Below are positions 1 to 64,000 of a stretch of DNA of 64,000 nucleotides, one piece after another. The stretch lies in assembly GCF_030253575.1 (NCBI RefSeq), contig NC_080560.1:39293001-39357000 (forward strand), in the 5' to 3' direction. Position 1 is the stretch's first letter; every line of letters begins with the position of its first letter. This DNA comes from Rhododendron vialii (Eukaryota > Streptophyta > Magnoliopsida > Ericales > Ericaceae). The notes beneath the pieces were generated by a model. The model saw nothing but the letters and a program-made list of their open reading frames with translations. It was not told the DNA's origin and made no database searches. The position numbers and the translations under genes are program-made.

Positions 1-19
1 AAACGTATATATCCAAAAC

Positions 20-3000
20 CTGCTCAGCCCCAGGCAGAGGCCACCGATAATAGCACACATCTTCCATAGGCAGCTTCTTTCCGCCCCGACGCACAGCCAT
101 AGGATCGGATGCCAGGCCAACTCCAAAAGGGATCAAGCACTCAGATTGAGATAAAATCTTAACCTACAAAAATGACGGGAGGATAACAAAAATAGAAAAT
201 TAATGGAATTTTACTTTAAAAAAGACAAGAACAATGGATGTGCATAATTATTGCTTAGTCGGACCGTTTCAAGCACAGTCCTATATACATGTTGGGCAGG
301 TTATATACAAAGAAACAAACAGATACATGGGAGTTTGTAGATGCAGAGATCATATTCCCATCCGAAATCCAAAAAGCTAAGTATTCCTGATTTACAAAAT
401 AGAAGCACGTAATTTCAACTTCACATTTTTAGATCAGCCTCTAATATTCAGTAGCATATATAGATTAGAGACCCATTTTATTATACAAAAACATACTTTA
501 ATCGAACGCTTGAAGAGGTATTCAGAAAACCATAATTCACAAACCCAAACTCCAGACAATTTAACAAGGACCGGAGGAATACAGATACAGCAGGAATGTT
601 GAGCACACAATAATGTTATGTAGTAAATAGTAATGCATATACAAAGGTCCGTGGGGTATATGTCGCAGGAGAAACTAAAATTTGGTGCCTGGACATGGAT
701 TTAAGGTCAAACTTAGCACATAACTTACTTCTTCCCGTCCAAGAAATAGTTCAAGTACTTTGAAATATTATGTTTTCCCTAAGAAGAATGAATCTCAATA
801 TTCGACTCAGGTCAGGCATGCCCCAAGGATCCACAGTGTTGTAACCTGAATACATCATACGTGTTTGAAGCAAACCATTACAAAAATAAAAATAAAACTA
901 CTCGTACTTCTTACACTGTATACCTGACGTTCAAATTCTTTTTTACCATGGATACCTTAACGAAGTATCAAACATGTATCATGAGTATCCAAAGTGTATA
1001 CCTAATAAGGAAGATATAATATGCATAAACTCCTATATCTGTGTCTCAATATCATTAGAATCTTGCTCCATTCCAAATAGTGCAACATCAGTTAGCAGTG
1101 AAGCAGGTTAACCCGAAACCAAGAGAACTCACGCTCTGCCAAGCAAATTTGATACACTCATACACCTAGCCTTACCATAAAGATAGACTCCTTACCCAAT
1201 GTAACCCAGAGAAGTAGGATAAAAATCAATTTATCTGAAATTGTCAACCTTAACCCAAATACACATGTATAATTATAATGCGATGTAAATGCAGATTGAC
1301 TTACGAGTATTTTCGTGCTTGTACCAAGAGTTACTATGTCGCCATTAGCTAGCTCAGTGGGATGACCCCAATGTCTACTTTCAGAATCCTGTTGGTGGAT
1401 TGCCTGTGAATTCAAGAGTGTTCCATTTAAGCTGCCCATGTCCACCACCTCCCATTTCAACTTCTGAAATCAATATATGAGTTAGTACATATAAGTAATG
1501 CCACATCATGCAAAATTTAAAGTTCTTTCAGCTTGCAAATCACATTACATTTAGATTCCAGTTTATCAGCGCATGCTTCCCTGAAACCTCTGAATCCTTC
1601 AGTAATAGATCACTTGGAGCAACCCTTCCAAGAGTCAGTGGAAGGTTTGAAGTGCTTGTGGACTGTATGGAACAACGGAGCCCACGAGAAAGACCAGAGA
1701 GTACCTCAAGGGTGAGGGTACTTCCTGCATGTCCTGCACTACTAATAGAAAGATATGATAACATGTTTTACATCTTCAGCCAATCAGAAAGATATGAAAC
1801 GTTAGACTGTTAAATGTAAGTTCTAAGAGACATTACACTCATCTACAGTACCTTTGGGTAAAAACTCTCTCAGGCTATCACTGCCTGGATAAAATTGCAC
1901 ATCATGACCTAACTCTTCATCTCTGACATACTTCTGCTCATCAATAACACGTTGAGTCACCAAAGGACGCCTAAGCGTCTGACCAATTAAAATATCTTCC
2001 GAATGGTCGGGAACTACATCTAACACAAAGCTACCACCTGGAAGCAGTACGGGATAAGTTTCTTATTTTGTTGGTGACAACAAAAGAAGCAAGGTACATA
2101 ACAAACTAATTTGAAGAAATACAATTGGAATGAAAAAGATAACAAGATAAAACTTCATACTCTGAGTCAGCTGTGGAGCTACAGGTGGAAGTCGTTGTTT
2201 ACGACTGACTCCATGTGTTTGGGATGAGTTAGCAAAATCACTAATTTGATGTTGGACAAAATTCAAATCCTCTGAGACAAGAGGTCTCTCTATGTCATCA
2301 ACCTACAAAAGAAGTCAGTAATAACAGCACAAAACTGACTAAGAAAAAAGGTGAATAAGTAAAAAGCCTGAAGAAAATGCCCAAGCCAGTGCAATGCTAC
2401 TAGATTTGAAAATGCAAAAGGTAAAAATGAATTGGGAGGCATACAAGACCGTCCAGTTTTAGTAGCTCAAAATAAAACCCAGGTACGTCATTTCCATGCA
2501 GCACATAAAAGGAAAACACAATATGACAGAGGCGACAACATTTCTATGCACACTATTGCAACACGAGAGGCTCTTCACCTTGGGCTTGGAATGGAAAACG
2601 CAATACGAATACAAACTGCAAAAACTTTCATATCATGCTCTTATTAACTTTGGCTTGCCCAGCAGATAAGGAATATCATCTTAACGCGCTAAGAAGTGTA
2701 TGTAAAGCAAAGCTATAACAAACATGAACATTGACACGCATGAATTGAGTCATTGGACTTGTGTTATCCATTAAGAAGTGTATGTAAAGGAATATCCATT
2801 GTTCCCCCGTACATTTAAAGCCTATGACTGGGTGAATCACAACCACCTCCCCTAAGATTTTTAATAATCCAAGGCCCAAGGGATTTTTAATAATCCAAGG
2901 CCCAAGGGACCTCCATGTGGTTTCTGAAAGCTGCTGACATTCTTTCCACTTCAATTGTTGGTAGCTGATTACCTCAACCGTACTGTACCATTATAGTACG

Positions 3001-5336
3001 TTTAAACTCCTTTGAATTTGTCAATTCAGTAAGCTCTGACTAAAAAAATATCCATCTCCATCTTCAGCTGCCTCTCAAACGTTGCTTGAAAGCTATCTCA
3101 AATCCCGTGGCATCGACAACAAGGCAGCATCATAAATAGGGAAGGATTCAATCCAGCCCCCTACGGCTAACTTCTAACGAACGATTCCGAGACTGCAGGG
3201 TATCTAGATTCTGCCCTGATAAGCCTCTGACTTAGGTAGTAGAGGGCTTGTTCCTTGCCAAGGCATCTATCCGCTGCGTCAATAGTGACTAGGTTTTGGT
3301 ATTCCTTCTTGAGCTTCTATTTGTTCCGTTAAAGGAGATTCGAGAAAAGATGGAATAGGAAGACGTGTTTTGAACAAACAAGATACGGGTTCGTTTTACC
3401 GGGATTTTGGCATCAAAGACCTTGGAGCATTTTGCAGGCACTTTTTGCTCTTAATTGAGTCAAGAAACACAGATGTCATCTCCTCATTTTCAGAAATATT
3501 AATTTTACCCAGATTCAGCTTACCTAAACATTTTAGAAACCCAATAACATTTCTACACCAACAACCAAACTGCCAAGATTGATAGACCTCCATAGCCACC
3601 CCATGTGGCCACACGCCTGCTATCAAGTCCTAAGTCTCTTCTCTAACTAACCACCATCTCCTTCACCTACTACCACCAAAACAAACCATCTCGACACCAA
3701 TCACCTTCGGCATCTCCTCATCTTGACAAAATTTGACATCAATGTGAACAATAGAATAGGCAACAAGCTCTCCAATACCATGTAGGGAAAAGTCTGACAA
3801 AGAGACCAACATCATCTTGGAAAACACAGGAAAGGTCCTTAGAATTGTCAAAGACTGATAACCTAGGAGGAGGTCAGTGCCACTTAAATAGTCGTATGTT
3901 GTCAAACAAATTGTAAGGCAAAGTTCCCATGTTGAAGCTCCAGTATCAATGCAAGAAACCACCTCATACTGTTTGTGATCAAATTAAATAGATCAATTGC
4001 CTTCTCATCTGCAAAGATCAGGACCGATGGACAAGCAGCTAGGGTAGTCGACTCGAACCTTAAAAAAAATAATTCAGGTATGTTAATGTTCTTAATTGTC
4101 TCTAAATCAGATAACGACTGATGGAGGAAGAAGTCTAACCAGAAACCTCAAAGTCAGTTGGGACGAGCTTTGAAGCCATGTCTACTTAAAAAGAATAGTT
4201 CGAAACTTGAACCCACTGCTTGCCCAATAGATGAGGAATTGCTAATTAATCGCATTTTTTTTACAAAAGAAGTCAGTAAAGCTAGCGTAATTACAAGGGA
4301 ATGTTGGGTTTATGCCAAGAATGTTAAACTTTTCCTAAGCCTTAGGAGGAAGAAACTGACACCTTAAAGTTTGATACCAGCTTGCAAAAAAATCTTCACT
4401 CAACTTTTACATGATCTAAGCATTCCATCAAGGAAAATAAACAATATAATTTTCAAATTTTGTGTTTCTATGTGTATCGCCATAATTTGGGCTGCTAAAC
4501 AAACCAAGTAACTCAAGTTTGAACTCTTGTTCACTCGTTAAAGGGTCATTCAATATCGGTTCGTTACATAAAAAATCAAACTTGAACATTTTACTGAAGC
4601 TCGTTGAAGTTTTAAACCAAGCTCAAACAAGTTACGACTCGGCTCGCTCGGCTTGTAATGTATAAAAAACTCAATCTACTCAAGATTGGCTCGTGTTCGG
4701 CTCGATAAAGTTTGTTTTATATAGGCTTGCCTCGTAAACAAGCTAAGCTTGAACAAAATCGTTGAGAAGCACGGTGGAGCATGATCAACCACCTGCTTGG
4801 CTCATTTGGTTCTTTTATCACCCCTAGCCATAATGCACCAGATCAAACCAGAAAAAGACGCGCAATTAGACATGATAGGGACATCAACGAGCACGTAAAT
4901 GCATATAACGTAAGTTCGAGCATCAAGCACGCATGAATTACATTCCCAAATCATCAAAATCTCGACTATTCGGAGCAAAATAAACAACGGTAGAAACCAA
5001 ACGTTGACATCCAAGCACAATCATTTGAATACTACAACAAACAAGCTCGAAACCCTAGGATCAAACGGGAATGGAGAACGAGCACGGCTGAAAAAGAATG
5101 TGTAGGATCGAGAATATAGATACAGGCATAGAGAGAGGGAATAAGAATAGGAAATGGGGGAGGGAGTTTATTATTACCGGAGACTTGATGGTGCGGGTGC
5201 GAGAGGAGCGAGAGAGGTGGAATAATCGCCATGGCTTGCAGGCAAGGAGGATGAGGAGGAGGATCAGAAGCAGCATAAGGAGGCCAACTACGACGACGAC
5301 AATGCTTGTCTCTACCATCATCATCGCCTTCACCAT
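20..5336 (-). CDS. KAPP: Kinase-associated protein phosphatase, 5' six exons (3' end outside window)
   Basis: Type 2C Ser/Thr phosphatase that docks on phosphorylated receptor-like kinases through its FHA domain and dampens their signalling. Minus-strand exons: 5336-5178, 2302-2161, 2037-1852, 1724-1549, 1463-1305, 163-20. All join in frame at GT-AG sites and give 322 residues. Residues about 10-33 are a hydrophobic type I signal anchor followed by ACKPWRLF, a KAPP hallmark. The FHA (kinase interaction) domain spans about 166-275 with G195-R196, S210-G-K-H213 and N234-G-T. Exon 6 opens the PP2C domain (RRGGKKLPMEDV); the catalytic remainder lies off the left edge. The start is chosen at 5336 (MVKAMMM); in-frame Mets at 5324, 5321 and 5318 are alternatives. 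The Met at 5444 would translate a CT repeat and is unlikely. Intron 1 is large (2.9 kb). Identification is confident; the exact start is less so. Confidence 0.93.
2303..5177 (-). other. KAPP intron 1, with repeat remnants
   Basis: No further KAPP exon is needed: exon 1 ends in phase 0 at CCG|GTAATA and exon 2 begins GTT GAT GAC. The intron holds a 26-bp tandem duplication (2857-2908, unit containing AATAATCCAAGGCCCAAGGG). It also holds a degraded stretch at about 4489-4760 that begins GGGCTGCTAAACAAACCAAG and is rich in GCTCG/CTCGT, like the hAT-type elements at 5508 and 37935. Several short open frames at 3.4-4.4 kb have no recognisable product. Confidence 0.6.
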
Positions 5337-5348
5337 CGGTAATCCGTC

Positions 5349-5352
<4 letters not shown>

Positions 5353-5384
<32 letters not shown>
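5353..5384. repeat. (GA)n microsatellite in the KAPP 5' leader
   Basis: About 16 GA units lie just upstream of the chosen KAPP start codon and read as CT in the transcript sense. Pyrimidine-rich CT tracts are common in plant 5' leaders; a similar one precedes RPS16 at 13810-13860. Confidence 0.9.
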
Positions 5385-5388
<4 letters not shown>

Positions 5389-5507
5389 CCTGTCCGCTGA
5401 AGAATAGCGAGGAGGACGCGCTTTGAAATGGTCGCATATAGCATGATCCGTTTGTCAATTTTTTGGTCTTTAAAAGAAAACTTTCGTAATTAAGGATGGG
5501 TTATGCA

Positions 5508-5751
5508 TAGGCTGCAAACGAGCCAAGTCGAATTTTTTTGGGCTCAAGTTCTAAACGAAGTAAAAATTTGAGCTCAAGTTCGGCTAGAGGCTTGAGCTGA
5601 GCCCTTAACGAATTGAGTTTAGTTATTTACTAAACGAGCATCTTTATCGAGCTGAGCCTCCTTTAACGAGTCAAGCTTTTATCAAACCTCGACTCGTTTA
5701 TCCGAAAACTCAAGCTTGAGCTCGCGAGCTGCTCGGTTCATTTACAACCTC
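5508..5751. mobile_element. Degenerate hAT-type element, GCTGCAAAC family
   Basis: The left end TAGGCTGCAAACGAGCC is matched in inverse at 5728-5750 (GAGCTGCTCGG...TTTACAACCT), with typical GCTCGAGC-rich interior. No target-site duplication is recognisable. It is related to the better preserved copy at 37935-38476. Confidence 0.5.
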
Positions 5752-5980
5752 TTCTTCCTAAATTGTTTACTGGAGTATCTGCTAATTTTCGGTATTATTC
5801 TTGTGTAGTTTTTTAGATTAATTAGTGGATTTTCTATAGACCGAAATTGGAAAAAATCTATATAACACGATACTAAAAATAAAAATGAGAGTTCTTTAGA
5901 AAAATCGTCCTTAGCAAACTATTTTGCTTTTGCTCTTAAATTTTAAAAAAAATTGGACTTCACTCCTTGCGACATATGAC

Positions 5981-6212
5981 TAGGGCTGCAAACAAGACGA
6001 GCCGAACTTTATAGTATTCGATTTCCGCTAGTTCATTAAACGAGCTGAAAACTCGAGCTCGAACTCGGCCCTTAGCGAACTAAGCCGAGATTTTTGAGTG
6101 TTGAACTCGGCTGATTTAGTAAACGAGCCTAAAACTCGATCTCGAAGTTGACTCAATTACTAAACAAGCTGAGGCGAGCCACAAGGTGCTCGCAAGTTGA
6201 GCAGCCACGATC
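5981..6212. mobile_element. hAT-type element fragment, GCTGCAAAC family
   Basis: The left terminus TAGGGCTGCAAACAAGACG is clear and the interior is GCTCGAACTCGG-rich. The right end is eroded near GAGCAGCCACG, and no target-site duplication is visible. Confidence 0.45.
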
Positions 6213-7290
6213 AAAGTATTTTTCTCAAATTAAGTGCAGGATATTGCTATTGGTAACGATTTGATGTAGCCCCCCGATAAAAGTTTGACGTTGAGCCGAT
6301 ACCTCTTACATAGAACTGCTCACGTTTTCTCATTAGGTTGTCACAAATTGTTTGCAAATTTTTTTTAATTAGAAACCACCAGAAGGGGGCAAAGTTTCAA
6401 TTATATTCCTTTACAGCCCCTTTGGCTACCTAGGTGAGAAAAGAAAAGAAATGGATGTGGCATCCTTTATTAGTGAGAGAAAAGAAAAGAAATGAATGTG
6501 GTTTCTTACCATCTTGTTTGGATTGACAAAATAAAGGAGAGAAAAGAAAAGAGGATATCATGTATATTTTTACCAAAATAACCTTTCTTTTTCCATACTC
6601 CAGAACATTGGTAAAACTCAAGCTAGGGTTATGTGCACCATTTTGATGAAGATGACAAAGAAGAAGACCCAAATCCAAGTACAAACCAGACCCAGATTTT
6701 AAAACTATTGAAGAAGACGAAGAAGATTTGACCAAAACCAGATGATGTTGCCGACAGGCGAGGAAGAGGAAACCCCACCGACAGACGCACGAAGAATATG
6801 AAGAAGACTGTGGGGTCAAAATTAGCAATCGGTTCCTTTCTCATGGAATCTCGCCACAATTGGTGAGAAAAAGATATGGGCATCATAAGGGGTTTCTCAT
6901 TCTCTCCATTTCTCACCCTCTCTCGTCATTTTAATCATCCAAACATGCAATAAAATCACTTCTCCTTCCATTTCTTTTCCTTTCTCTCAAAATCTCTCAA
7001 TCCAAACAAGTTGTTAGTTTTGAGGCAATGGAAGTACCATGTTAACACAAAAACCAAGCTAAAGGGTATTTTTGGAAATTTAAACACTTTTCAACTTAAA
7101 GACTTTGAGTCAATAAAATTAATAGTAGAATTTCCATAATGAACAAACAAATTGAGACGGATAGAATAACAAAGTGTCCTGTCATGAGGTGATAGACTGA
7201 TGATGTTTGCCTCATCATTCCTTTGAGGTTATAGATTCAACATGAGATAATCTAAAAGTCATTTACATTCAGCTTTCATGTAAGGAATTA

Positions 7291-7859
7291 GAGCATCCAC
7301 AGTAGACTAATTAAAATTGGATAATCAAAAGTTGCCACATCATCTTTTGATTATCCATTTAAAGGGTTGCTAAAGTTAGCAATGTAGATATCCACAATGG
7401 CATAATCAACACTGAATAATCGAAACTTGTCACATCACATTTTTAACCTGTAAAAATCTACAATTGTCAATAAAACAATTTTTTTTAAATAGTTTTCAAA
7501 ATAATAAAAATAGGTTATTCGAAATACAAAATAATTTTTTGAAAACTTTTATTTTGAAAAAACACTTTTCCGAAAACGTTTGAAAAAAAACAATTTTTAA
7601 TAAAAAAACAATTTTTGAAAAACAGTTTAACTGTTTTCAAAAAAAAAAAACTTTTTTAAAAAATGTTTTTCTTAGAAACATTGTTGAGAGAGAGGGAGAA
7701 AAGGTTTTGGTTATTGGCAAAAGATTACTAGTTTTGATTATCTAAGGGCCAAAATTTGATGAGTTGTTAAGATTGATTATGCCACTGTGAGCACTTTTTT
7801 TAGAGAACATTGCTAACTTTAACAACTTTATGGTTTTGGTTATTCCACTGTGGATGCTC
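7291..7859. mobile_element. PIF/Harbinger-like MITE with TTA target duplication
   Basis: Terminal inverted repeats GAGCATCCACAGT and ACTGTGGATGCTC bound a 569-bp AT-rich element. It is flanked by TTA at 7288-7290 and 7860-7862. A TTA/TAA duplication and a subterminal TAATCAAAA motif are typical of Tourist/Harbinger MITEs. The interior has internal copies of the terminal motif (GTAGATATCCACAATGGC near 7384), so it may be two nested elements. No transposase reading frame is seen. Confidence 0.8.
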
Positions 7860-8146
7860 TTATGTCTAGTTTTTCTAAATCCATAGGTAAAATTGTAAAA
7901 AGCAGTTCTATTTTGAACCCAGTAACCAGAATTAGCCAACATCAGAGTAGTTCCTTATCAATGGACAGCCAACCGGACATAACACGAACACAGTTACAGA
8001 TACGAATCTAATTAATATTCTTTTGATGGTGTGTCCTTCCAAATTTCTTGTTTGGTGAAGAACTAAATTCAGGAGTCAAGTCATTGCTGAGATTAGGACA
8101 ATGGAATTAAAAATCATTGCACTGTGTCCGATAACCAGTTAAATAA

Positions 8147-8520
8147 CAGCAGTGCTACAGTCACCGACCGGCCACCAACCGCGTGTAGGGTTCCCTCCGG
8201 GCCCCGCACGAATAATCCGAGCCGCTCAATAATTTAAAAAAAAAAAACCGAGTGGGCTTCATGAGAAATAAGCTCAATCCGATGTGTGTACGTGCTCGTT
8301 CCAAACTTTCATTTTTGAACGGCTCGGATCATCTAATTTTGGAACAGCTCGGATCGAGCACATACATACATCGGATTGAGCTTATTTCACATGCAGCCCA
8401 CTCAATATTTTTTTTAAATTATTGAGCGGCTGGGATCATTCGTGCGGGGCCCGGAGTGGACCTGACACAGGATCGGTGGCCAGTCACCAACCCTCCCGAT
8501 CGGTGACTGTAGTGTTTTCG
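8147..8520. mobile_element. Mutator-like foldback MITE with 9-bp target duplication
   Basis: The 374-bp hairpin element has terminal repeats containing CTACAGTCACCGA and its complement. The interior is self-complementary (GAGCCGCTCAATAATTT against AAATTATTGAGCGGCT). It is flanked by a perfect 9-bp direct repeat, GTTAAATAA, at 8138-8146 and 8521-8529, which is the Mutator-superfamily target-site length. No coding capacity. Confidence 0.85.
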
Positions 8521-8796
8521 GTTAAATAATGCATTGTAATAGTAGTACAATCATTTCAACATGGAATCATTTGTGTGCAGACTTTTGTATCTCATTGTAG
8601 GCCCGGATGCACATCAGGCAATTTTATTGATTCTTTTCAATTAGATGTTGATTTTGTCACTTCTTTTTTTGTTAACATCATTCTTCTGTAAATATATTTT
8701 TGGTATAAAAAGGTACAAAAATACACTTGCAGGGGAGTAGCGTTAACAAAAAAAGAAGTGACAAAATCATCTCCCTTTCAATTTTATTGTAAAAGA

Positions 8797-9063
8797 GAAG
8801 AGATTTGATTGAGAGAGGGATCGAGTACATGAATCACATGTACCAAAACGATTTATAGTTTAGGTACTCTATACGGCTCTAGCACGAAGAGATTTGATTG
8901 AGAGAGGGATCGAGTACATGAATCACATGTACCAAAACGATTTATAGTTTAGGTACTCTATACGGCTCTAGCGCGAAGAGATTTGATTGAGAGAGGGATC
9001 GAGTACATGAATCACATGTACCAAAACGATTTATAGTTTAGGTACTCTATACGGCTCTAGCGC
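8797..9063. repeat. Three tandem copies of an 89-bp unit
   Basis: Units start at 8797, 8886 and 8975 with the word GAAGAGATTTGATTGAGAG. They differ by only about one base (GCAC versus GCGC at the junction), so the expansion is recent. Each unit carries a small palindrome, GTACATG-AATCA-CATGTAC. Function unknown. Confidence 0.95.
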
Positions 9064-9989
9064 GGGAGCGCACTACAGCGTCCCCATATCCCATGTAAGT
9101 GATGGCACTCACGTGGCATTATTGGTATGTGCATAATGCACATATATCTTTTAGGCTCCGTTTGGATGCATCCATCAGAAGAGGGATTATTTTTCACCCC
9201 TTTATAAGACCTGGGGCCCACGCTTTGGCCCCGTTTGGGAGCCACAAACTTAGGGGTTTTCGCGAACACTGTTCTTGGCTAATACCCGAGAAGAGGGGAT
9301 CGACGGTATTAATTTTGGCTAGGGTTTGAGGTCCCCATAATTTATCCCCCACAATCCCCTTTGAAACTGGACGATTCCACCCCTTCTTATCCCCCTTCTT
9401 TCACCCCTAGCTTCCCTTTTTTGCCGCCCACCATTTCTGGTTTCATTTCAAGAGCAGTGGTGATTTGGTGAATGCAATCAAATTTAGCCTCGATTAACTC
9501 AGGTATGAGGTTCGATTAACCGATATAATGTTGTGTGATGCGTTTTTTTGTTGATTTTCGAGTATAATGATGTGTGGGTTTTTCTTGTACCTGAGATTTT
9601 GTGTTCTCCATGGAATGGGTCTGAACATGTTCCGATTGAAACCCTTGTCTGGACCAGTTTTTATGAAACCCTTTTCTCTCTTTCTCCATTGTTCTGATTG
9701 AACCCAGAAGCATTGGATCACAATAAAATTATCATGTTACTAGAAATTGAAAGGTTGGTTTTGATAGTGAACACAAAAAGATAACAATCAAAAGACGAAA
9801 GAATTGAAACGTGGGAGTTTGAAGAGTTGTTACATGAACTTAGCTAAATACATAGCAGCTGCATATTTATCATACATAACTCGAATGTAAACATCATCTA
9901 ATATCTAAATCTAGAGCAACGAAAAAGCATCCGCGAAAAAGATCCAACTAAATTTAACCTTCTCAAACTCAGTACTAGGGCAATGGTAA
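9064..9989. other. Intergenic, no gene recognised
   Basis: Only short frames are present. The stretch near 9153-9250 has two CCGTTTGG words (GGCTCCGTTTGGATGC and GGCCCCGTTTGGGAGCC), common at the ends of plant hAT-type MITEs, but I could not define element borders. Confidence 0.5.
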
Positions 9990-9999
9990 CGGACGGAAA

Positions 10000-10420
10000 T
10001 TCTCTTATGCGAAATCAAAAACGCGTGAAGTTTGCTCTGATGCTGCCAATGAACGGACAATCCACACCAATGGAAAAGCTCCATTCAAGGCGATTGCCTG
10101 ATATTTCCAATTCATGCGGCAAGCTATGCCGTGGATCATTTTGCGTTAATAATTCCTTCTACGTGTGAAAACTCCAACTTTGAAGTCTTCAGGCATTGTA
10201 GGTACTATTGAGGCTAATAATCATGGGATCAATGATAACCAAACCCACAAATTTGAAAGCCACCGGAGGTACAAGAAAAGTGGCAATGTTCTGAACTCCC
10301 CAGTGTAGGGATTCCATATGAAAATAGGCCTTTGATAAACAGCCAAGGATATCAAAACCATCACTAGTAGTAGTTGTACCCAAACTGCCATAACTATTAC
10401 TTCCGCTTCATAGAACGCCA
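10000..10420 (-). pseudogene. F-box (F-box-associated domain) gene fragment, frameshifted
   Basis: On the minus strand one frame reads IWNPYTGEFRTLP (about 10285-10322), the F-box-associated WNPxTxExxxLP signature. A second frame continues with VPPVAFKFVG (about 10240-10275). A third, further 3', gives LNGAFPLVW and SRVFDFA (about 10015-10095), like the 'NGxxHWL ... FDLxxE' part of these proteins. The match is split across frames with stops and no N-terminal F-box is found, so this is a decayed remnant. Plant F-box genes of this class form SCF E3 ligases; this copy should be non-functional. Confidence 0.55.
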
Positions 10421-12760
10421 AGTTTGATGCTTTTGCTTAGCCTGAAATAATTGATCCAAGTTTAGCAAATAAAAAGTGGGCCAAGTAGACGGGCCTGAAG
10501 TAACTATCATCGTGTGGAGTTCACATCCTTGTTTCTTGATCGAATTGAGGTTGTTTCTGGCAATTTTCGAGTGAACAAAAAAATAAAAAGGCGCAATGGC
10601 TTGCATACACACCTGAAGCCCACAGAGATTGGGATGGGAGACTCTGGACTATAACATAGATGTTAACAGCGGGTAGTTCCACACCACGACCTCTATTGGG
10701 TGACCTAATTCCCTAATGATCTTGCACTTGTCGGTAGGAACCCAAGCGATTAGCATCTCTTACGAAATGTCCAACGAAACTTAGAAATCTGAACAGAACG
10801 AAAAATTTTAGCGTAGCCCAGTACACTTGAACATAGCTGACTCAACCTCAGAATAGCCTTCTGAGTGTTTTTAAACTTAGCTACGACAAGTATGCGGCAT
10901 GCATCTGTTCCTTATAAACTTGCATAGGTAATAATCATAAAGGATCTCAATGAATATAAAAGGTCACCAATCCATCTACCCAACTAGTCACAACACATAC
11001 CTTAAAGATCAAAGGGCATGTCCAATGAAAATTTTAAAGTGCTGCATCAAATCGAATAAATGTCTACATTCAAAAGTTCAAAGGATACGGTGTTTTCTTG
11101 CTCACTAAACCAATATGATTCTTCAGCCAGACTTTCAGATAGTAGAAATAGTGGACATTTACAATGGTCAACATACAAAATCTGTAATTAATTGAGGTCA
11201 TTTCGAACATGACTAACACAATAAGCCTGCGTCCCTCTCTGCTCATGCCATGAATTAACAGGCCAGACTACCAAAGGTGCTCCATCCATTCAATTCCGTA
11301 ACTTCATTTCAGAACCCTACTGCATTGCCAGAGCTTGGTTTTCCTCCTACCCTTTTTTGGCTTAGAACAAACAGCATATAACACACCAAACGCATTGGTG
11401 AAGCTTAACGGAAGGGTAGGAAAATGGAGCTGGGTGGACATGTAAACACGCTAGTATGTCTGCAAAAAGTTTTAGTTTGCTTTAACATAGATTGCTTGTG
11501 ACATCTTACAACTGACTAAATATCTCAAGCAATTACCATTTTGACAAACCTTAAGTTCCACACAAGATAAAACAAACCAACTTCTATCCCAATATCATGA
11601 AATTACCAGAATACACGGATTGCTTGCACTCAACTACACACTACCAAGTCCACCAAAAAACATAAATGCACCGCATAACAAATCACAATGCTATCGTTCT
11701 AAACAAGTTCTATTGGGGAATTGACTCGCATGCTTCTCCTCTTAAGTCCTAACCAGCACTAACTATATTATAACAATGGAGTCAACATTGAGACCAAATG
11801 GAAGATTAATATTCATCAAAAAACTAATGCATTGAGCTCAATGAAAGACAAAACCATATTGAGATTGCAAATCCTAGACAAAAATATCTAGAGGTTTGTC
11901 AAGACCTGTAGCGGGAGGAAATCAACGTGTAAGAAAGGTTAATAAAACGCCACATCGCAAGTATAAACATTATGGAGTAGGATTTGTGGCAATTGATCCA
12001 TGATTTTATGAACTGAATTTGTGGTACCCCTACATATGCTTCGTCAAGACTCTAAATTTTTGTTCCTAACGAGTGCAACGATAACAAGATCCAGAACCTT
12101 GAGCCAAAAAACAAAACCACCGTCCACCTCCTTTCTTTACACATGCACAATGTGGTCATCAGCACGTACATCCAAAGACAAACAAATACAATTCACTCAC
12201 TAAACAACGTGCTTTGTAGTTGAAACAACTCTTAAGACCTACAAAACAGATCTCTTCCAACCATTTTCACAACCTAATTGATTTAAGAAAAAACAAAAGC
12301 ACATTCAGTGCGTAAAACACAATGGAAAGAACACAAAATCGTTGCAAGGGTATGGTCAGTCCGCACATAGCAAGATATGAGTTTTAAAATCGGCCATACC
12401 ACCCAATGCAAAAGGCTCCAGCTTAAAATAAGCTTTTACAGAGGTACTTTTTTGTAGACTACCGTAGCACAAGGCAGAGAGGACCGTAACGGAGCTAAAT
12501 TGTCAGTACAAAAGAATTAAAGGCAATGAATCATCAACAGTCACAACTCTAACATTTCATCCAATTTTAGTACCTAGACGTGCCTGAACAAAAGTATACT
12601 GCGTTTTCTAACATCACACCAAAAGTGCAATTGCCTTCAGTCCTTCTGTGTGTACTTAACTAGTAAATAGCACAATATGATTGTGAGTACCCTAACTTAA
12701 TCCTATGTAACACAAAACCAAACCAAAACGTGCTTATAACTTAAAAGAATCGTAGCATCA
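10421..12760. other. Intergenic, nothing recognised
   Basis: About 2.3 kb of AT-rich DNA without an open frame resembling a protein, without a clear inverted repeat and without RNA-gene-like sequence. It may contain the missing, decayed 5' part of the F-box remnant next to it. Confidence 0.5.
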
Positions 12761-12982
12761 ACCCCAACGAGTTGTTGTCCTGGGGGTCAAGGCCTGAGCC
12801 TTTAGGGTTCAATCCCTCCTAAGGCCGCATGTTCAAAACGCTATCAAATCCTTTGGGGCTAGTCCATACGGAGTAATTGCTCCAGCTTTAATTGGGCTCC
12901 CCACAAGTGGGCGGTGGGACTCGGCCCCAGGATTAGTTGAGGTGCGCGTAAGCACACCTGAGTTATCAAAAAAAAAAAAAAG
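12761..12982 (+). mobile_element. SINE with poly(A) tail
   Basis: A tRNA-like head carries a polymerase III B box (GGGTTCAATCCCTCC near 12807). The body resembles other plant SINEs (GGATTAGTTGAGGTGCGCG near 12930), and the element ends in a run of A at about 12968-12981. Imperfect 14-bp flanking repeats (GAATCGTAGCATCA at 12747, GAATCCTAGCGTCA at 12983) look like a target-site duplication. Sense orientation is plus; it sits about 380 bp past the 3' end of RPS16. Confidence 0.85.
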
Positions 12983-13362
12983 GAATCCTAGCGTCATACT
13001 ATTACTAAAAGCTTAAAACATGTATCCAAATTTCTCGACCTAACACAGACATGATGATAATATAAACACATAAATAGAAATTCATGAAGCAAATAGGCGT
13101 CAATGGAACCACAAGGGAAACAAATAAACATTATCATAAAAGCAACAACTAATCCATAGAGGGAGAATTAAACCCCAATATTATCCAAAGCAAAATCCTC
13201 TAAACCCTTGAAACAAAAATTCAGTACCTCCATCAGAACCACAAAATAAAACACACACAGTCACATAGTAATCACCTTAACAACGATAAACATAGCAAAA
13301 AACATTAAAATAGACCAGTTTAAAGTTTAAACCACCACCACCTCGCTTCTCTCTTTCTCTCT

Positions 13363-13809
13363 CTAACGGTACGACTTCTGGAACCTAGCCCTAGCACCGC
13401 GCCCACCAAACTTCTTCGGCTCGCACCGCCTGGGATCGGCCACAAGCAGAGTCCTATCATACCTCACCAGGATATCCTTGATCTCCTTCTTGGACTGCTC
13501 GTCGACGTACTTCTGGTAGAAGGCGACGAGGGCCTTGGCGATGGACTGTCGTATGGCGTAGATCTGAGAAGTGTGGCCGCCGCCCTTGACGCGGATGCGC
13601 ATGTCGACGCCGGAGAAGCGGCTGCGGCCGAGGAGTAGTATCGGCTCGTAGGCCTTGTACCGGAGGATCTCCGGCTCGATCAGCTCGATCGGGCAGCCGT
13701 TGATCTTGATCAGGCCACGCCCGCGCTTGCAGTAGGTCACGGCCACTGCTGTTTTCTTGCGGCCGAAGCATTGGACGGATTCGATTGCTGGTGGTGCCGC
13801 CGCCGCCAT
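13363..13809 (-). CDS. RPS16: 40S ribosomal protein S16 (uS9)
   Basis: A complete, intronless 148-residue protein, the usual length for plant S16. It contains [18 protein letters not shown] (15-32), the S9 signature [19 protein letters not shown] (76-94) and the basic tail [14 protein letters not shown] (135-148). That tail reaches the decoding centre in the small subunit and contacts P-site tRNA in family structures. GC content is far higher than the surroundings, as expected for a highly expressed housekeeping gene. The start at 13809 is the first ATG after a CT-rich leader. No neighbour shares its function. Confidence 0.98.
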
Positions 13810-14060
13810 GGTTGTGCTTGCTCTCTCCTCTCTCTCCTCCCTCTCTCTCTCTCTCTCTCTGCGTGAGTGATTTTGTGTGTGGGAAATGGGAGGGTTTTGG
13901 AGAGAGGGAATTAGGGTTAGAGAGTTTTTAGGGTAGGGTCCATGTAAGTCACGCTAATGGGCCTAGTCCACATGGACTAGTTCATAATTTTAGGGCTTAG
14001 GAGAGAGATATAGGCCCATGGAATTGAGTTTTCAGCCTGTTTCAAAGCATGATGGGCTTT
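13810..14060 (-). promoter_or_regulatory. RPS16 leader and promoter: CT tract, telo-box, site II motifs
   Basis: Reading upstream from the start codon there is a CT/TC-rich leader (13820-13860), then a telo-box AACCCTAA on the minus strand (13911-13918). Next come three site II type TGGGCY words (13958-13963; complement at 14013-14018; 14053-14058). Telo-box plus site II is the known signature of plant ribosomal-protein promoters and links expression to cell proliferation through TCP-type factors. Confidence 0.75.
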
Positions 14061-14372
14061 TAGAACCTATGGAAACGAAAAGAAAGTTTGGTTGAGAGGA
14101 AACAAGAAGGAAATAAGTCAAATAACAAAACAAAGTATAATTTTTCCTCCACGCTTTTCTTCTTTTCTAAATGTTGAAAGGGATCAATTTACAACAAATT
14201 TCAATACATGGCTTGCACACTCTATGAAGTCGTATGTTCAAATTTTACAGAGGTCAAATACCTTGGGGCCACGGGAAGATTTACTCGGTTGATCAGTAAC
14301 TTCATTGCCCATAATTAGTCGATAGCATAGTAGTTGTATCTTTTGTGTTTGAACCCTGCTAACCACACATAC

Positions 14373-14726
14373 ATCTGTGCACAGATTGTGCACAGATTTT
14401 GTTGTGGAGCCCACCACGGGTCCCACACAAACTATCCGAGCCGTTCATTAGATGTAAAATATTTTTTCAAGGGTCTTCCATAAAAATAAGCTCAATCTAA
14501 TACCTATAGATGCTCAATCCAATCATCTAAATTTTCATTTAGATTTTCGGGTAATGAAAAATTAGATAATTAGATCAAGCACCTATAGGTATTGGATTGA
14601 GCTGATTTTTCCACAAAAACCCTTGAAAAAATGTTTTACATTTAATGAACGGCTCTGATCATTTGTGTAGAACTCGTGATGAGCCCCACAACAAAATCTG
14701 TGCACAGATTATCTATGTGGACAGAT
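14373..14726. mobile_element. Foldback MITE, ATCTGTGCACAGAT family
   Basis: Ends carry ATCTGTGCACAGATT and its inverse. The interior is a long hairpin (GAGCCGTTCATTAGATGT against ACATTTAATGAACGGCTC; CACCTATAGGTATTGGATT against its complement). It is the same family as the outer element at 38520-39198. No certain target-site duplication. Confidence 0.7.
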
Positions 14727-15029
14727 TTACCGTTTGTGTTTGGTGTTCTTTACGCAATGTTCTGTTCCTTAAACCCTAATTTGCTCTTCGCTGGCATATC
14801 TTCATTATTGTAACGGCGACAACACAATTGTACTTTCCTTATTATAATTAATGCATTTCTTGCTCTTTCTCCAAATAAAATAAAACAAATGAAACAAACA
14901 AATAAGGCAGTGGGAATGGAGTAGGCTCCCAAAGAGGGCCTATGTGCGTTTCCTACATGTATTTCCACTTGAAAAATAACTAAACACAGGTGATAAATGA
15001 TTACTAGTACATTTTTTATCTTTTCTTAT

Positions 15030-15430
15030 TGTCTCTTGTTGATTCTTCCGATCCGTTTTGTAAATGTCGCCAAAACCGCGTGAGTGGACCAAAATTCACC
15101 TAAAATAAGTTTGAAGCATTTGTGTTTTAGCGACTAATTATTCATTGGTATTGGAACACCTCACGACTGACTCACGTGGTACTAACACCCTTATACACAT
15201 CATACATTTTCGTGAAATCGATACACGTATAGTGCCTCAAGACCACTGAAATAAAATTTTTCATGTTTTACTAGCATTTATAAGTACAATTTACATACAC
15301 CAGTCATGAAAATGACAAAATTAACATCGAACAACCCATTTTGTTTTTGTTTTTTTGGAACGGCGACATGCATGTAACCCGTTTTAGATTAATCAAAAAG
15401 TTTAACTGCCCAAATAGCGGACAAACATAT
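15030..15430. repeat. Duplicated intergenic block, copy A
   Basis: From GTCTCTTGTTGATTCTTCCG to the CAAATA near 15415 this block is clearly homologous to 18970-19440, including GCATTTGTGTTTTAGCGA and TAGTGCCTCAAGACCAC. It lies on the 3' side of the truncated carboxylesterase copy, showing that the array duplicated with flanking DNA. Confidence 0.85.
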
Positions 15431-15441
15431 TTTGTAAACTA

Positions 15442-15826
15442 AGATGGGGAGTTTTTTTTTTGGTGGGCGGGGGATGAGACTTTTAGGAGGAAGAGTCGAG
15501 CTCAGACGAATGGTGAGATGACGATGTCTTTGGATGAGATGCCGATGGTTGGGTCTTCATGTGATGGTGGACCCAAGGGTGAAACTAAATACATGGTGGG
15601 GTGGGCTATAACTCATGTCAACTTTGAAAAAATCAAAAAAATTACACGTAAAATTTAGATCAAATAATTTCAGCTTAAACTATTTTACCCCATGACAGAT
15701 TATATTTCTAGTTCCGCCCTTGGGTGGACCAAAGGGTGAGCCTAGAAGGCGTTCCACCGTGCCATCTTTGTAAAACTCAAGGACTGGGAGATGCTGTGAA
15801 GCTATGGTTTTGGCGTTGGAATCCAT
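15442..15826 (-). pseudogene. Truncated carboxylesterase copy, interrupted by a hAT MITE
   Basis: The ATG at 15826 opens a sequence matching about the first 75 codons of the three intact neighbours: the Asn-Ala-Lys-Thr start, the DGTVERLLGSPF-like stretch, the SSKDT region and the LPKL region. It stops before the HGGG oxyanion motif, where homology ends at about 15442. The reading is broken by a 149-bp insertion (15574-15722) and by slippage in a T run near 15451. It cannot encode an esterase. Confidence 0.88.
15574..15722. mobile_element. Short hAT-type MITE inside the carboxylesterase pseudogene
   Basis: Terminal inverted repeats CAAGGGTGAAACTA and TAGTTCCGCCCTTG enclose 149 bp. The 8-bp duplication GGTGGACC is perfect at 15566-15573 and 15723-15730. 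The intact paralogues read straight through this position, which gives the empty site. Confidence 0.85.
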
Positions 15827-15868
15827 TTTAGAGAGAGGAGAGAGAGAGGATGGATGGATGTTTGTGAG

Positions 15869-16686
15869 CAGTGGCGGCTCCAGAAATTTAAAGTAGGGTG
15901 TTCAGAATTCACCTTAACTCTACCAGTTGATCTATTAACCAATGATACATGTATAAATTGTGCGGTAAAAAAACATAACCTCCATTCTAAAAAAATTAAC
16001 TACCAAGCGAAATAAGAACTTAAAAAGATATACTATTTTTTTAACAAATATTTTTTTTCAAAGTAGTTGTATTGCGTAGTAGACAGTGTTTCGAGAATGG
16101 AGGGGGTAAAATTTTACAGTTGTTCAATATGAATTTTCATATTTTGTGCCGACATTGAATCATTTTAATCTACTAAAAACCTTTTGTAAGAAATTATAGC
16201 GAGTATGTTGGGACTAACCTTCTCGATATGACATTTTCTATCACAGTCTTAAATTCGAAGAATATTATTCAAGTTAACAGGGTTTGCAATGTAGTTGAGT
16301 TTTTAAAGCTTTGTTTGTAATTCTATAAGCTAACTAGACAAAAATAAAAAATAATACTTACACCTATAAATTCTTCATTTTCTCTTTCTTTTTTCAATGT
16401 TTTAATTATGATGAGGAGCTTTATTTGAGGTAATGTGTTAGGTGTTCAAATTATCTAGATTAATGAGGTATAATTGGGTTTTGATTGAGTGTTCAACTAG
16501 TTTTGGGTTGGGTGTTCAATTTTTTTGGGTTAGATGTTCAAGATTATTAGAATTGGATGTTCAATGATATTTAAGTTGGGTGTTCAAAAAAAAGTTAACA
16601 CGTAATTTTTACATATATCCTAAGTAAAAAAAAATTTGTTTGGGTGTTCAATTGACCATGCAATGCCCTACATAGAGCCGCCTCTG
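15869..16686. mobile_element. Non-autonomous hAT element in the pseudogene's upstream region
   Basis: Termini CAGTGGCGGCTC and GAGCCGCCTCTG form a 12-bp inverted repeat with one mismatch. A perfect 8-bp duplication TTTGTGAG lies at 15861-15868 and 16687-16694. The intact paralogue upstream of 22864 reads GTGTTTGTGAGCCCAG uninterrupted, which is the empty site. The interior is AT-rich with repeated GGGTGTTCAA words and no transposase. Confidence 0.88.
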
Positions 16687-16694
16687 TTTGTGAG

Positions 16695-17259
16695 CCCAGA
16701 CGAGGGAGAGATTTGTTTTTGGAGTTGAAATTTTCTATTTTAGTTCTTGAGTCAAGTCTCATGTTTCTCTTGGACAGTAATTTTTCCTGTGCAGTTCATT
16801 TTTGTTGACCAAAAAAATAATAATAATAATTTCCTGCGCAGAAACGTATATATAGTACATATATAGTTCTACTATTATTTATAATACCAGACTACCAGTT
16901 GGGCACCTACCACAGAATAATTGTGGGATGAATAATTGTGGGATATCACTTCGGTTGAACGGTAGGTTGTCCGAATCAACTTATGTGCCATCGATTGATT
17001 CTCTCTGTTTTGATCAAAACGTTGTTCACAAATGATGGGGACACATTGCATTTTTCAATAGAAGGTGAACTAGCTAGCTAGCTAGCTTGATGGGATATCT
17101 AAACTGATGGGATCCCAACTCAGCTGCATTTTTTCCACCAATAACATGTGTTTTCTTTAAGTGATACTCTTTAGTATAATCTAAACTTGACCTATGCAAA
17201 TAAGTACGTAACTGCTACATACATTTTTCTAGCAAAAAAACAAGAAGAAGAAAAGAAAT
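16695..17259. other. Spacer between the pseudogene promoter and the first intact carboxylesterase
   Basis: Near 16745-16800 there is promoter sequence shared with the other copies (CAAGTCTCATGTTTCTCTTG, then GGACAGTAATTTTTCCTGTGC). The rest is AT-rich with a CTAGCTAGCTAGCTAG run near 17080 and contains no gene. Confidence 0.6.
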
Positions 17260-18225
17260 CTACTTCAGGAAAGAAGCCAAACGATTCACCATATTCTTTG
17301 CACTTTCAGATCCAGGATTTAGTATATGGAAGCAATGACCCTCTCCCTCTACCTCGAACAACTCCAAATCTCCGCCCCACCCGCTCTCTCCCACCGCCTT
17401 GGCGTAACGAACTCCTCTCTCCCTCAGATCGTCCATTCCCGCCACACACACGAGCAGCCGAGAACACCCGATCCCCGACAAGCTCGGGGCGTCGCGAGCG
17501 AACGGATTGATCATCGGGTGATCGATGCCTCCTGGCACGGAGGGGTACACAAACGTCCACATTCGGTACAAGATATTCTCCTCGTGACCAAAAACCGACT
17601 CGGACCCAATTGGGTCCGAGCCCCAAAAGTATGGGTGAGCAAGAAAAGCTCCCAATATTTTAACTCCTCCAAACAGGCCCTCAGTGCCCGCTCGAATGGT
17701 CAAGTTGTGCGCAATATTAGCTCCTGCGCTGTCGCCGCCAATGTAGAACCTATCAAAATCGCCGTTTCCGATCAACCACGGATCTTTATCGACGGTGTCT
17801 TCAACAGAGTGTGATGCAGCCCATTGGAGAGCGGTCCACGAATCCTCATAAGCCGCCGGCAGAGGGTGCTCTGGGGCTAACCTGTACTCGACCGACACGG
17901 CTATGACATTCGCTTGAGAGACTAAGGAGTTCATGGAGTCATGGTAGAAAGAGGAGAAGGCGGATTCGATGCAGAAACCTCCGCCGTGGAAGTAGACTAA
18001 GACGGGGAGCTTCTGTTGGTTGGTGGGCGGCGAGAGTTTTGGGAGGTAGAGTCGAGCCGAGACAAGTGGCGAGATGGTGGTGTCTTTGGATGAGACGCCG
18101 GTGGATGGGTCGGCGAGGGATGGCGGAACAAAGGGTGAGCCAAAAAGGCGTTCGACCGTGCCGTCTTGGTAAACCCTGAGGACCGGTACAAGCTCCGAAG
18201 CTATGGTTTTCGCGTTGGAAACCAT
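17260..18225 (-). CDS. Plant carboxylesterase (alpha/beta hydrolase), copy 1
   Basis: A complete intronless 321-residue member of the plant CXE / 2-hydroxyisoflavanone dehydratase-like family. The oxyanion-hole HGGG is at 80-83, the nucleophile Ser166 in GDSAG (164-168), Asp265 in AGMDDLRERG and His297 in EGHCFH. EYRLAPEHPLPAAYEDSW (113-130) is typical of the family. Because HGGG (not HTGG) is present, hydrolase rather than dehydratase activity is expected; the substrate cannot be read from sequence. No signal peptide is seen, so cytosolic. It is about 89% identical by eye to copy 2, and the two share 3' untranslated sequence (GAAGAAGAAAAGAAATCTAC). Confidence 0.95.
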   Translation of the reverse strand: MVSNAKTIASELVPVLRVYQDGTVERLFGSPFVPPSLADPSTGVSSKDTTISPLVSARLYLPKLSPPTNQQKLPVLVYFHGGGFCIESAFSSFYHDSMNSLVSQANVIAVSVEYRLAPEHPLPAAYEDSWTALQWAASHSVEDTVDKDPWLIGNGDFDRFYIGGDSAGANIAHNLTIRAGTEGLFGGVKILGAFLAHPYFWGSDPIGSESVFGHEENILYRMWTFVYPSVPGGIDHPMINPFARDAPSLSGIGCSRLLVCVAGMDDLRERGVRYAKAVGESGWGGDLELFEVEGEGHCFHILNPGSESAKNMVNRLASFLK

Positions 18226-18305
18226 TTTAGAGAGAGAGAGAGAGGATGGATGTGAGCAGAGATGGGGATGTAATGCCTGCCATGGGTGCGCCTATTACTA
18301 CAATA

Positions 18306-18645
18306 GTATTCCTCATTTTCAAATTATTTATCCGGTCTGTAAAACGATAACTTAAAAATAATATAATTTTTTCAAAAAAAAATTTAAACTTTTTTCACAA
18401 ATTAAAATTACTCATTGATATCTAGTAAGTTGTTGAAATTTTTTTGATTTTTTCTTGCAAAAATTGTATTATTTTTAACATTTCATTTTATTCAAGAAAA
18501 AATTCAAACTTTTTTCACAAATTAAAATTACTCATTGATATCTAGTAAGTTGTTGAAATTTTTTTTATTTTTTCTTGCAAAAATTGTATTATTTTTAACA
18601 CTTCATTTTACGGACCGAACAAATATTTTAGGGCAGAGGGAGTAG
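18306..18645. mobile_element. Stowaway-like MITE containing a 120-bp tandem duplication
   Basis: The right end GAGGGAGTAG with adjacent TA, and the left end TA-GTATTCCTC, resemble the CTCCCTC ends of Tc1/mariner-type MITEs. CCGGTCTGTAAAA is inverted as TTTTACGGACCG. The interior contains two copies of a 120-bp unit (TTTCACAAATTAAAATTACT recurs exactly 120 bp apart). It lies about 80 bp upstream of carboxylesterase copy 1. Confidence 0.6.
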
Positions 18646-18969
18646 TACAATGCAAGTTGTACAACGACCAACGTGATTTTCTCCACCACATGAGTTCCTT
18701 TCACACTTGGGTTTCCCTAAGTATTCGAATGGAAAGTTATCTACAAGGGATATTTAAAAGATAAGTTTTTGGGTGCCGGGAAGGTAACACACATGTGGTA
18801 TCTTATTGGTGATCTTAGCCATCGAAACGTGTTAATCAACTTTTGAGAGAGAAAAAAAGGAAAGTGAGTGATCGGGTGAGAGGAAAGAGAGAATAAATTT
18901 TGATTGTCCAAAATACATTTGGACGGCTTGAATTGCAGACAAATACTGCCAGGATTACTACATTTTTTT

Positions 18970-19440
18970 CTTTTCTTGTAGTCTCTTGTTGATTCTTCCG
19001 TTCTGTAAGTTGCCCAAACCGCATAAGTGGACCAAAATTCGCCTAAAATAAGCTCGAAGCATTTGTGTTTTAGCGAGTAATTATTCATTGGTATTGGAGC
19101 ACCGCACGTGGTATGTACCAACACCCTTACATGCACTATACATTTCCATGAGATCGATATATGAGTAATTATTCATTGGTATTGGAGCACCGCACGTGAT
19201 ATGTACCAACACCCTTATATACACCATACATTTTTATGAGATCGATACATGTATAGTGCCTCAAGACCACCGAAATAATTTTTCATGTTTTACTAGCATT
19301 TATAAGTACAAACACCGGTCATGGAAATGACAAAACATCAGACAACCCATTTTTTTGTTTTTGGTTTTTTGGAACAGCAGACATGCAACCCATTTTCGAA
19401 TCAAAAAGTCTAATTGCACAAATACTGTAAAAGGGCCGGT
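18970..19440. repeat. Duplicated intergenic block, copy B, with an internal 88-bp repeat
   Basis: Homologous to 15030-15430. Here an 88-bp segment beginning GAGTAATTATTCATTGG is repeated in tandem (19075 and 19163); copy A has it once. The block lies between carboxylesterase copies 1 and 2. Confidence 0.85.
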
Positions 19441-19687
19441 CCCGATTTTTGAGTTGACTAAGCCCAACACCAAACTTGGTTGCCCAAGTTTTCCTGTTTA
19501 TTATTAAGTCATAAAAATTTTAAAAATCATAGAAGTGAAAAAAAAATTAAGGTTGTATTGTGCTTTTCGTTTGAATAATGTCAAAAAATTAAAATTAAAA
19601 TTAAAATGAAACCCTGATTACAATGCTTTATGATTCGCATGATTCGACTTAAAAATAAATATCTTATTACGCAAATTCTTCAAATCA

Positions 19688-19965
19688 CACTACAAGAAAA
19701 TTGACATGCAAAAAATTGTCACTAAACTATTCTAGTGACAAAAACTTATGGGATTTGATTTTGGCACTTCAAATATTGATAAACACGCTCCAATATTTGT
19801 CTTTTGGTGTTCATATAATGTGTATTTTGAACACTAAAAGACAAATATTTGAGTGATTATTAAAAACTAGAGTGCCAAAATCCATTACCAAAATTATTGC
19901 CACAAAAATATCATTAAAAGAGTGTTGCTAAAGATATTTAGTGACAACATAAAATTGTTACTACT
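19688..19965. mobile_element. Possible CACTA element end with subterminal repeats
   Basis: The word CACTACAAGAAAA at 19688 is the conserved terminus of many plant CACTA (En/Spm) transposons. It is followed by repeated and inverted TGTCACTAAA / TAGTGACA words and an inner hairpin (19763-19895, TTTTGGCACT against AGTGCCAAAA). The matching opposite terminus was not found, so it is probably a fragment. Confidence 0.45.
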
Positions 19966-20281
19966 ACTATAGTCTTAGGCTCTGTGTGAATCTGTAGAAA
20001 GAAAGTAAGCAAAAAAAAGAAAATTTAAACAAAATCATTTTCCTTGTTTGGTTCTTAAAAAAAAAAAAAGGAAAAATTTCAAATCTCAATTTAACTTTCT
20101 TCCCAATTTTTCTTTCAGGTTTTCTTTAATTTCCTTCTCAATGATTTATAATATTCTTTCATTACGTTCCAAACAGAGTCTTGGTTTTAGACAGAAGGTT
20201 AAACAAAACCAAAAACACTTCCAACGTTGGGAACAAGTGTTGCTATTCATTCATGTGCACCACAAGAAGAAGAAAAGAAAT

Positions 20282-21244
20282 CTACTTCAGGAAAGAAGCC
20301 AAACGATTCACCATATTCTTTGCACTATCAGATCCAGGATTTAGTATATGGAAGCAATGACCCTCTCCTCCAACCTCAAACAACTCCAAATCTCCGCCCC
20401 ACCCGCTCTCTCTCACTGCCTGGGCGTAACGAATTCCTCTCTCCCTCAGATCGTCCATTCCCGCCACGCAAACGAGCAGCCGAGAACACCCGATCCCCAA
20501 CAAGCTCGGGGCGTCGCGAGCGAACGGGTTGATCATCGGGTGATCCATGCCACCCGGAGCAGGATACACAAAAGCCCACGTTCGGTGCAACAGATTCTCC
20601 TCATGAGCCGAAACCGACTCGGACCCAATTGGGACCGAGCCCCAGAAGTATGGGTGAGCAAGAAAAGCTCCCAGAATTTTAACTCCTCCAAACAGGCCCT
20701 CAGCGCCCGCTCGAATGGTCAGGTTGTGTGCAATATTAGCTCCTGCGCTGTCGCCACCAATGTAGACCCTATCAAAATCACCGTTTTCGATCAACCACGG
20801 ATCTTTGTCGATGGTGTCTTCAAGTGAGTGCGACGCGACCCACTGGAGAGCGGTCCAAGAGTCCTCGTAAGCTGCCTGTACAGGGTGCTCAGGGGCCAGC
20901 CTGTACTCGACCGACACGACAATGACTTTGGCTCGAGAGACTAAGGAGTTCATGGAGTCATGGTAGAGAGAGGAGAAGGCGGATTCGATGCAGAAACCTC
21001 CACCGTGGAAGTAGACTAAGATGGGGAGCTTCTGTTGGTTGGCGGGCGGCGAGAGTTTCGGGAGGTAGAGTCGAGCTGAGACAGGTGGCGAGATGGTGGT
21101 GTCTTTGGATGAGACGCCGGTGGATGGGTCTTCGAGGGATGGCGGAACAAAGGGTGAGCCTACAAGGCGTTCGACGGTGCCGTCTTGGTAAACCCTGAGG
21201 ACCGGTACAAGCTCCGAAGCTATGGTTTTGGCGTTGGAAACCAT
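20282..21244 (-). CDS. Plant carboxylesterase (alpha/beta hydrolase), copy 2
   Basis: A complete intronless 320-residue paralogue of copies 1 and 3. All catalytic elements are kept: HGGG 80-83, Ser166 in GDSAG, Asp264 and His296 (one residue earlier than in copy 1 because of a single-codon loss near 229, VYPAPGG). Two normally conserved positions differ: the HPLPAAYEDSW element reads HPVQAAYEDSW, and a cluster of changes at 211-228 (SAHEENLLHRTWAF) lies in the lid or acyl-binding region. These suggest altered substrate preference or relaxed constraint. It shares promoter and 3' flanks with the other copies. Confidence 0.95.
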   Translation of the reverse strand: MVSNAKTIASELVPVLRVYQDGTVERLVGSPFVPPSLEDPSTGVSSKDTTISPPVSARLYLPKLSPPANQQKLPILVYFHGGGFCIESAFSSLYHDSMNSLVSRAKVIVVSVEYRLAPEHPVQAAYEDSWTALQWVASHSLEDTIDKDPWLIENGDFDRVYIGGDSAGANIAHNLTIRAGAEGLFGGVKILGAFLAHPYFWGSVPIGSESVSAHEENLLHRTWAFVYPAPGGMDHPMINPFARDAPSLLGIGCSRLLVCVAGMDDLRERGIRYAQAVRESGWGGDLELFEVGGEGHCFHILNPGSDSAKNMVNRLASFLK

Positions 21245-21898
21245 TTTAGCGAGATGGGGGAGAAGATGGATGTGAGCACTGAGCAGAGATGAGGGAGAGA
21301 CTTATATTTCGGGGATGTAATGCCTGCCCCTAAAGGACTGCCATGAGTAGTGAGGCAAGTCTTATGTTTCTTTGGACAATAATTTTCCTTTCCTTGGACA
21401 ATGAATTTTGCTGAGCAAAATGTCGTAGAAAGGTATTATAATAGTGCTTCATAATACAAGTTGGACAGCTAGCATGACAATATACAATGCAAGTAGGACA
21501 ACTACGTACGTACCAACGTTGGTTTTCTCCGGCACATGGGTCCCTTTCACACCCACATCTGGGTTTCCCAAAAGTATTCTAATGGAAAGTGATCATAGTG
21601 AGCAAATTAACTCCAAGGTAGTAGTGAGTAATTTCAACTATTTAAAAGTGTTTTTGACGGTTCGAATTAATAAAAAAACTCTTTTAATGAAGAAAATAAT
21701 TTTTTCCTGAAAGAGCTTACTAACGACTGAAATACATCTTACAACCCTGTAGAGACTTTGCTCATTACAGGATTCCTGGGTTCCATTTTGATGGTATGGC
21801 TTAACTTAAAGCACAGAAGCATCGTAACTGCAGCATACAATTTTCTTGTGAATACTTGAATCCAATTCATGAACAACACCACAAACAAGAAAAGGAAT
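21245..21898. other. Upstream region of carboxylesterase copy 2, shared with the other copies
   Basis: 21350-21600 contains TCTTATGTTTCTTTGGACAA, GGTTTTCTCCGGCACATGGG and CTGGGTTTCCCAAAAGTATT. These recur at 18648-18750 and in part at 23390-23504, so at least 0.5 kb of promoter was copied with each gene. No other gene is present. Confidence 0.65.
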
Positions 21899-22864
21899 CT
21901 ACTGAAGAAAAGAAGCCAAACGATTCACCATATTCTTCCCACTATCAGATCCAAGATTTCCTACATGGAAGCAATGACCCTCTCCTAGCACCTCAAACAA
22001 CTCCAATTCTCCACCCCACCCGCTTTCTCTCACCGCCTTGGCGTAACGAACTCCTCTCTCCCTCAGCTCATCCATTTCCGCCACGCAAACGAGCAGCCGA
22101 GAACACCCGATCCCCGACAGGCTCGGGGCATCATGCGCGAACGGATTGATCATCGGGTGATCGATGCCTCCTGGCGCAGAGGGGTACCCAAGCGTCCACA
22201 TCCGGTACAAGAGATTCTGCTCATGACCTAAAACTAACTCAGACCCAATTGGGTTTGAGCCCCAGAAGTATGGTTGAGAAAGAAAAGCTCCCAAAATTTG
22301 AACTCCTCCAAACAAGCCCTCCATACCTGCTCGGATGGCTATGTTGTGTGCAATATTAGCTCCAGCGCTATCACCACCTATATAGACTCTATCAAAATCG
22401 CCGCTTTCGGTCAACCATGGGTCTTTATCGACGGTGTCTTTAAGTGAATGTGATGCAACCCATTGGAGAGCGGTCCACGAATCCTCGTAAGCCGCCGGCA
22501 GAGGGTGCTCCGGGGCTAACCTGTACTCGACCGATACGGCTATGACTTTCGCTTGAGAGACTAAGGAATTCATGTAGTCGTGGCACAGGGAGGAGAAGGC
22601 GGACCCGATGCAGAAGCCTCCGCCGTGGAAGTAGACTAAGACGGGGAGTTTTCTTTGGTGGGTGAGGGCTGAGGGTTTCGGGAGGTAGAGGCGAGCGGAG
22701 ACGAGTGGTGAGATGGTGGTGTCTTTCGATGAGATGCCGGTGGTTGGGTCGTCGGGCGATGGTGGCACAAAGGGCGAGTCTAGAAAGCGTTCGACCGTGC
22801 CGTCTTGGTAAACCCTGAGGATCGGGAGAAGGTCTGAAGCTATGGTGTTGGTGCTGGATGCCAT
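21899..22864 (-). CDS. Plant carboxylesterase (alpha/beta hydrolase), copy 3
   Basis: A complete intronless 321-residue protein with HGGG 80-83, GDSAG Ser166, Asp265 in AEMDELRERG and His297 in EGHCFH. It is the most diverged of the three intact copies (MASSTNTIAS start; CIGSAFSSLCHDYMN around 85-99). It keeps the family consensus where copy 2 departs from it, so it probably branched first. Same strand and spacing as its neighbours, each with its own promoter; not an operon. Substrate unknown; relatives hydrolyse acyl esters of secondary metabolites or xenobiotics. Confidence 0.95.
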   Translation of the reverse strand: MASSTNTIASDLLPILRVYQDGTVERFLDSPFVPPSPDDPTTGISSKDTTISPLVSARLYLPKPSALTHQRKLPVLVYFHGGGFCIGSAFSSLCHDYMNSLVSQAKVIAVSVEYRLAPEHPLPAAYEDSWTALQWVASHSLKDTVDKDPWLTESGDFDRVYIGGDSAGANIAHNIAIRAGMEGLFGGVQILGAFLSQPYFWGSNPIGSELVLGHEQNLLYRMWTLGYPSAPGGIDHPMINPFAHDAPSLSGIGCSRLLVCVAEMDELRERGVRYAKAVRESGWGGELELFEVLGEGHCFHVGNLGSDSGKNMVNRLASFLQ

Positions 22865-23002
22865 TTTAGAGAGAGGACTCAGAGGAGAGAGAGGGGGAGA
22901 GAGAATGGATGGATGGAGAATTGGAGAGTGTTTGTGAGCCCAGATTCGGAGAGATTTATACTATGGAGATGCAATTCCCCCAAATGATTGGGAAAAATCA
23001 AT

Positions 23003-23325
23003 GAGTATATACATATGCGTTTTGAACTCATATCGGGTCCTAAAAAATTATCTGACCTATTCATTTTATTCAAAATGACTAGTTTAGGGCTCCTGTAAAA
23101 AATAAACTAAATCCAATATCAGTAAAATGTTTACAAAACATCGAACTTTGTTTCATAATCCAAACCTTGTTTGTGAAGAAAAGTTGGATGTATCGTACAT
23201 GCTTTTACCGATTTCAGATAGAGTTTATTTTTTACAGGGGCCCTAAACAGCCCATTTTGAATAAAATAAGAGGCTCAGATCAATTTTTTGGAATCCGAAA
23301 TGGGTCAAAAATGCGTATGTACGCG
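23003..23325. mobile_element. Foldback MITE upstream of carboxylesterase copy 3
   Basis: A near-palindrome centred near 23165. TATACATATGCGTTTTGAAC is mirrored by AAAAATGCGTATGTACG, GGGCTCCTGTAAAAAATAAA by TTTATTTTTTACAGGGGCCC, and ATGTTTACAAAACATCGAAC by eroded inner arms. It belongs to the same loose group as 8147 and 38658. No certain target-site duplication. It separates copy 3 from its shared distal promoter block. Confidence 0.65.
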
Positions 23326-23504
23326 ATGTATTTACCTATGTGTATGTGCCTCTAGCAAAGCTAAAATGATTGCCCGTTAAATTAGTCCCTAAGGCAAGTT
23401 TCATGTTTCTTGGACAATAATTTTCCTGTGCAAAAGCTTCATACACACTACTAGCTACTACTACAATTTACTGTATAACACAAGTTGGACAACTACCATG
23501 GTAG

Positions 23505-23650
23505 TTTTTTTTTTTTTTTGCAAAATGATAGAAATGCATTGATGACGGGAATAAGGTTTACAGAATACAAGGGAAGAGAAAGCACAAAAGCACACTATAT
23601 ACAACCAAAAGGAAGCTACGGGAACAAAAGATGGCTATCAGCCGTAGCTC
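23505..23650 (-). mobile_element. 5'-truncated non-LTR retroposon (poly(A) on minus strand)
   Basis: A perfect 15-bp duplication CAACTACCATGGTAG lies at 23490-23504 and 23651-23665. The insert begins with a long T run, a poly(A) tail on the minus strand, preceded on that strand by a LINE 3'-end-like sequence (TTATTCCCGTCATCAATGC). Only about 146 bp were inserted. Confidence 0.88.
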
Positions 23651-23665
23651 CAACTACCATGGTAG

Positions 23666-25266
23666 TTAGAATGATTGAGACATATCTTCAAACGTCGGTC
23701 GTTTAAAAATATGTTTTCCCAAATTTATTGACTAGGATATTTTTATCCAAAATGGTAGGGAAGTATAGCATTTTTTAATGGAGGGTGATTTTGATGGGAT
23801 ACTTAAAAGCAATTGACTATTCACGGAGCTACGCGATCACATCCGTCTGTTTCAGTGATATCAATGGATGAGATCTGTTTTTAAACTTTAACCGGTAATA
23901 GATATCTATTACTGCTAATAGATTGTTTTTAATCCAGATCATCCAAAACACTTTTGAATAGACGAAATTGAGCTCTGTAAATCTTATTTACGAAGACACC
24001 GTAAATAAAATTCTCTCTCTCTACTTAAAGGATGGGCTACAATTAAATTAAGCTGCAGTAATCCAAGTCTTTTCCACTGATAACCTGGGTTTTCGTCAGT
24101 TTTCTCCCATTCTAATTTCTTGTTATTTGCTTTCTTCTTATAGGTGTTCAAGTTCTTTCTTGGTTGGTGGTAGGGCAAGGTCAATCTGTGGTTTGGCCTA
24201 TGTGCAGACACTCACTGCGGTTTAAAAGTGGGCACATAACTACCTTGTGGGTTGTTAAAACATGCAGATGCACCTCATTCCGTCCATGTTAATTGAGGTA
24301 TATCTCACACGTCTCTTAAATCTAATTAAAATTTAATCTAAGTTGTTCAATACATATTGATCAAATAATAGAGTATTTCTGCAAAAAATCATGTCGATCA
24401 GTATCTCAGTCTCTCTAGAGTTTTTAGCCTTAGCCTTGAATTTCTCATTATTTGCTTTTGTTTTTTTTAGTTGGTTGCAGCTATTATCTCTTATGTTGGG
24501 GACCTGGGGTAGAGGGCCACACCTTCACTTCCTAATTTGACTACTTTCAATCGGGACTGCTTGAGCATCAAAGTGCCCTCCAGCCATCGTCGGGCCGGTT
24601 TTGGCACTAACTTTGCCATTATTTGTGCAGCAGTCGGTTCGCGGGCAAAATCAGAGGGCAATTGCTTACAAAGCGATAGACCGAGGAATCAACACTACCA
24701 CGGTTGGATATTTGTTTCTTATTTGTATCTTGAAACCCTACGAATGTTTGCTTTTAATGAGCGAATTTCTCATTTGCCAAACAAATTGGATTGTACTATG
24801 GAGGAAAGTTCCAAGGTTATGAAGTTCCCAAAGCGCGATTATAAATTATATCATCTATATTCGATTTACAAACAAAAATCAACATGGCAGTATCACAAGA
24901 AATGCAATTTTTTTTTATTTGAACCCGCGGGAGACTACATTTAATCGATATAAGTGTTGCACCAGCTTAGATAAATATTGCTGATGTCGATATCCAAGAC
25001 AGATACACTACGACAGGAACTTACAGGTTTACAAGTAACAGATCTCTTTAATCAGAGGAATATTGCAGATGGCGATATCCAAGACAGAGACACTACGAGA
25101 GGAACTTACAGGTTTACAAGTAACAGATCTATGTAATCAGAGGACGGTGGACGCTCTACAATCAACCAATTAGATCCGTCACTAGCAGGACAACTGCGAG
25201 ATCTAGAGCTCTGTACATCGCAATTAGTTAGAAATCAAGAAATTTATTTTGAAAAAAAGCAGCAAG
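23666..25266. other. Intergenic between the carboxylesterase array and the ARIA 3' end
   Basis: No gene recognised. The open frame 24537-24944 (plus) resembles nothing I know. An 85-bp near-tandem repeat (GATATCCAAGACAGA at 24989 and 25074) lies 100-280 bp past the ARIA stop codon, probably in its 3' untranslated region. Confidence 0.5.
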
Positions 25267-28200
25267 CTATAGCCGTGAGTTACGTGGGTTAGGCCTCGTA
25301 AGTGTTTTTGTAAAGTACTCGCGGATCTCCGGTATTATACGCTGAATAAGTTGAGAATACCTGCCAATATTTAAAAGAAAACGAAATTTTCAGGAGACAA
25401 CAAAAACAAACAAGTGTATAACTCATCGAGTGGGGTAATTTGTGAATATCAAACACAGATTCAAAAGCTTGATGATCATACTTTCTCATCGTTGAGTCTA
25501 CCGGTTTTCACTATTTATAGGCAAACCATCTAGTTTCAACCATGCAAGTGCATTTCTCAAGGTTTTTTATTCTCAAGGTTTCTCAAGGTTTTTGACATAA
25601 CAAAAGTGTAAGCTGTGCTCATTCTAAACGCTAAACCACTTTACCAATACTATCTTCAGTTATCACTGCGTGTGAGATTTCGAGGAAAGGTTGAATATTG
25701 CAGATGATGTAAATTTAACTGTATTCTCCACATCAATTGCCATATCAAGGGGAAAAAATCCTATGGTGAGTACTGATTACCATAATTTGTATGTACTCCA
25801 ATTGATCTCAGGAATGAGGAGAAAAGAAAAACACTGAACAAGCAATTTCTTTCATTTGCCTAAAACCACTTCCGTATTATGTAGTATTAAAGAACATTCT
25901 CATAGTGGTAAATTCAGAGAGTATTATGCGCAGTTCATTGACAGAACAGCAAGAAACATACTGCTGAGTATAAGTTCACGGGTAGGCAAGATATGTCACA
26001 TATTATCATCTCTCCCTCATTTTTAAGTACTTTGCAATTTGATCCAGCGAAAAGTCTCAAAGAAAATCCTATAAGCTGAAAGCCTGCAATATGGAAAGGT
26101 TGGCGAAAGAACATACCTGGGCCTAGCACTTAATTTATCGAACTGCTCCAAAATGTATAGAATGCATGTATGCCTTAATGACAAGGCATGGAACGCGTCT
26201 GACAGCTCATACATGTTTGAAACGTTATCTGATGATATATCCTGAAGATGAAAAGAGAAGCATATTTGGGCATCCATCTGATTCATTAAGTGCCAAGGTA
26301 TTCAAAAGTATTAACTTTCTTACCTGAGCAATGGTGTATTCACAAAGCCGCTTGAGTGCCTCCAGGAGATACTGATCAGCAGCTCTAAGGAGATCTTGGG
26401 CTATATTCAATGTCACATCCACCGAGCCAGTGTATATAAATCTGGACATTAACAAATAGCCTATGTGTAGCAAATCTCAGGAATATTGACTACAATACAA
26501 GTTGAGTGTTAGGGAAAGACTGTAACCTCATCATCAACTCAAAAACTTCCCATCTTATATTTGGAATCTCTATATCTCTTGCATCCTTCTCCTGTGATTA
26601 ACGCAACGGGGAAATAATAAACAAAGATTAAATCCAACTTTTATGTTTTGCAATCCATTGTTACATATTTCCGTATATATTTCCACAAAAAGAAGTGATA
26701 AAAAAATGATAATAATCAAGCACCCTAACCCAAAACAAAAACTAGAAAAGGGAACGCCCAGATGTCGCATTCTTCACACACGCATGCACGCGCACATATA
26801 CGGATAGAAACTTGACAGAGATTGGTTTTGACGATTTATGTACAAACTCACCCGATAACCACCATCAAACATTGCACGGAATGCATCGGAAGAAGCAAGT
26901 AGGCAAATTCGATGGGCGTAGAACCGTTTACCTGAGTTTTCAGAAAAATTAAGTCATTTACTATCAATCTAGGCCAGGGAACTGCCATACACAGAGAGAA
27001 CTTATTCCTCTGGAACATAGATTAGGGATGTAAGCAAGCAAAGTAGTAATTTGGATTTACAACCTTCAACTAAGAAGGTGACATCGGATAATGTAGGATT
27101 GTTGACAAATTGTTCCCCCAAGTACACCTGCAGTGAGAATTCTTTCATCAGATTACCAATTTCTATTAGTAGTTAAATTACTGTTTCATATGTGAAAACT
27201 GCAAATACATATTGCTAATTCCACTTTAGGAAGCCAATAAGCAAATGGAAGGAAAATCTGGATTTATGAAACATACTTATCTAATGAACAGGATTTCAGA
27301 AACAAAGATTAAGATTCAGAAAACAGAGTTCCAACTAATCTAGCCATTACTATCGCAACAGATATCTATCAAAAATCCACACCAGTGCGTTAAAGAACTC
27401 TTCTCATCAAAGAGACATGGCACCAGAAATAGAAATTCTATACATCTGCAAGTCCTCTTTGTTAAGGTCGATTCAGATTTCCAAAATACTAGACCAGTAT
27501 TCTCAAAGAAAGTATTTTCTAAAAACTAAACAGTTATTATTCCTGCTAATGTCCCCAATAGCTCCAAATCAAAAAGAGCACATGGACCAAAAGGCTACCG
27601 CTAAATAAGATGTTGACCTGTGGCGTCGGAGATGGGGGAGCTGCATCAATGGAGGAGAGAGTCATCGCTTTGTTAGACAACTTGTACAAAGCTGTAGAAC
27701 CATCAAGTTGCTGCTTTAGGCTTGTGGAACCAAGAAGGCCAAGAAGTAACTCCAATCCTGCACACAGGTGAGATAAACCAATTTTTAGTATGCAAATTGC
27801 TGCCACTATGAACAAGAAATCCAACAATGGAAGATGTTGGACTAAAATATTCAAGTCAATCCAAATCTCAGAACTTTCCAATGTTTAATCTTAGTTATGG
27901 TTCCTATACCCAAATGTCAAAGAAGTATTAGTTCTAGTTAAACTGGAAGAATTTTGACAAAACAAAACCATGAACGCTTTAGCAAATGGTTAATTGATGG
28001 AGTTGACATTTTGAGAAATCAAGTTTATTTTGGTGTGAATTTGCCTAATTTTTTAAAGGGAGAAGTGCATCTTTCTCTTTCCCTTCTTCGCATAGACTAA
28101 GCATGTGTTCTTATGTACAACCCTGGAACACCCAAATATGAACACCAAGCCTGCAAACCATTGTTATCAATGAAAATGGCATACCATTGTTATCAATGAA

Positions 28201-31200
28201 AATTGTTCCCTGATCCTCCGGAGAACAAAGATGGGCTAGAGCCAAAGCAATTCGTCGTTGAACTGCCTTCTCTGCTACACGCATCAGATATAACAAATGG
28301 CTCAAAACCTATAAGAGAGAAATCAAGGGATGTAACTTCATGAACTAATATAACAAAGCATATAACAAGATTGGGGCTACTTTATCAAATAATTTGATAA
28401 AAGCTCACCCGTCCATGAATCTTCTCCTCTAATCTTTTCAGTGTCTTGGCTACACAATCTTTTGTCGCCTAAAAGCACATTTATTGTTACTATATTAGTA
28501 AGGACACATCCATCGAAACAACACGGCTAGGAACCTATAATGCTAAAGCAATCATATCTGGGCTCAAGCCTATGATTTCATCTGCTAGTTGAAAACAGAG
28601 AAAACCTCAACCTAGCAGCCAGAGTCCAAGAAATGGTAAAAAGTAAAAAAAGCATACTTGCACAATGAATTCTCCATCCTGCAACTTCTGAACACCGCCA
28701 ACCTTGATAAAATCAGACACATTATCCTATGGCAAAAACATAAAGTTAATAACATTGAAACACACAAATAACAAAGTGAAAAGGTAGGGGGTTTAGGACT
28801 CCCTCTTTGTACAGGGATTTACCCTTTGAGCTCTTGCTTGGAATATCAGATCTTTGACCAAAACAGATGACCGTTAGCGACACCACGGCTAGTGTTGACA
28901 ACTGGAAATGTCCTCCAATGGTGAAGTTCGTTTCCTCACAAGGCAAATTGTGGAGTAGGGTAGCTAATCCAAACACTCACAATGAATATGAATACCTCAG
29001 TCATTTTACACAGTGCTCTCGCGTATCAAACTTCGGATCTTGTGTTCCTTAACTTTTCAAGTATTTATAGGAGAATTTGGCCACCTACCCATAATTACCA
29101 ACCTCATAACCATGGTTAGTTGTCATCATTACAATCTCTCCAAAAAAGATTTCCAAGTGTTGGTCCAACATGCCTCATTCCTAATATGGTTGATTGGACA
29201 TCTGACAATCATTTTGGGGCCCATGTGCTTAATCCTTCTCAGTCACGACTTTGGAGACAATTGCGAACCTTATGCCGAGATAGTAATGAGTATACATCTC
29301 AGTTTTCCAGAAGGAACGGTCAAGATAATCCCTCCAAGAAGCTAGTTGACTAAGCTAGGGGTCGGAGTTGAAGACCTTTAACTGTATGGATCTGAATAGT
29401 TAGTTGACCTCGGCCGAAGTTAATACTGATTTTCCTGAAATACCTTGACGTCTCCTAATGCATTTTGTTTTCATATCTAGAATGTTATTTAAGACACCCT
29501 ACTATTTTCACCCCCCACAAAGTCCATCAAGTCTTTCTTGAAACCCGTTGCAAAATCGATATGCCTATCAAAATCTGGAAACGAGTGTCACTCGCCATTG
29601 ATTCCGTCACCCAATCCCTGCAAAAGATTTCCGCGACAAAACTTTCTGGAATGAAGATAAAACAGCGTCCTCACATTGAACCTAAACATGATGTAGGAGT
29701 TTTGTATAAGTTCCAAATAATTCTCTCTCGTTGCACCACATCACAGATTTTTTAGCCCATGATCTAGCCATTACAGAATTGGGATCGGTGGGAGCTGATC
29801 CACCACCACCTGAAACTTCTTCTTGTGGTGAAATGCAATGCACTTGAGTATATTCGGATGATCTAACCTGGACAAGAACTGGGACAACCCCAACACCGCC
29901 CCAAACTCGTCAAAGGTAAGCACAGTACCCTGTCTTCCAGGCATTATCAAAGTCCATTTCTTGGAGTTGGAGATGGACCATAGTGCATTTCGCTAATGCA
30001 TGCCCCAATCCCATTTCATATCCCCAACATAGCAATAAGAGAGTGTCATCTTCTTGGTTTTGGAACCCCTTTTCCTGTGACGAACACTCTCTTCTATCTC
30101 ACCAGAACACACTTTTCTCTCTCATCAAAGAGATTTAACTCTCTCTCTCTCCGATGTGGAAGCTTGATACTACACCGAGAGAGAATTATTTGAAACTTAA
30201 ACAAAACTATTACATCATTTTCAGGTTCATTGTGAGAACGTTTATCTTCATTCTAGAGTGTTTTGTCACGGGTACGGGAATCAATTCCAAGAATTGGGTG
30301 ACGGAACCGATGGTGAGTGACACTCGTGTCTCTTTAACAAATTTTGATAGGCATATTGATTTTGCAACGGGTTTCAAGAAAGATTTGATGGACTTTGTGG
30401 GAGGTGAAAATAATAGGACATCTTAAATAAGCATTGTAGAGATGAAAACAAAATTCCTTAAAAGAAGTCAAGGTACTAACTATTTAGATCCAGTCAAGGT
30501 CTTCAAATCCGACCACTAGCTCAGCAACTAGCTTCTTGGACATGGAGGAAAGTCCGAGGAAGATTTAACTCTCGGATCAACCATATCATTATAATGGTCA
30601 CTCAAGGGATCTAAACCTCGGACATGGTCTGAAGAGGTCTAGGAATTATCCTCATCAATCCTCCTAGAAAGTCAAGATGTATATTCTCTAGCCATAAGGT
30701 TTGCAACTGTATAAAAAGTCGCATCCGAGAAGAATTAGCACTTGCGCCCCCAAAATGTTTGTCAGATGTTCAATCATCTTTATCAGGAATGGGGCATGTG
30801 AGACCCACATGCGGAGATTGCAAGGATGGCATATAACCATGGTACGGTTTTGGTAGCCTGGGTAGGTGGCTAAATTTTCCTATAAACATTCGAATAAGTC
30901 AAGTAAGAAAGGATCTGAAATTTAATACACGAGAACAATGTGAGTAAAACAACCGATGTATTCTAATTCATTGTGAGTTCTCGATCTAACAACTCTAGTA
31001 ACTTGACCATCGGAAGACATTTTCAGTTGTCAACGCCGGCTGAAGTGTCGCTAATGGTGTTCTCTTTTGCAGCCACCGATCAAAATTCTCACTTTTGAGC
31101 AGGAGCTCAAAGGGTAAAACCCTGTACAAAGAGGGAGTCTGATACCCGGCCTCCACACAATGTGAGACAGAGCCTAAATCAGAATTAGTAAGCCACAGGG

Positions 31201-34200
31201 TTAAAACTGGGGTGGGGGGAATTACCATTTTTTTTTTTGTAGAATTCAGCAAAATAAACAAAAGGACATCAGCCCTGTTAGAAGTTTCAAATGAATTCAT
31301 AATATTAATGTATACCTCATTATCTGCAAGGCCGTAAAGAGCAAATGCAGCATTATGTTGCAGAGACCCATTTTTCGAATCAAGGAGCTTCAATAATGGC
31401 ATCAACCCGCCATTATGAGCGATACCAGCTTGGTTATGAGTGTCCTGAATGACAACAACAACAAAAAAATCAAACGTATGATAAAGCCTTGCCTACCATG
31501 ATGTACCCACTACCGTGATGCTTCCAGTTCCAGTTGTAGACAAAGGTTTGCAATGAAGAAAAGTGAATATGGAATATCTTCATAGAGCAATGAGGAAAAT
31601 GACATGGAAAATTTGGTACCACACCGTAGCAACTTTCAGTAGTCAGCCATGCTGTCTGTGCAATATAGAGACACCTACCTGAAAGCAACTTCGGCCCACT
31701 ACACATGACTGGTAATCAGGTTGTAAAATATGCAATTGGATCGGTACTTTACTTTTTCTAATCTTTTATTGTTTCCTCTTCTCTCTGCCACTGCATTTCA
31801 TTTTCTTGGAACCACGCAACACCGTGGCATTCCATAGAAACAGGTAGATCATTTGAACCAGAGTGTGACTCATACGAAGAGAGGATACAATGAACCATCC
31901 TTATTTAACAAGAATGTATTACCAAGAGAAACAAAGGTTCCTTTGCTAATGCTCTCTTCCAAAGTGAATTTTACAGCAGTTAAAAATCTGGGCTGACAAG
32001 AAAATATTCCCCGTCAATTTTTTTTGAGTCAGTAACCATATCACAAAGAATAACTACATCTCCTGTATATTTACCCGAAAGGAAAACTATCCCTCCTCAA
32101 TCCAAGATTCTAAGAACGAAAGTGGAAGTTATCAGACAGATCAATGCAATCCTTAGTAAGTGGAAAGACAATGTCAGCACAATATAATGGCAGCAAATTT
32201 AGAGTACCAGTTATTAATGGTGGGAGTAACAAACGAGAGAAGAAAATGAGTCACTAACCTGTGCCAACCTCCCGAGTGCAAAAGCCGACATTTCTCTAAG
32301 CTGTACGTCGGGGGATTGAAGCATCTCAATCAATGGCTGGACAGCTCCTCTCTGGACAATGTGAACCTGCAAATAACCTTGCTTTCTTCATAAGGGAAAA
32401 ACACAGAACAAATAAATATGACAAAAATAACTAAATAGAACAGAAAAAAAGTACAAATTTGAGCAGGCTCAAAAACAATGAAGCAGCCTGCAAAATACTC
32501 GTTTTTTAACTAGTCAAACATGAAACATTACTGTTCAGCTAAGCCGCAAAAGGAAGGCAGGCCGCAGGCGCACAAGAAGAAAAACAGGAATCAAATGACA
32601 AACACTCCAATCCCAAAAGTTTTCAATGTCAAAATTGTCCCTTCCTTCCCTCTCATCTTTGATTCTTTCACGCAACCAACTAGCACGAGCAAAGAGAAAA
32701 TCCATGACCAATCTCCGAAGTAAAAACAAATGAGGGGCAACGCAAGCCCGAACCAACCTTACAATCTGAATCAGTAGCAGCAAATTGTCCAAGTAATAAA
32801 GCTGCCTCCCTTTGGCTCTCAGAGCAACAAGAACTGTAAACCAATTGATGAAACTGAGGAATCTAAACAGAGAGCTAATGTGAACATACATAGGAACGAG
32901 GAAACAAAAGGAGCAAACTCTATTCTGTTAAAGGAAATGTGAAGAGTCAGGACACTACAAAAGGTGACAAGCTTTCATGATGACCTGAGCAATCCAACAA
33001 CAGGTTGCAAAGCCCCAGCAATAAGAACTTCCTTCTTAATGTTTGGGGATGAATGCACCAGATTACCGATAACGCCAACCTGAAAACCAAGAATCATCAT
33101 CAGATGCTAGTTGCTACAAATAATATGAAGACCAAAAAACAAGTTTCCAATGGATATAAAGTACTAATAGGAAACGCTATTTTGAGAAAAATCCAACCGC
33201 TTCATAATGAATGGCAGCATCCTCAGACCGGAGCATTAGAATCAGGGTAGGAAGAGCGTTGCATTCTACAATCTGAAAAGTCATAATTGTCATATCGATT
33301 ACAGAATACGAACTGGTTCAACAACATATTCATCTTTCCATAAACATCACAGAACCTGATTCTTATTTTCGTCATTCTTAAATGCCAGAGTTCGTAGTGC
33401 TCCAGCTGCTGCCCTTTGTACCTTTGGATCACTGAATTGAAGCAACCCAACAAGCGGGCGAATCCCGCCTTCCAACCTGAAAATATACACCAGGTGACCA
33501 CCAAGAGAGATGGAACAAACTGCCACTGGAAGTTAAAATACTGGGGGGGTGGGTAGCAACTCATACCTAACACGGGTCTTAATACGGCTATTTTCATGCG
33601 CAAGATTAGTGATTGCATCAGCTGCTCTTCGAATGACACTGTTGACAGCCCGAGAGCTGGAACTGTCCCTGTGCCACTCTAGTAAATCCACAAGATGAGG
33701 CAAGGCACCATTGTCCACTATGAGCTGCTGATGCTCTGGCTGTTTGGAATAAGAAAAACATTCAGCAAAAAATGCCTAGTCATGGAGCTGTGTTAAGTGA
33801 TGTTTTTATTTTGGATTTACATAATTCTTTTCTAATTGGAGAATGCTGAATTGGGCCAACCTCATGTAGCTATTGAATGCCATTCCCCGACCCACCCATG
33901 CAACCCCCTCTCACACACACCCCTTTTTCCCAACCCCACTCCCTCTTTTTCATTGAAATTACTGAGTTGAGTTATGCTTGTAAAAAATTCCTAGTGATCA
34001 GAGTATCACATTTCCAGTCTAGTGCTAGGTCTAAGTAAAAGCTGTGTAAGAAATTCAGCTTGCTATTACCCTGTATTCTTCCTTTCTAGCTCACTTGACG
34101 GGCTTCACTCTTTAGAGTTTGAAGGAAGCTTTCAAAACCTTGTGTAATGCATGACACACATACGCAGTCAAGGTGATCCTTCAGATAACATAGGTGGGTT

Positions 34201-36623
34201 TCCTAGATTCTTCTTCTGCTTCTCCTTCAAACAAGTTCCGTAATCAATATAGTTGGCTCTCTATTTCAGAGGAACAACATTTTTCATTCCGAAACTCAAT
34301 ATTACCAAGCATCAGTCAAACCCAAACTTCCGCAACAATTAGCCTCCACTTTAACACCTATGACCTTTATGTCCAGAGTTCCAATAAAAAGTAGGCACCA
34401 TAAATTAGTTCACTTCTACTATCCTACATCAATTTATTATAGCTTCTACAGAAGCATCCTCAAACAATTGTCCAGCATCATCATGCCTGTTAGGTCTCCT
34501 GCCCTTACTTAAATTGAAACTGAAGTACAAGACCCCTCAAAGCCCCTCCTCTCCTTTACTCGTTCTGAAACCAATGTTACTGAAATCAAGAAAAATCTTT
34601 TGGTTAACTCAAACGTTTGTGGCTTTCTAGTTTATATATTTTCCACTATGAAGCCTCTTTACTCCAAATTAAAGGTGAGTTTTCCACCAAAATTCCTCTT
34701 TTCAAAATGAAGCCTTTTCATTGTAATTCAGTAAAATTTGGAGTAAAGGGTTGGAGATGGCCTTAACAGCAGATTTCCAGTATATTTCAGAACAAGTTGT
34801 AGTTTGTGACCCTAACCGTTTAAATAGTCAAATGACTGAGAAGTGAGAATGCAATTGAAACAAAAAAAAATCATAACAAACTTGCATACACAGAAATATC
34901 TAAAGAATAAAAGGATAATGTAATCTAATAACCTTAACAGCGAGAAGCCCTAGTGCAAAAGCACTCCCCTTCTCAACCTCATGCTCGAACGGCTTTGAAC
35001 TGCAATCACCCTCACTCAACGGCGGTGGCTGAAGATGCCTTACCAGTGCTGGTACAGCACCACCGTCAACTATAACATTCACAACTTCCTCTGCAAACAC
35101 CACAAACATCAACCATAATTACAAATGTTCATGCTAACAACAAAACAAGTACTGCTGGTTAATGTGCAAATACCACAATATGTTATAAAACTCAAATACT
35201 ACATATTTTCTGCATTTCAAAATACTTTTAAAATATTTCTGCACATTTTCCACCATTGCAATGCACTTTTGACACCTAAATAACCACCCAGTGGATGCAT
35301 TTCGTAATTACATATGCTCAATGCAAACGTCAATCACAATTCCTAACTATCATGTTAAGAGCATCTCCAACTCAAGTCTTCAAATTGAAGACTCAAAATA
35401 ATATATTTTATTCAAAAAGTAAGTATGAAGAGCATACCTATTCACAGCAACTCTAACTTCTTCATTTCTATCTCTGCTTTTAAAATCACATCCATTTCTT
35501 CCAAAACTCAATCACCCCTCCAAAATTTAAACTTCTAGTTTTTCTAAATATTATTACCAGAATATATTGATGAGTGGTCTTGTTTTGAAGGTCTCATTTA
35601 CATCTTTTCAACTATATGAATTTTATTAAAAAATGAATTATGGTACCATAAGTTATATCGTTTTAAAGTATAAAACGAAAATGACAAATGTGCTTCATTT
35701 TTTGGAGGATTCTTCATATATATAAAGAAATCAAAAGTGCATTTTTTGGAGGATTCTTCATTTTGAAGGAAGAAAAAGAAGTATTGGTTGGAGGCCAACA
35801 ATTCTTCAAAATGAAGAAATAAAGGCTTGGTTGGAGATGCTCTAACAAACGCTTGGACGGTGGTTAATGGACGCATATCACTAAAAAAATCACTGCAACT
35901 AAACATTTGATACATTTCAATACGTAATTATTCTGCTTAATTGCTTATTCTGTTTAACTGCTTATTTCGAGCACGAATCAGAACACATACCAAAGTAAGC
36001 ATTTCAAAGAAGCAGTTAAGCAATGTTTTAACAAACGGGGGGGCCTTACTTTCACTCATCTTGTTACACTTTCACCTATTAACATATAATTCCCACGGCT
36101 AAACTAGAACTTCCGCAGCGATTAGAATTTTCCAACCTATTAGCATAATTCCCACAGCTAAACTAGAACTTCTAGAGTAATAATACAATAAACACGCATA
36201 TCTCCTCTTAGTCACACAATCCTCCAGTAACAGGACCCTCCACTCGCTCTCAATCATTGCTTGGCAAATTTTATTGTAGTTCAAAACGTTTTCGAAAAGG
36301 CGCTTTCACGATCACACTCCGCACGCGCATTCTGTGACTTATATTTACTAAATTAACGGTACCATAAGTTCATTACCGTTCTTGGCGAGCTCGGCGAGGA
36401 CGTGTGTGGCGCGCTTAGAGGCGGCGCGATCGGCCTCGGTCCAGGAGAAGGTGGTGTTGAGCACGTTAACCTGCGCACCGACCTCGCACAGTAGCGTTTC
36501 CCGGTCGTCGCCGGGGGAGGGGAAGGAGATCGATCGCTCATCGTCCAAGTCTTCCTCCAGTTTCCGCTTTTGCCCCTTCCTTCCGGAGATATTTTCCCTC
36601 TCGTGACGCTTCGCAAACCCCAT
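25267..36623 (-). CDS. ARIA: ARIA-like armadillo repeat and BTB/POZ protein, complete, 19 exons
   Basis: Homologue of Arabidopsis ARIA, which binds the ABA-response factor ABF2 in the nucleus, and of the related ABAP1. Exons (minus): 36623-36377, 35090-34933, 33739-33567, 33476-33356, 33272-33198, 33079-32985, 32833-32758, 32366-32259, 31444-31316, 28726-28658, 28468-28409, 28308-28185, 27757-27618, 27127-27064, 26931-26852, 26591-26527, 26441-26324, 26241-26117, 25360-25267. Every junction is GT-AG and keeps frame, giving 706 residues, close to the roughly 710 of the Arabidopsis protein. A basic KGQKRK (16-21) may be a nuclear signal. Armadillo repeats run from about 60 to 500 (GGAVPALV, GALPHLVDLL, AAAGALRTLAF). 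The BTB domain starts near 526 (LSDVTFLVE ... AHRICLLASSDAFRAMF) with BACK-like helices after it, and the end is IQRIIPEIREYFTKTL. Intron 9 contains a 2.3-kb palindrome. Confidence 0.95.
28159..28212 (-). repeat. Tandem duplication across the ARIA exon 12 donor site
   Basis: TTTTCATTGATAACAATGG occurs twice in a row in the transcript sense, so the donor context exists twice. The upstream copy ends AATG|GTATGCC (28185) and keeps frame with exon 13. The second reads AATG|GTTTGC. Use of the second donor would add 26 or so bases and shift the frame. Confidence 0.75.
28797..31139. mobile_element. Giant foldback element (about 1-kb inverted arms) in ARIA intron 9
   Basis: GACTCCCTCTTTGTACAGGG at 28797 is mirrored by CCCTGTACAAAGAGGGAGTC at 31120-31139. 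Homology then continues inward on both sides for roughly 950 bp. Examples are GGTGAAGTTCGTTTCC against its diverged partner near 31010, TTTATAGGAGAATTTGGCC against its partner near 30880, and AAACCCGTTGC at 29540 against GCAACGGGTTT at 30364. Arms are diverged but collinear. The spacer (about 29756-30155) holds a kinase-like fragment. The design fits a Mutator-like foldback or Pack-MULE; two inverted LTR-like copies is the alternative (the arms contain a TATTTATAGG TATA-like word). Flanking duplication not resolved. Confidence 0.75.
29771..29944 (-). pseudogene. Kinase-like fragment in the palindrome spacer
   Basis: A 57-codon frame too short for standard ORF calling. It contains FDEFGAVLGLSQFLSRLDHP followed directly by NILKCIAFHHKKKFQVVV, the pattern of the kinase alphaC helix, the HPNIL turn and strands beta4-beta5 in receptor-like kinases. 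It ends at a stop just before the inner arm begins. No ATP-binding lysine segment, catalytic loop or DFG is present. Most likely a captured host exon fragment; the kinase assignment rests on one segment. Confidence 0.5.
35359..35842. mobile_element. PIF/Harbinger-like MITE in ARIA intron 1
   Basis: GAGCATCTCCAAC and GTTGGAGATGCTC form the ends of a 484-bp element. TAA is duplicated at 35356-35358 and 35843-35845. The interior repeats TTTTTTGGAGGATTCTTCAT twice (near 35698 and 35742). Confidence 0.85.
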
Positions 36624-37926
36624 GGAAGGCGAACGGAAGAGGAGAGGCGTTTGTTCGCAGGAGGATTGGGTGTTTTGCCAGTAGACGCCCAGATCCGGGG
36701 GCGTTTTGGGGAAACGAAAAGTTTCTCTGTCCTTGGCTCCCTTTTCCTTTTGCTTTATGGGGCGATGACTGTGTCGGGTTGTGAACCGGCCGCATGATTT
36801 CCGAGTTGTGCAAATTTGTACTTGGTGGGTCAAATACGTTGTGTTACAAGGACTTTCGGGTTCACGCCGTGCTGCGCACTTTTGAGCTGTCGAATTGTGC
36901 ATTTGACGGCTTAGATTCGAGCTGTCGAATCCAACAGTTCGAAGATGCACAACACAGTGGTCTGCACAGCACCATCCCCAATTCGTGTTACAACAAGGCA
37001 ACTTTGTTTGGTTTTGAGGTAAAAAATTGATGTAATGAATGATAATTAGCAGATAGAAATAGACAAAAAAAATTATTGAGAATTCTGCAAAGAGTATAAA
37101 AAATTTCAAAACTTGTAAGTTTTTTTGTTTTGTGTATTTTGTTTGTTTTTCTTAAAATTTTTGTTATTTTCAAGTGATATTTTTTGAATTAATCATGTGT
37201 TTTGACAAGAGGATTCTAAAAAATAAAAAATTATGAAAAAAAAGCAAAGACATATTACTAAAGATGAGAAAAATCCCAAACAATTGTCTTTTTAGTTTAA
37301 AGTGTCGTTTATATAAACTTTTTTATATCAGTCCACATTTTTAACTTTTATGATTTCTATCGTTAAAAACAAATGATTAATTCTAAAACATATGACGAAC
37401 AACGCAACAAAAAGTTGCGAAAAGTGAACAAAAAAAATTACAGAAAAAAGTTCTATAAAAAATATTGACAAGAATGGAACCTAATGTCTAGTTATGATCA
37501 AGATTTGGGGATTTTTTTTCTAACTCAAAAAACACTCATTACACATATTTTCAATTATTATTTTCCACTTGTTACCCTTATCTCCAATCATTATTCTCAT
37601 TTTTCTCTCTATCTTTTTCCACTCTTTAACTCTACTTCCAATCATTATTCTCATTAAAAAAATTCTCATTTTTTTATAAACTCATCCAAACACAGCATTA
37701 ATTGATGATATGCACCGATATTTTTTTTTTTTTGTATTGTCAGATGTTGCGGATGACAAAAATCACACTTTATAAAAATATCGGTAACAATATATGACCA
37801 AAATAAATTTGTCTGAAAAGTTTGTAATAGATGAACTTGTTTCCATCACAATTGGGTCCAGTTTGTTTTTTAAAAAAAGGGGCCCAATTACGGATTACTT
37901 TCGGCCCACCGGACCAGCAGACACTA
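36624..37926. other. ARIA upstream region and AT-rich intergenic DNA
   Basis: Proximal to ARIA (36624-36790) is a moderately GC-rich stretch, probably the leader and promoter. Beyond 37000 the DNA is AT-rich with degraded repeat words (CATTATTCTCATTTTTCTC near 37590, CAATCATTATTCTCATT near 37640) but no gene. Confidence 0.5.
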
Positions 37927-37934
37927 GAGGCAAT

Positions 37935-38476
37935 TAGGGCTGCAAACGAGCCGAGCCGAGTTTTATTATGTTCAAGCTTGTTTATTAAGTTTTTAAAGAA
38001 CACGAGCTCGAGCTCAGTGAAAATTTAACGAGTCGAGCTTGAGCCGAGCGTGCCTTGGCTTGACTCGAGCTCGAGCTTGTTCACGAGCCTCAACGGACCA
38101 ACGAAAAATGTATATATATCATCGCATAAGTCTAATACAACCAAAAATATTTTGATTGTAAAGATATATATTTTTCATTTCCTATGGAGGGATGGTGTGC
38201 TGGTGTGCGTGTGCTCTCGCCTCCCTTGGTTGATTGGAAACTGAAAACGAAAAGAACAAATTATGAAATAACAATAAAAATTCTAAACTTAAGTATATAT
38301 ACCGCGGCTAGCGAGTTGACGTGAGCCGAGCTTATCCTAGCTCGAGCTCAGCTCGTTTTACAAAACGAGCTGACAAAATCGGTTCGAGCTTATTCGTTTA
38401 ACTCCCGAGCCGAGCTTGAACGAGCCACTAACGAGCCGAGCTGCGAGCCGCTCGGCTCTGTTGGTTTGCAGCCCTA
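37935..38476. mobile_element. hAT-type element, GCTGCAAAC family, with 8-bp duplication
   Basis: Perfect 13-bp terminal repeats TAGGGCTGCAAAC and GTTTGCAGCCCTA bound 542 bp. Flanks GAGGCAAT (37927-37934) and GAGGCAGT (38477-38484) form an 8-bp duplication with one mismatch, as expected for hAT. The subterminal DNA is packed with GAGCCGAGC/GCTCGAGC words. No transposase. Confidence 0.85.
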
Positions 38477-38519
38477 GAGGCAGTAGTCTCCGTCGTCTGC
38501 AGTTGCCTTCTTCATAGCA

Positions 38520-39198
38520 AACTATGTACAAATTGTGCACAGATTTCTTTGTGAGGCCTACCACGGGTCCCACATAAATCATCCGAGCCGTTCATTAAAT
38601 GTAAAATATTTTTTCAAGAGTCCTTATAAAAAATAAGCTCAATCCAATACCTATAGGAGCCGTGCTAGAGGTACAGCAAAACTGGTACAAACAGCTTGCA
38701 CAGATCCTTTTTGGACCCGTTTCGGGTTCCGCAAAGATGATCGGAGCCGCTCATTTTGTTCAAAATTTAATTTTTAGGGTTCCTATAAAAAATCATCTCA
38801 ATCCGATATCGGAAAAGGGCGTTTACAAATCACCCAACTTTGCTTCAGAATTTGGGCAAATGAGCGGCTCCGATCATATTTGCGGGACACGAAACGGATC
38901 CAAAAAGGATCTGTACAAGCTGTTTGTACCAGTTTTGCTGTACTCATATCATTTCTGTACCTATAGGTGCTTCATCCAACCATCTAACTTTTCATTCAGA
39001 TTTTCAGATAATGAAAAGTTATATAATTGGATCGAGCACCTATAGGTATCGGATTGAGATTATTTTTTACAGAGACCCTTAAAAAAATATTTTACATTTA
39101 ATAAAATAAACGGCTCGGATAATTTGTTTAGGACCCATGGTGGATCCCATAATGAAATCTGTGCACAATCTGTGCACAGATTGTATGTGTGTGTAGAC
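38520..39198. mobile_element. Foldback MITE, ATCTGTGCACAGAT family, split by a nested insertion
   Basis: The outer element is the same family as 14373-14726: ends near ATTGTGCACAGATTTC and AATCTGTGCACAGATTG, and internal GAGCCGTTCATTAAATGT against its inverse. It is interrupted at TACCTATAGG by the 300-bp element at 38658-38957. Confidence 0.8.
38658..38957. mobile_element. Mutator-like foldback MITE nested in another MITE
   Basis: Inverted ends contain TACAGCAAAACTGGTACAAA. The interior hairpin has GATCGGAGCCGCTCATTT against its complement. The host word TACCTATAGG is duplicated at 38648-38657 and 38958-38967. The related uninterrupted element at 14373 carries the undisturbed site TACCTATAGATGCTCAATCC. 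Confidence 0.88.
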
Positions 39199-39693
39199 TT
39201 TTTGCTTCTCCATCGTGCTTTCAACCAAACCAACTTCTTTTTTTTTTGGGTGGAACAACCAAAAAACCAACCACCGACCAAGTACATGGAGTCCGTTAAC
39301 ACAATTGGTCAAATACGGATCAAAATGACCCGGATTGCATTTATTCCGGTTAACTTTGAGCCCATATTCCTTGCATATCAGAACTCATGGGCTGGCGGCC
39401 CAAAATTTTAACGTTTTCGGCGGATAAGCACTTCCTCAAAAATCAATTTCATGGGGAGAATATTAGGTCCAACATCGGTGCTGAGCATTTTTTTTTGTTG
39501 TACTTTGTTTTTTATATTAATATAATTGGAATGATTTTTTTTTATTCAACTTCAAATAAAATCTATGATTCTAATAAGGGGTTAGAGTTTTATTATTACA
39601 AAAAAAAAAGAGGTTAAAATTCCTATGAGGTTAAGTGGGGTTTTTTTTTTTCCGCTGTTAAAAAAAAAAAAGTGGAGTTTTTTTTTAGGGTTG

Positions 39694-40050
39694 TTCTTCT
39701 AAATAGTCACTTGGCTTATTTTTTTTGTCCTTATTCAAATTTTTTTCGTATTTATTAGTTTTTCGTCAATTTTTTTGAGGATTATTGCTTCTTCATGACA
39801 AGAGGAATCTAAAAAGTTAAAAATTACAATCGAAATTCAAATTTTTTTAAATAAAGACGAAAAAATTGGCTATTGGCTTATTTTCGTCTTTATTCAAAAA
39901 AATTAGATTTCGATTGTAATTTTTTACTTTTTAAATTTCTCTCGTCATGACGAATCAATAATCTCCAAAAAATTGACGAAAAACTAACAAATGCAAATTT
40001 TTTTTTGAATAAGGACAAAAAAATAAGCCAAGTAGCTTAAGTTAGAAGAA
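39694..40050. mobile_element. AT-rich perfect-hairpin MITE, family copy 1
   Basis: A 357-bp element that is nearly one long palindrome: TTCTTCT...CTTGGCTTATTTTTTTTGTC is mirrored by AAAAAAATAAGCCAAG...AGAAGAA. A CGTC/GACG pair flanks the centre. The same design recurs at 43142-43498, with a half copy near 45120-45210. Confidence 0.75.
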
Positions 40051-41864
40051 TCTATTCTGCTTCAAATAGATTCTGAATCTAGAGAATCTATGGAGTGTGT
40101 CTATTGCATATTTGGATTGTGAATTAAATGAAATAGAAGTTGAAGAGTGGTGTTCGCCGTAAAAGAAGCAAAATAAGCTTTTTGATGTGAATTAGTCTAT
40201 TTTTTCATCGACCAATGTGTATTGCTAGAATATATAGCAAGGAATATTTTTGTCTTCACGCAACTAACAATTTCTCAGAATATGTAGCAGGATCCAAATC
40301 GTAGGTTCTAAAAAAATCATTTTTTTGACCTTTAAAATAGTTTTCAAAAACGCTAGTATTTTTAGAATTAGTTGCTTCTAGAAATTTGCAACAAAAACCC
40401 AACTGTGGATTTTCAGAAGCTAGAATCCCATAATCTGTTGGTAAAAACAGGCGCGATACGCTTGTCCACCAATTTCCATTTAGCAAGAAAATAACAAATC
40501 AAAACCTTTAAAGGTCAGGGTTTTTTTTTTTTTTTAAATGGGGAACCAATTCTTTAATTACTAGGTGCTTGATAGAATCATTAAACCTTCTTTCCCACCT
40601 CCGATTTAGGGATAAGTCCACTATACATATTTCATAAGTCCACACAACTTAAACCCTAAGATATCCTATGAAAGCGCCTAAAACCCTAAACCCTATGAAA
40701 GTGAATAAACCACTAAAACCATAAAATAGAAAAATACACCCTAAAATCCTATAAAAGTACGTAAATACTAGGATACCCTACGCTAGGGTAATCTACACAT
40801 ACCCTAAGATACCCTATCCTATAATAAAAAAAGTGCACCCTAAAATCTTATAAAAGTCTAAACCCTAGGTATCTTACCATACTTTAGGGTGTCCTAAAAT
40901 GGACTTGAAACTTTACAAAATTAATAGGTGGACTTGTGAGCTTGTGAAATTCACATAATGGACCTAAGACTAATTTTCTATTCTTTTAAACCATCTTTGA
41001 AAGGCAGTGTGTATAGATTATTAATACACAAAGCAAATAGAATGCGTAATGTTTAGTTTTTTTCATCGACAAGTTATGGTAGCTGGCATGATTGATGAGT
41101 CTTCGCAAGTGTGGGTATCATGGAGCTAGTTTGTCACTGCAATGATAGACTGATTAGTGGCTTACAATCAAAGCAATCACGTTTTCAATTAATTGACCCC
41201 ATACAGTAGAACAAGTAATGGGAAAATTCCCAGGAGACGGCAAAAAAAAAAAAACTACTTAGAGGTGAAGGGTCACAGACTCACAGTTCAATACATACTT
41301 GAGAGATTAGGTGGCATTTGGTTGGAGATAAAAGGTTTGAACATTCGTGAATGTTGAGTCTGGTGTCAAATAAACGAGTAAAGTTTAGTTCTTGATAATA
41401 CTGAGAGTGACTTTGTTGGTTTCTGATTTAAGCTTTTACGGGTCTGGGTATGATCAATACATATTGGGCATAAATTTGTGGTGGGAATTCTGCGGTTTCT
41501 CTTTTGACATATTGGGTGGTGTTGTTGCACAGGTAATCAATACAACTTATCTTATAATACAAAACTCCCAACAAATAGCACTAGAGCAAATGCCTGAAGA
41601 TTTATAGACGGACTTCTCTTGGGCCTACATACAATTAGAGCTGGTCATTGGACACGAAACACGATAACACGGCATAAATCAGACACGAAGTTTGTGGATT
41701 AGGGTTGACCATTTTTGACATAAAATACAAAAATGACACGACTCGAGAACACGAATTCTAAATGGGTCGGGTTTGGATTGAACACGCGAGATACGAAATT
41801 GACACGACCAACACGATTACTTATCCGTGTCACCCATTAACACGACACGACACGATCCGAACAC

Positions 41865-41903
<39 letters not shown>
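40051..41903. other. Intergenic; CCCTAAA-rich stretch, ACACGA-rich repeat and a TA run
   Basis: 40620-40920 is dotted with about a dozen degenerate CCCTAAA/CCCTA words in both orientations, like an eroded interstitial telomere-type or simple repeat. 41640-41860 is an ACACGAC-rich repeat related to the element at 42416 (shared GAACACGAATTCTAAATGGG). A (TA)n run follows at 41866-41896. No gene. Confidence 0.55.
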
Positions 41904-41905
<2 letters not shown>

Positions 41906-42282
41906 GTCAGTCTCAAATGAGGGAGTCCTTATTTTAGTTAAAATGCAGACCTCCTCATTTCTTCCATTTTTCGATCGAATTTCGATGATCCGAGCCGCTC
42001 AATGTGTTCAGAACATGATTTTAAGGGTACCCGCAAGAAATCGGCAAAAAAAATGACCGGGAAGGGCTTCATCCGAGCAGTTTTTGTTAAAACCGTTCGA
42101 TAAAAAATAAACAAAAACTGCTCGGATGAAGCATTTTCCGGTCATTTTTTTTGTTGATTTTTCGCGGGTACCCTTAAAATCACTTTCTGAACACATTGAG
42201 CGGCTCGGATCATCGAAATTCAATCGGGAAAGGGAGGTCCGCATTTTATTAAAATGAAGTGGTCCTTACGGGAGACGGACTG
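41904..42282. mobile_element. Foldback MITE, CAGTCAGTCTC ends
   Basis: The 379-bp hairpin has ends CAGTCAGTCTC and GAGACGGACTG, with long arms (GATGATCCGAGCCGCTCA against TGAGCGGCTCGGATCATC; GGGTACCCGC against GCGGGTACCC). It shares the GATCCGAGCCGCTCA core word with the elements at 8147 and 38658. No clear target duplication in the TA-rich flank. Confidence 0.8.
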
Positions 42283-42415
42283 TATAAAGTATATAGTAGA
42301 CCACTATTCCACAAATTGACTTGTATTTTTCTACAGTATTTTTCCTACACAAACAAACCACTATTCCACAAATTGACTTGTCCTATGGATTTAAAAAATT
42401 AGTATAAAGTATATA

Positions 42416-42622
42416 GTAGACTTGGGCAACTGACACAAAACACAATAACACGTTACAAACCTGATACGAAATTAGCGGGTTATGGTTGACTATTTCTGAT
42501 ACGAAGCACGAAAATGACACGACTCGAAAACACGAATTCTAAATGGGTCGGATTCGAGTTGTGTGATTTGTGACACGAATCCGGCTGACTCGACACGAGC
42601 ACGACCCGTTACCCAGGTCTAC
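42416..42622. mobile_element. ACACGA-rich MITE with 15-bp inverted ends
   Basis: GTAGACTTGGGCAAC at the left end matches the inverse of GTTACCCAGGTCTAC at the right end, with three differences. The interior carries GACACGACTCGAAAACACG-type words shared with 41640-41860. The flank also contains a duplicated 24-bp word (CCACTATTCCACAAATTGAC at 42300 and 42358), so the site was rearranged more than once. Confidence 0.6.
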
Positions 42623-43141
42623 TTACAATGAGTAGTCTTATATCGAGAAGTTTCGGCGGAGGGGAAAAATCGATGCTAGCTTTCGATAAGAGTTATGGTA
42701 TAGTGTAGGGGAATAGGTAAACTCTCAAACAAGTTGGCTGTCCGTGGAGAGTATGTTGGATGACTCCCGATCAATATAACAGGTGCGCTGAGTAAGCATG
42801 GTTTGAAAATAATTTTGGACAGTAATAAATTAAGATAAACGGAGCAATTTTTGCTAATTTCAGTTGGGCAGTGGACAATCCACACATATTGCAAAAAAAG
42901 TAGTATCTACGTAATAAGGGATAACGGTTTTTGAATCTTATCTTCTCTCTATAAATCCTAATCATTAATTTGCTCCATAAATTCTACGGCTCTCCCTTTC
43001 TCTCTCAAACAATATTAATTGCACAATTGTCACTAATTAAATCTCACGTTGCGCCGTGCCTTTAGGCACGGGCAAACCCTAGTAGCTAGTACTATAATGG
43101 AAAGGATTGTTGGAGTGTATAGGTAAAAATTGAATAGGAAT

Positions 43142-43498
43142 TAAAAAGTTAGGTAACTTATTTTTTTTGTCTTTATATTCAATTTTTTTTTTAATATTTG
43201 TTTGTTTTGCGTTAAACTTTTATGACTTATTGATTCATCTCGTCGAGGATAATCGAAAAAGTAAAAAAGTACTATCAAAACTCATAAATTTTTGAATAAA
43301 GACAAAAAAAAACTCATAATTTTTTATTTATATTTTTGTTTTTGTTCAAAAAATTTGAGTTTCGATTATACTTTTTTACTTTTCTGATTCCTCTCGACGA
43401 AACAAATCAATAAGTCACAAAAGTTTGACATAAAATAACAAATGCAAATATTTTTTAAATAAAGACCAAAAAAATAAGTTATTATTTAACTTTTAAAA
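43142..43498. mobile_element. AT-rich perfect-hairpin MITE, family copy 2
   Basis: Like 39694-40050: AACTTATTTTTTTTGTC on the left and its inverse on the right, with CTCGTCGAGG against CCTCTCGACGA next to the centre and an inner AATAAAGACAAAAA. Same length (357 bp) as copy 1. Confidence 0.7.
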
Positions 43499-44309
43499 CT
43501 AAATCCAACTACGCTTTTATTAGGTATTTTAGCTCCCCATCAACAAATTAATAAATTATTTTTGGGTCAAAAGAAACAATTCCGAGAGCTGCTTTTCCCA
43601 CCCCCTTTGACACAGCCCCCTCCCGACCCCACCCCCTCCTTCCCGTTTTACCCCCTCCCCCGCACTCCTTCTTTTTCTTTTCTTCTTCTTCTTTTTTTTT
43701 TCTTCTAATTTTCAATTTTTCCTTTATTTGCTTTATTTCCCATTTTTCCTCCTCTTTTTTTTTTGTTAACTAAAATTCTATTTTCAATTAACCACCATAA
43801 TACCATATTTAAGATCAACGCTCTGCGCCCAAGCTAATATATTTCTGCTTTCAAAAATCTATATAAAAAAATGAATATATATATATATAAGTACAACATT
43901 AACCAGCTCAACGAGCACCCTAAGACTCCTTATTTAGTTTAGAGCTCTTAGGGTGCCCATTGAAAGGTCTTAGAGCCAAAAATTTATTAGAACCATTTAG
44001 GATGAAATGATTAGAAAAATAACATCTTTGCACTGATTCAAACGGATTGAAAATTAAAACACTTATTTTTTTAAACCGTTTATATATTAAAAAATATAGT
44101 TAAAAATTAATCTAACTATTTTTTTCCTTTTTTTCTATATATATATATATATATATATTAAAAAATATAGTTAAAAAAAAGTATTTCAATTTTCAATCCA
44201 TTTAAACAGAAGCAAAGTGACAAGAGTAATAATAAGAATGCTCCGAATCACTCTCAGCAACAACAGGTGCAGCAGATGTCTCGTGCACCTCACCTACATT
44301 CAAACATTT

Positions 44310-44448
44310 CTTATGTTAATTAGTTAAGGTGGTTAGTAGTGCTAAGCGGTTAGTAGTGCTAAGTGTGCCAGCTGTATTTGTTAGCTTCTGTTGTACGCAG
44401 TTAGGGAGAGTTGTATACATACTCTCTGATGTAATCAATTCAATCTAA
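44310..44448. mobile_element. Possible solo-LTR fragment (Copia-like)
   Basis: TGTTAATTAGTTAAGGTGG followed by repeated GGTTAGTAGTGCTAAG, GTTGTATACATACTCTCTG and GTAATCAATTCAATC resembles the LTR of Copia elements, which often begin TGTTA and end near such a polyadenylation-like region. It is cut at 44449 by a Harbinger-type insertion. No internal retrotransposon genes are visible. Confidence 0.35.
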
Positions 44449-45763
44449 GGCCATTCACAGTGGTATAATCAAAAGTCAGTTATTATTAAAGTTAACAATA
44501 TTTGTGCAAAAAATGACTCACAATGGTATAATCAAACTTAGCAACATCCTTATAAATAATCAAATTTTGGGCTTTGGATAATCAAAACTAGCAACATTTT
44601 TCAATAATTAAAATTTGTGAACCCCACACTACATAAGTTAATTGGTTCTAAAATTTATATACGGGTGTATTTCAACTAGTATTTTCTTCTTCTCTTCTTC
44701 ACTTGCTCTATATCTTTTTCACTTCAACCACAAATTGTCTCTTTCTTTTCCTCCAAAAATGAAGCACATATTTCTCGATCATCTACAATTTAACTCATCG
44801 TTGCCGGATTAAGGTATTTCACTCTTTTTTCCCGTTTTTATTTTAGGCTGCATTCTTATGAATTTAATTTAACAAAAGTGCTACACACACAACGGTTGTG
44901 TAAAACACAACACACAATCAATCTTTAGCCGTCCATTACTGTAATAAATGGTCAGGATTCGCTCAAACTCTTCTCCATAAAAATTAAACTTTTCCTTGGA
45001 ATAGTTTTTATAAAATCTAGACCGTTCAAATACATCTGGACGGTCAAAATTACATACACAACCAACACAACGGTTGTGCAAGTAGCATTTTTGTTATCTT
45101 AAACTTAACTTAAATCTGAAAATTGTCTTTATTTGAATTTTTTCCCATTTGTTTGTTTTGCACCAAATTTTTATGGGTTATTGATTCGTCTCGACTAGAG
45201 GAATTAGAAAAGTATTTTTTTTTTACTTTTACCCAAGTATTTTGAGAACTAATCACTTTTTAGCAAAAAAAAAAAAGAGATTTTTTTGACTAAAAAATGG
45301 TTATTCCTTTTTTGTTTCTCCTCCTATGGTTGAGCAAATGAAGAACCTTGCAAAATAAAAAGAAGAAGAAGAAGAACCTTGCATTCTTTTCCAAATTCAA
45401 GAACACGTCTGATTTTTTTTGAAAGATTAAGAGAGTGGTGGATTTGTGATATAGGTTATAGAAATAGGAAGAAAAAAAAGTTTCGGTATAGTTTTGATAT
45501 ATAGATAACACTAGGAAAAACACCATATGTTCGATATATTTTTGCCAAAAAAAAAACGTAATGGAGGGAAGTGAATGGCAGAAAACAGATGGGGAGAGAG
45601 AGATTGTGTGAAATTGTAGTGGACTTCTTATTTTGGTTATGGACTAGAAGTGACCATTGTAAACCTCAATATTGTTAAGCTGAGCAACCTCTTAAATGAA
45701 TAATCAAAAGCTGACGTGTCAACTTTTGATTATCCATTTTTGATTATACCACTATAGATGGCC
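44449..45763. mobile_element. Large non-autonomous PIF/Harbinger-like element
   Basis: GGCCATTCACAGTGGTATAATC at the left is mirrored by GATTATACCACTATAGATGGCC at the right, with TAA at 44446-44448 and 45764-45766. Subterminal TAATCAAAA words link it to 7291-7859. At 1315 bp it is longer than a usual MITE; the middle has no transposase frame and may hold further insertions (an inverted ACACAACGGTTGTG pair at 44885 and 45066). Confidence 0.75.
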
Positions 45764-46761
45764 TAAGAATGAAGATTTCTTAATTTCTCTTCACAAAGAT
45801 GTTATTTTTCTAAACATTTCATCCGAAATGGTCGTAGTAAATTTTAGAATACACTTAGGCCTCGTTCCGCAACGCTAAATAAGTACTTATTTTTTAAGAA
45901 GGCAATTTCAAGCTCAAAAATGATGGGTTTATTGAAATCTAAAAATATGTAATATGTATCTTGTTTGAAAGATCTTATTGAGATCTTTAATATAGTGAAA
46001 AAAATTAAAAAATTATTTTTTATTTGCATTATTTTTGAGTTTGAAAATATGAAATAAGTACTTATTTTTTAAAAAGGTGTTCTGGAACGGGCTCTTATTT
46101 TTTTAAACTATTTTTTAATATATAAACGGTGTAAAAAAATAAGTGTTTCAATTTTCAATCCGTTTGAATCGGTTCAAAGATGTTATTTTTCTGATCATTT
46201 CATCCTAAATGGTCGTAGTAAATTTTTTGCTCTAAGGCCATTTAACGAGCATCCTAAAACTCCATATTTAGTTTAAAGTTCTTAGGATGCCCATTGAAAG
46301 GCCTAAGAGCCAAAAATTTACTACGACCATTTAGGATGAAATAATTAGAAAAATAACATCTTTGAACCGATTCAAACGGATTGAAAATTGAAACACTTAT
46401 TTTTTTACACAGTTTATATATTAAAAAATAGTTAAAAAAAAGTGTAAAAAAATAAATGTAAAAAAATAAATGTTTCAATTTTCAATCCGTTTGAACCGGT
46501 AAAAATATGTTATTTTTCTAATCATTTCATCCTAAATGGTCGTAGTAAATTTTTGGCTCTAAGGCCATTCAACGAGCATTCTAGAATTCCTTATTTAGTT
46601 TAGAGCTCTTAGGATGCCCATTGAAAGGTCTTAGAGCTAAAATTTTATTACGACCATTTATGATGAAATAATTAAAAAAATAACATATTTGAACCGACTC
46701 AAACGGATTGAAAATTGAAATACTTATTTTTTTACACCGTTTATATATTAAAAAAATAATA

Positions 46762-47032
46762 CTCCCTCCGTCCCTTATTTATAGTCCGGTATTCCATTTT
46801 GGGTTGTCCCTTAATAAGTGTCCATTTTGTAAAATTAGTGGGTAAAAGTTGGTGAATTGTCTATTTTGTCTTTAAAAGTATATTCCATTTTAAAAAGTAA
46901 GTGAATAAAAGTGTAATGATGATGGGTAAGTAGAAAAAATTGAGGAAAAAGTTGATGTAAAAAGTATAATAATGATGTCTTTTTAATAAGTTGGAATTAC
47001 GAAGCAGGACACTTAAAAATGGACGGAGGGAG
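46762..47032. mobile_element. Stowaway-like MITE (CTCCCTCCGTCC ends)
   Basis: CTCCCTCCGTCC at the left and GGACGGAGGGAG at the right, 271 bp apart, flanked by TA at 46760-46761 and 47033-47034. This is a well-known angiosperm Tc1/mariner-type MITE terminus. Confidence 0.9.
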
Positions 47033-48222
47033 TAAGTGTAAAAAAATAAATGTTTCAATTTTCAATCCGTTTGAACCGGTACAAAGATGCTATTTTTCTG
47101 ATCATTTCATCTTAAATAGTTGTAATAAATTTTTGGCTTCAAGACCTTTCAATGAATACCTTAAGAGAATCCTGAAACTAAATAATGAATCATAAGGTGC
47201 TCGTTGAAAGGCCTTAGAGCAAAAAATTCATTATGACCATTTAGAATAAAATGATCAAAAAAATACGATCTTCACCCCAATCAAATTAAATTGAAAATTG
47301 AAGCACTTAATTCTTGAATTATATTTTTTAATATAGAAATAATGTATTTATAAAAATTAAATAAATAAGATAAAAGTAATTAAATAAATTAAAAAATTAA
47401 AAACTGTGAGGGGGTAGTGCCGTAAAATGGAGGTGGGGCCGGGATGGGTGTGGTGTCAGGGGAGGGAGGAATAGCAATTTACTTCCAGAAAGTGGTGTCA
47501 GTTACAAGTACACCAACGTGGGACTTACAACCAAAGTCGACATTATAATAAAGTCCAATTGCCACACAATTCTTCATGATTATTATTGACCAGATTTGGA
47601 AAAAAATGTTACTCTAATTCCAAGTCGGCCACCATACCAAGGATACATTTCGTGCTGGTCTGCATACTTCATTTGGTTCAACGTGCGTTTGGTAAAAATC
47701 TATGATAAAAACAAAAGAAGTGCAAAAAACCGAAAAATAAATAGAAAAAAGTGTATGTCTATTGAAACGAAAATGTTATCGGAAAATTATGTTTGTACCT
47801 ACTTCATTTCATATAAACGCGCTCTATAATCTGCCTTCTAATAATATACTTTGAAAATTCTATTGTGTAATTTTAATTGCTAATATTGAACAAATTCCGA
47901 AAATATGTTTTAGACAAATTGAGTGCAAAACGATTTCTCTATTCTTCTCTCCGTTATGGGCTAGAATGTAGTTAAAAACAGAAACCTAAAACGGCTCCAT
48001 GGCAAGAACAATTAACTCCTTTTTTTTATTATAACTCGAAATGACCAAAACCAACCAATTTTGACTTGGTTAACGTTTTGGACTAAGCTCTTGTCTAGTT
48101 TTTTTAACCATTCCGTCCGGTGGGTTTTGTGTGCCAAAGATGAGCCCATGACAACAAATATAGCCGTTGATTTTGTACGTCAGTAAAAAGATTGATCCAT
48201 CGAATATTAATTTCTTCATTAA

Positions 48223-48604
48223 GGTCCCGTTTGATAACGGATTTGGGGGTTGGGATTGGAGTAGTAATCCCATGGGACTATTAATATTCTGTTTGGTAAC
48301 AAAAAAAGATTCGGACTATTAAACTGTTGGGATGTCCAATCCGATCTTTAGGGGTATTAGCAAGGTATTCGTAGTCTAATCCCAACTCATTATCATTATT
48401 AATTCCTTCTCATTATCAATTTCTTCTATCAATCCAATCTCATCATCCAATTCCATCTCAAACAAACATGATATTAATAATCCCATCATATAATTCCATC
48501 CCAAACAAACATACTCATTACCAATCCCTTCGCATTATCAATCTCAATGCTAATCCTATCTCCTTACGGATTTCATCCATCTATCATTGTTATCAAACGA
48601 GGCC
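48223..48604. mobile_element. MITE with TAA duplication, CCCGTTTGATAAC ends
   Basis: GGTCCCGTTTGATAAC and GTTATCAAACGAGGCC are inverted ends of a 382-bp element. TAA is duplicated at 48220-48222 and 48605-48607. The interior is rich in AATCCCATC-type words. PIF/Harbinger-like by its target site. Confidence 0.75.
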
Positions 48605-48664
48605 TAAAGAAATGGGTTTTGCGCAAGAAAAAAACAAAACAATAATACAATAAAGAAAAATTAT

Positions 48665-49035
48665 ACCCAATTTTTTTAACCATCACACTCATTTTACACA
48701 TTCAGTTAACACAAGTATTGGGGCCCACACATTAGTGATGCAAACGTGTGGGGTCCAACACTTTTGTAAGTGTGTATTTTGGGAATGGAAGATGCTGTTA
48801 AGCATTTACTGGTAGAGCGGTCGATTCGGCCGCTCATCTCTGCAATTGCAGCTCGAATTTTAACCGAGTAATGAACGATTTCAAATTTGTATGCGAGTTA
48901 TATGTGCTCATGTTCGATCTGAGCTATCCGTGCCGAAATTAACGGCCGAATTGGCCGCGTAGTGCCTGTCCAGTAGAGAGCTGCTCAGTAACATCTTCCA
49001 GATCCATGTATTTGAGTGTACAAAAGTGAGTGTGT
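48665..49035. mobile_element. Hairpin element 0.3 kb upstream of the LRR gene
   Basis: Nested inverted repeats: outer ACACTTTTGTAAGTGTG against CACTTTTGT-type sequence at 49010-49030, and inner GGAAGATG / CATCTTCC at 48787 and 48995. TTTACTGGTAGAG is paired with CTGTCCAGTAGAG, and CGATTCGGCCG with CGGCCGAATTGGCCG. It abuts the LRR gene's leader, so it may contribute promoter sequence. Confidence 0.6.
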
Positions 49036-49169
49036 TTGTAAGATTGTTGAATTAAAACTGCCTACACGAACGACGAATCTGTTTTGGTTTGGTTATACAG
49101 CAAATAATCCGATTTCCCGCGTCACTACTACAGTCCTCGATTCCTTCCCCGCTCTGCTCACCAACTTCA

Positions 49170-49300
49170 CCTCTCTGTCTATCTATCTATCTATCTATTC
49201 CTTGCTTGCGCTATTTGACCAACTCCACTTCCCCACTTGACCCCACCATCTCAACCCTCTCTCTCTCTCTCTCTCTCTCTCATCTCTCTCTCTTCCTCTG
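49170..49300 (+). promoter_or_regulatory. CT-rich leader of the LRR gene
   Basis: CTAT repeats (49177-49197) and a long CT tract (49257-49290) precede the start codon at 49361, and a second CT run opens intron 1 (49449-49492). This resembles Y-patch/CT leader composition seen in front of RPS16 and KAPP. No clear TATA box. Confidence 0.4.
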
Positions 49301-49360
49301 AAACCTCTCTCCCTCCCTCCCTCTCCCATATGTCGAGCTTCTCCCATCCCCTGATCAGCC

Positions 49361-49443
49361 ATGCCGTTTCTCTCTCTACTCATCTTGCTCTTCTTCTTCT
49401 CCTCTCTCCTCTCCTGCTCCCTCTCTCAACCCCTCAGAGGTAA

Positions 49444-49495
<52 letters not shown>

Positions 49496-52400
49496 GTACA
49501 CCCACGCACATAATACACACACACAACACGAGTTCTGTGTTTGTGGATCCGATTAATTTGATTTCTGCATTCGTATCCCCATTTTTCTCTGTACATTTCC
49601 AAAATTTTGATACATAATACCCCATAAATAGTTCGAGTGATCGCAGATTAATATTTTTTGTTCTGTTCTCATAACCAAGCATGGCAAATTCTCATGTCAC
49701 CATCGGTAATAAATGATTTCCCCCCTTTTTTCAAAGAGCTAATTTGAATGAATCTACCCCTCCTTGATTTTTCTCATTCTGAGAATAAACTTACTATTGA
49801 ATTGAATGGGTTAAAATTAATTTCATCGACAAAGAATCGAACGATAAAATGTAGAACCTATAATGAAAAAGATAATATGAATTACTTCACTAGTCTTAAA
49901 ATCGAGTTTTAGACCGGTTCAGAGTCATCGTGAAATAACTTATTTTCTTCTCATTCATTTAAGCTACTAATAATACGTGAATGAACTTAGTGTAAATTTT
50001 TTCATATTTTCCTAATAAAAAAATGGCAATAGGAATTCCTAGTCTCGAAATCGAGTTCTAAAACAATCTTCTTCTTTTTTTTCCCTTCTAATTCATTCAA
50101 GAGATTATTTGAAAGTATCAAATGAGTTAATATTAGTAACATAAATTAAGTCAAAGTTTGTATTGATAGATTTGAAAAATTCCTAATCAGTTGATTTATT
50201 ATTCCAAAAATATCAGGTGTATTCATTGACTGCGGCGCCACCGTACCGTCGCTAGTTGACGGCCGCCAATGGCTGCCCGACGCCGATTTCACAACCGCCG
50301 GAACTCCAAAAACCCTAACCCTACCCGTCCTCTACCCAATCCTCTCCACCGCCCGATCATTTCCACTAGACCAAAACCTCCGCCGGAAATTCTGCTACGT
50401 GGTGCCGGCGTACCGCACGGGGAAATACCTAATCAGGACCACGTACTTCTACGGCGGAATCAACGGCCGCGATTCGCCCCCGGTGTTCGATCAAATCGTG
50501 GACGGAACGTTTTGGGGGGTGGTGAATACCACGGAGGATTATGTGAAGGGGGCCGCGTCGTATTACGAGGGGGTTTTCGTTGCCCAAACGAAGTCGATTA
50601 GTGTTTGTGTCGCTGCGAATACGTATACGGATTCGGACCCGTTTGTATCGGCGCTGGAGATCGTGGCTTTGGCTGATTCGCTGTACAATTCGACTGATTT
50701 TGGGAAGTTTGGTCTGAGCTTGGTTGCGAGGCACAGTTTTGGGTACAATGGAGCTATCATTCGGTGAGTTGTCTTCTATGTGTTCGTGAATTTGTCAATT
50801 AGCATTGGCGGCTCCGCTATTAATTGTTCAGAATGTGCTAAAATTTTTAAAATTTTAAGCATGTAATTTGATTTTTCTTTAGCATTGTTTGCACTGGATC
50901 AGCAGTAAAAAAGTCAAAGCAAATAAAATTCAGTTAAGTTTGTGAATAATTAGTTAATATAGCTCAACAAAATAAAATAAACTAGGCTCGATAAATTTCT
51001 AACTAAAATAAAAGTATTTTGGTTTATATATATAGGGTTTTTGTATCATAAAAATTTTCTAGACGTTTTTGTCACCACTCAACTCAAATTCTGGAGCCAC
51101 CCCTTTATGTTGCTCTCGTGGTATGTCTGTCTAGGGAATTTTGTTTTAGTTTAGCAGAATTAGTTGTTTGGGATGATTGTTTGGGAGCCTATTAGCTTGA
51201 GTAGATATCAGGTACCAGGGTAATAACGTGTAAGAGAATACAAGTATAAGAATTACATTAAACTGGAAGCAACTCCATAATCACTATAAGCCCAACTCTC
51301 CTACAATCGCATTATAACTGTTTGTTTGTATCGGGATTGACCAATGTATCCAAATCTATGTTAGGAGAAAATGCTAAATTGCTAATATCTCAGCAAATTT
51401 TGTATTGGAACGCACGTTCCAAAATGTGGTACAACTGCGTTTCAAGAGAGTGAATTTAGCGATCCTTAGCGATCCCGATGTTTTCCCTTGCAAAATTAGA
51501 GATTGCTGCTCTAGCTAGACAAATCACAAGAATACTTGGTTGTAATGCTTCTAAAATTGTGATTTACATGCATAAGTGGACTAATGATGCTACATTTATC
51601 AGAAGGTTACCTCCTGATATAAATACGTTCTTACATTATAGTCTACAGAAGCCTACTTTACCACACCTCAATTTAAAGTACCGTAACGCACCATGTTCCC
51701 GAACCCATTTCTGGTACAACGTTCCATGTTCCTAGGTAACATAGATCCAAATTTTGAGAATCTAGAAGAATCATCGGTTTTGGACGATTGTTAGTGAGCC
51801 TATTAGGTTGCATAAAAATAGTCGGTATTAGGGGATACGATGAGGTGGTATCAGCTATGATGCACGGTTACGGATACCGACACGGGAATTCTAAAAAAAT
51901 AGGGACACGGACGGGGGACACGCCATGTGTATATTTATTTATATAAATAAATAAATAATTATAGTTTGACACCCAAAAAATTTTAAAAAATTACAATGTG
52001 GTCATTTTTGAAAAAATTACAGTTTGACCCCTGATTTTTTAAAAATTACAGTTTGGGCCCTTGAAATTTACAGCTTGGCCCTTGCCGTGTCCTCAGCTGT
52101 GTCCCCCGTGTCCGCAGCCGCGTCCCCCTAAAATAATTATATTAAATTGTGGGACACGTTGTGTGTCCCATACGTGTCCTCTTATCCGATACTGCGATAC
52201 TTCGACCTCTAGAGGTGTCGGTGCTTCATACCTATCAGTAATTCCAGTAAGGTTTTGTGTGTATTGGGATTTACCAATTTGTTCAAGTTTGGTTTGATAA
52301 TCTAGCAGAACTAGCTGTTTTTGTTGGTTATTGAGCCTGCAATAGTGGGTATGACAGAGATACCACGTGGCACTTTCACTGCCAATGTAAAAATCTCACA

Positions 52401-55400
52401 TTTTGGTGCCCACTGCTACATGGTTGGGTTAGTGTGTGACAAAAGTGTACCATGAAGTTCGATTTTTGGTTTGTTATTGGACAGTGATACCAAGGAGATG
52501 ATTTCACGGTTGTACTCAATGTGTGTCCATTATTTTAGCACAACCCTTGTATGATGATGCTGGCTCTGGGTTTGCTTGCCAGGTTCACTTAATGCAAGGG
52601 AGCAAGTGAATATTGTCCATCCTTCATATAGACATGGAGCAAACATAAAATGTGCAGGAGTGGGATTATTGCCGAGTTTTGTTGTGTTTATAAATTACTT
52701 AACTTGCTTTTCCGAGGGGAGAAAAGTTAGCTTCTAAGTATAGAACATAAGCCAAATTTTTTTTTTTTTTTTTCTTTTTTCCCCCTTTCCTCTGTTTAGC
52801 TGTACTTGCTTTTAGTATGCCTCTGAAAAGCAAGAGATCAATTCAACATCTTGAGCAAGATCGTGTCTAAAGTAAAGGGAGGCTAGAATTTAACAACTTA
52901 GAAAATCCTTGGCAATCTTGAATCTAATGTTGTTCTAAGGTGTAAGTGTAACAAACATGGGTTTTCTTATAATGTTAAGATTGGCATCAAAGCTGTTGTA
53001 CATTGGCTAACTTCGAGTGTTTAAAAACGCCAGATATCCTGATGATATATTTGATCGCTTCTGGGAGCCATTTGGAGAAAATAATTCAACCATTTCTTGG
53101 GGCAGAGATGTTTCTGTTTCTGGTTTTTGGAATCTTCCCCCTTTGAAGATATTCCAGACAGAGTTGACAACTAGCCAACTGGGACCAATGGAGTTACAGT
53201 GGCCTCCAACGTCTCTTCCAAGCTCGACATACTACATTGCTCTTTACTTTGCGGATGATCAGGATTCGTCTTCTGGAAACTCTAGGGTGTTCAATATAAG
53301 CATAAATGATGTAACTTATTACCATGATCTGAATGTGAATCCAGAAGGCTCTGTGGTTTTTGCAAATCAGTGGCCTCTTACTGGCCTTACAAAGATAACT
53401 ATGGCTCCTGCCCCAGGATCAAATATTGGTCCCTTGATTAATGCAGGAGAGGTTTTCGATGTGCTGGTCCTCGGAGGAAGAACTCTTACAAGAGATGGTT
53501 TGTTCACTAAAACCCATTTTCTTTATCTATTTGCAACCAATGCAGCTTTATCTTGCAATTCCACTTACCAATTGGGTACATCTTAGATAAGGCAGCATGA
53601 TATAATGGCAAAATTTGTATTTGACACTTAATGTGAAGGGAAATTATGATTGATGATGCTGAATCTTTCAGTCAAAGGTGCTGGGTTTTTTTTGATCGGC
53701 AAAAGGTGCTGGTTGTTCAGCATCATTTGTTAATTTTCCCCCCATTGAATTGGGTAGAAATTTGTATCTGTGAGTTGGCTATGGCTCATTCAGGCAGCTA
53801 TCTATCATGTTAACGCTGCGAATAGGTATATTGGCCCAAAGTTTTGTGCATTCAACAACCACTTAGGCTTCAGTTGGTGGAGGGAGGAAGCAAAAGGGGG
53901 AGGGGATGGATTATCCCTCATTTGATAGGGAGGAAAGGAAGAGGTTAAGAGAAGATGAGTTTGAATAATACCCTCTACTCCCACTATTCCTTTCTGTGCA
54001 CATGTGGACGTGGAGGAGGGAGGATTGGAGGGCACCTTCAACGTATTCTCATTCCAAACAATACCCTTGTGATAATGTGCATGGGTGCAAATAAAGTAAC
54101 ACAATTCCTTCCCTCCCTTTTTGCTTAACCTAACGGGTGGAGGAAAGACAATTTCTTTTTCCTTTCCTCGGGCTACACTTCACGCCTCCTATCTTATGCT
54201 TCAAATTTCCACTCCTCCTACCAAGTACCAAATGAAGCCTTAGAGAGGTGACTTGAATTTGTCTAGGAAAAGGTGTGAGATTTTATATTTTCTCTTGCAA
54301 TACTCTTTTTCTCAAAAAATTTCTTGTTTTTTTTTTTCTATGAATAAAACAGTTTCCTGCATCGCCATCTGAACATAGAACTTGCATTTTCTGCTGCAGT
54401 AATTGCTTTGGAACAAGTGAAGAAAAGTTTCCAGAACCCTCCACTCGATTGGAATGGTGATCCATGTTTACCCCTTCAGTACACATGGACTGGAGTTACA
54501 TGTTCTGAAAAACCCCGAATTCGTGTGGTTACATTGTGAGTGTCTACTATTGTTATACAAATAGTTTCTCTGAACAATTGTTGCGGTTACTTCATTTTTT
54601 ACTGCACTATTCATTTTATCTTAACGATCTGCTTATATTGTTTCTATCTGTTACAGAAACCTTACAAGCATGGGTCTTTCGGGAACACTATCACCTTATC
54701 TTGCCAATTTTACTGCAGTGACTGACATGTAGGTGCACGAAAACTTTTGGCGCTGTTTGGATATATGCAGATTTTTAAATAGAGGGATTCGATCTTTGCA
54801 ATTTCTTAAGTTTTAGAATTTTTGCTATAGGTAGCTTGTGAAACTAGAGTCAAAGATGGATTAGTAGGAGACTAGATGTATATCAGTGGGGTCATTGTAT
54901 TGCGAAAATCCGCCAAGTGAAGGATTTCAAGTAACTATTCTATTCAAGGCTTATCTCAAATCCATCATGATAAAGCTCCCAAATTCATATCAAACTGCTC
55001 ATGTAAATAATCAAACCTCTCTCTGGGCTACTCTAATTGCCTAATAATGACAAATCCCACCAATTTTGAAATCTTCATCTATCCAAACAGAGTTGTAGTT
55101 TTCTTTTCATTTCTTTACTCTAAGAACCAAGGGACAATATCTATTTTTTTGACAATCTGATTTTATCAACAGCTGGCTAGGAAACAACAGCTTGTCAGGA
55201 GATATACCTGATCTCAGTCGGTTAAAGAGATTACAGACATTGTAAGCGATGAGTTCTTATTCTGTCCTTATCCTTTGCTGTTTCATGTTTGTTGTGTACT
55301 TGCACTCAGTATTGATAGCTTACAATCACCATGAGTCCATGACAAACCAAATTAGCCTTCTCACTTCCAATGACGTGAACCTTTAGATTTCTCTATGCTT

Positions 55401-57214
55401 GTAGCATGATGACGAAAATTCCCATGTTTTTGAGAGTTCCTTCGGTACAAATTTCTGCTTGTGGGAATTATTTTTCAGTTGAAGGAACTGGGACGGAGAA
55501 GGTCAACAAATACTTTTGCATGTAGTATGTGCTTCTCTGATTTGTGTTTTCTTTCTTAATTAGACATTTGGAAGACAATCAGCTTACTGGCGAGATTCCC
55601 ACATTGCTTGGAAACATTGACAACTTGCATGAACTGTAAGTTCTACTTTTGCAATAAAAAAAAAAACCATGTTGATTAATTTTTATAGCTTTCATTTTGC
55701 TAAATTCTTCTGTCTTTTGATTTCTGTTGGTTGTTCTATTGATTACACAACATTTTACCACCATTTTAGCTCTAAAATAGAGGAAATTTTGGGCGGCAAA
55801 TGGTTCCTTCAACCACTTTTCATTCCTGCAGTCCTGCTATGAATGCTAAAAGCTCTAGGCTCTTGCAAATGGAATATTTCTATCTTGAATGAAGGTTCTA
55901 AGGTCACGACGAAACTTTTTAGAAGTCATGATGTTGAACTCCACGCACCCATTGCTTCACCATAGACTTGTGTTTAAAAAATTGCAGGATTGCTTCCCTT
56001 CCTCTAGTGCCCACTGCTCATAACCCAAACTAGACAATCCAAGTGATTAAATCCCATCTTCTATCAAGTAAAGATAAAAGATGTGAAATTATCAACTGTC
56101 CCCAAAGCTTAAACTGTTAGGAAAGTAGCCCAACAAGGTGTATCAGCTTTTATAAACTAGCTCTCATGTGCTCCCCCATGTCACACGGTTAGAGGTAAAC
56201 ACTGAATTGGGTGCAGAAATAACAAACAAAACGAGCTAATCTGGTGACAGTCGCGGACACAAGACTTGAATTTTGGATCTCTTGGATTCAAAGCCTCCAA
56301 AAGCTAAATGTGTGAACGTTTGGGCCCAACAATGTGTATTGAGCTATCCAATGCACTCTTCATACTGTTTTTTTTTCTTATATCTAACTTTTTTTGTAGT
56401 AGCGCAGAAATGTATATTTTTACTCGGTGGTGAAAATCTACATAGTGTTAGGCTCTATCATAATTCAATACTGCTAGCATTTCAGTTATGTGGATGTGAA
56501 AGCTAACAAGCTAAGATATTTTGCCTGTGGATGTAAACCTAGCTAGACCTTTGGTTTTCACTGGTACAACTTTGTTCATACAAGATGATAGGGACACACG
56601 TAGTAACTGACTTTTAATAAAGAGTTCTTTCGGCCAAAGCTTCCAAAACATACGGAAGATTGTTCCAGGTTTTTGAAATTTGTTAGGTTGCTATTTTTCA
56701 TTCTGAATGAAAAGTTAATCTTATTTTGAATAGCCACGAGTCTTTTACCATGCATACTGCTGAGCTCCATATGCTAGGAGCACAATGGGAAACGTTCTCT
56801 GGATATCAAGAAGAAGTGCAGTAAAAATAGCAAAACATTTTGAACTTTCACTTTTTGTTTTCTTATTGGGTTACATATTTTTCTCGGTAAAAGGCTAAAA
56901 GAAAAGTACCTGTAACATTTATTGGTTACAATTGGGTTACATACTTGTTACCATTTACTTATATTGTTCTTGGCACGCCCGACTTACCCCTTTTTTTTTT
57001 TCGTTCTTCCAGTTTCTTGCAGGGTAATAACCTAACTGGTCAAGTGCCAAACAACCTTATTGGAAAACCTGGATTGAACCTCAAGTAAGTACAACAAAAC
57101 TCACCATTTGAAGTTATTCAAATTGTCTATTCTTTCATCAGGGAATTTATGGATTTATAATTCCTCATTAGGACTTCTCCTGGGAATCAATTATTGTTGC
57201 CACCGCATTCTTGA
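49361..57214 (+). CDS. Secreted malectin-like / leucine-rich-repeat protein, complete, 9 exons
   Basis: Exons: 49361-49439, 50217-50763, 53034-53497, 54400-54535, 54657-54728, 55173-55241, 55564-55635, 57013-57084, 57172-57214. All splice in frame to 517 residues. Residues 1-24 are a signal peptide ([20 protein letters not shown]). A malectin-like (di-glucose-binding) region follows from about 27 to 355 (IDCGA, YYALYFAD-like [11 protein letters not shown]). Next is a WNGDPC segment (DWNGDPCLP) and four LRRs (about 409-504: [52 protein letters not shown]). The chain ends at PPHS with no transmembrane helix or kinase, so it resembles the receptor-like-protein group of At3g05990/At1g25570 type rather than a receptor kinase. 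Ligand unknown. Each LRR is one 69-72-bp exon in phase 2. Confidence 0.93.
51857..52231 (+). mobile_element. hAT-like repeat in LRR gene intron 2
   Basis: TATGATGCACGG...ACCGACAC at the left is mirrored by GTGTCGGTGCTTCATA at the right, with a GGGACACG/CGTGTCCC-rich interior. TATGAAGCACCGACACCTCT-type ends are widespread in plants. No certain target duplication. Confidence 0.5.
53866..54239. mobile_element. PIF/Harbinger-like MITE in LRR gene intron 3
   Basis: GGCTTCAGTTGG and CCAAATGAAGCC bound 374 bp. TTA is duplicated at 53863-53865 and 54240-54242. The interior is GGAGG/CCTCC-rich. It lies 160 bp before exon 4. Confidence 0.82.
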
Positions 57215-59285
57215 GTCAACAGTCCATGCATCCAAGGTACATGTGACATGGCTGGATCAATGATCATCAATAGATTATGTCTTCACAGCTATTTCTTACA
57301 TTCTGTTTTGAATCAACAAACAACCACAGAAGATTCTATGTGCAGCATTTTTACAACTGTTCCATACCAGATTCTCCAATCATCCATACCCTAATTGTAG
57401 GAAGTTTTCATGATTAGAACCTATGTAAATACAAGCTCCTCGATGCTTCTCGGATTCCCGGAATTCTAGTTGTGCCCACATATAGTAGTTTTTTTGTTTC
57501 TCCATTACATGAAATTGGAGTGGATTCTTGAGCTGTAAGCCAAAATTTGTTCATAGAAAGTTATTCGTTGATTGTTTTATATTGTAATTCTTTTTTTTTT
57601 TTTGGAAATGTATTTGTAGTTTGTGTGTAATGTAACATAGCTTGCAATTATTAGCTGAGTGATCTATTGGTGCTTAACTATTTTACAAAAGATGTACATT
57701 ACTGATTTTACTGGAAACTGATTTTTTTGGGTTAAATATGAAAGTTTGTCCCATTTAGAAATTGGACCGGGCAACATATCTGACTACGAATGCTAAATTT
57801 GACCAGACATGCCAAATGGATGAAGTTGCATTTGAAATAGGTCCAACCAATGTGCCTATGATTATATAGGTGGCATTTGGCATGTGAAAAGAAAGGTGTC
57901 AATGAGTAAAAATATTCACACGTAATAAATTTAATGTATGGGTTGGAATGTGCATGTTTAAAGACGTCATATTATAACATATCAAAATTGTCAATTTTTT
58001 TTAACATGACAAATTCATTTAAAGTCAGAAGGTAGTAAACAGATTTTGTCACATAATAACAAGAATAAACTAAAACCACCAATTACCAAGACATCAAATT
58101 TGTCACATGATAACAAGAATAAACCAAAATTACCAATGACCAAGACACAAGGGCATGTTGCGAAGCAAATCAGAAAATGAGTACGCATATGGGGCCATTC
58201 ACAAATGGGGTAGTATAGGACTCCTTAAGGAAATCCAGCTCAAAGCACAAGAGAAAACTCAAATGAAATCAACTACCCACTTACAAAGGGGGGAGAAGAA
58301 AAAAGAAAATGAAAGATCATAGCCAATTAGCCATCATTATTGTTGCCTGAAGCGTCGCGCTAGATTTGACAACTTCTTCGCTGGAAAAGGAGCCAAAGCC
58401 AAGCCACCTTCGCTACACAACATCGTCAAATCTGATCTCAATCTAAGGACGGAGTGAAGCCAGAGGAGATGTGAGTGGACCCGAGGGAGGGAGAGACAGT
58501 GGACGGAGGCTGGACGGAAGGGGAGAAGGTGGGGTTTTGCAAAAGCGAGGAGATGGAGCAGGGGTGGCCGGCCAAGCGCGGAGGGGAAGGTGGAAGAGGC
58601 GATGGCTCACCCCTTTTGAACCTTACTTTAGTGAAAAGTTTGAGAGATAGAGGAGAGATAGTGAGTTTGTGAAAATTGCCATGTGACATCTCCCAATTGC
58701 AAAAGAATAAATAAACTTGCTCTACATCATAACCCGTTTACCTTTAGACCGGATATCAATAAATGCATTATTGCGGATGATAAAAAATAAATAAAAACAC
58801 ATTATCGCAACACATTTATCTTGAAGTAAATGGGTTCCGATCTGGTAGGAGTTTATTTTTCAAGAAAACTATGCTCTATAATTGTGTTTATCTTAACGGG
58901 TTATTTTCTCGACTAGAGAAACAATTATGATCATCAAAGTGGATCCGTGAAGGGCCACAAATGGCTCAAGAGGACCTTCCCAGTTCAATGACCAATCCTC
59001 TTCCAAATCATAATCCCAGCTGTTGTTATTATCAATATTATCATCATTGTATGCGAAAATTCAGAACAACCAGCATTTATCATCCTTTGTTAACAGAAAA
59101 CCAATAAAAACTCAAAGTCAGAATTTACACTAAAGTTCATCAGATCCAACACAAACCACACTCATACACGTACAAATTGAGAAGAAAAAAAAAGTGAATG
59201 CAGAGCAAAAAAATTGGTTTTTTTGACACCAAGATGGACAATTCTGCATTCCATACCAAACAAATGCCTTTACTGCTTTTCCTCC
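57215..59285. other. Intergenic between LRR and DUF1645 genes
   Basis: 57215-57700 should contain the LRR gene's 3' untranslated region. At 58020-58150 a unit (TCACATGATAACAAGAATAA) is repeated about 56 bp apart. A short GC-rich island (58330-58680) has no recognisable protein. At 58731-58840 an inverted pair (AACCCGTTTACCTT / AAGTAAATGGGTT) surrounds ATAAATAAAAACACATTATC, probably a small MITE. Confidence 0.5.
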
Positions 59286-60008
59286 TTATCTATCTAGTCT
59301 TCCTTTCTTACTAGAAAACAGAGGAGGCAACTGTGAATTGTTCTTCCCTTGTGTGCAAATCGGCACATTGACCATGGGCCTTATTCTTATACTCGTTGAT
59401 CTTGTCCTCTCCAACCCTTTCTTCATCCTCTTGGCGTGCTTCTCTCTGTTCCCTCCGGACCCCTCTCTCCCTTCCGCGATCGGAGGCAAATCGCCTCCGA
59501 ACGAGCACGAAGAGGAGGAGGACGAAGAGGAAGAAGATGGCGACAGCGAAGACGGCCGTTGCTTCCTCAGCCTCATCAGCTCTTTCCATAAAACAGTGCA
59601 CTTGGGCGGTCTGGGTGATGGGTCCTCATCAACAAACCAACTAGTCACTCTGGTAGCACTCTCCTCCTTGTGCTGGTACACCTCTTTGATCTTCTCCACC
59701 TCCTCCTTCTCTTTGAGACTCACCTTTTCGAGCTTCTCCGAATTCTGCACCTGCCAGAAGGGAAGCAGCTTCCCTTCGAAGAACAGCTCGTCCGCGGACA
59801 GCATCGTCGTCTGGCTGGTCGCGTTGCCCGAGAGGAACTCGAATTCCCCGGCTCGCGGGGATCTCTCCCTCTCGGGCTGGTTAGGGGACTTCGGGCTCAA
59901 GGAGACAAAGTTTCTCTCCTCGGCCAAGTCCCCGGAAAAGGATATCCGGGGGCTCGAATTCGGCTCGACGGATTTAGGAATTGCCTGAAAGGTTTCTAGA
60001 GAAACCAT
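59286..60008 (-). CDS. DUF1645 family protein
   Basis: A complete, intronless 240-residue protein. Family landmarks: GEFEFLSG (54-61), SADELFFEGKLLPF (71-84), TVLWKELMRLRKQR (138-151), a run of Ser (154-167), a basic segment (184-204) and the C-terminal KKGRLDR (234-240). DUF1645 proteins are plant-specific, mostly nuclear or membrane-associated and small; some have been linked to growth and stress responses, but no biochemical activity is established. No transmembrane helix or signal peptide is seen. The start at 60008 is followed by VSLETFQAIP and preceded by a plausible promoter with a TATATAAA word near 60094. Confidence 0.9.
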   Translation of the reverse strand: MVSLETFQAIPKSVEPNSSPRISFSGDLAEERNFVSLSPKSPNQPERERSPRAGEFEFLSGNATSQTTMLSADELFFEGKLLPFWQVQNSEKLEKVSLKEKEEVEKIKEVYQHKEESATRVTSWFVDEDPSPRPPKCTVLWKELMRLRKQRPSSLSPSSSSSSSSSSCSFGGDLPPIAEGREGSGGNREKHAKRMKKGLERTRSTSIRIRPMVNVPICTQGKNNSQLPPLFSSKKGRLDR

Positions 60009-60722
60009 TTTTGAGGTTTTTTCTTGGGTGTTTGGATGGAGAGGGGTGAGGAGTTGGGGAGTTTTTGAAGCTTGGAATGAGAAGGGTGTGGGTTTATATA
60101 AAAAGGGTGGAAGGAGAGGGCCTTGTGTTTTGTTATTGTTTTTGGTAAATGGTTTGGACGGTGAGATTATAAAAAACTAAGGCACGGTCTTGTGAAACCG
60201 AAACAAAGTGAGCTAATAAGGTTCTGTTCAAAATAAGGGAACAAGCACATGGACACTTGAACTTGGGAGTGCTAGAAGACAAAGGAGGTATACTCTGGTT
60301 TTGGATCCAGTTATGAGTATTTTAAAGTGTTTGTTGTAGATTCACTTGAGTTTTCCAGGTTGGATGGTTTAATAGTTAGCATGTTCTAGGACAGGGAAGA
60401 GACATATTTCAACTTATAATCATGGTATACAAGCACATATATTTATAATTTAACATAAACACGATGATCCAGTGCAAAAGGTTCCTGCTAAAATAGTTTT
60501 TTTGGTTAAATTACGAGCTACAAGAGAAATCCAACCAACTAATAATTCTGTTAAAAGGGATAAATAATCCCAATCAATACAAAAGAAATAACACTCATAC
60601 GCTGGTTGGGGAGAGCAAGACGTACATGGAGTCTTATCCCCGTTTCTTGTGAGGAGGGTTTTCCGACTCAACTCTTGCCATCAAGATTAACGACAAGCCT
60701 TTTTTTCGTTGGACCAAGTGAT

Positions 60723-61494
60723 TAGGGGTGCTAATCTAGTCAAACATATTATTGCTCAAGCATGGCGTACTCCTTTTTGCACATGTTCGACCAAGCTCGG
60801 CTCGAGCTAGCATTTTCGAAGACTAATTGTTCATGCTCGGCTCGCATTGAAGTTTTGTGATCGTGATAAGCTTGACTTGACTCGTGAAATATGCAAGTCA
60901 ATCTCAAGCTATCAAGCATGAGTTTTTTTTTTTTTTTGAATAGGTCAAAGCATGAGTTTGAGCTCGTGACATTTCAAACTATCAAACTTGAGCGTAAGCT
61001 CGTGATGTTCCAAAATGACAAAAGTTAGAGGAAAAAAAGTGACACACCTACATAATTTTTTTTTTTTTGGGTAAGTACATAAAATAAAATAAAATTATTG
61101 TTCTATGGAAACTCTAGCCAGAAGAGCTCCGCGTTTTATCACTAAACCTTCCATGGAAGATTTTTATAGGGTTTGATGAACCCCTAAATTTATATCTCAC
61201 TTGAGAAGTTTTTAATCCGGATGCAAAAGTATTGAAAACGTACCGGTGATTGGCGAAAAGATTTAAATAGAAGGGAAGATCTAACATACTTCGGATATTT
61301 ATTGATTTACCTCTCTATCTTTGTAATATTTACGAAAGACTCCCTGTTTAAGAGCCTATCAGGCTAACATCATATACTCAGGTTTGGCTTGAATTTATAA
61401 ACAAACAATATAAAATGATCGTGCTTGGCTTATACTTTGTTTGAACGAGTTTAACGAGCCGAGCTCAAGGTATTTGGTTCGATAGTAGCCCTAT
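60723..61494. mobile_element. hAT-type element, diverged GCTGCAAAC-like family
   Basis: The left end TAGGGGTGCTAATC and right end GATAGTAGCCCTA are imperfect inverted repeats. Flanks CAAGTGAT and TAAGTGAC form an 8-bp duplication with two mismatches. The interior has GCTCGGCTCGAGC words near both ends, as in 37935-38476, plus unrelated filler in the middle. Confidence 0.55.
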
Positions 61495-61502
61495 AAGTGA
61501 CA

Positions 61503-64000
61503 CAATTAGAAGTGATTATTCAATAGTCTTGAGACACTGTCACATGATATCGCAACATCCTTCACCATTATACATTCAAGTAGAGCCCATCACCGAGTAC
61601 GTGAAACCTACGTGAATGTGCGGTGACTATCAACATGCAAAAGCGTTGATAAAAACAAGAAAAGAATAAAGTCCATATATAGGACTGTTGAGTGCACGAG
61701 ACTCCTACAAGATTAGTGTGGGCAAGGCAAAAGTGCGTCCGTGCATAAATGATCTATGCCTATGTGTACTGCATTAGTTGCACAACTTCAAATGCTCACT
61801 AAAGTTTTTTTTTTTTTTAAACGGAGAAACAGCCTTATAGTTAGGCCATTAAATGGATCTGACAGCGTAACCCAAACTTTCGGGGCAGCTAGTACGGCTA
61901 CACCAGTCACGATCCCTCACTTACTTCATAGATACTCACCCGATGGAGAATTGAACCCCAGGCCTTGAAGAATACTCTCAAAATCTGGAAATTCGCCCGA
62001 AAACACTGGAGCAACCCTTTGATGATAAACTGATGGAACAGTGAATAGGGGGGCCAATACTATTGAAGTTTTAAATGCTGTAGCAGCCCAGCTGTGGCCG
62101 CCATATTCATCTCGTAGCTCTTAAAAGTAAAAGCTTTTTGGTGTGCTGAGTTCTTCACAAACAAAATTGGCCTCTAGTTTTGATTACAAGAAAACTGCCG
62201 GTCTTAAAATTACCGAAAGGGATCATATCCAGTCTCCTTGTGGGACGGGATGGTTCCGTCCAAGGCCTTTGTGTGCTCCTTAGTCCTTTCATGCCCACGT
62301 TCACGATAAAAAAAAAAAAAAAAAATTAACTCACAACTCGTCGAATTCACCAATCACTTCAAAAAGTAAACGGTTTCTGATTATCAACGCAAATGGTTTC
62401 GATAATCAAAGCGAGTCCAAAGAAACAGCTCAAAAGCCTTGGACAGACTGTTCATTTCCGCACGACCAAAAGGATCCCTTCCCAGAATTAACTGGCCTTT
62501 TTAGCCTTTTTCTTGACAGGGGACAGATGGAGGAAGTTTGGGAGATTCCTTTATATTAGGAATTAGGATTATCATTTCGAAATAGTGGGCATTGGATTAG
62601 ACACGGTTTAGTCAAAGAGAGAGAGAAAGCTTTGGTTGTTTTTTTACTGGGTTAATTTACACAAACCTCAATTAGTTCTGGGATAGTGAAGTTAATGACA
62701 GTCGAAAACCTCCAGTGGCCTAGAGGTTTAAAATGTTCGGTCTCCATGATATTCGAATATGTGACCTTATAGAAGACAAACATTTATTCGTTTTTTCATG
62801 TTCAATTGGCCAAACCTTTCGGGTTGCTTACAGAGATTATTATTATAATAATATGGGGGGAGGGCTTAGCATGTGGCCACATGAAACTAATCTCCTGCCA
62901 TGTGTTAGATAATCCAAATTCCCCCAACTTAATCAGAGAGAGGTTCAACACACCCTAGAGAGACCAAATTACCCCTGTAAGAGTTTGACTGTTTGCTGGT
63001 ATAGTGTGTTATATTTCGGCCGAATGATGGGTTCTTTTGTCTCTTTGGGGAAATGCTTACAAGTGGTTGCCCGTGTCTATTTCTTGAAAAATCTCGAAAA
63101 AGATTTGGGTAGCTTTTAGACAATCTAGACAGCTAATCAAAAAAATTGCAAAGGGTAAAATCTCTGCCTCTGGATTCAGCTGCTTTCGAGTCCCTGGGCC
63201 CGTGTTGTTATTAGCTCTTTTGTGATCCCTTCTCGGGATTATTTCGATTATCAAAACCGTTAATTTTTTTAAAATTTGTCGAGAGCATCAATTACGTCAA
63301 AGATCATGTTCACTGATTGAAACACTTAAGCAAAACACTTTGCTAAACTAAATTCTGTTTTGGGAACGTATGAGTCAATATATAACGAAGAATTTTTTTT
63401 GATGTTGTTGTTTTCGATCAGCTCTAGAAATTAAGTGAACCATTGGTATCATCAAAGTACGCCTGGGACAAAAATGACCCAACATTTGGCGAGTCAAATT
63501 CCTTACCAAAGCTCAAATTTGACAGCATATTTGGCCAATTGTACCATCCCGGCGAAATCAATTCTCAAACCAAAATGACACTATAATTTGGTACACTAAG
63601 GCTCCGTTTGTTTTGATGTAAAATATTTTGGCTTTGTTTGGTTGGGAGTTTAGTTTAGGTAGTGGGTGGAAAGAGAAATATGGTAATGATTAAAGATATG
63701 AGTAATAATTGGAGAGAGATAGAGAGGAGATGAGAAAGTAATAATTAGAGAAATAAGTAAGGTAATGAGTGGAGAAAGAAGTAGGGTAATGATTGAAAAA
63801 CAAAATTAAAACAAAACAAAACTTAGAACCAAACAAAGCCAAATTACATTTTACAATGTAAAATATTTTTTCAGAAAAATAACTTCAAACATTTATTTTC
63901 TGGTATTTAGTTGGCACTTGAAAATATTTTCAGAAATAAACAAATAGTGTAGAGAGAGAAAGAGAGGGCTTAAACGGTGGAGAGATCTGAGATTATTGGA
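61503..64000. other. Intergenic, repeats only
   Basis: No gene recognised. A T run at 61805-61818 is followed by sequence whose complement contains GGGGTTCAATTCTCCATCGG, like the B-box region of a SINE on the minus strand. 62695-62775 (GTGGCCTAGAGG ... ATTCGAATATG) looks like another tRNA-derived head. At 63632-63840 the ends GGCTTTGTTTGGTTGGGAG and AACCAAACAAAGCC mark a MITE nested in a diverged repeat with GTAAAATATTTT on both sides. Confidence 0.4.

Follow-up and report, generated by a model that had tools for sequence, protein, structure and literature searches.

A near-palindrome of 2,381 bases (28777-31157) occupies an intron of a minus-strand ARM/BTB gene of Rhododendron vialii, and it is probably an old palindromic retro-insertion, in which a retro-copied host mRNA was fused to an LTR end, made palindromic and integrated via two U3 ends. 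The window, as we term the whole 64,000-nucleotide stretch that was analyzed, corresponds to C4:39293001-39357000 of the searched genome (532.6 Mb, 13 contigs). Alignments show the following order within the element: an LTR-like unit; the start of exon 3, exon 2 and exon 1 of a kinase-like gene, spliced and antisense; inverted copies of the exon 1 tail, exon 2 and the exon 3 start; and an inverted LTR-like unit (Table 1). The element today appears as a decaying pseudogene hairpin.

Table 1. Features of the palindromic element and of its host intron (positions in the window)
Feature	Positions	Strand	Basis
Intron of the ARM/BTB (ARIA-type) gene, holding the whole element	28727..31315	-	GT-AG borders intact; 2,589 bases
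Left target-site copy CAAAG (proposed)	28772..28776	.	4/5 versus CAATG
Left LTR-like unit, 743 bases, TG...CCCACA	28777..29519	+	Family start and end; sister of right unit, 99/99
First 37 bases of kinase-like exon 3, abutting the CA end of the LTR-like unit	29520..29556	-	L043 match ends at 29520 with longer query
Kinase-like exon 2, joined without introns to exons 1 and 3	29557..29681	-	Left arm 151/203 identical to spliced L043
Kinase-like exon 1, single copy except for its tail, most of the loop	29682..30121 (upper limit approximate)	-	Contains RLDHPNILKCIAF
Loop (spacer) of the palindrome	29734..30172	.	Inverted alignment and 7-base GATGTGG/CCACATC match
Inverted copy of exon 1 tail	30179..30224	+	Alignment to spliced L043
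Inverted copy of exon 2, kinase-like	30225..30358	+	Right arm 151/208 identical to spliced L043
Inverted copy of exon 3 start, 37 bases	30359..30395	+	L043 match ends at 30395 with longer query
Right LTR-like unit, 762 bases, opposite orientation	30396..31157	-	Family terminus TGTGGAGGCC starts at 31157
Right target-site copy CAATG (proposed)	31158..31162	.	4/5 versus CAAAG

The near-palindrome and its host intron

The near-palindrome was confirmed. Inverted alignment of 28789-29733 with 30173-31147 scored 537, compared with a maximum of 28 in 30 shuffles, which bears out the two collinear inverted arms of about 950 bp claimed by the first-pass annotation. This arm-to-arm alignment contains 727 identities in 1,034 columns, 148 of which are gap columns, and 14 of 15 inverted pairs lie on the main arm diagonal, the exception being I15. 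Two perfect arm-arm runs are at least 19 nt long (26 and 20 nt). Comparison with family members places the likely true ends of the element at 28777 and 31157, outside the aligned arms. The spacer, previously put at about 400 bp, is 439 bases by alignment and about 400 when the final 7-base inverted match is counted (29738-29744/30152-30158); this pair, GATGTGG/CCACATC, is located near both loop ends and occurs at a frequency of 0.027 in random pairs.

The element was also said to reside in an ARIA intron, and indeed the intron that contains it, with GT-AG borders, belongs to an ARM/BTB gene on the minus strand that we take to be ARIA-type. In this gene, Arm was detected above cut-off in ORFs 33347-33532, 33533-33775 and 32214-32387, and BTB in ORFs 26774-26953 and 26225-26476; the exon adjoining the intron (in ORF 30995-31492) matched Arm at E = 0.066 only, below cut-off. 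In a paralogue on C13, the corresponding intron has identical exon borders but measures only 117 bases; both flanking exons are present there, with matches of 86% and, for the one that extends into the intron, 61%. Subtraction of the element from the window intron leaves about 200 bases, an ordinary intron size. Elsewhere in the window, the minus strand of 17260-22960 carries three tandem long ORFs (339-353 aa), presumably related to plant carboxylesterases.

A spliced kinase-like fragment in both arms

Comparison with relatives of both parts shows that the arms are composite, with an outer LTR-like unit (TG...CA) of 743 or 762 bases and about 215 inner bases from a kinase-like gene. With uncut queries, homology to the LTR family stops at 29519 and 30396 and kinase homology stops at 29520 and 30395, such that the two limits abut. 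The first-pass annotation had described a captured gene fragment in a foldback within the ARIA-type intron, which is supported, and kinase-type coding sequence on one strand of the loop; the minus strand does encode RLDHPNILKCIAF as stated. The captured gene is present in the loop, but it is not confined there, as it also fills the inner portion of both arms. Exon 1 matched L042, one of five related loci fetched from C2, at E = 6.7e-15 (tblastn against the five-locus database, stops as X).

The arms lack the introns of these relatives. Against spliced L043, the two arms scored 140 and 133, compared with 82 and 80 against unspliced L043 and with maxima of 38 and 36 (200 shuffles each), and neither arm has a gap at either exon junction. 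The 24 and 33 gap columns in these alignments are located away from the junctions, and they count against the retro-insertion reading. In L043 itself, both junctions are interrupted by introns, 599 and 658 bases long and bordered by GT-AG; these borders recur in L045, and L044 has the acceptor of intron 1 and the donor of intron 2. Precise intron absence, a feature of processed retrocopies, is found here for two introns in both arms, and the captured piece is therefore RNA-derived. The poly-A tail of a LINE-type retrocopy is lacking. Instead, a truncated exon 3 adjoins an LTR-like end, an arrangement that fits an LTR-type rather than a LINE-type retrocopy. The captured gene contains stops and frameshifts in the loop and in the left arm. 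In the right arm, a 95-codon open frame (30139-30426, plus strand) runs through the exon 1 tail, exon 2 and exon 3.

Besides itself, the loop read on its minus strand matched seven genomic places, five in a C2 cluster at 1.41-1.49 Mb and the others at C2:7.14 Mb and on C9, with a best match of 45% identity (E = 1.9e-6). Among the five fetched C2 loci, exon 2 is present in L043-L045 and exon 3 in L043 and L045; L042 and L046 have exon 1 only, with an exon 2 match just outside L042 (C2:1420100). A genome search with exon 2/3 protein returned only both arms and, with E values of 0.06-0.4, the C2 cluster. For loop DNA, the only other genomic match was 34 bases long and located in the right arm. 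These three genome searches, with loop DNA, loop protein and exon 2/3 protein, found no donor nearer than the C2 cluster, and protein identity between the donor family and the captured piece is only 28-48%. At this identity, a donor since lost may have been without these introns, which counts against an origin by retro-insertion.

No captured piece or single C2 exon matched Pfam or NCBIfam above the curated cut-off, and PDB searches with the same pieces gave no or weak matches, the best being to a calcium-dependent kinase (E = 0.0086). With the L043 exons joined, the match to PK_Tyr_Ser-Thr (E = 0.0027) stayed below the curated cut-off, and kinase chains were matched weakly. These weak matches and our reading of the motif order point weakly to a kinase-like identity. 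The C2 loci L042-L046 (C2:1.41-1.50 Mb) form a tandem cluster of divergent kinase-like genes that are subthreshold in Pfam. In L043 exon 2 we read HGN at the position that we take for the expected HRD and NF at that of the expected DFG, which suggests that the cluster genes may be pseudokinases.

LTR-like units and their flanks

The arms had been noted to look LTR-like in places, and this was right, since the outer arm is a TG...CA unit. In parts of one account, TG...CA is described as a conserved LTR feature (PMC3601003). Copies of the arms elsewhere in the genome were also found, as diverged relatives: searches with either arm identified them on other contigs at 66-84% identity over arm parts, counts of these relatives being lower bounds. 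The shared unit start TGTGGAGGCCGGGTTTAGGACTCC occurs at 13 sites with three or fewer mismatches, compared with none for the reversed pattern, and the right end in the window is one of the 13. The full termini, TGTGGAGG...CC(C/T)CCCACA, with short inverted ends, are shared by the right unit and family copies; in the left unit, the first ~15 bases of the 5' end are decayed. The shared unit end TTTTCACC(C/T)CCCAC(A/G) is present in both arms, in L024/L025 and in L026/L056. L026/L056 is one insertion that was duplicated with its neighboring sequence and L024/L025 is likewise a duplicated pair, so these count as two independent ends. A search with a 31-position end pattern gave 8 matches (control, 2), with its register one base off, and is no census of the family. 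C12:21048119 was rejected as a further family copy, because its similarity to the window units is limited to its last 17 bases.

None of the 10 fetched 9.9-kb loci that hold the unit contains a second, inverted copy; the other copies examined are single, noninverted units. In a tree of 12 rows, the left and right window units are sisters with 99/99 support, which discounts a chance meeting of two independent units of different lineage. By BLAST pieces, the left unit is 74.6% and 71.6% identical to L004 and L005 and 70.4% identical to the right unit. Only one same-orientation pair was seen among the 13 termini, on C1, and its members, 682 bases apart, are too close for a coding interior. This locus, L047 (C1:10173898-10174603), has two same-orientation unit starts that are 77% alike over 589 bases, and may be a tandem partial duplicate or a nested insertion. 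A further search, in which 40 of 321 candidates were scored, yielded 48 matches, many of them to a repeat nested in the query. Among the family termini we found no ordinary LTR pair or full-length coding element, which counts against a palindromic retro-insertion, and the label LTR therefore rests on the termini and on imperfect 5-bp duplications.

These duplications emerged from a comparison of flanks at k = 3 to 11, with boundaries at TG...CA, for four independent units (the window, L056, L025 and L058). Only k = 5 was in excess, with 4, 3, 3 and 3 of 5 bases matching (sum 13/20, compared with 0.08-0.34 for the other k); a random sum of at least 13/20 at this k has P = 0.00045 before correction for nine k values. 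L026, the duplicate of L056, also matched at 3/5. No flank duplication is perfect, and for L025 (CACG) and L058 the unit ends were set by eye. A 5-bp duplication falls within the 4-6 bp range of LTR retrotransposons. Overall, the flank data favor LTR-type integration as the probable mode for the family, including that of the palindrome via its two outer TG ends.

Two family loci revealed further insertions and duplications. L025:4224-4510 contains an insertion of ~270 bases inside the LTR-like unit that resembles a small hAT-type element; it has the termini CAGTGTTCTAAATGG...CCATTTAGAACACTG and is accompanied by the 8-base duplication TTTAGGAC. L026 and L056/L060 (C13:25.79-25.81 Mb) represent a tandem duplication of genes, which we take to be F-box-like, with the same LTR-like insertion in both copies; because both carry it, the duplication is younger than the insertion.

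Origin, folding and significance of the element

How might such a structure have formed? Reverse transcription would take place in a retrotransposon particle, where cDNA of the LTR end would cross onto a copackaged host mRNA. Consistent with a crossover at this point, the host sequence starts exactly at the CA end, the place of the primer-binding-site copy. The host sequence is antisense to the LTR, as would be expected of plus-strand strong-stop DNA that reads into a primer-like mRNA. The 3' end of the single strand would then fold back near the end of exon 1, as the 7-base inverted match at the loop ends would permit, prime itself and copy itself, and the resulting hairpin would yield a palindrome with two integrase-competent ends. 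We put forward only tentatively the specific route in which the host mRNA stood in for the tRNA that normally primes, or became attached at the primer-binding site, plus-strand strong-stop cDNA extended through the LTR into the spliced mRNA and snapped back, and integrase accepted the palindrome with its two U3 ends. Integration as a single unit through two outward U3 (TG) ends with a 5-bp target duplication is supported, not proved. Counting against the retro-insertion, about 11 bases at the loop end misfit a clean snap-back (by eye), and the window duplication is 4/5 with flanks that also match at 8/9 over 9 bp.

Divergence between the arms also bears on this mechanism. K2P distances are 0.20-0.25 in the LTR part and 0.13-0.15 in the gene part across three scoring schemes, the difference having a Fisher p of 0.011 or 0.092 depending on the alignment (two of three schemes). 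A single fold-back event does not predict unequal arm divergence, which counts against it unless gene conversion or unequal rates intervened; either conversion between the inner arms or a faster decay in the LTR part would account for it. At substitution rates of 7e-9 to 1.3e-8 per site and year, the arm distances correspond to an age of about 5-18 million years.

The spliced fragment and the LTR-like ends would be accounted for equally well if an ordinary LTR element with a spliced kinase-like fragment had inserted first and the second arm had arisen by a later inverted duplication at the DNA level, which is how inverted duplications generally arise. However, the outer ends of the element fall on the family terminus, precisely so at the right and in decayed form at the left, and are flanked by the 5-bp duplication-like match, features that a later duplication would place there only by chance, and we regard this order of events as unlikely.

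The first-pass annotation favored a Mutator-like foldback or Pack-MULE that had captured a gene fragment from genomic DNA, an origin that the inverted arms enclosing a gene fragment would suit, as would the window flanks ACAAAGTGA/ACAATGTGA, which match at 8/9 with Mutator-type boundaries, the left boundary having been chosen for the window. The flanking 9-bp repeats proposed as a check would suit the window but do not extend to the other copies, for which L056, L026, L025 and L058 give 3, 4, 0 and 1 of 9. Moreover, the ends are TG...CA, the left terminus under this reading shares only 4 of 12 bases with that of the family (by eye), inverted partners are absent from all 10 fetched unit loci, such that terminal inverted repeats are not the normal family form, and two introns are precisely gone from the captured piece. 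The 8/9 match in the window is explained only as an overlap with the 5-bp reading, and a Mutator-type origin is very improbable.

The first-pass annotation further claimed that the ARIA primary transcript can form a very long hairpin, and prediction agrees. The folded stretch (28730-31318, three bases off the intron borders) has a predicted MFE of -1230 kcal/mol, compared with a mean of -697 and an SD of 14 for 20 dinucleotide shuffles, and 747 of 975 predicted pairs are arm to arm. That the hairpin supplies small RNAs silencing donor kinase-like genes in trans, as also proposed, is scarcely credible: the predicted stem is very stable and includes exon 2/3 sequence, where the longest perfect arm-arm run (26 nt) is located, but exon 1 with RLDHPNILK is in the loop, outside the stem, loop DNA has no match elsewhere in the genome, and 29520-30395 shares no identical run above 15 nt with the five C2 loci (the longest being a 15-nt CT run; the two weaker loci, C2:7.14 Mb and that on C9, were left out of this comparison), because of which silencing of the five C2 genes is unlikely, and no nearer donor was found. 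The present effect is most likely local, with a predicted long hairpin in the ARIA-type pre-mRNA and possibly small RNAs acting on the element itself.

Foldback (FB-type) elements have long inverted arms with a loop, and inverted arms are their normal family form. The window element resembles them in its arms and loop; unlike them, the other copies of its unit that were examined are single. These copies are like solo LTRs, being single TG...CA units with decayed 5-bp duplications, whereas the window contains two inverted units and a host-derived interior. LTR-carried retrocopies are already known. As set out in parts of one report, spliced host mRNA comes to lie beside an LTR via reverse transcription and template switching, with only part of the parental mRNA present, as in maize Bs1 (PMC5408686). 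The window element shares these features, but relative to what those parts describe, its host portion adjoins the CA end and is antisense to the LTR, the whole is mirrored and the LTR-like units are opposed. Pack-MULEs and Pack-TIRs likewise hold captured gene pieces between transposon ends, and their capture in animals is explained, in the portion of the source that treats it, by gap filling from nearby DNA; in contrast to these TIR DNA elements as described there, the window element has a spliced capture, TG...CA ends and 5-bp duplications (PMC8277862). A mirrored, spliced host fragment between opposed LTR units (an inverted-LTR retrocopy) was not found in the literature searched, in which few subscription journals were covered.

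Host-coding hairpin loci are candidate founders of plant small-RNA genes and are usually ascribed to inverted duplication at the DNA level. If the palindromic retro-insertion is true, a host mRNA can become an inverted repeat straight through reverse transcription and reach a gene within the same step. Under the more specific route with the host mRNA at the primer site, the window element would be a natural fossil of a hairpin cDNA with two U3 ends that integrated, and retrotransposons would have a route to making long host-coding hairpins within genes. Opposed TG...CA units, a spliced interior, a 5-bp duplication and no primer-binding site would provide a signature that can be searched for in other genomes.
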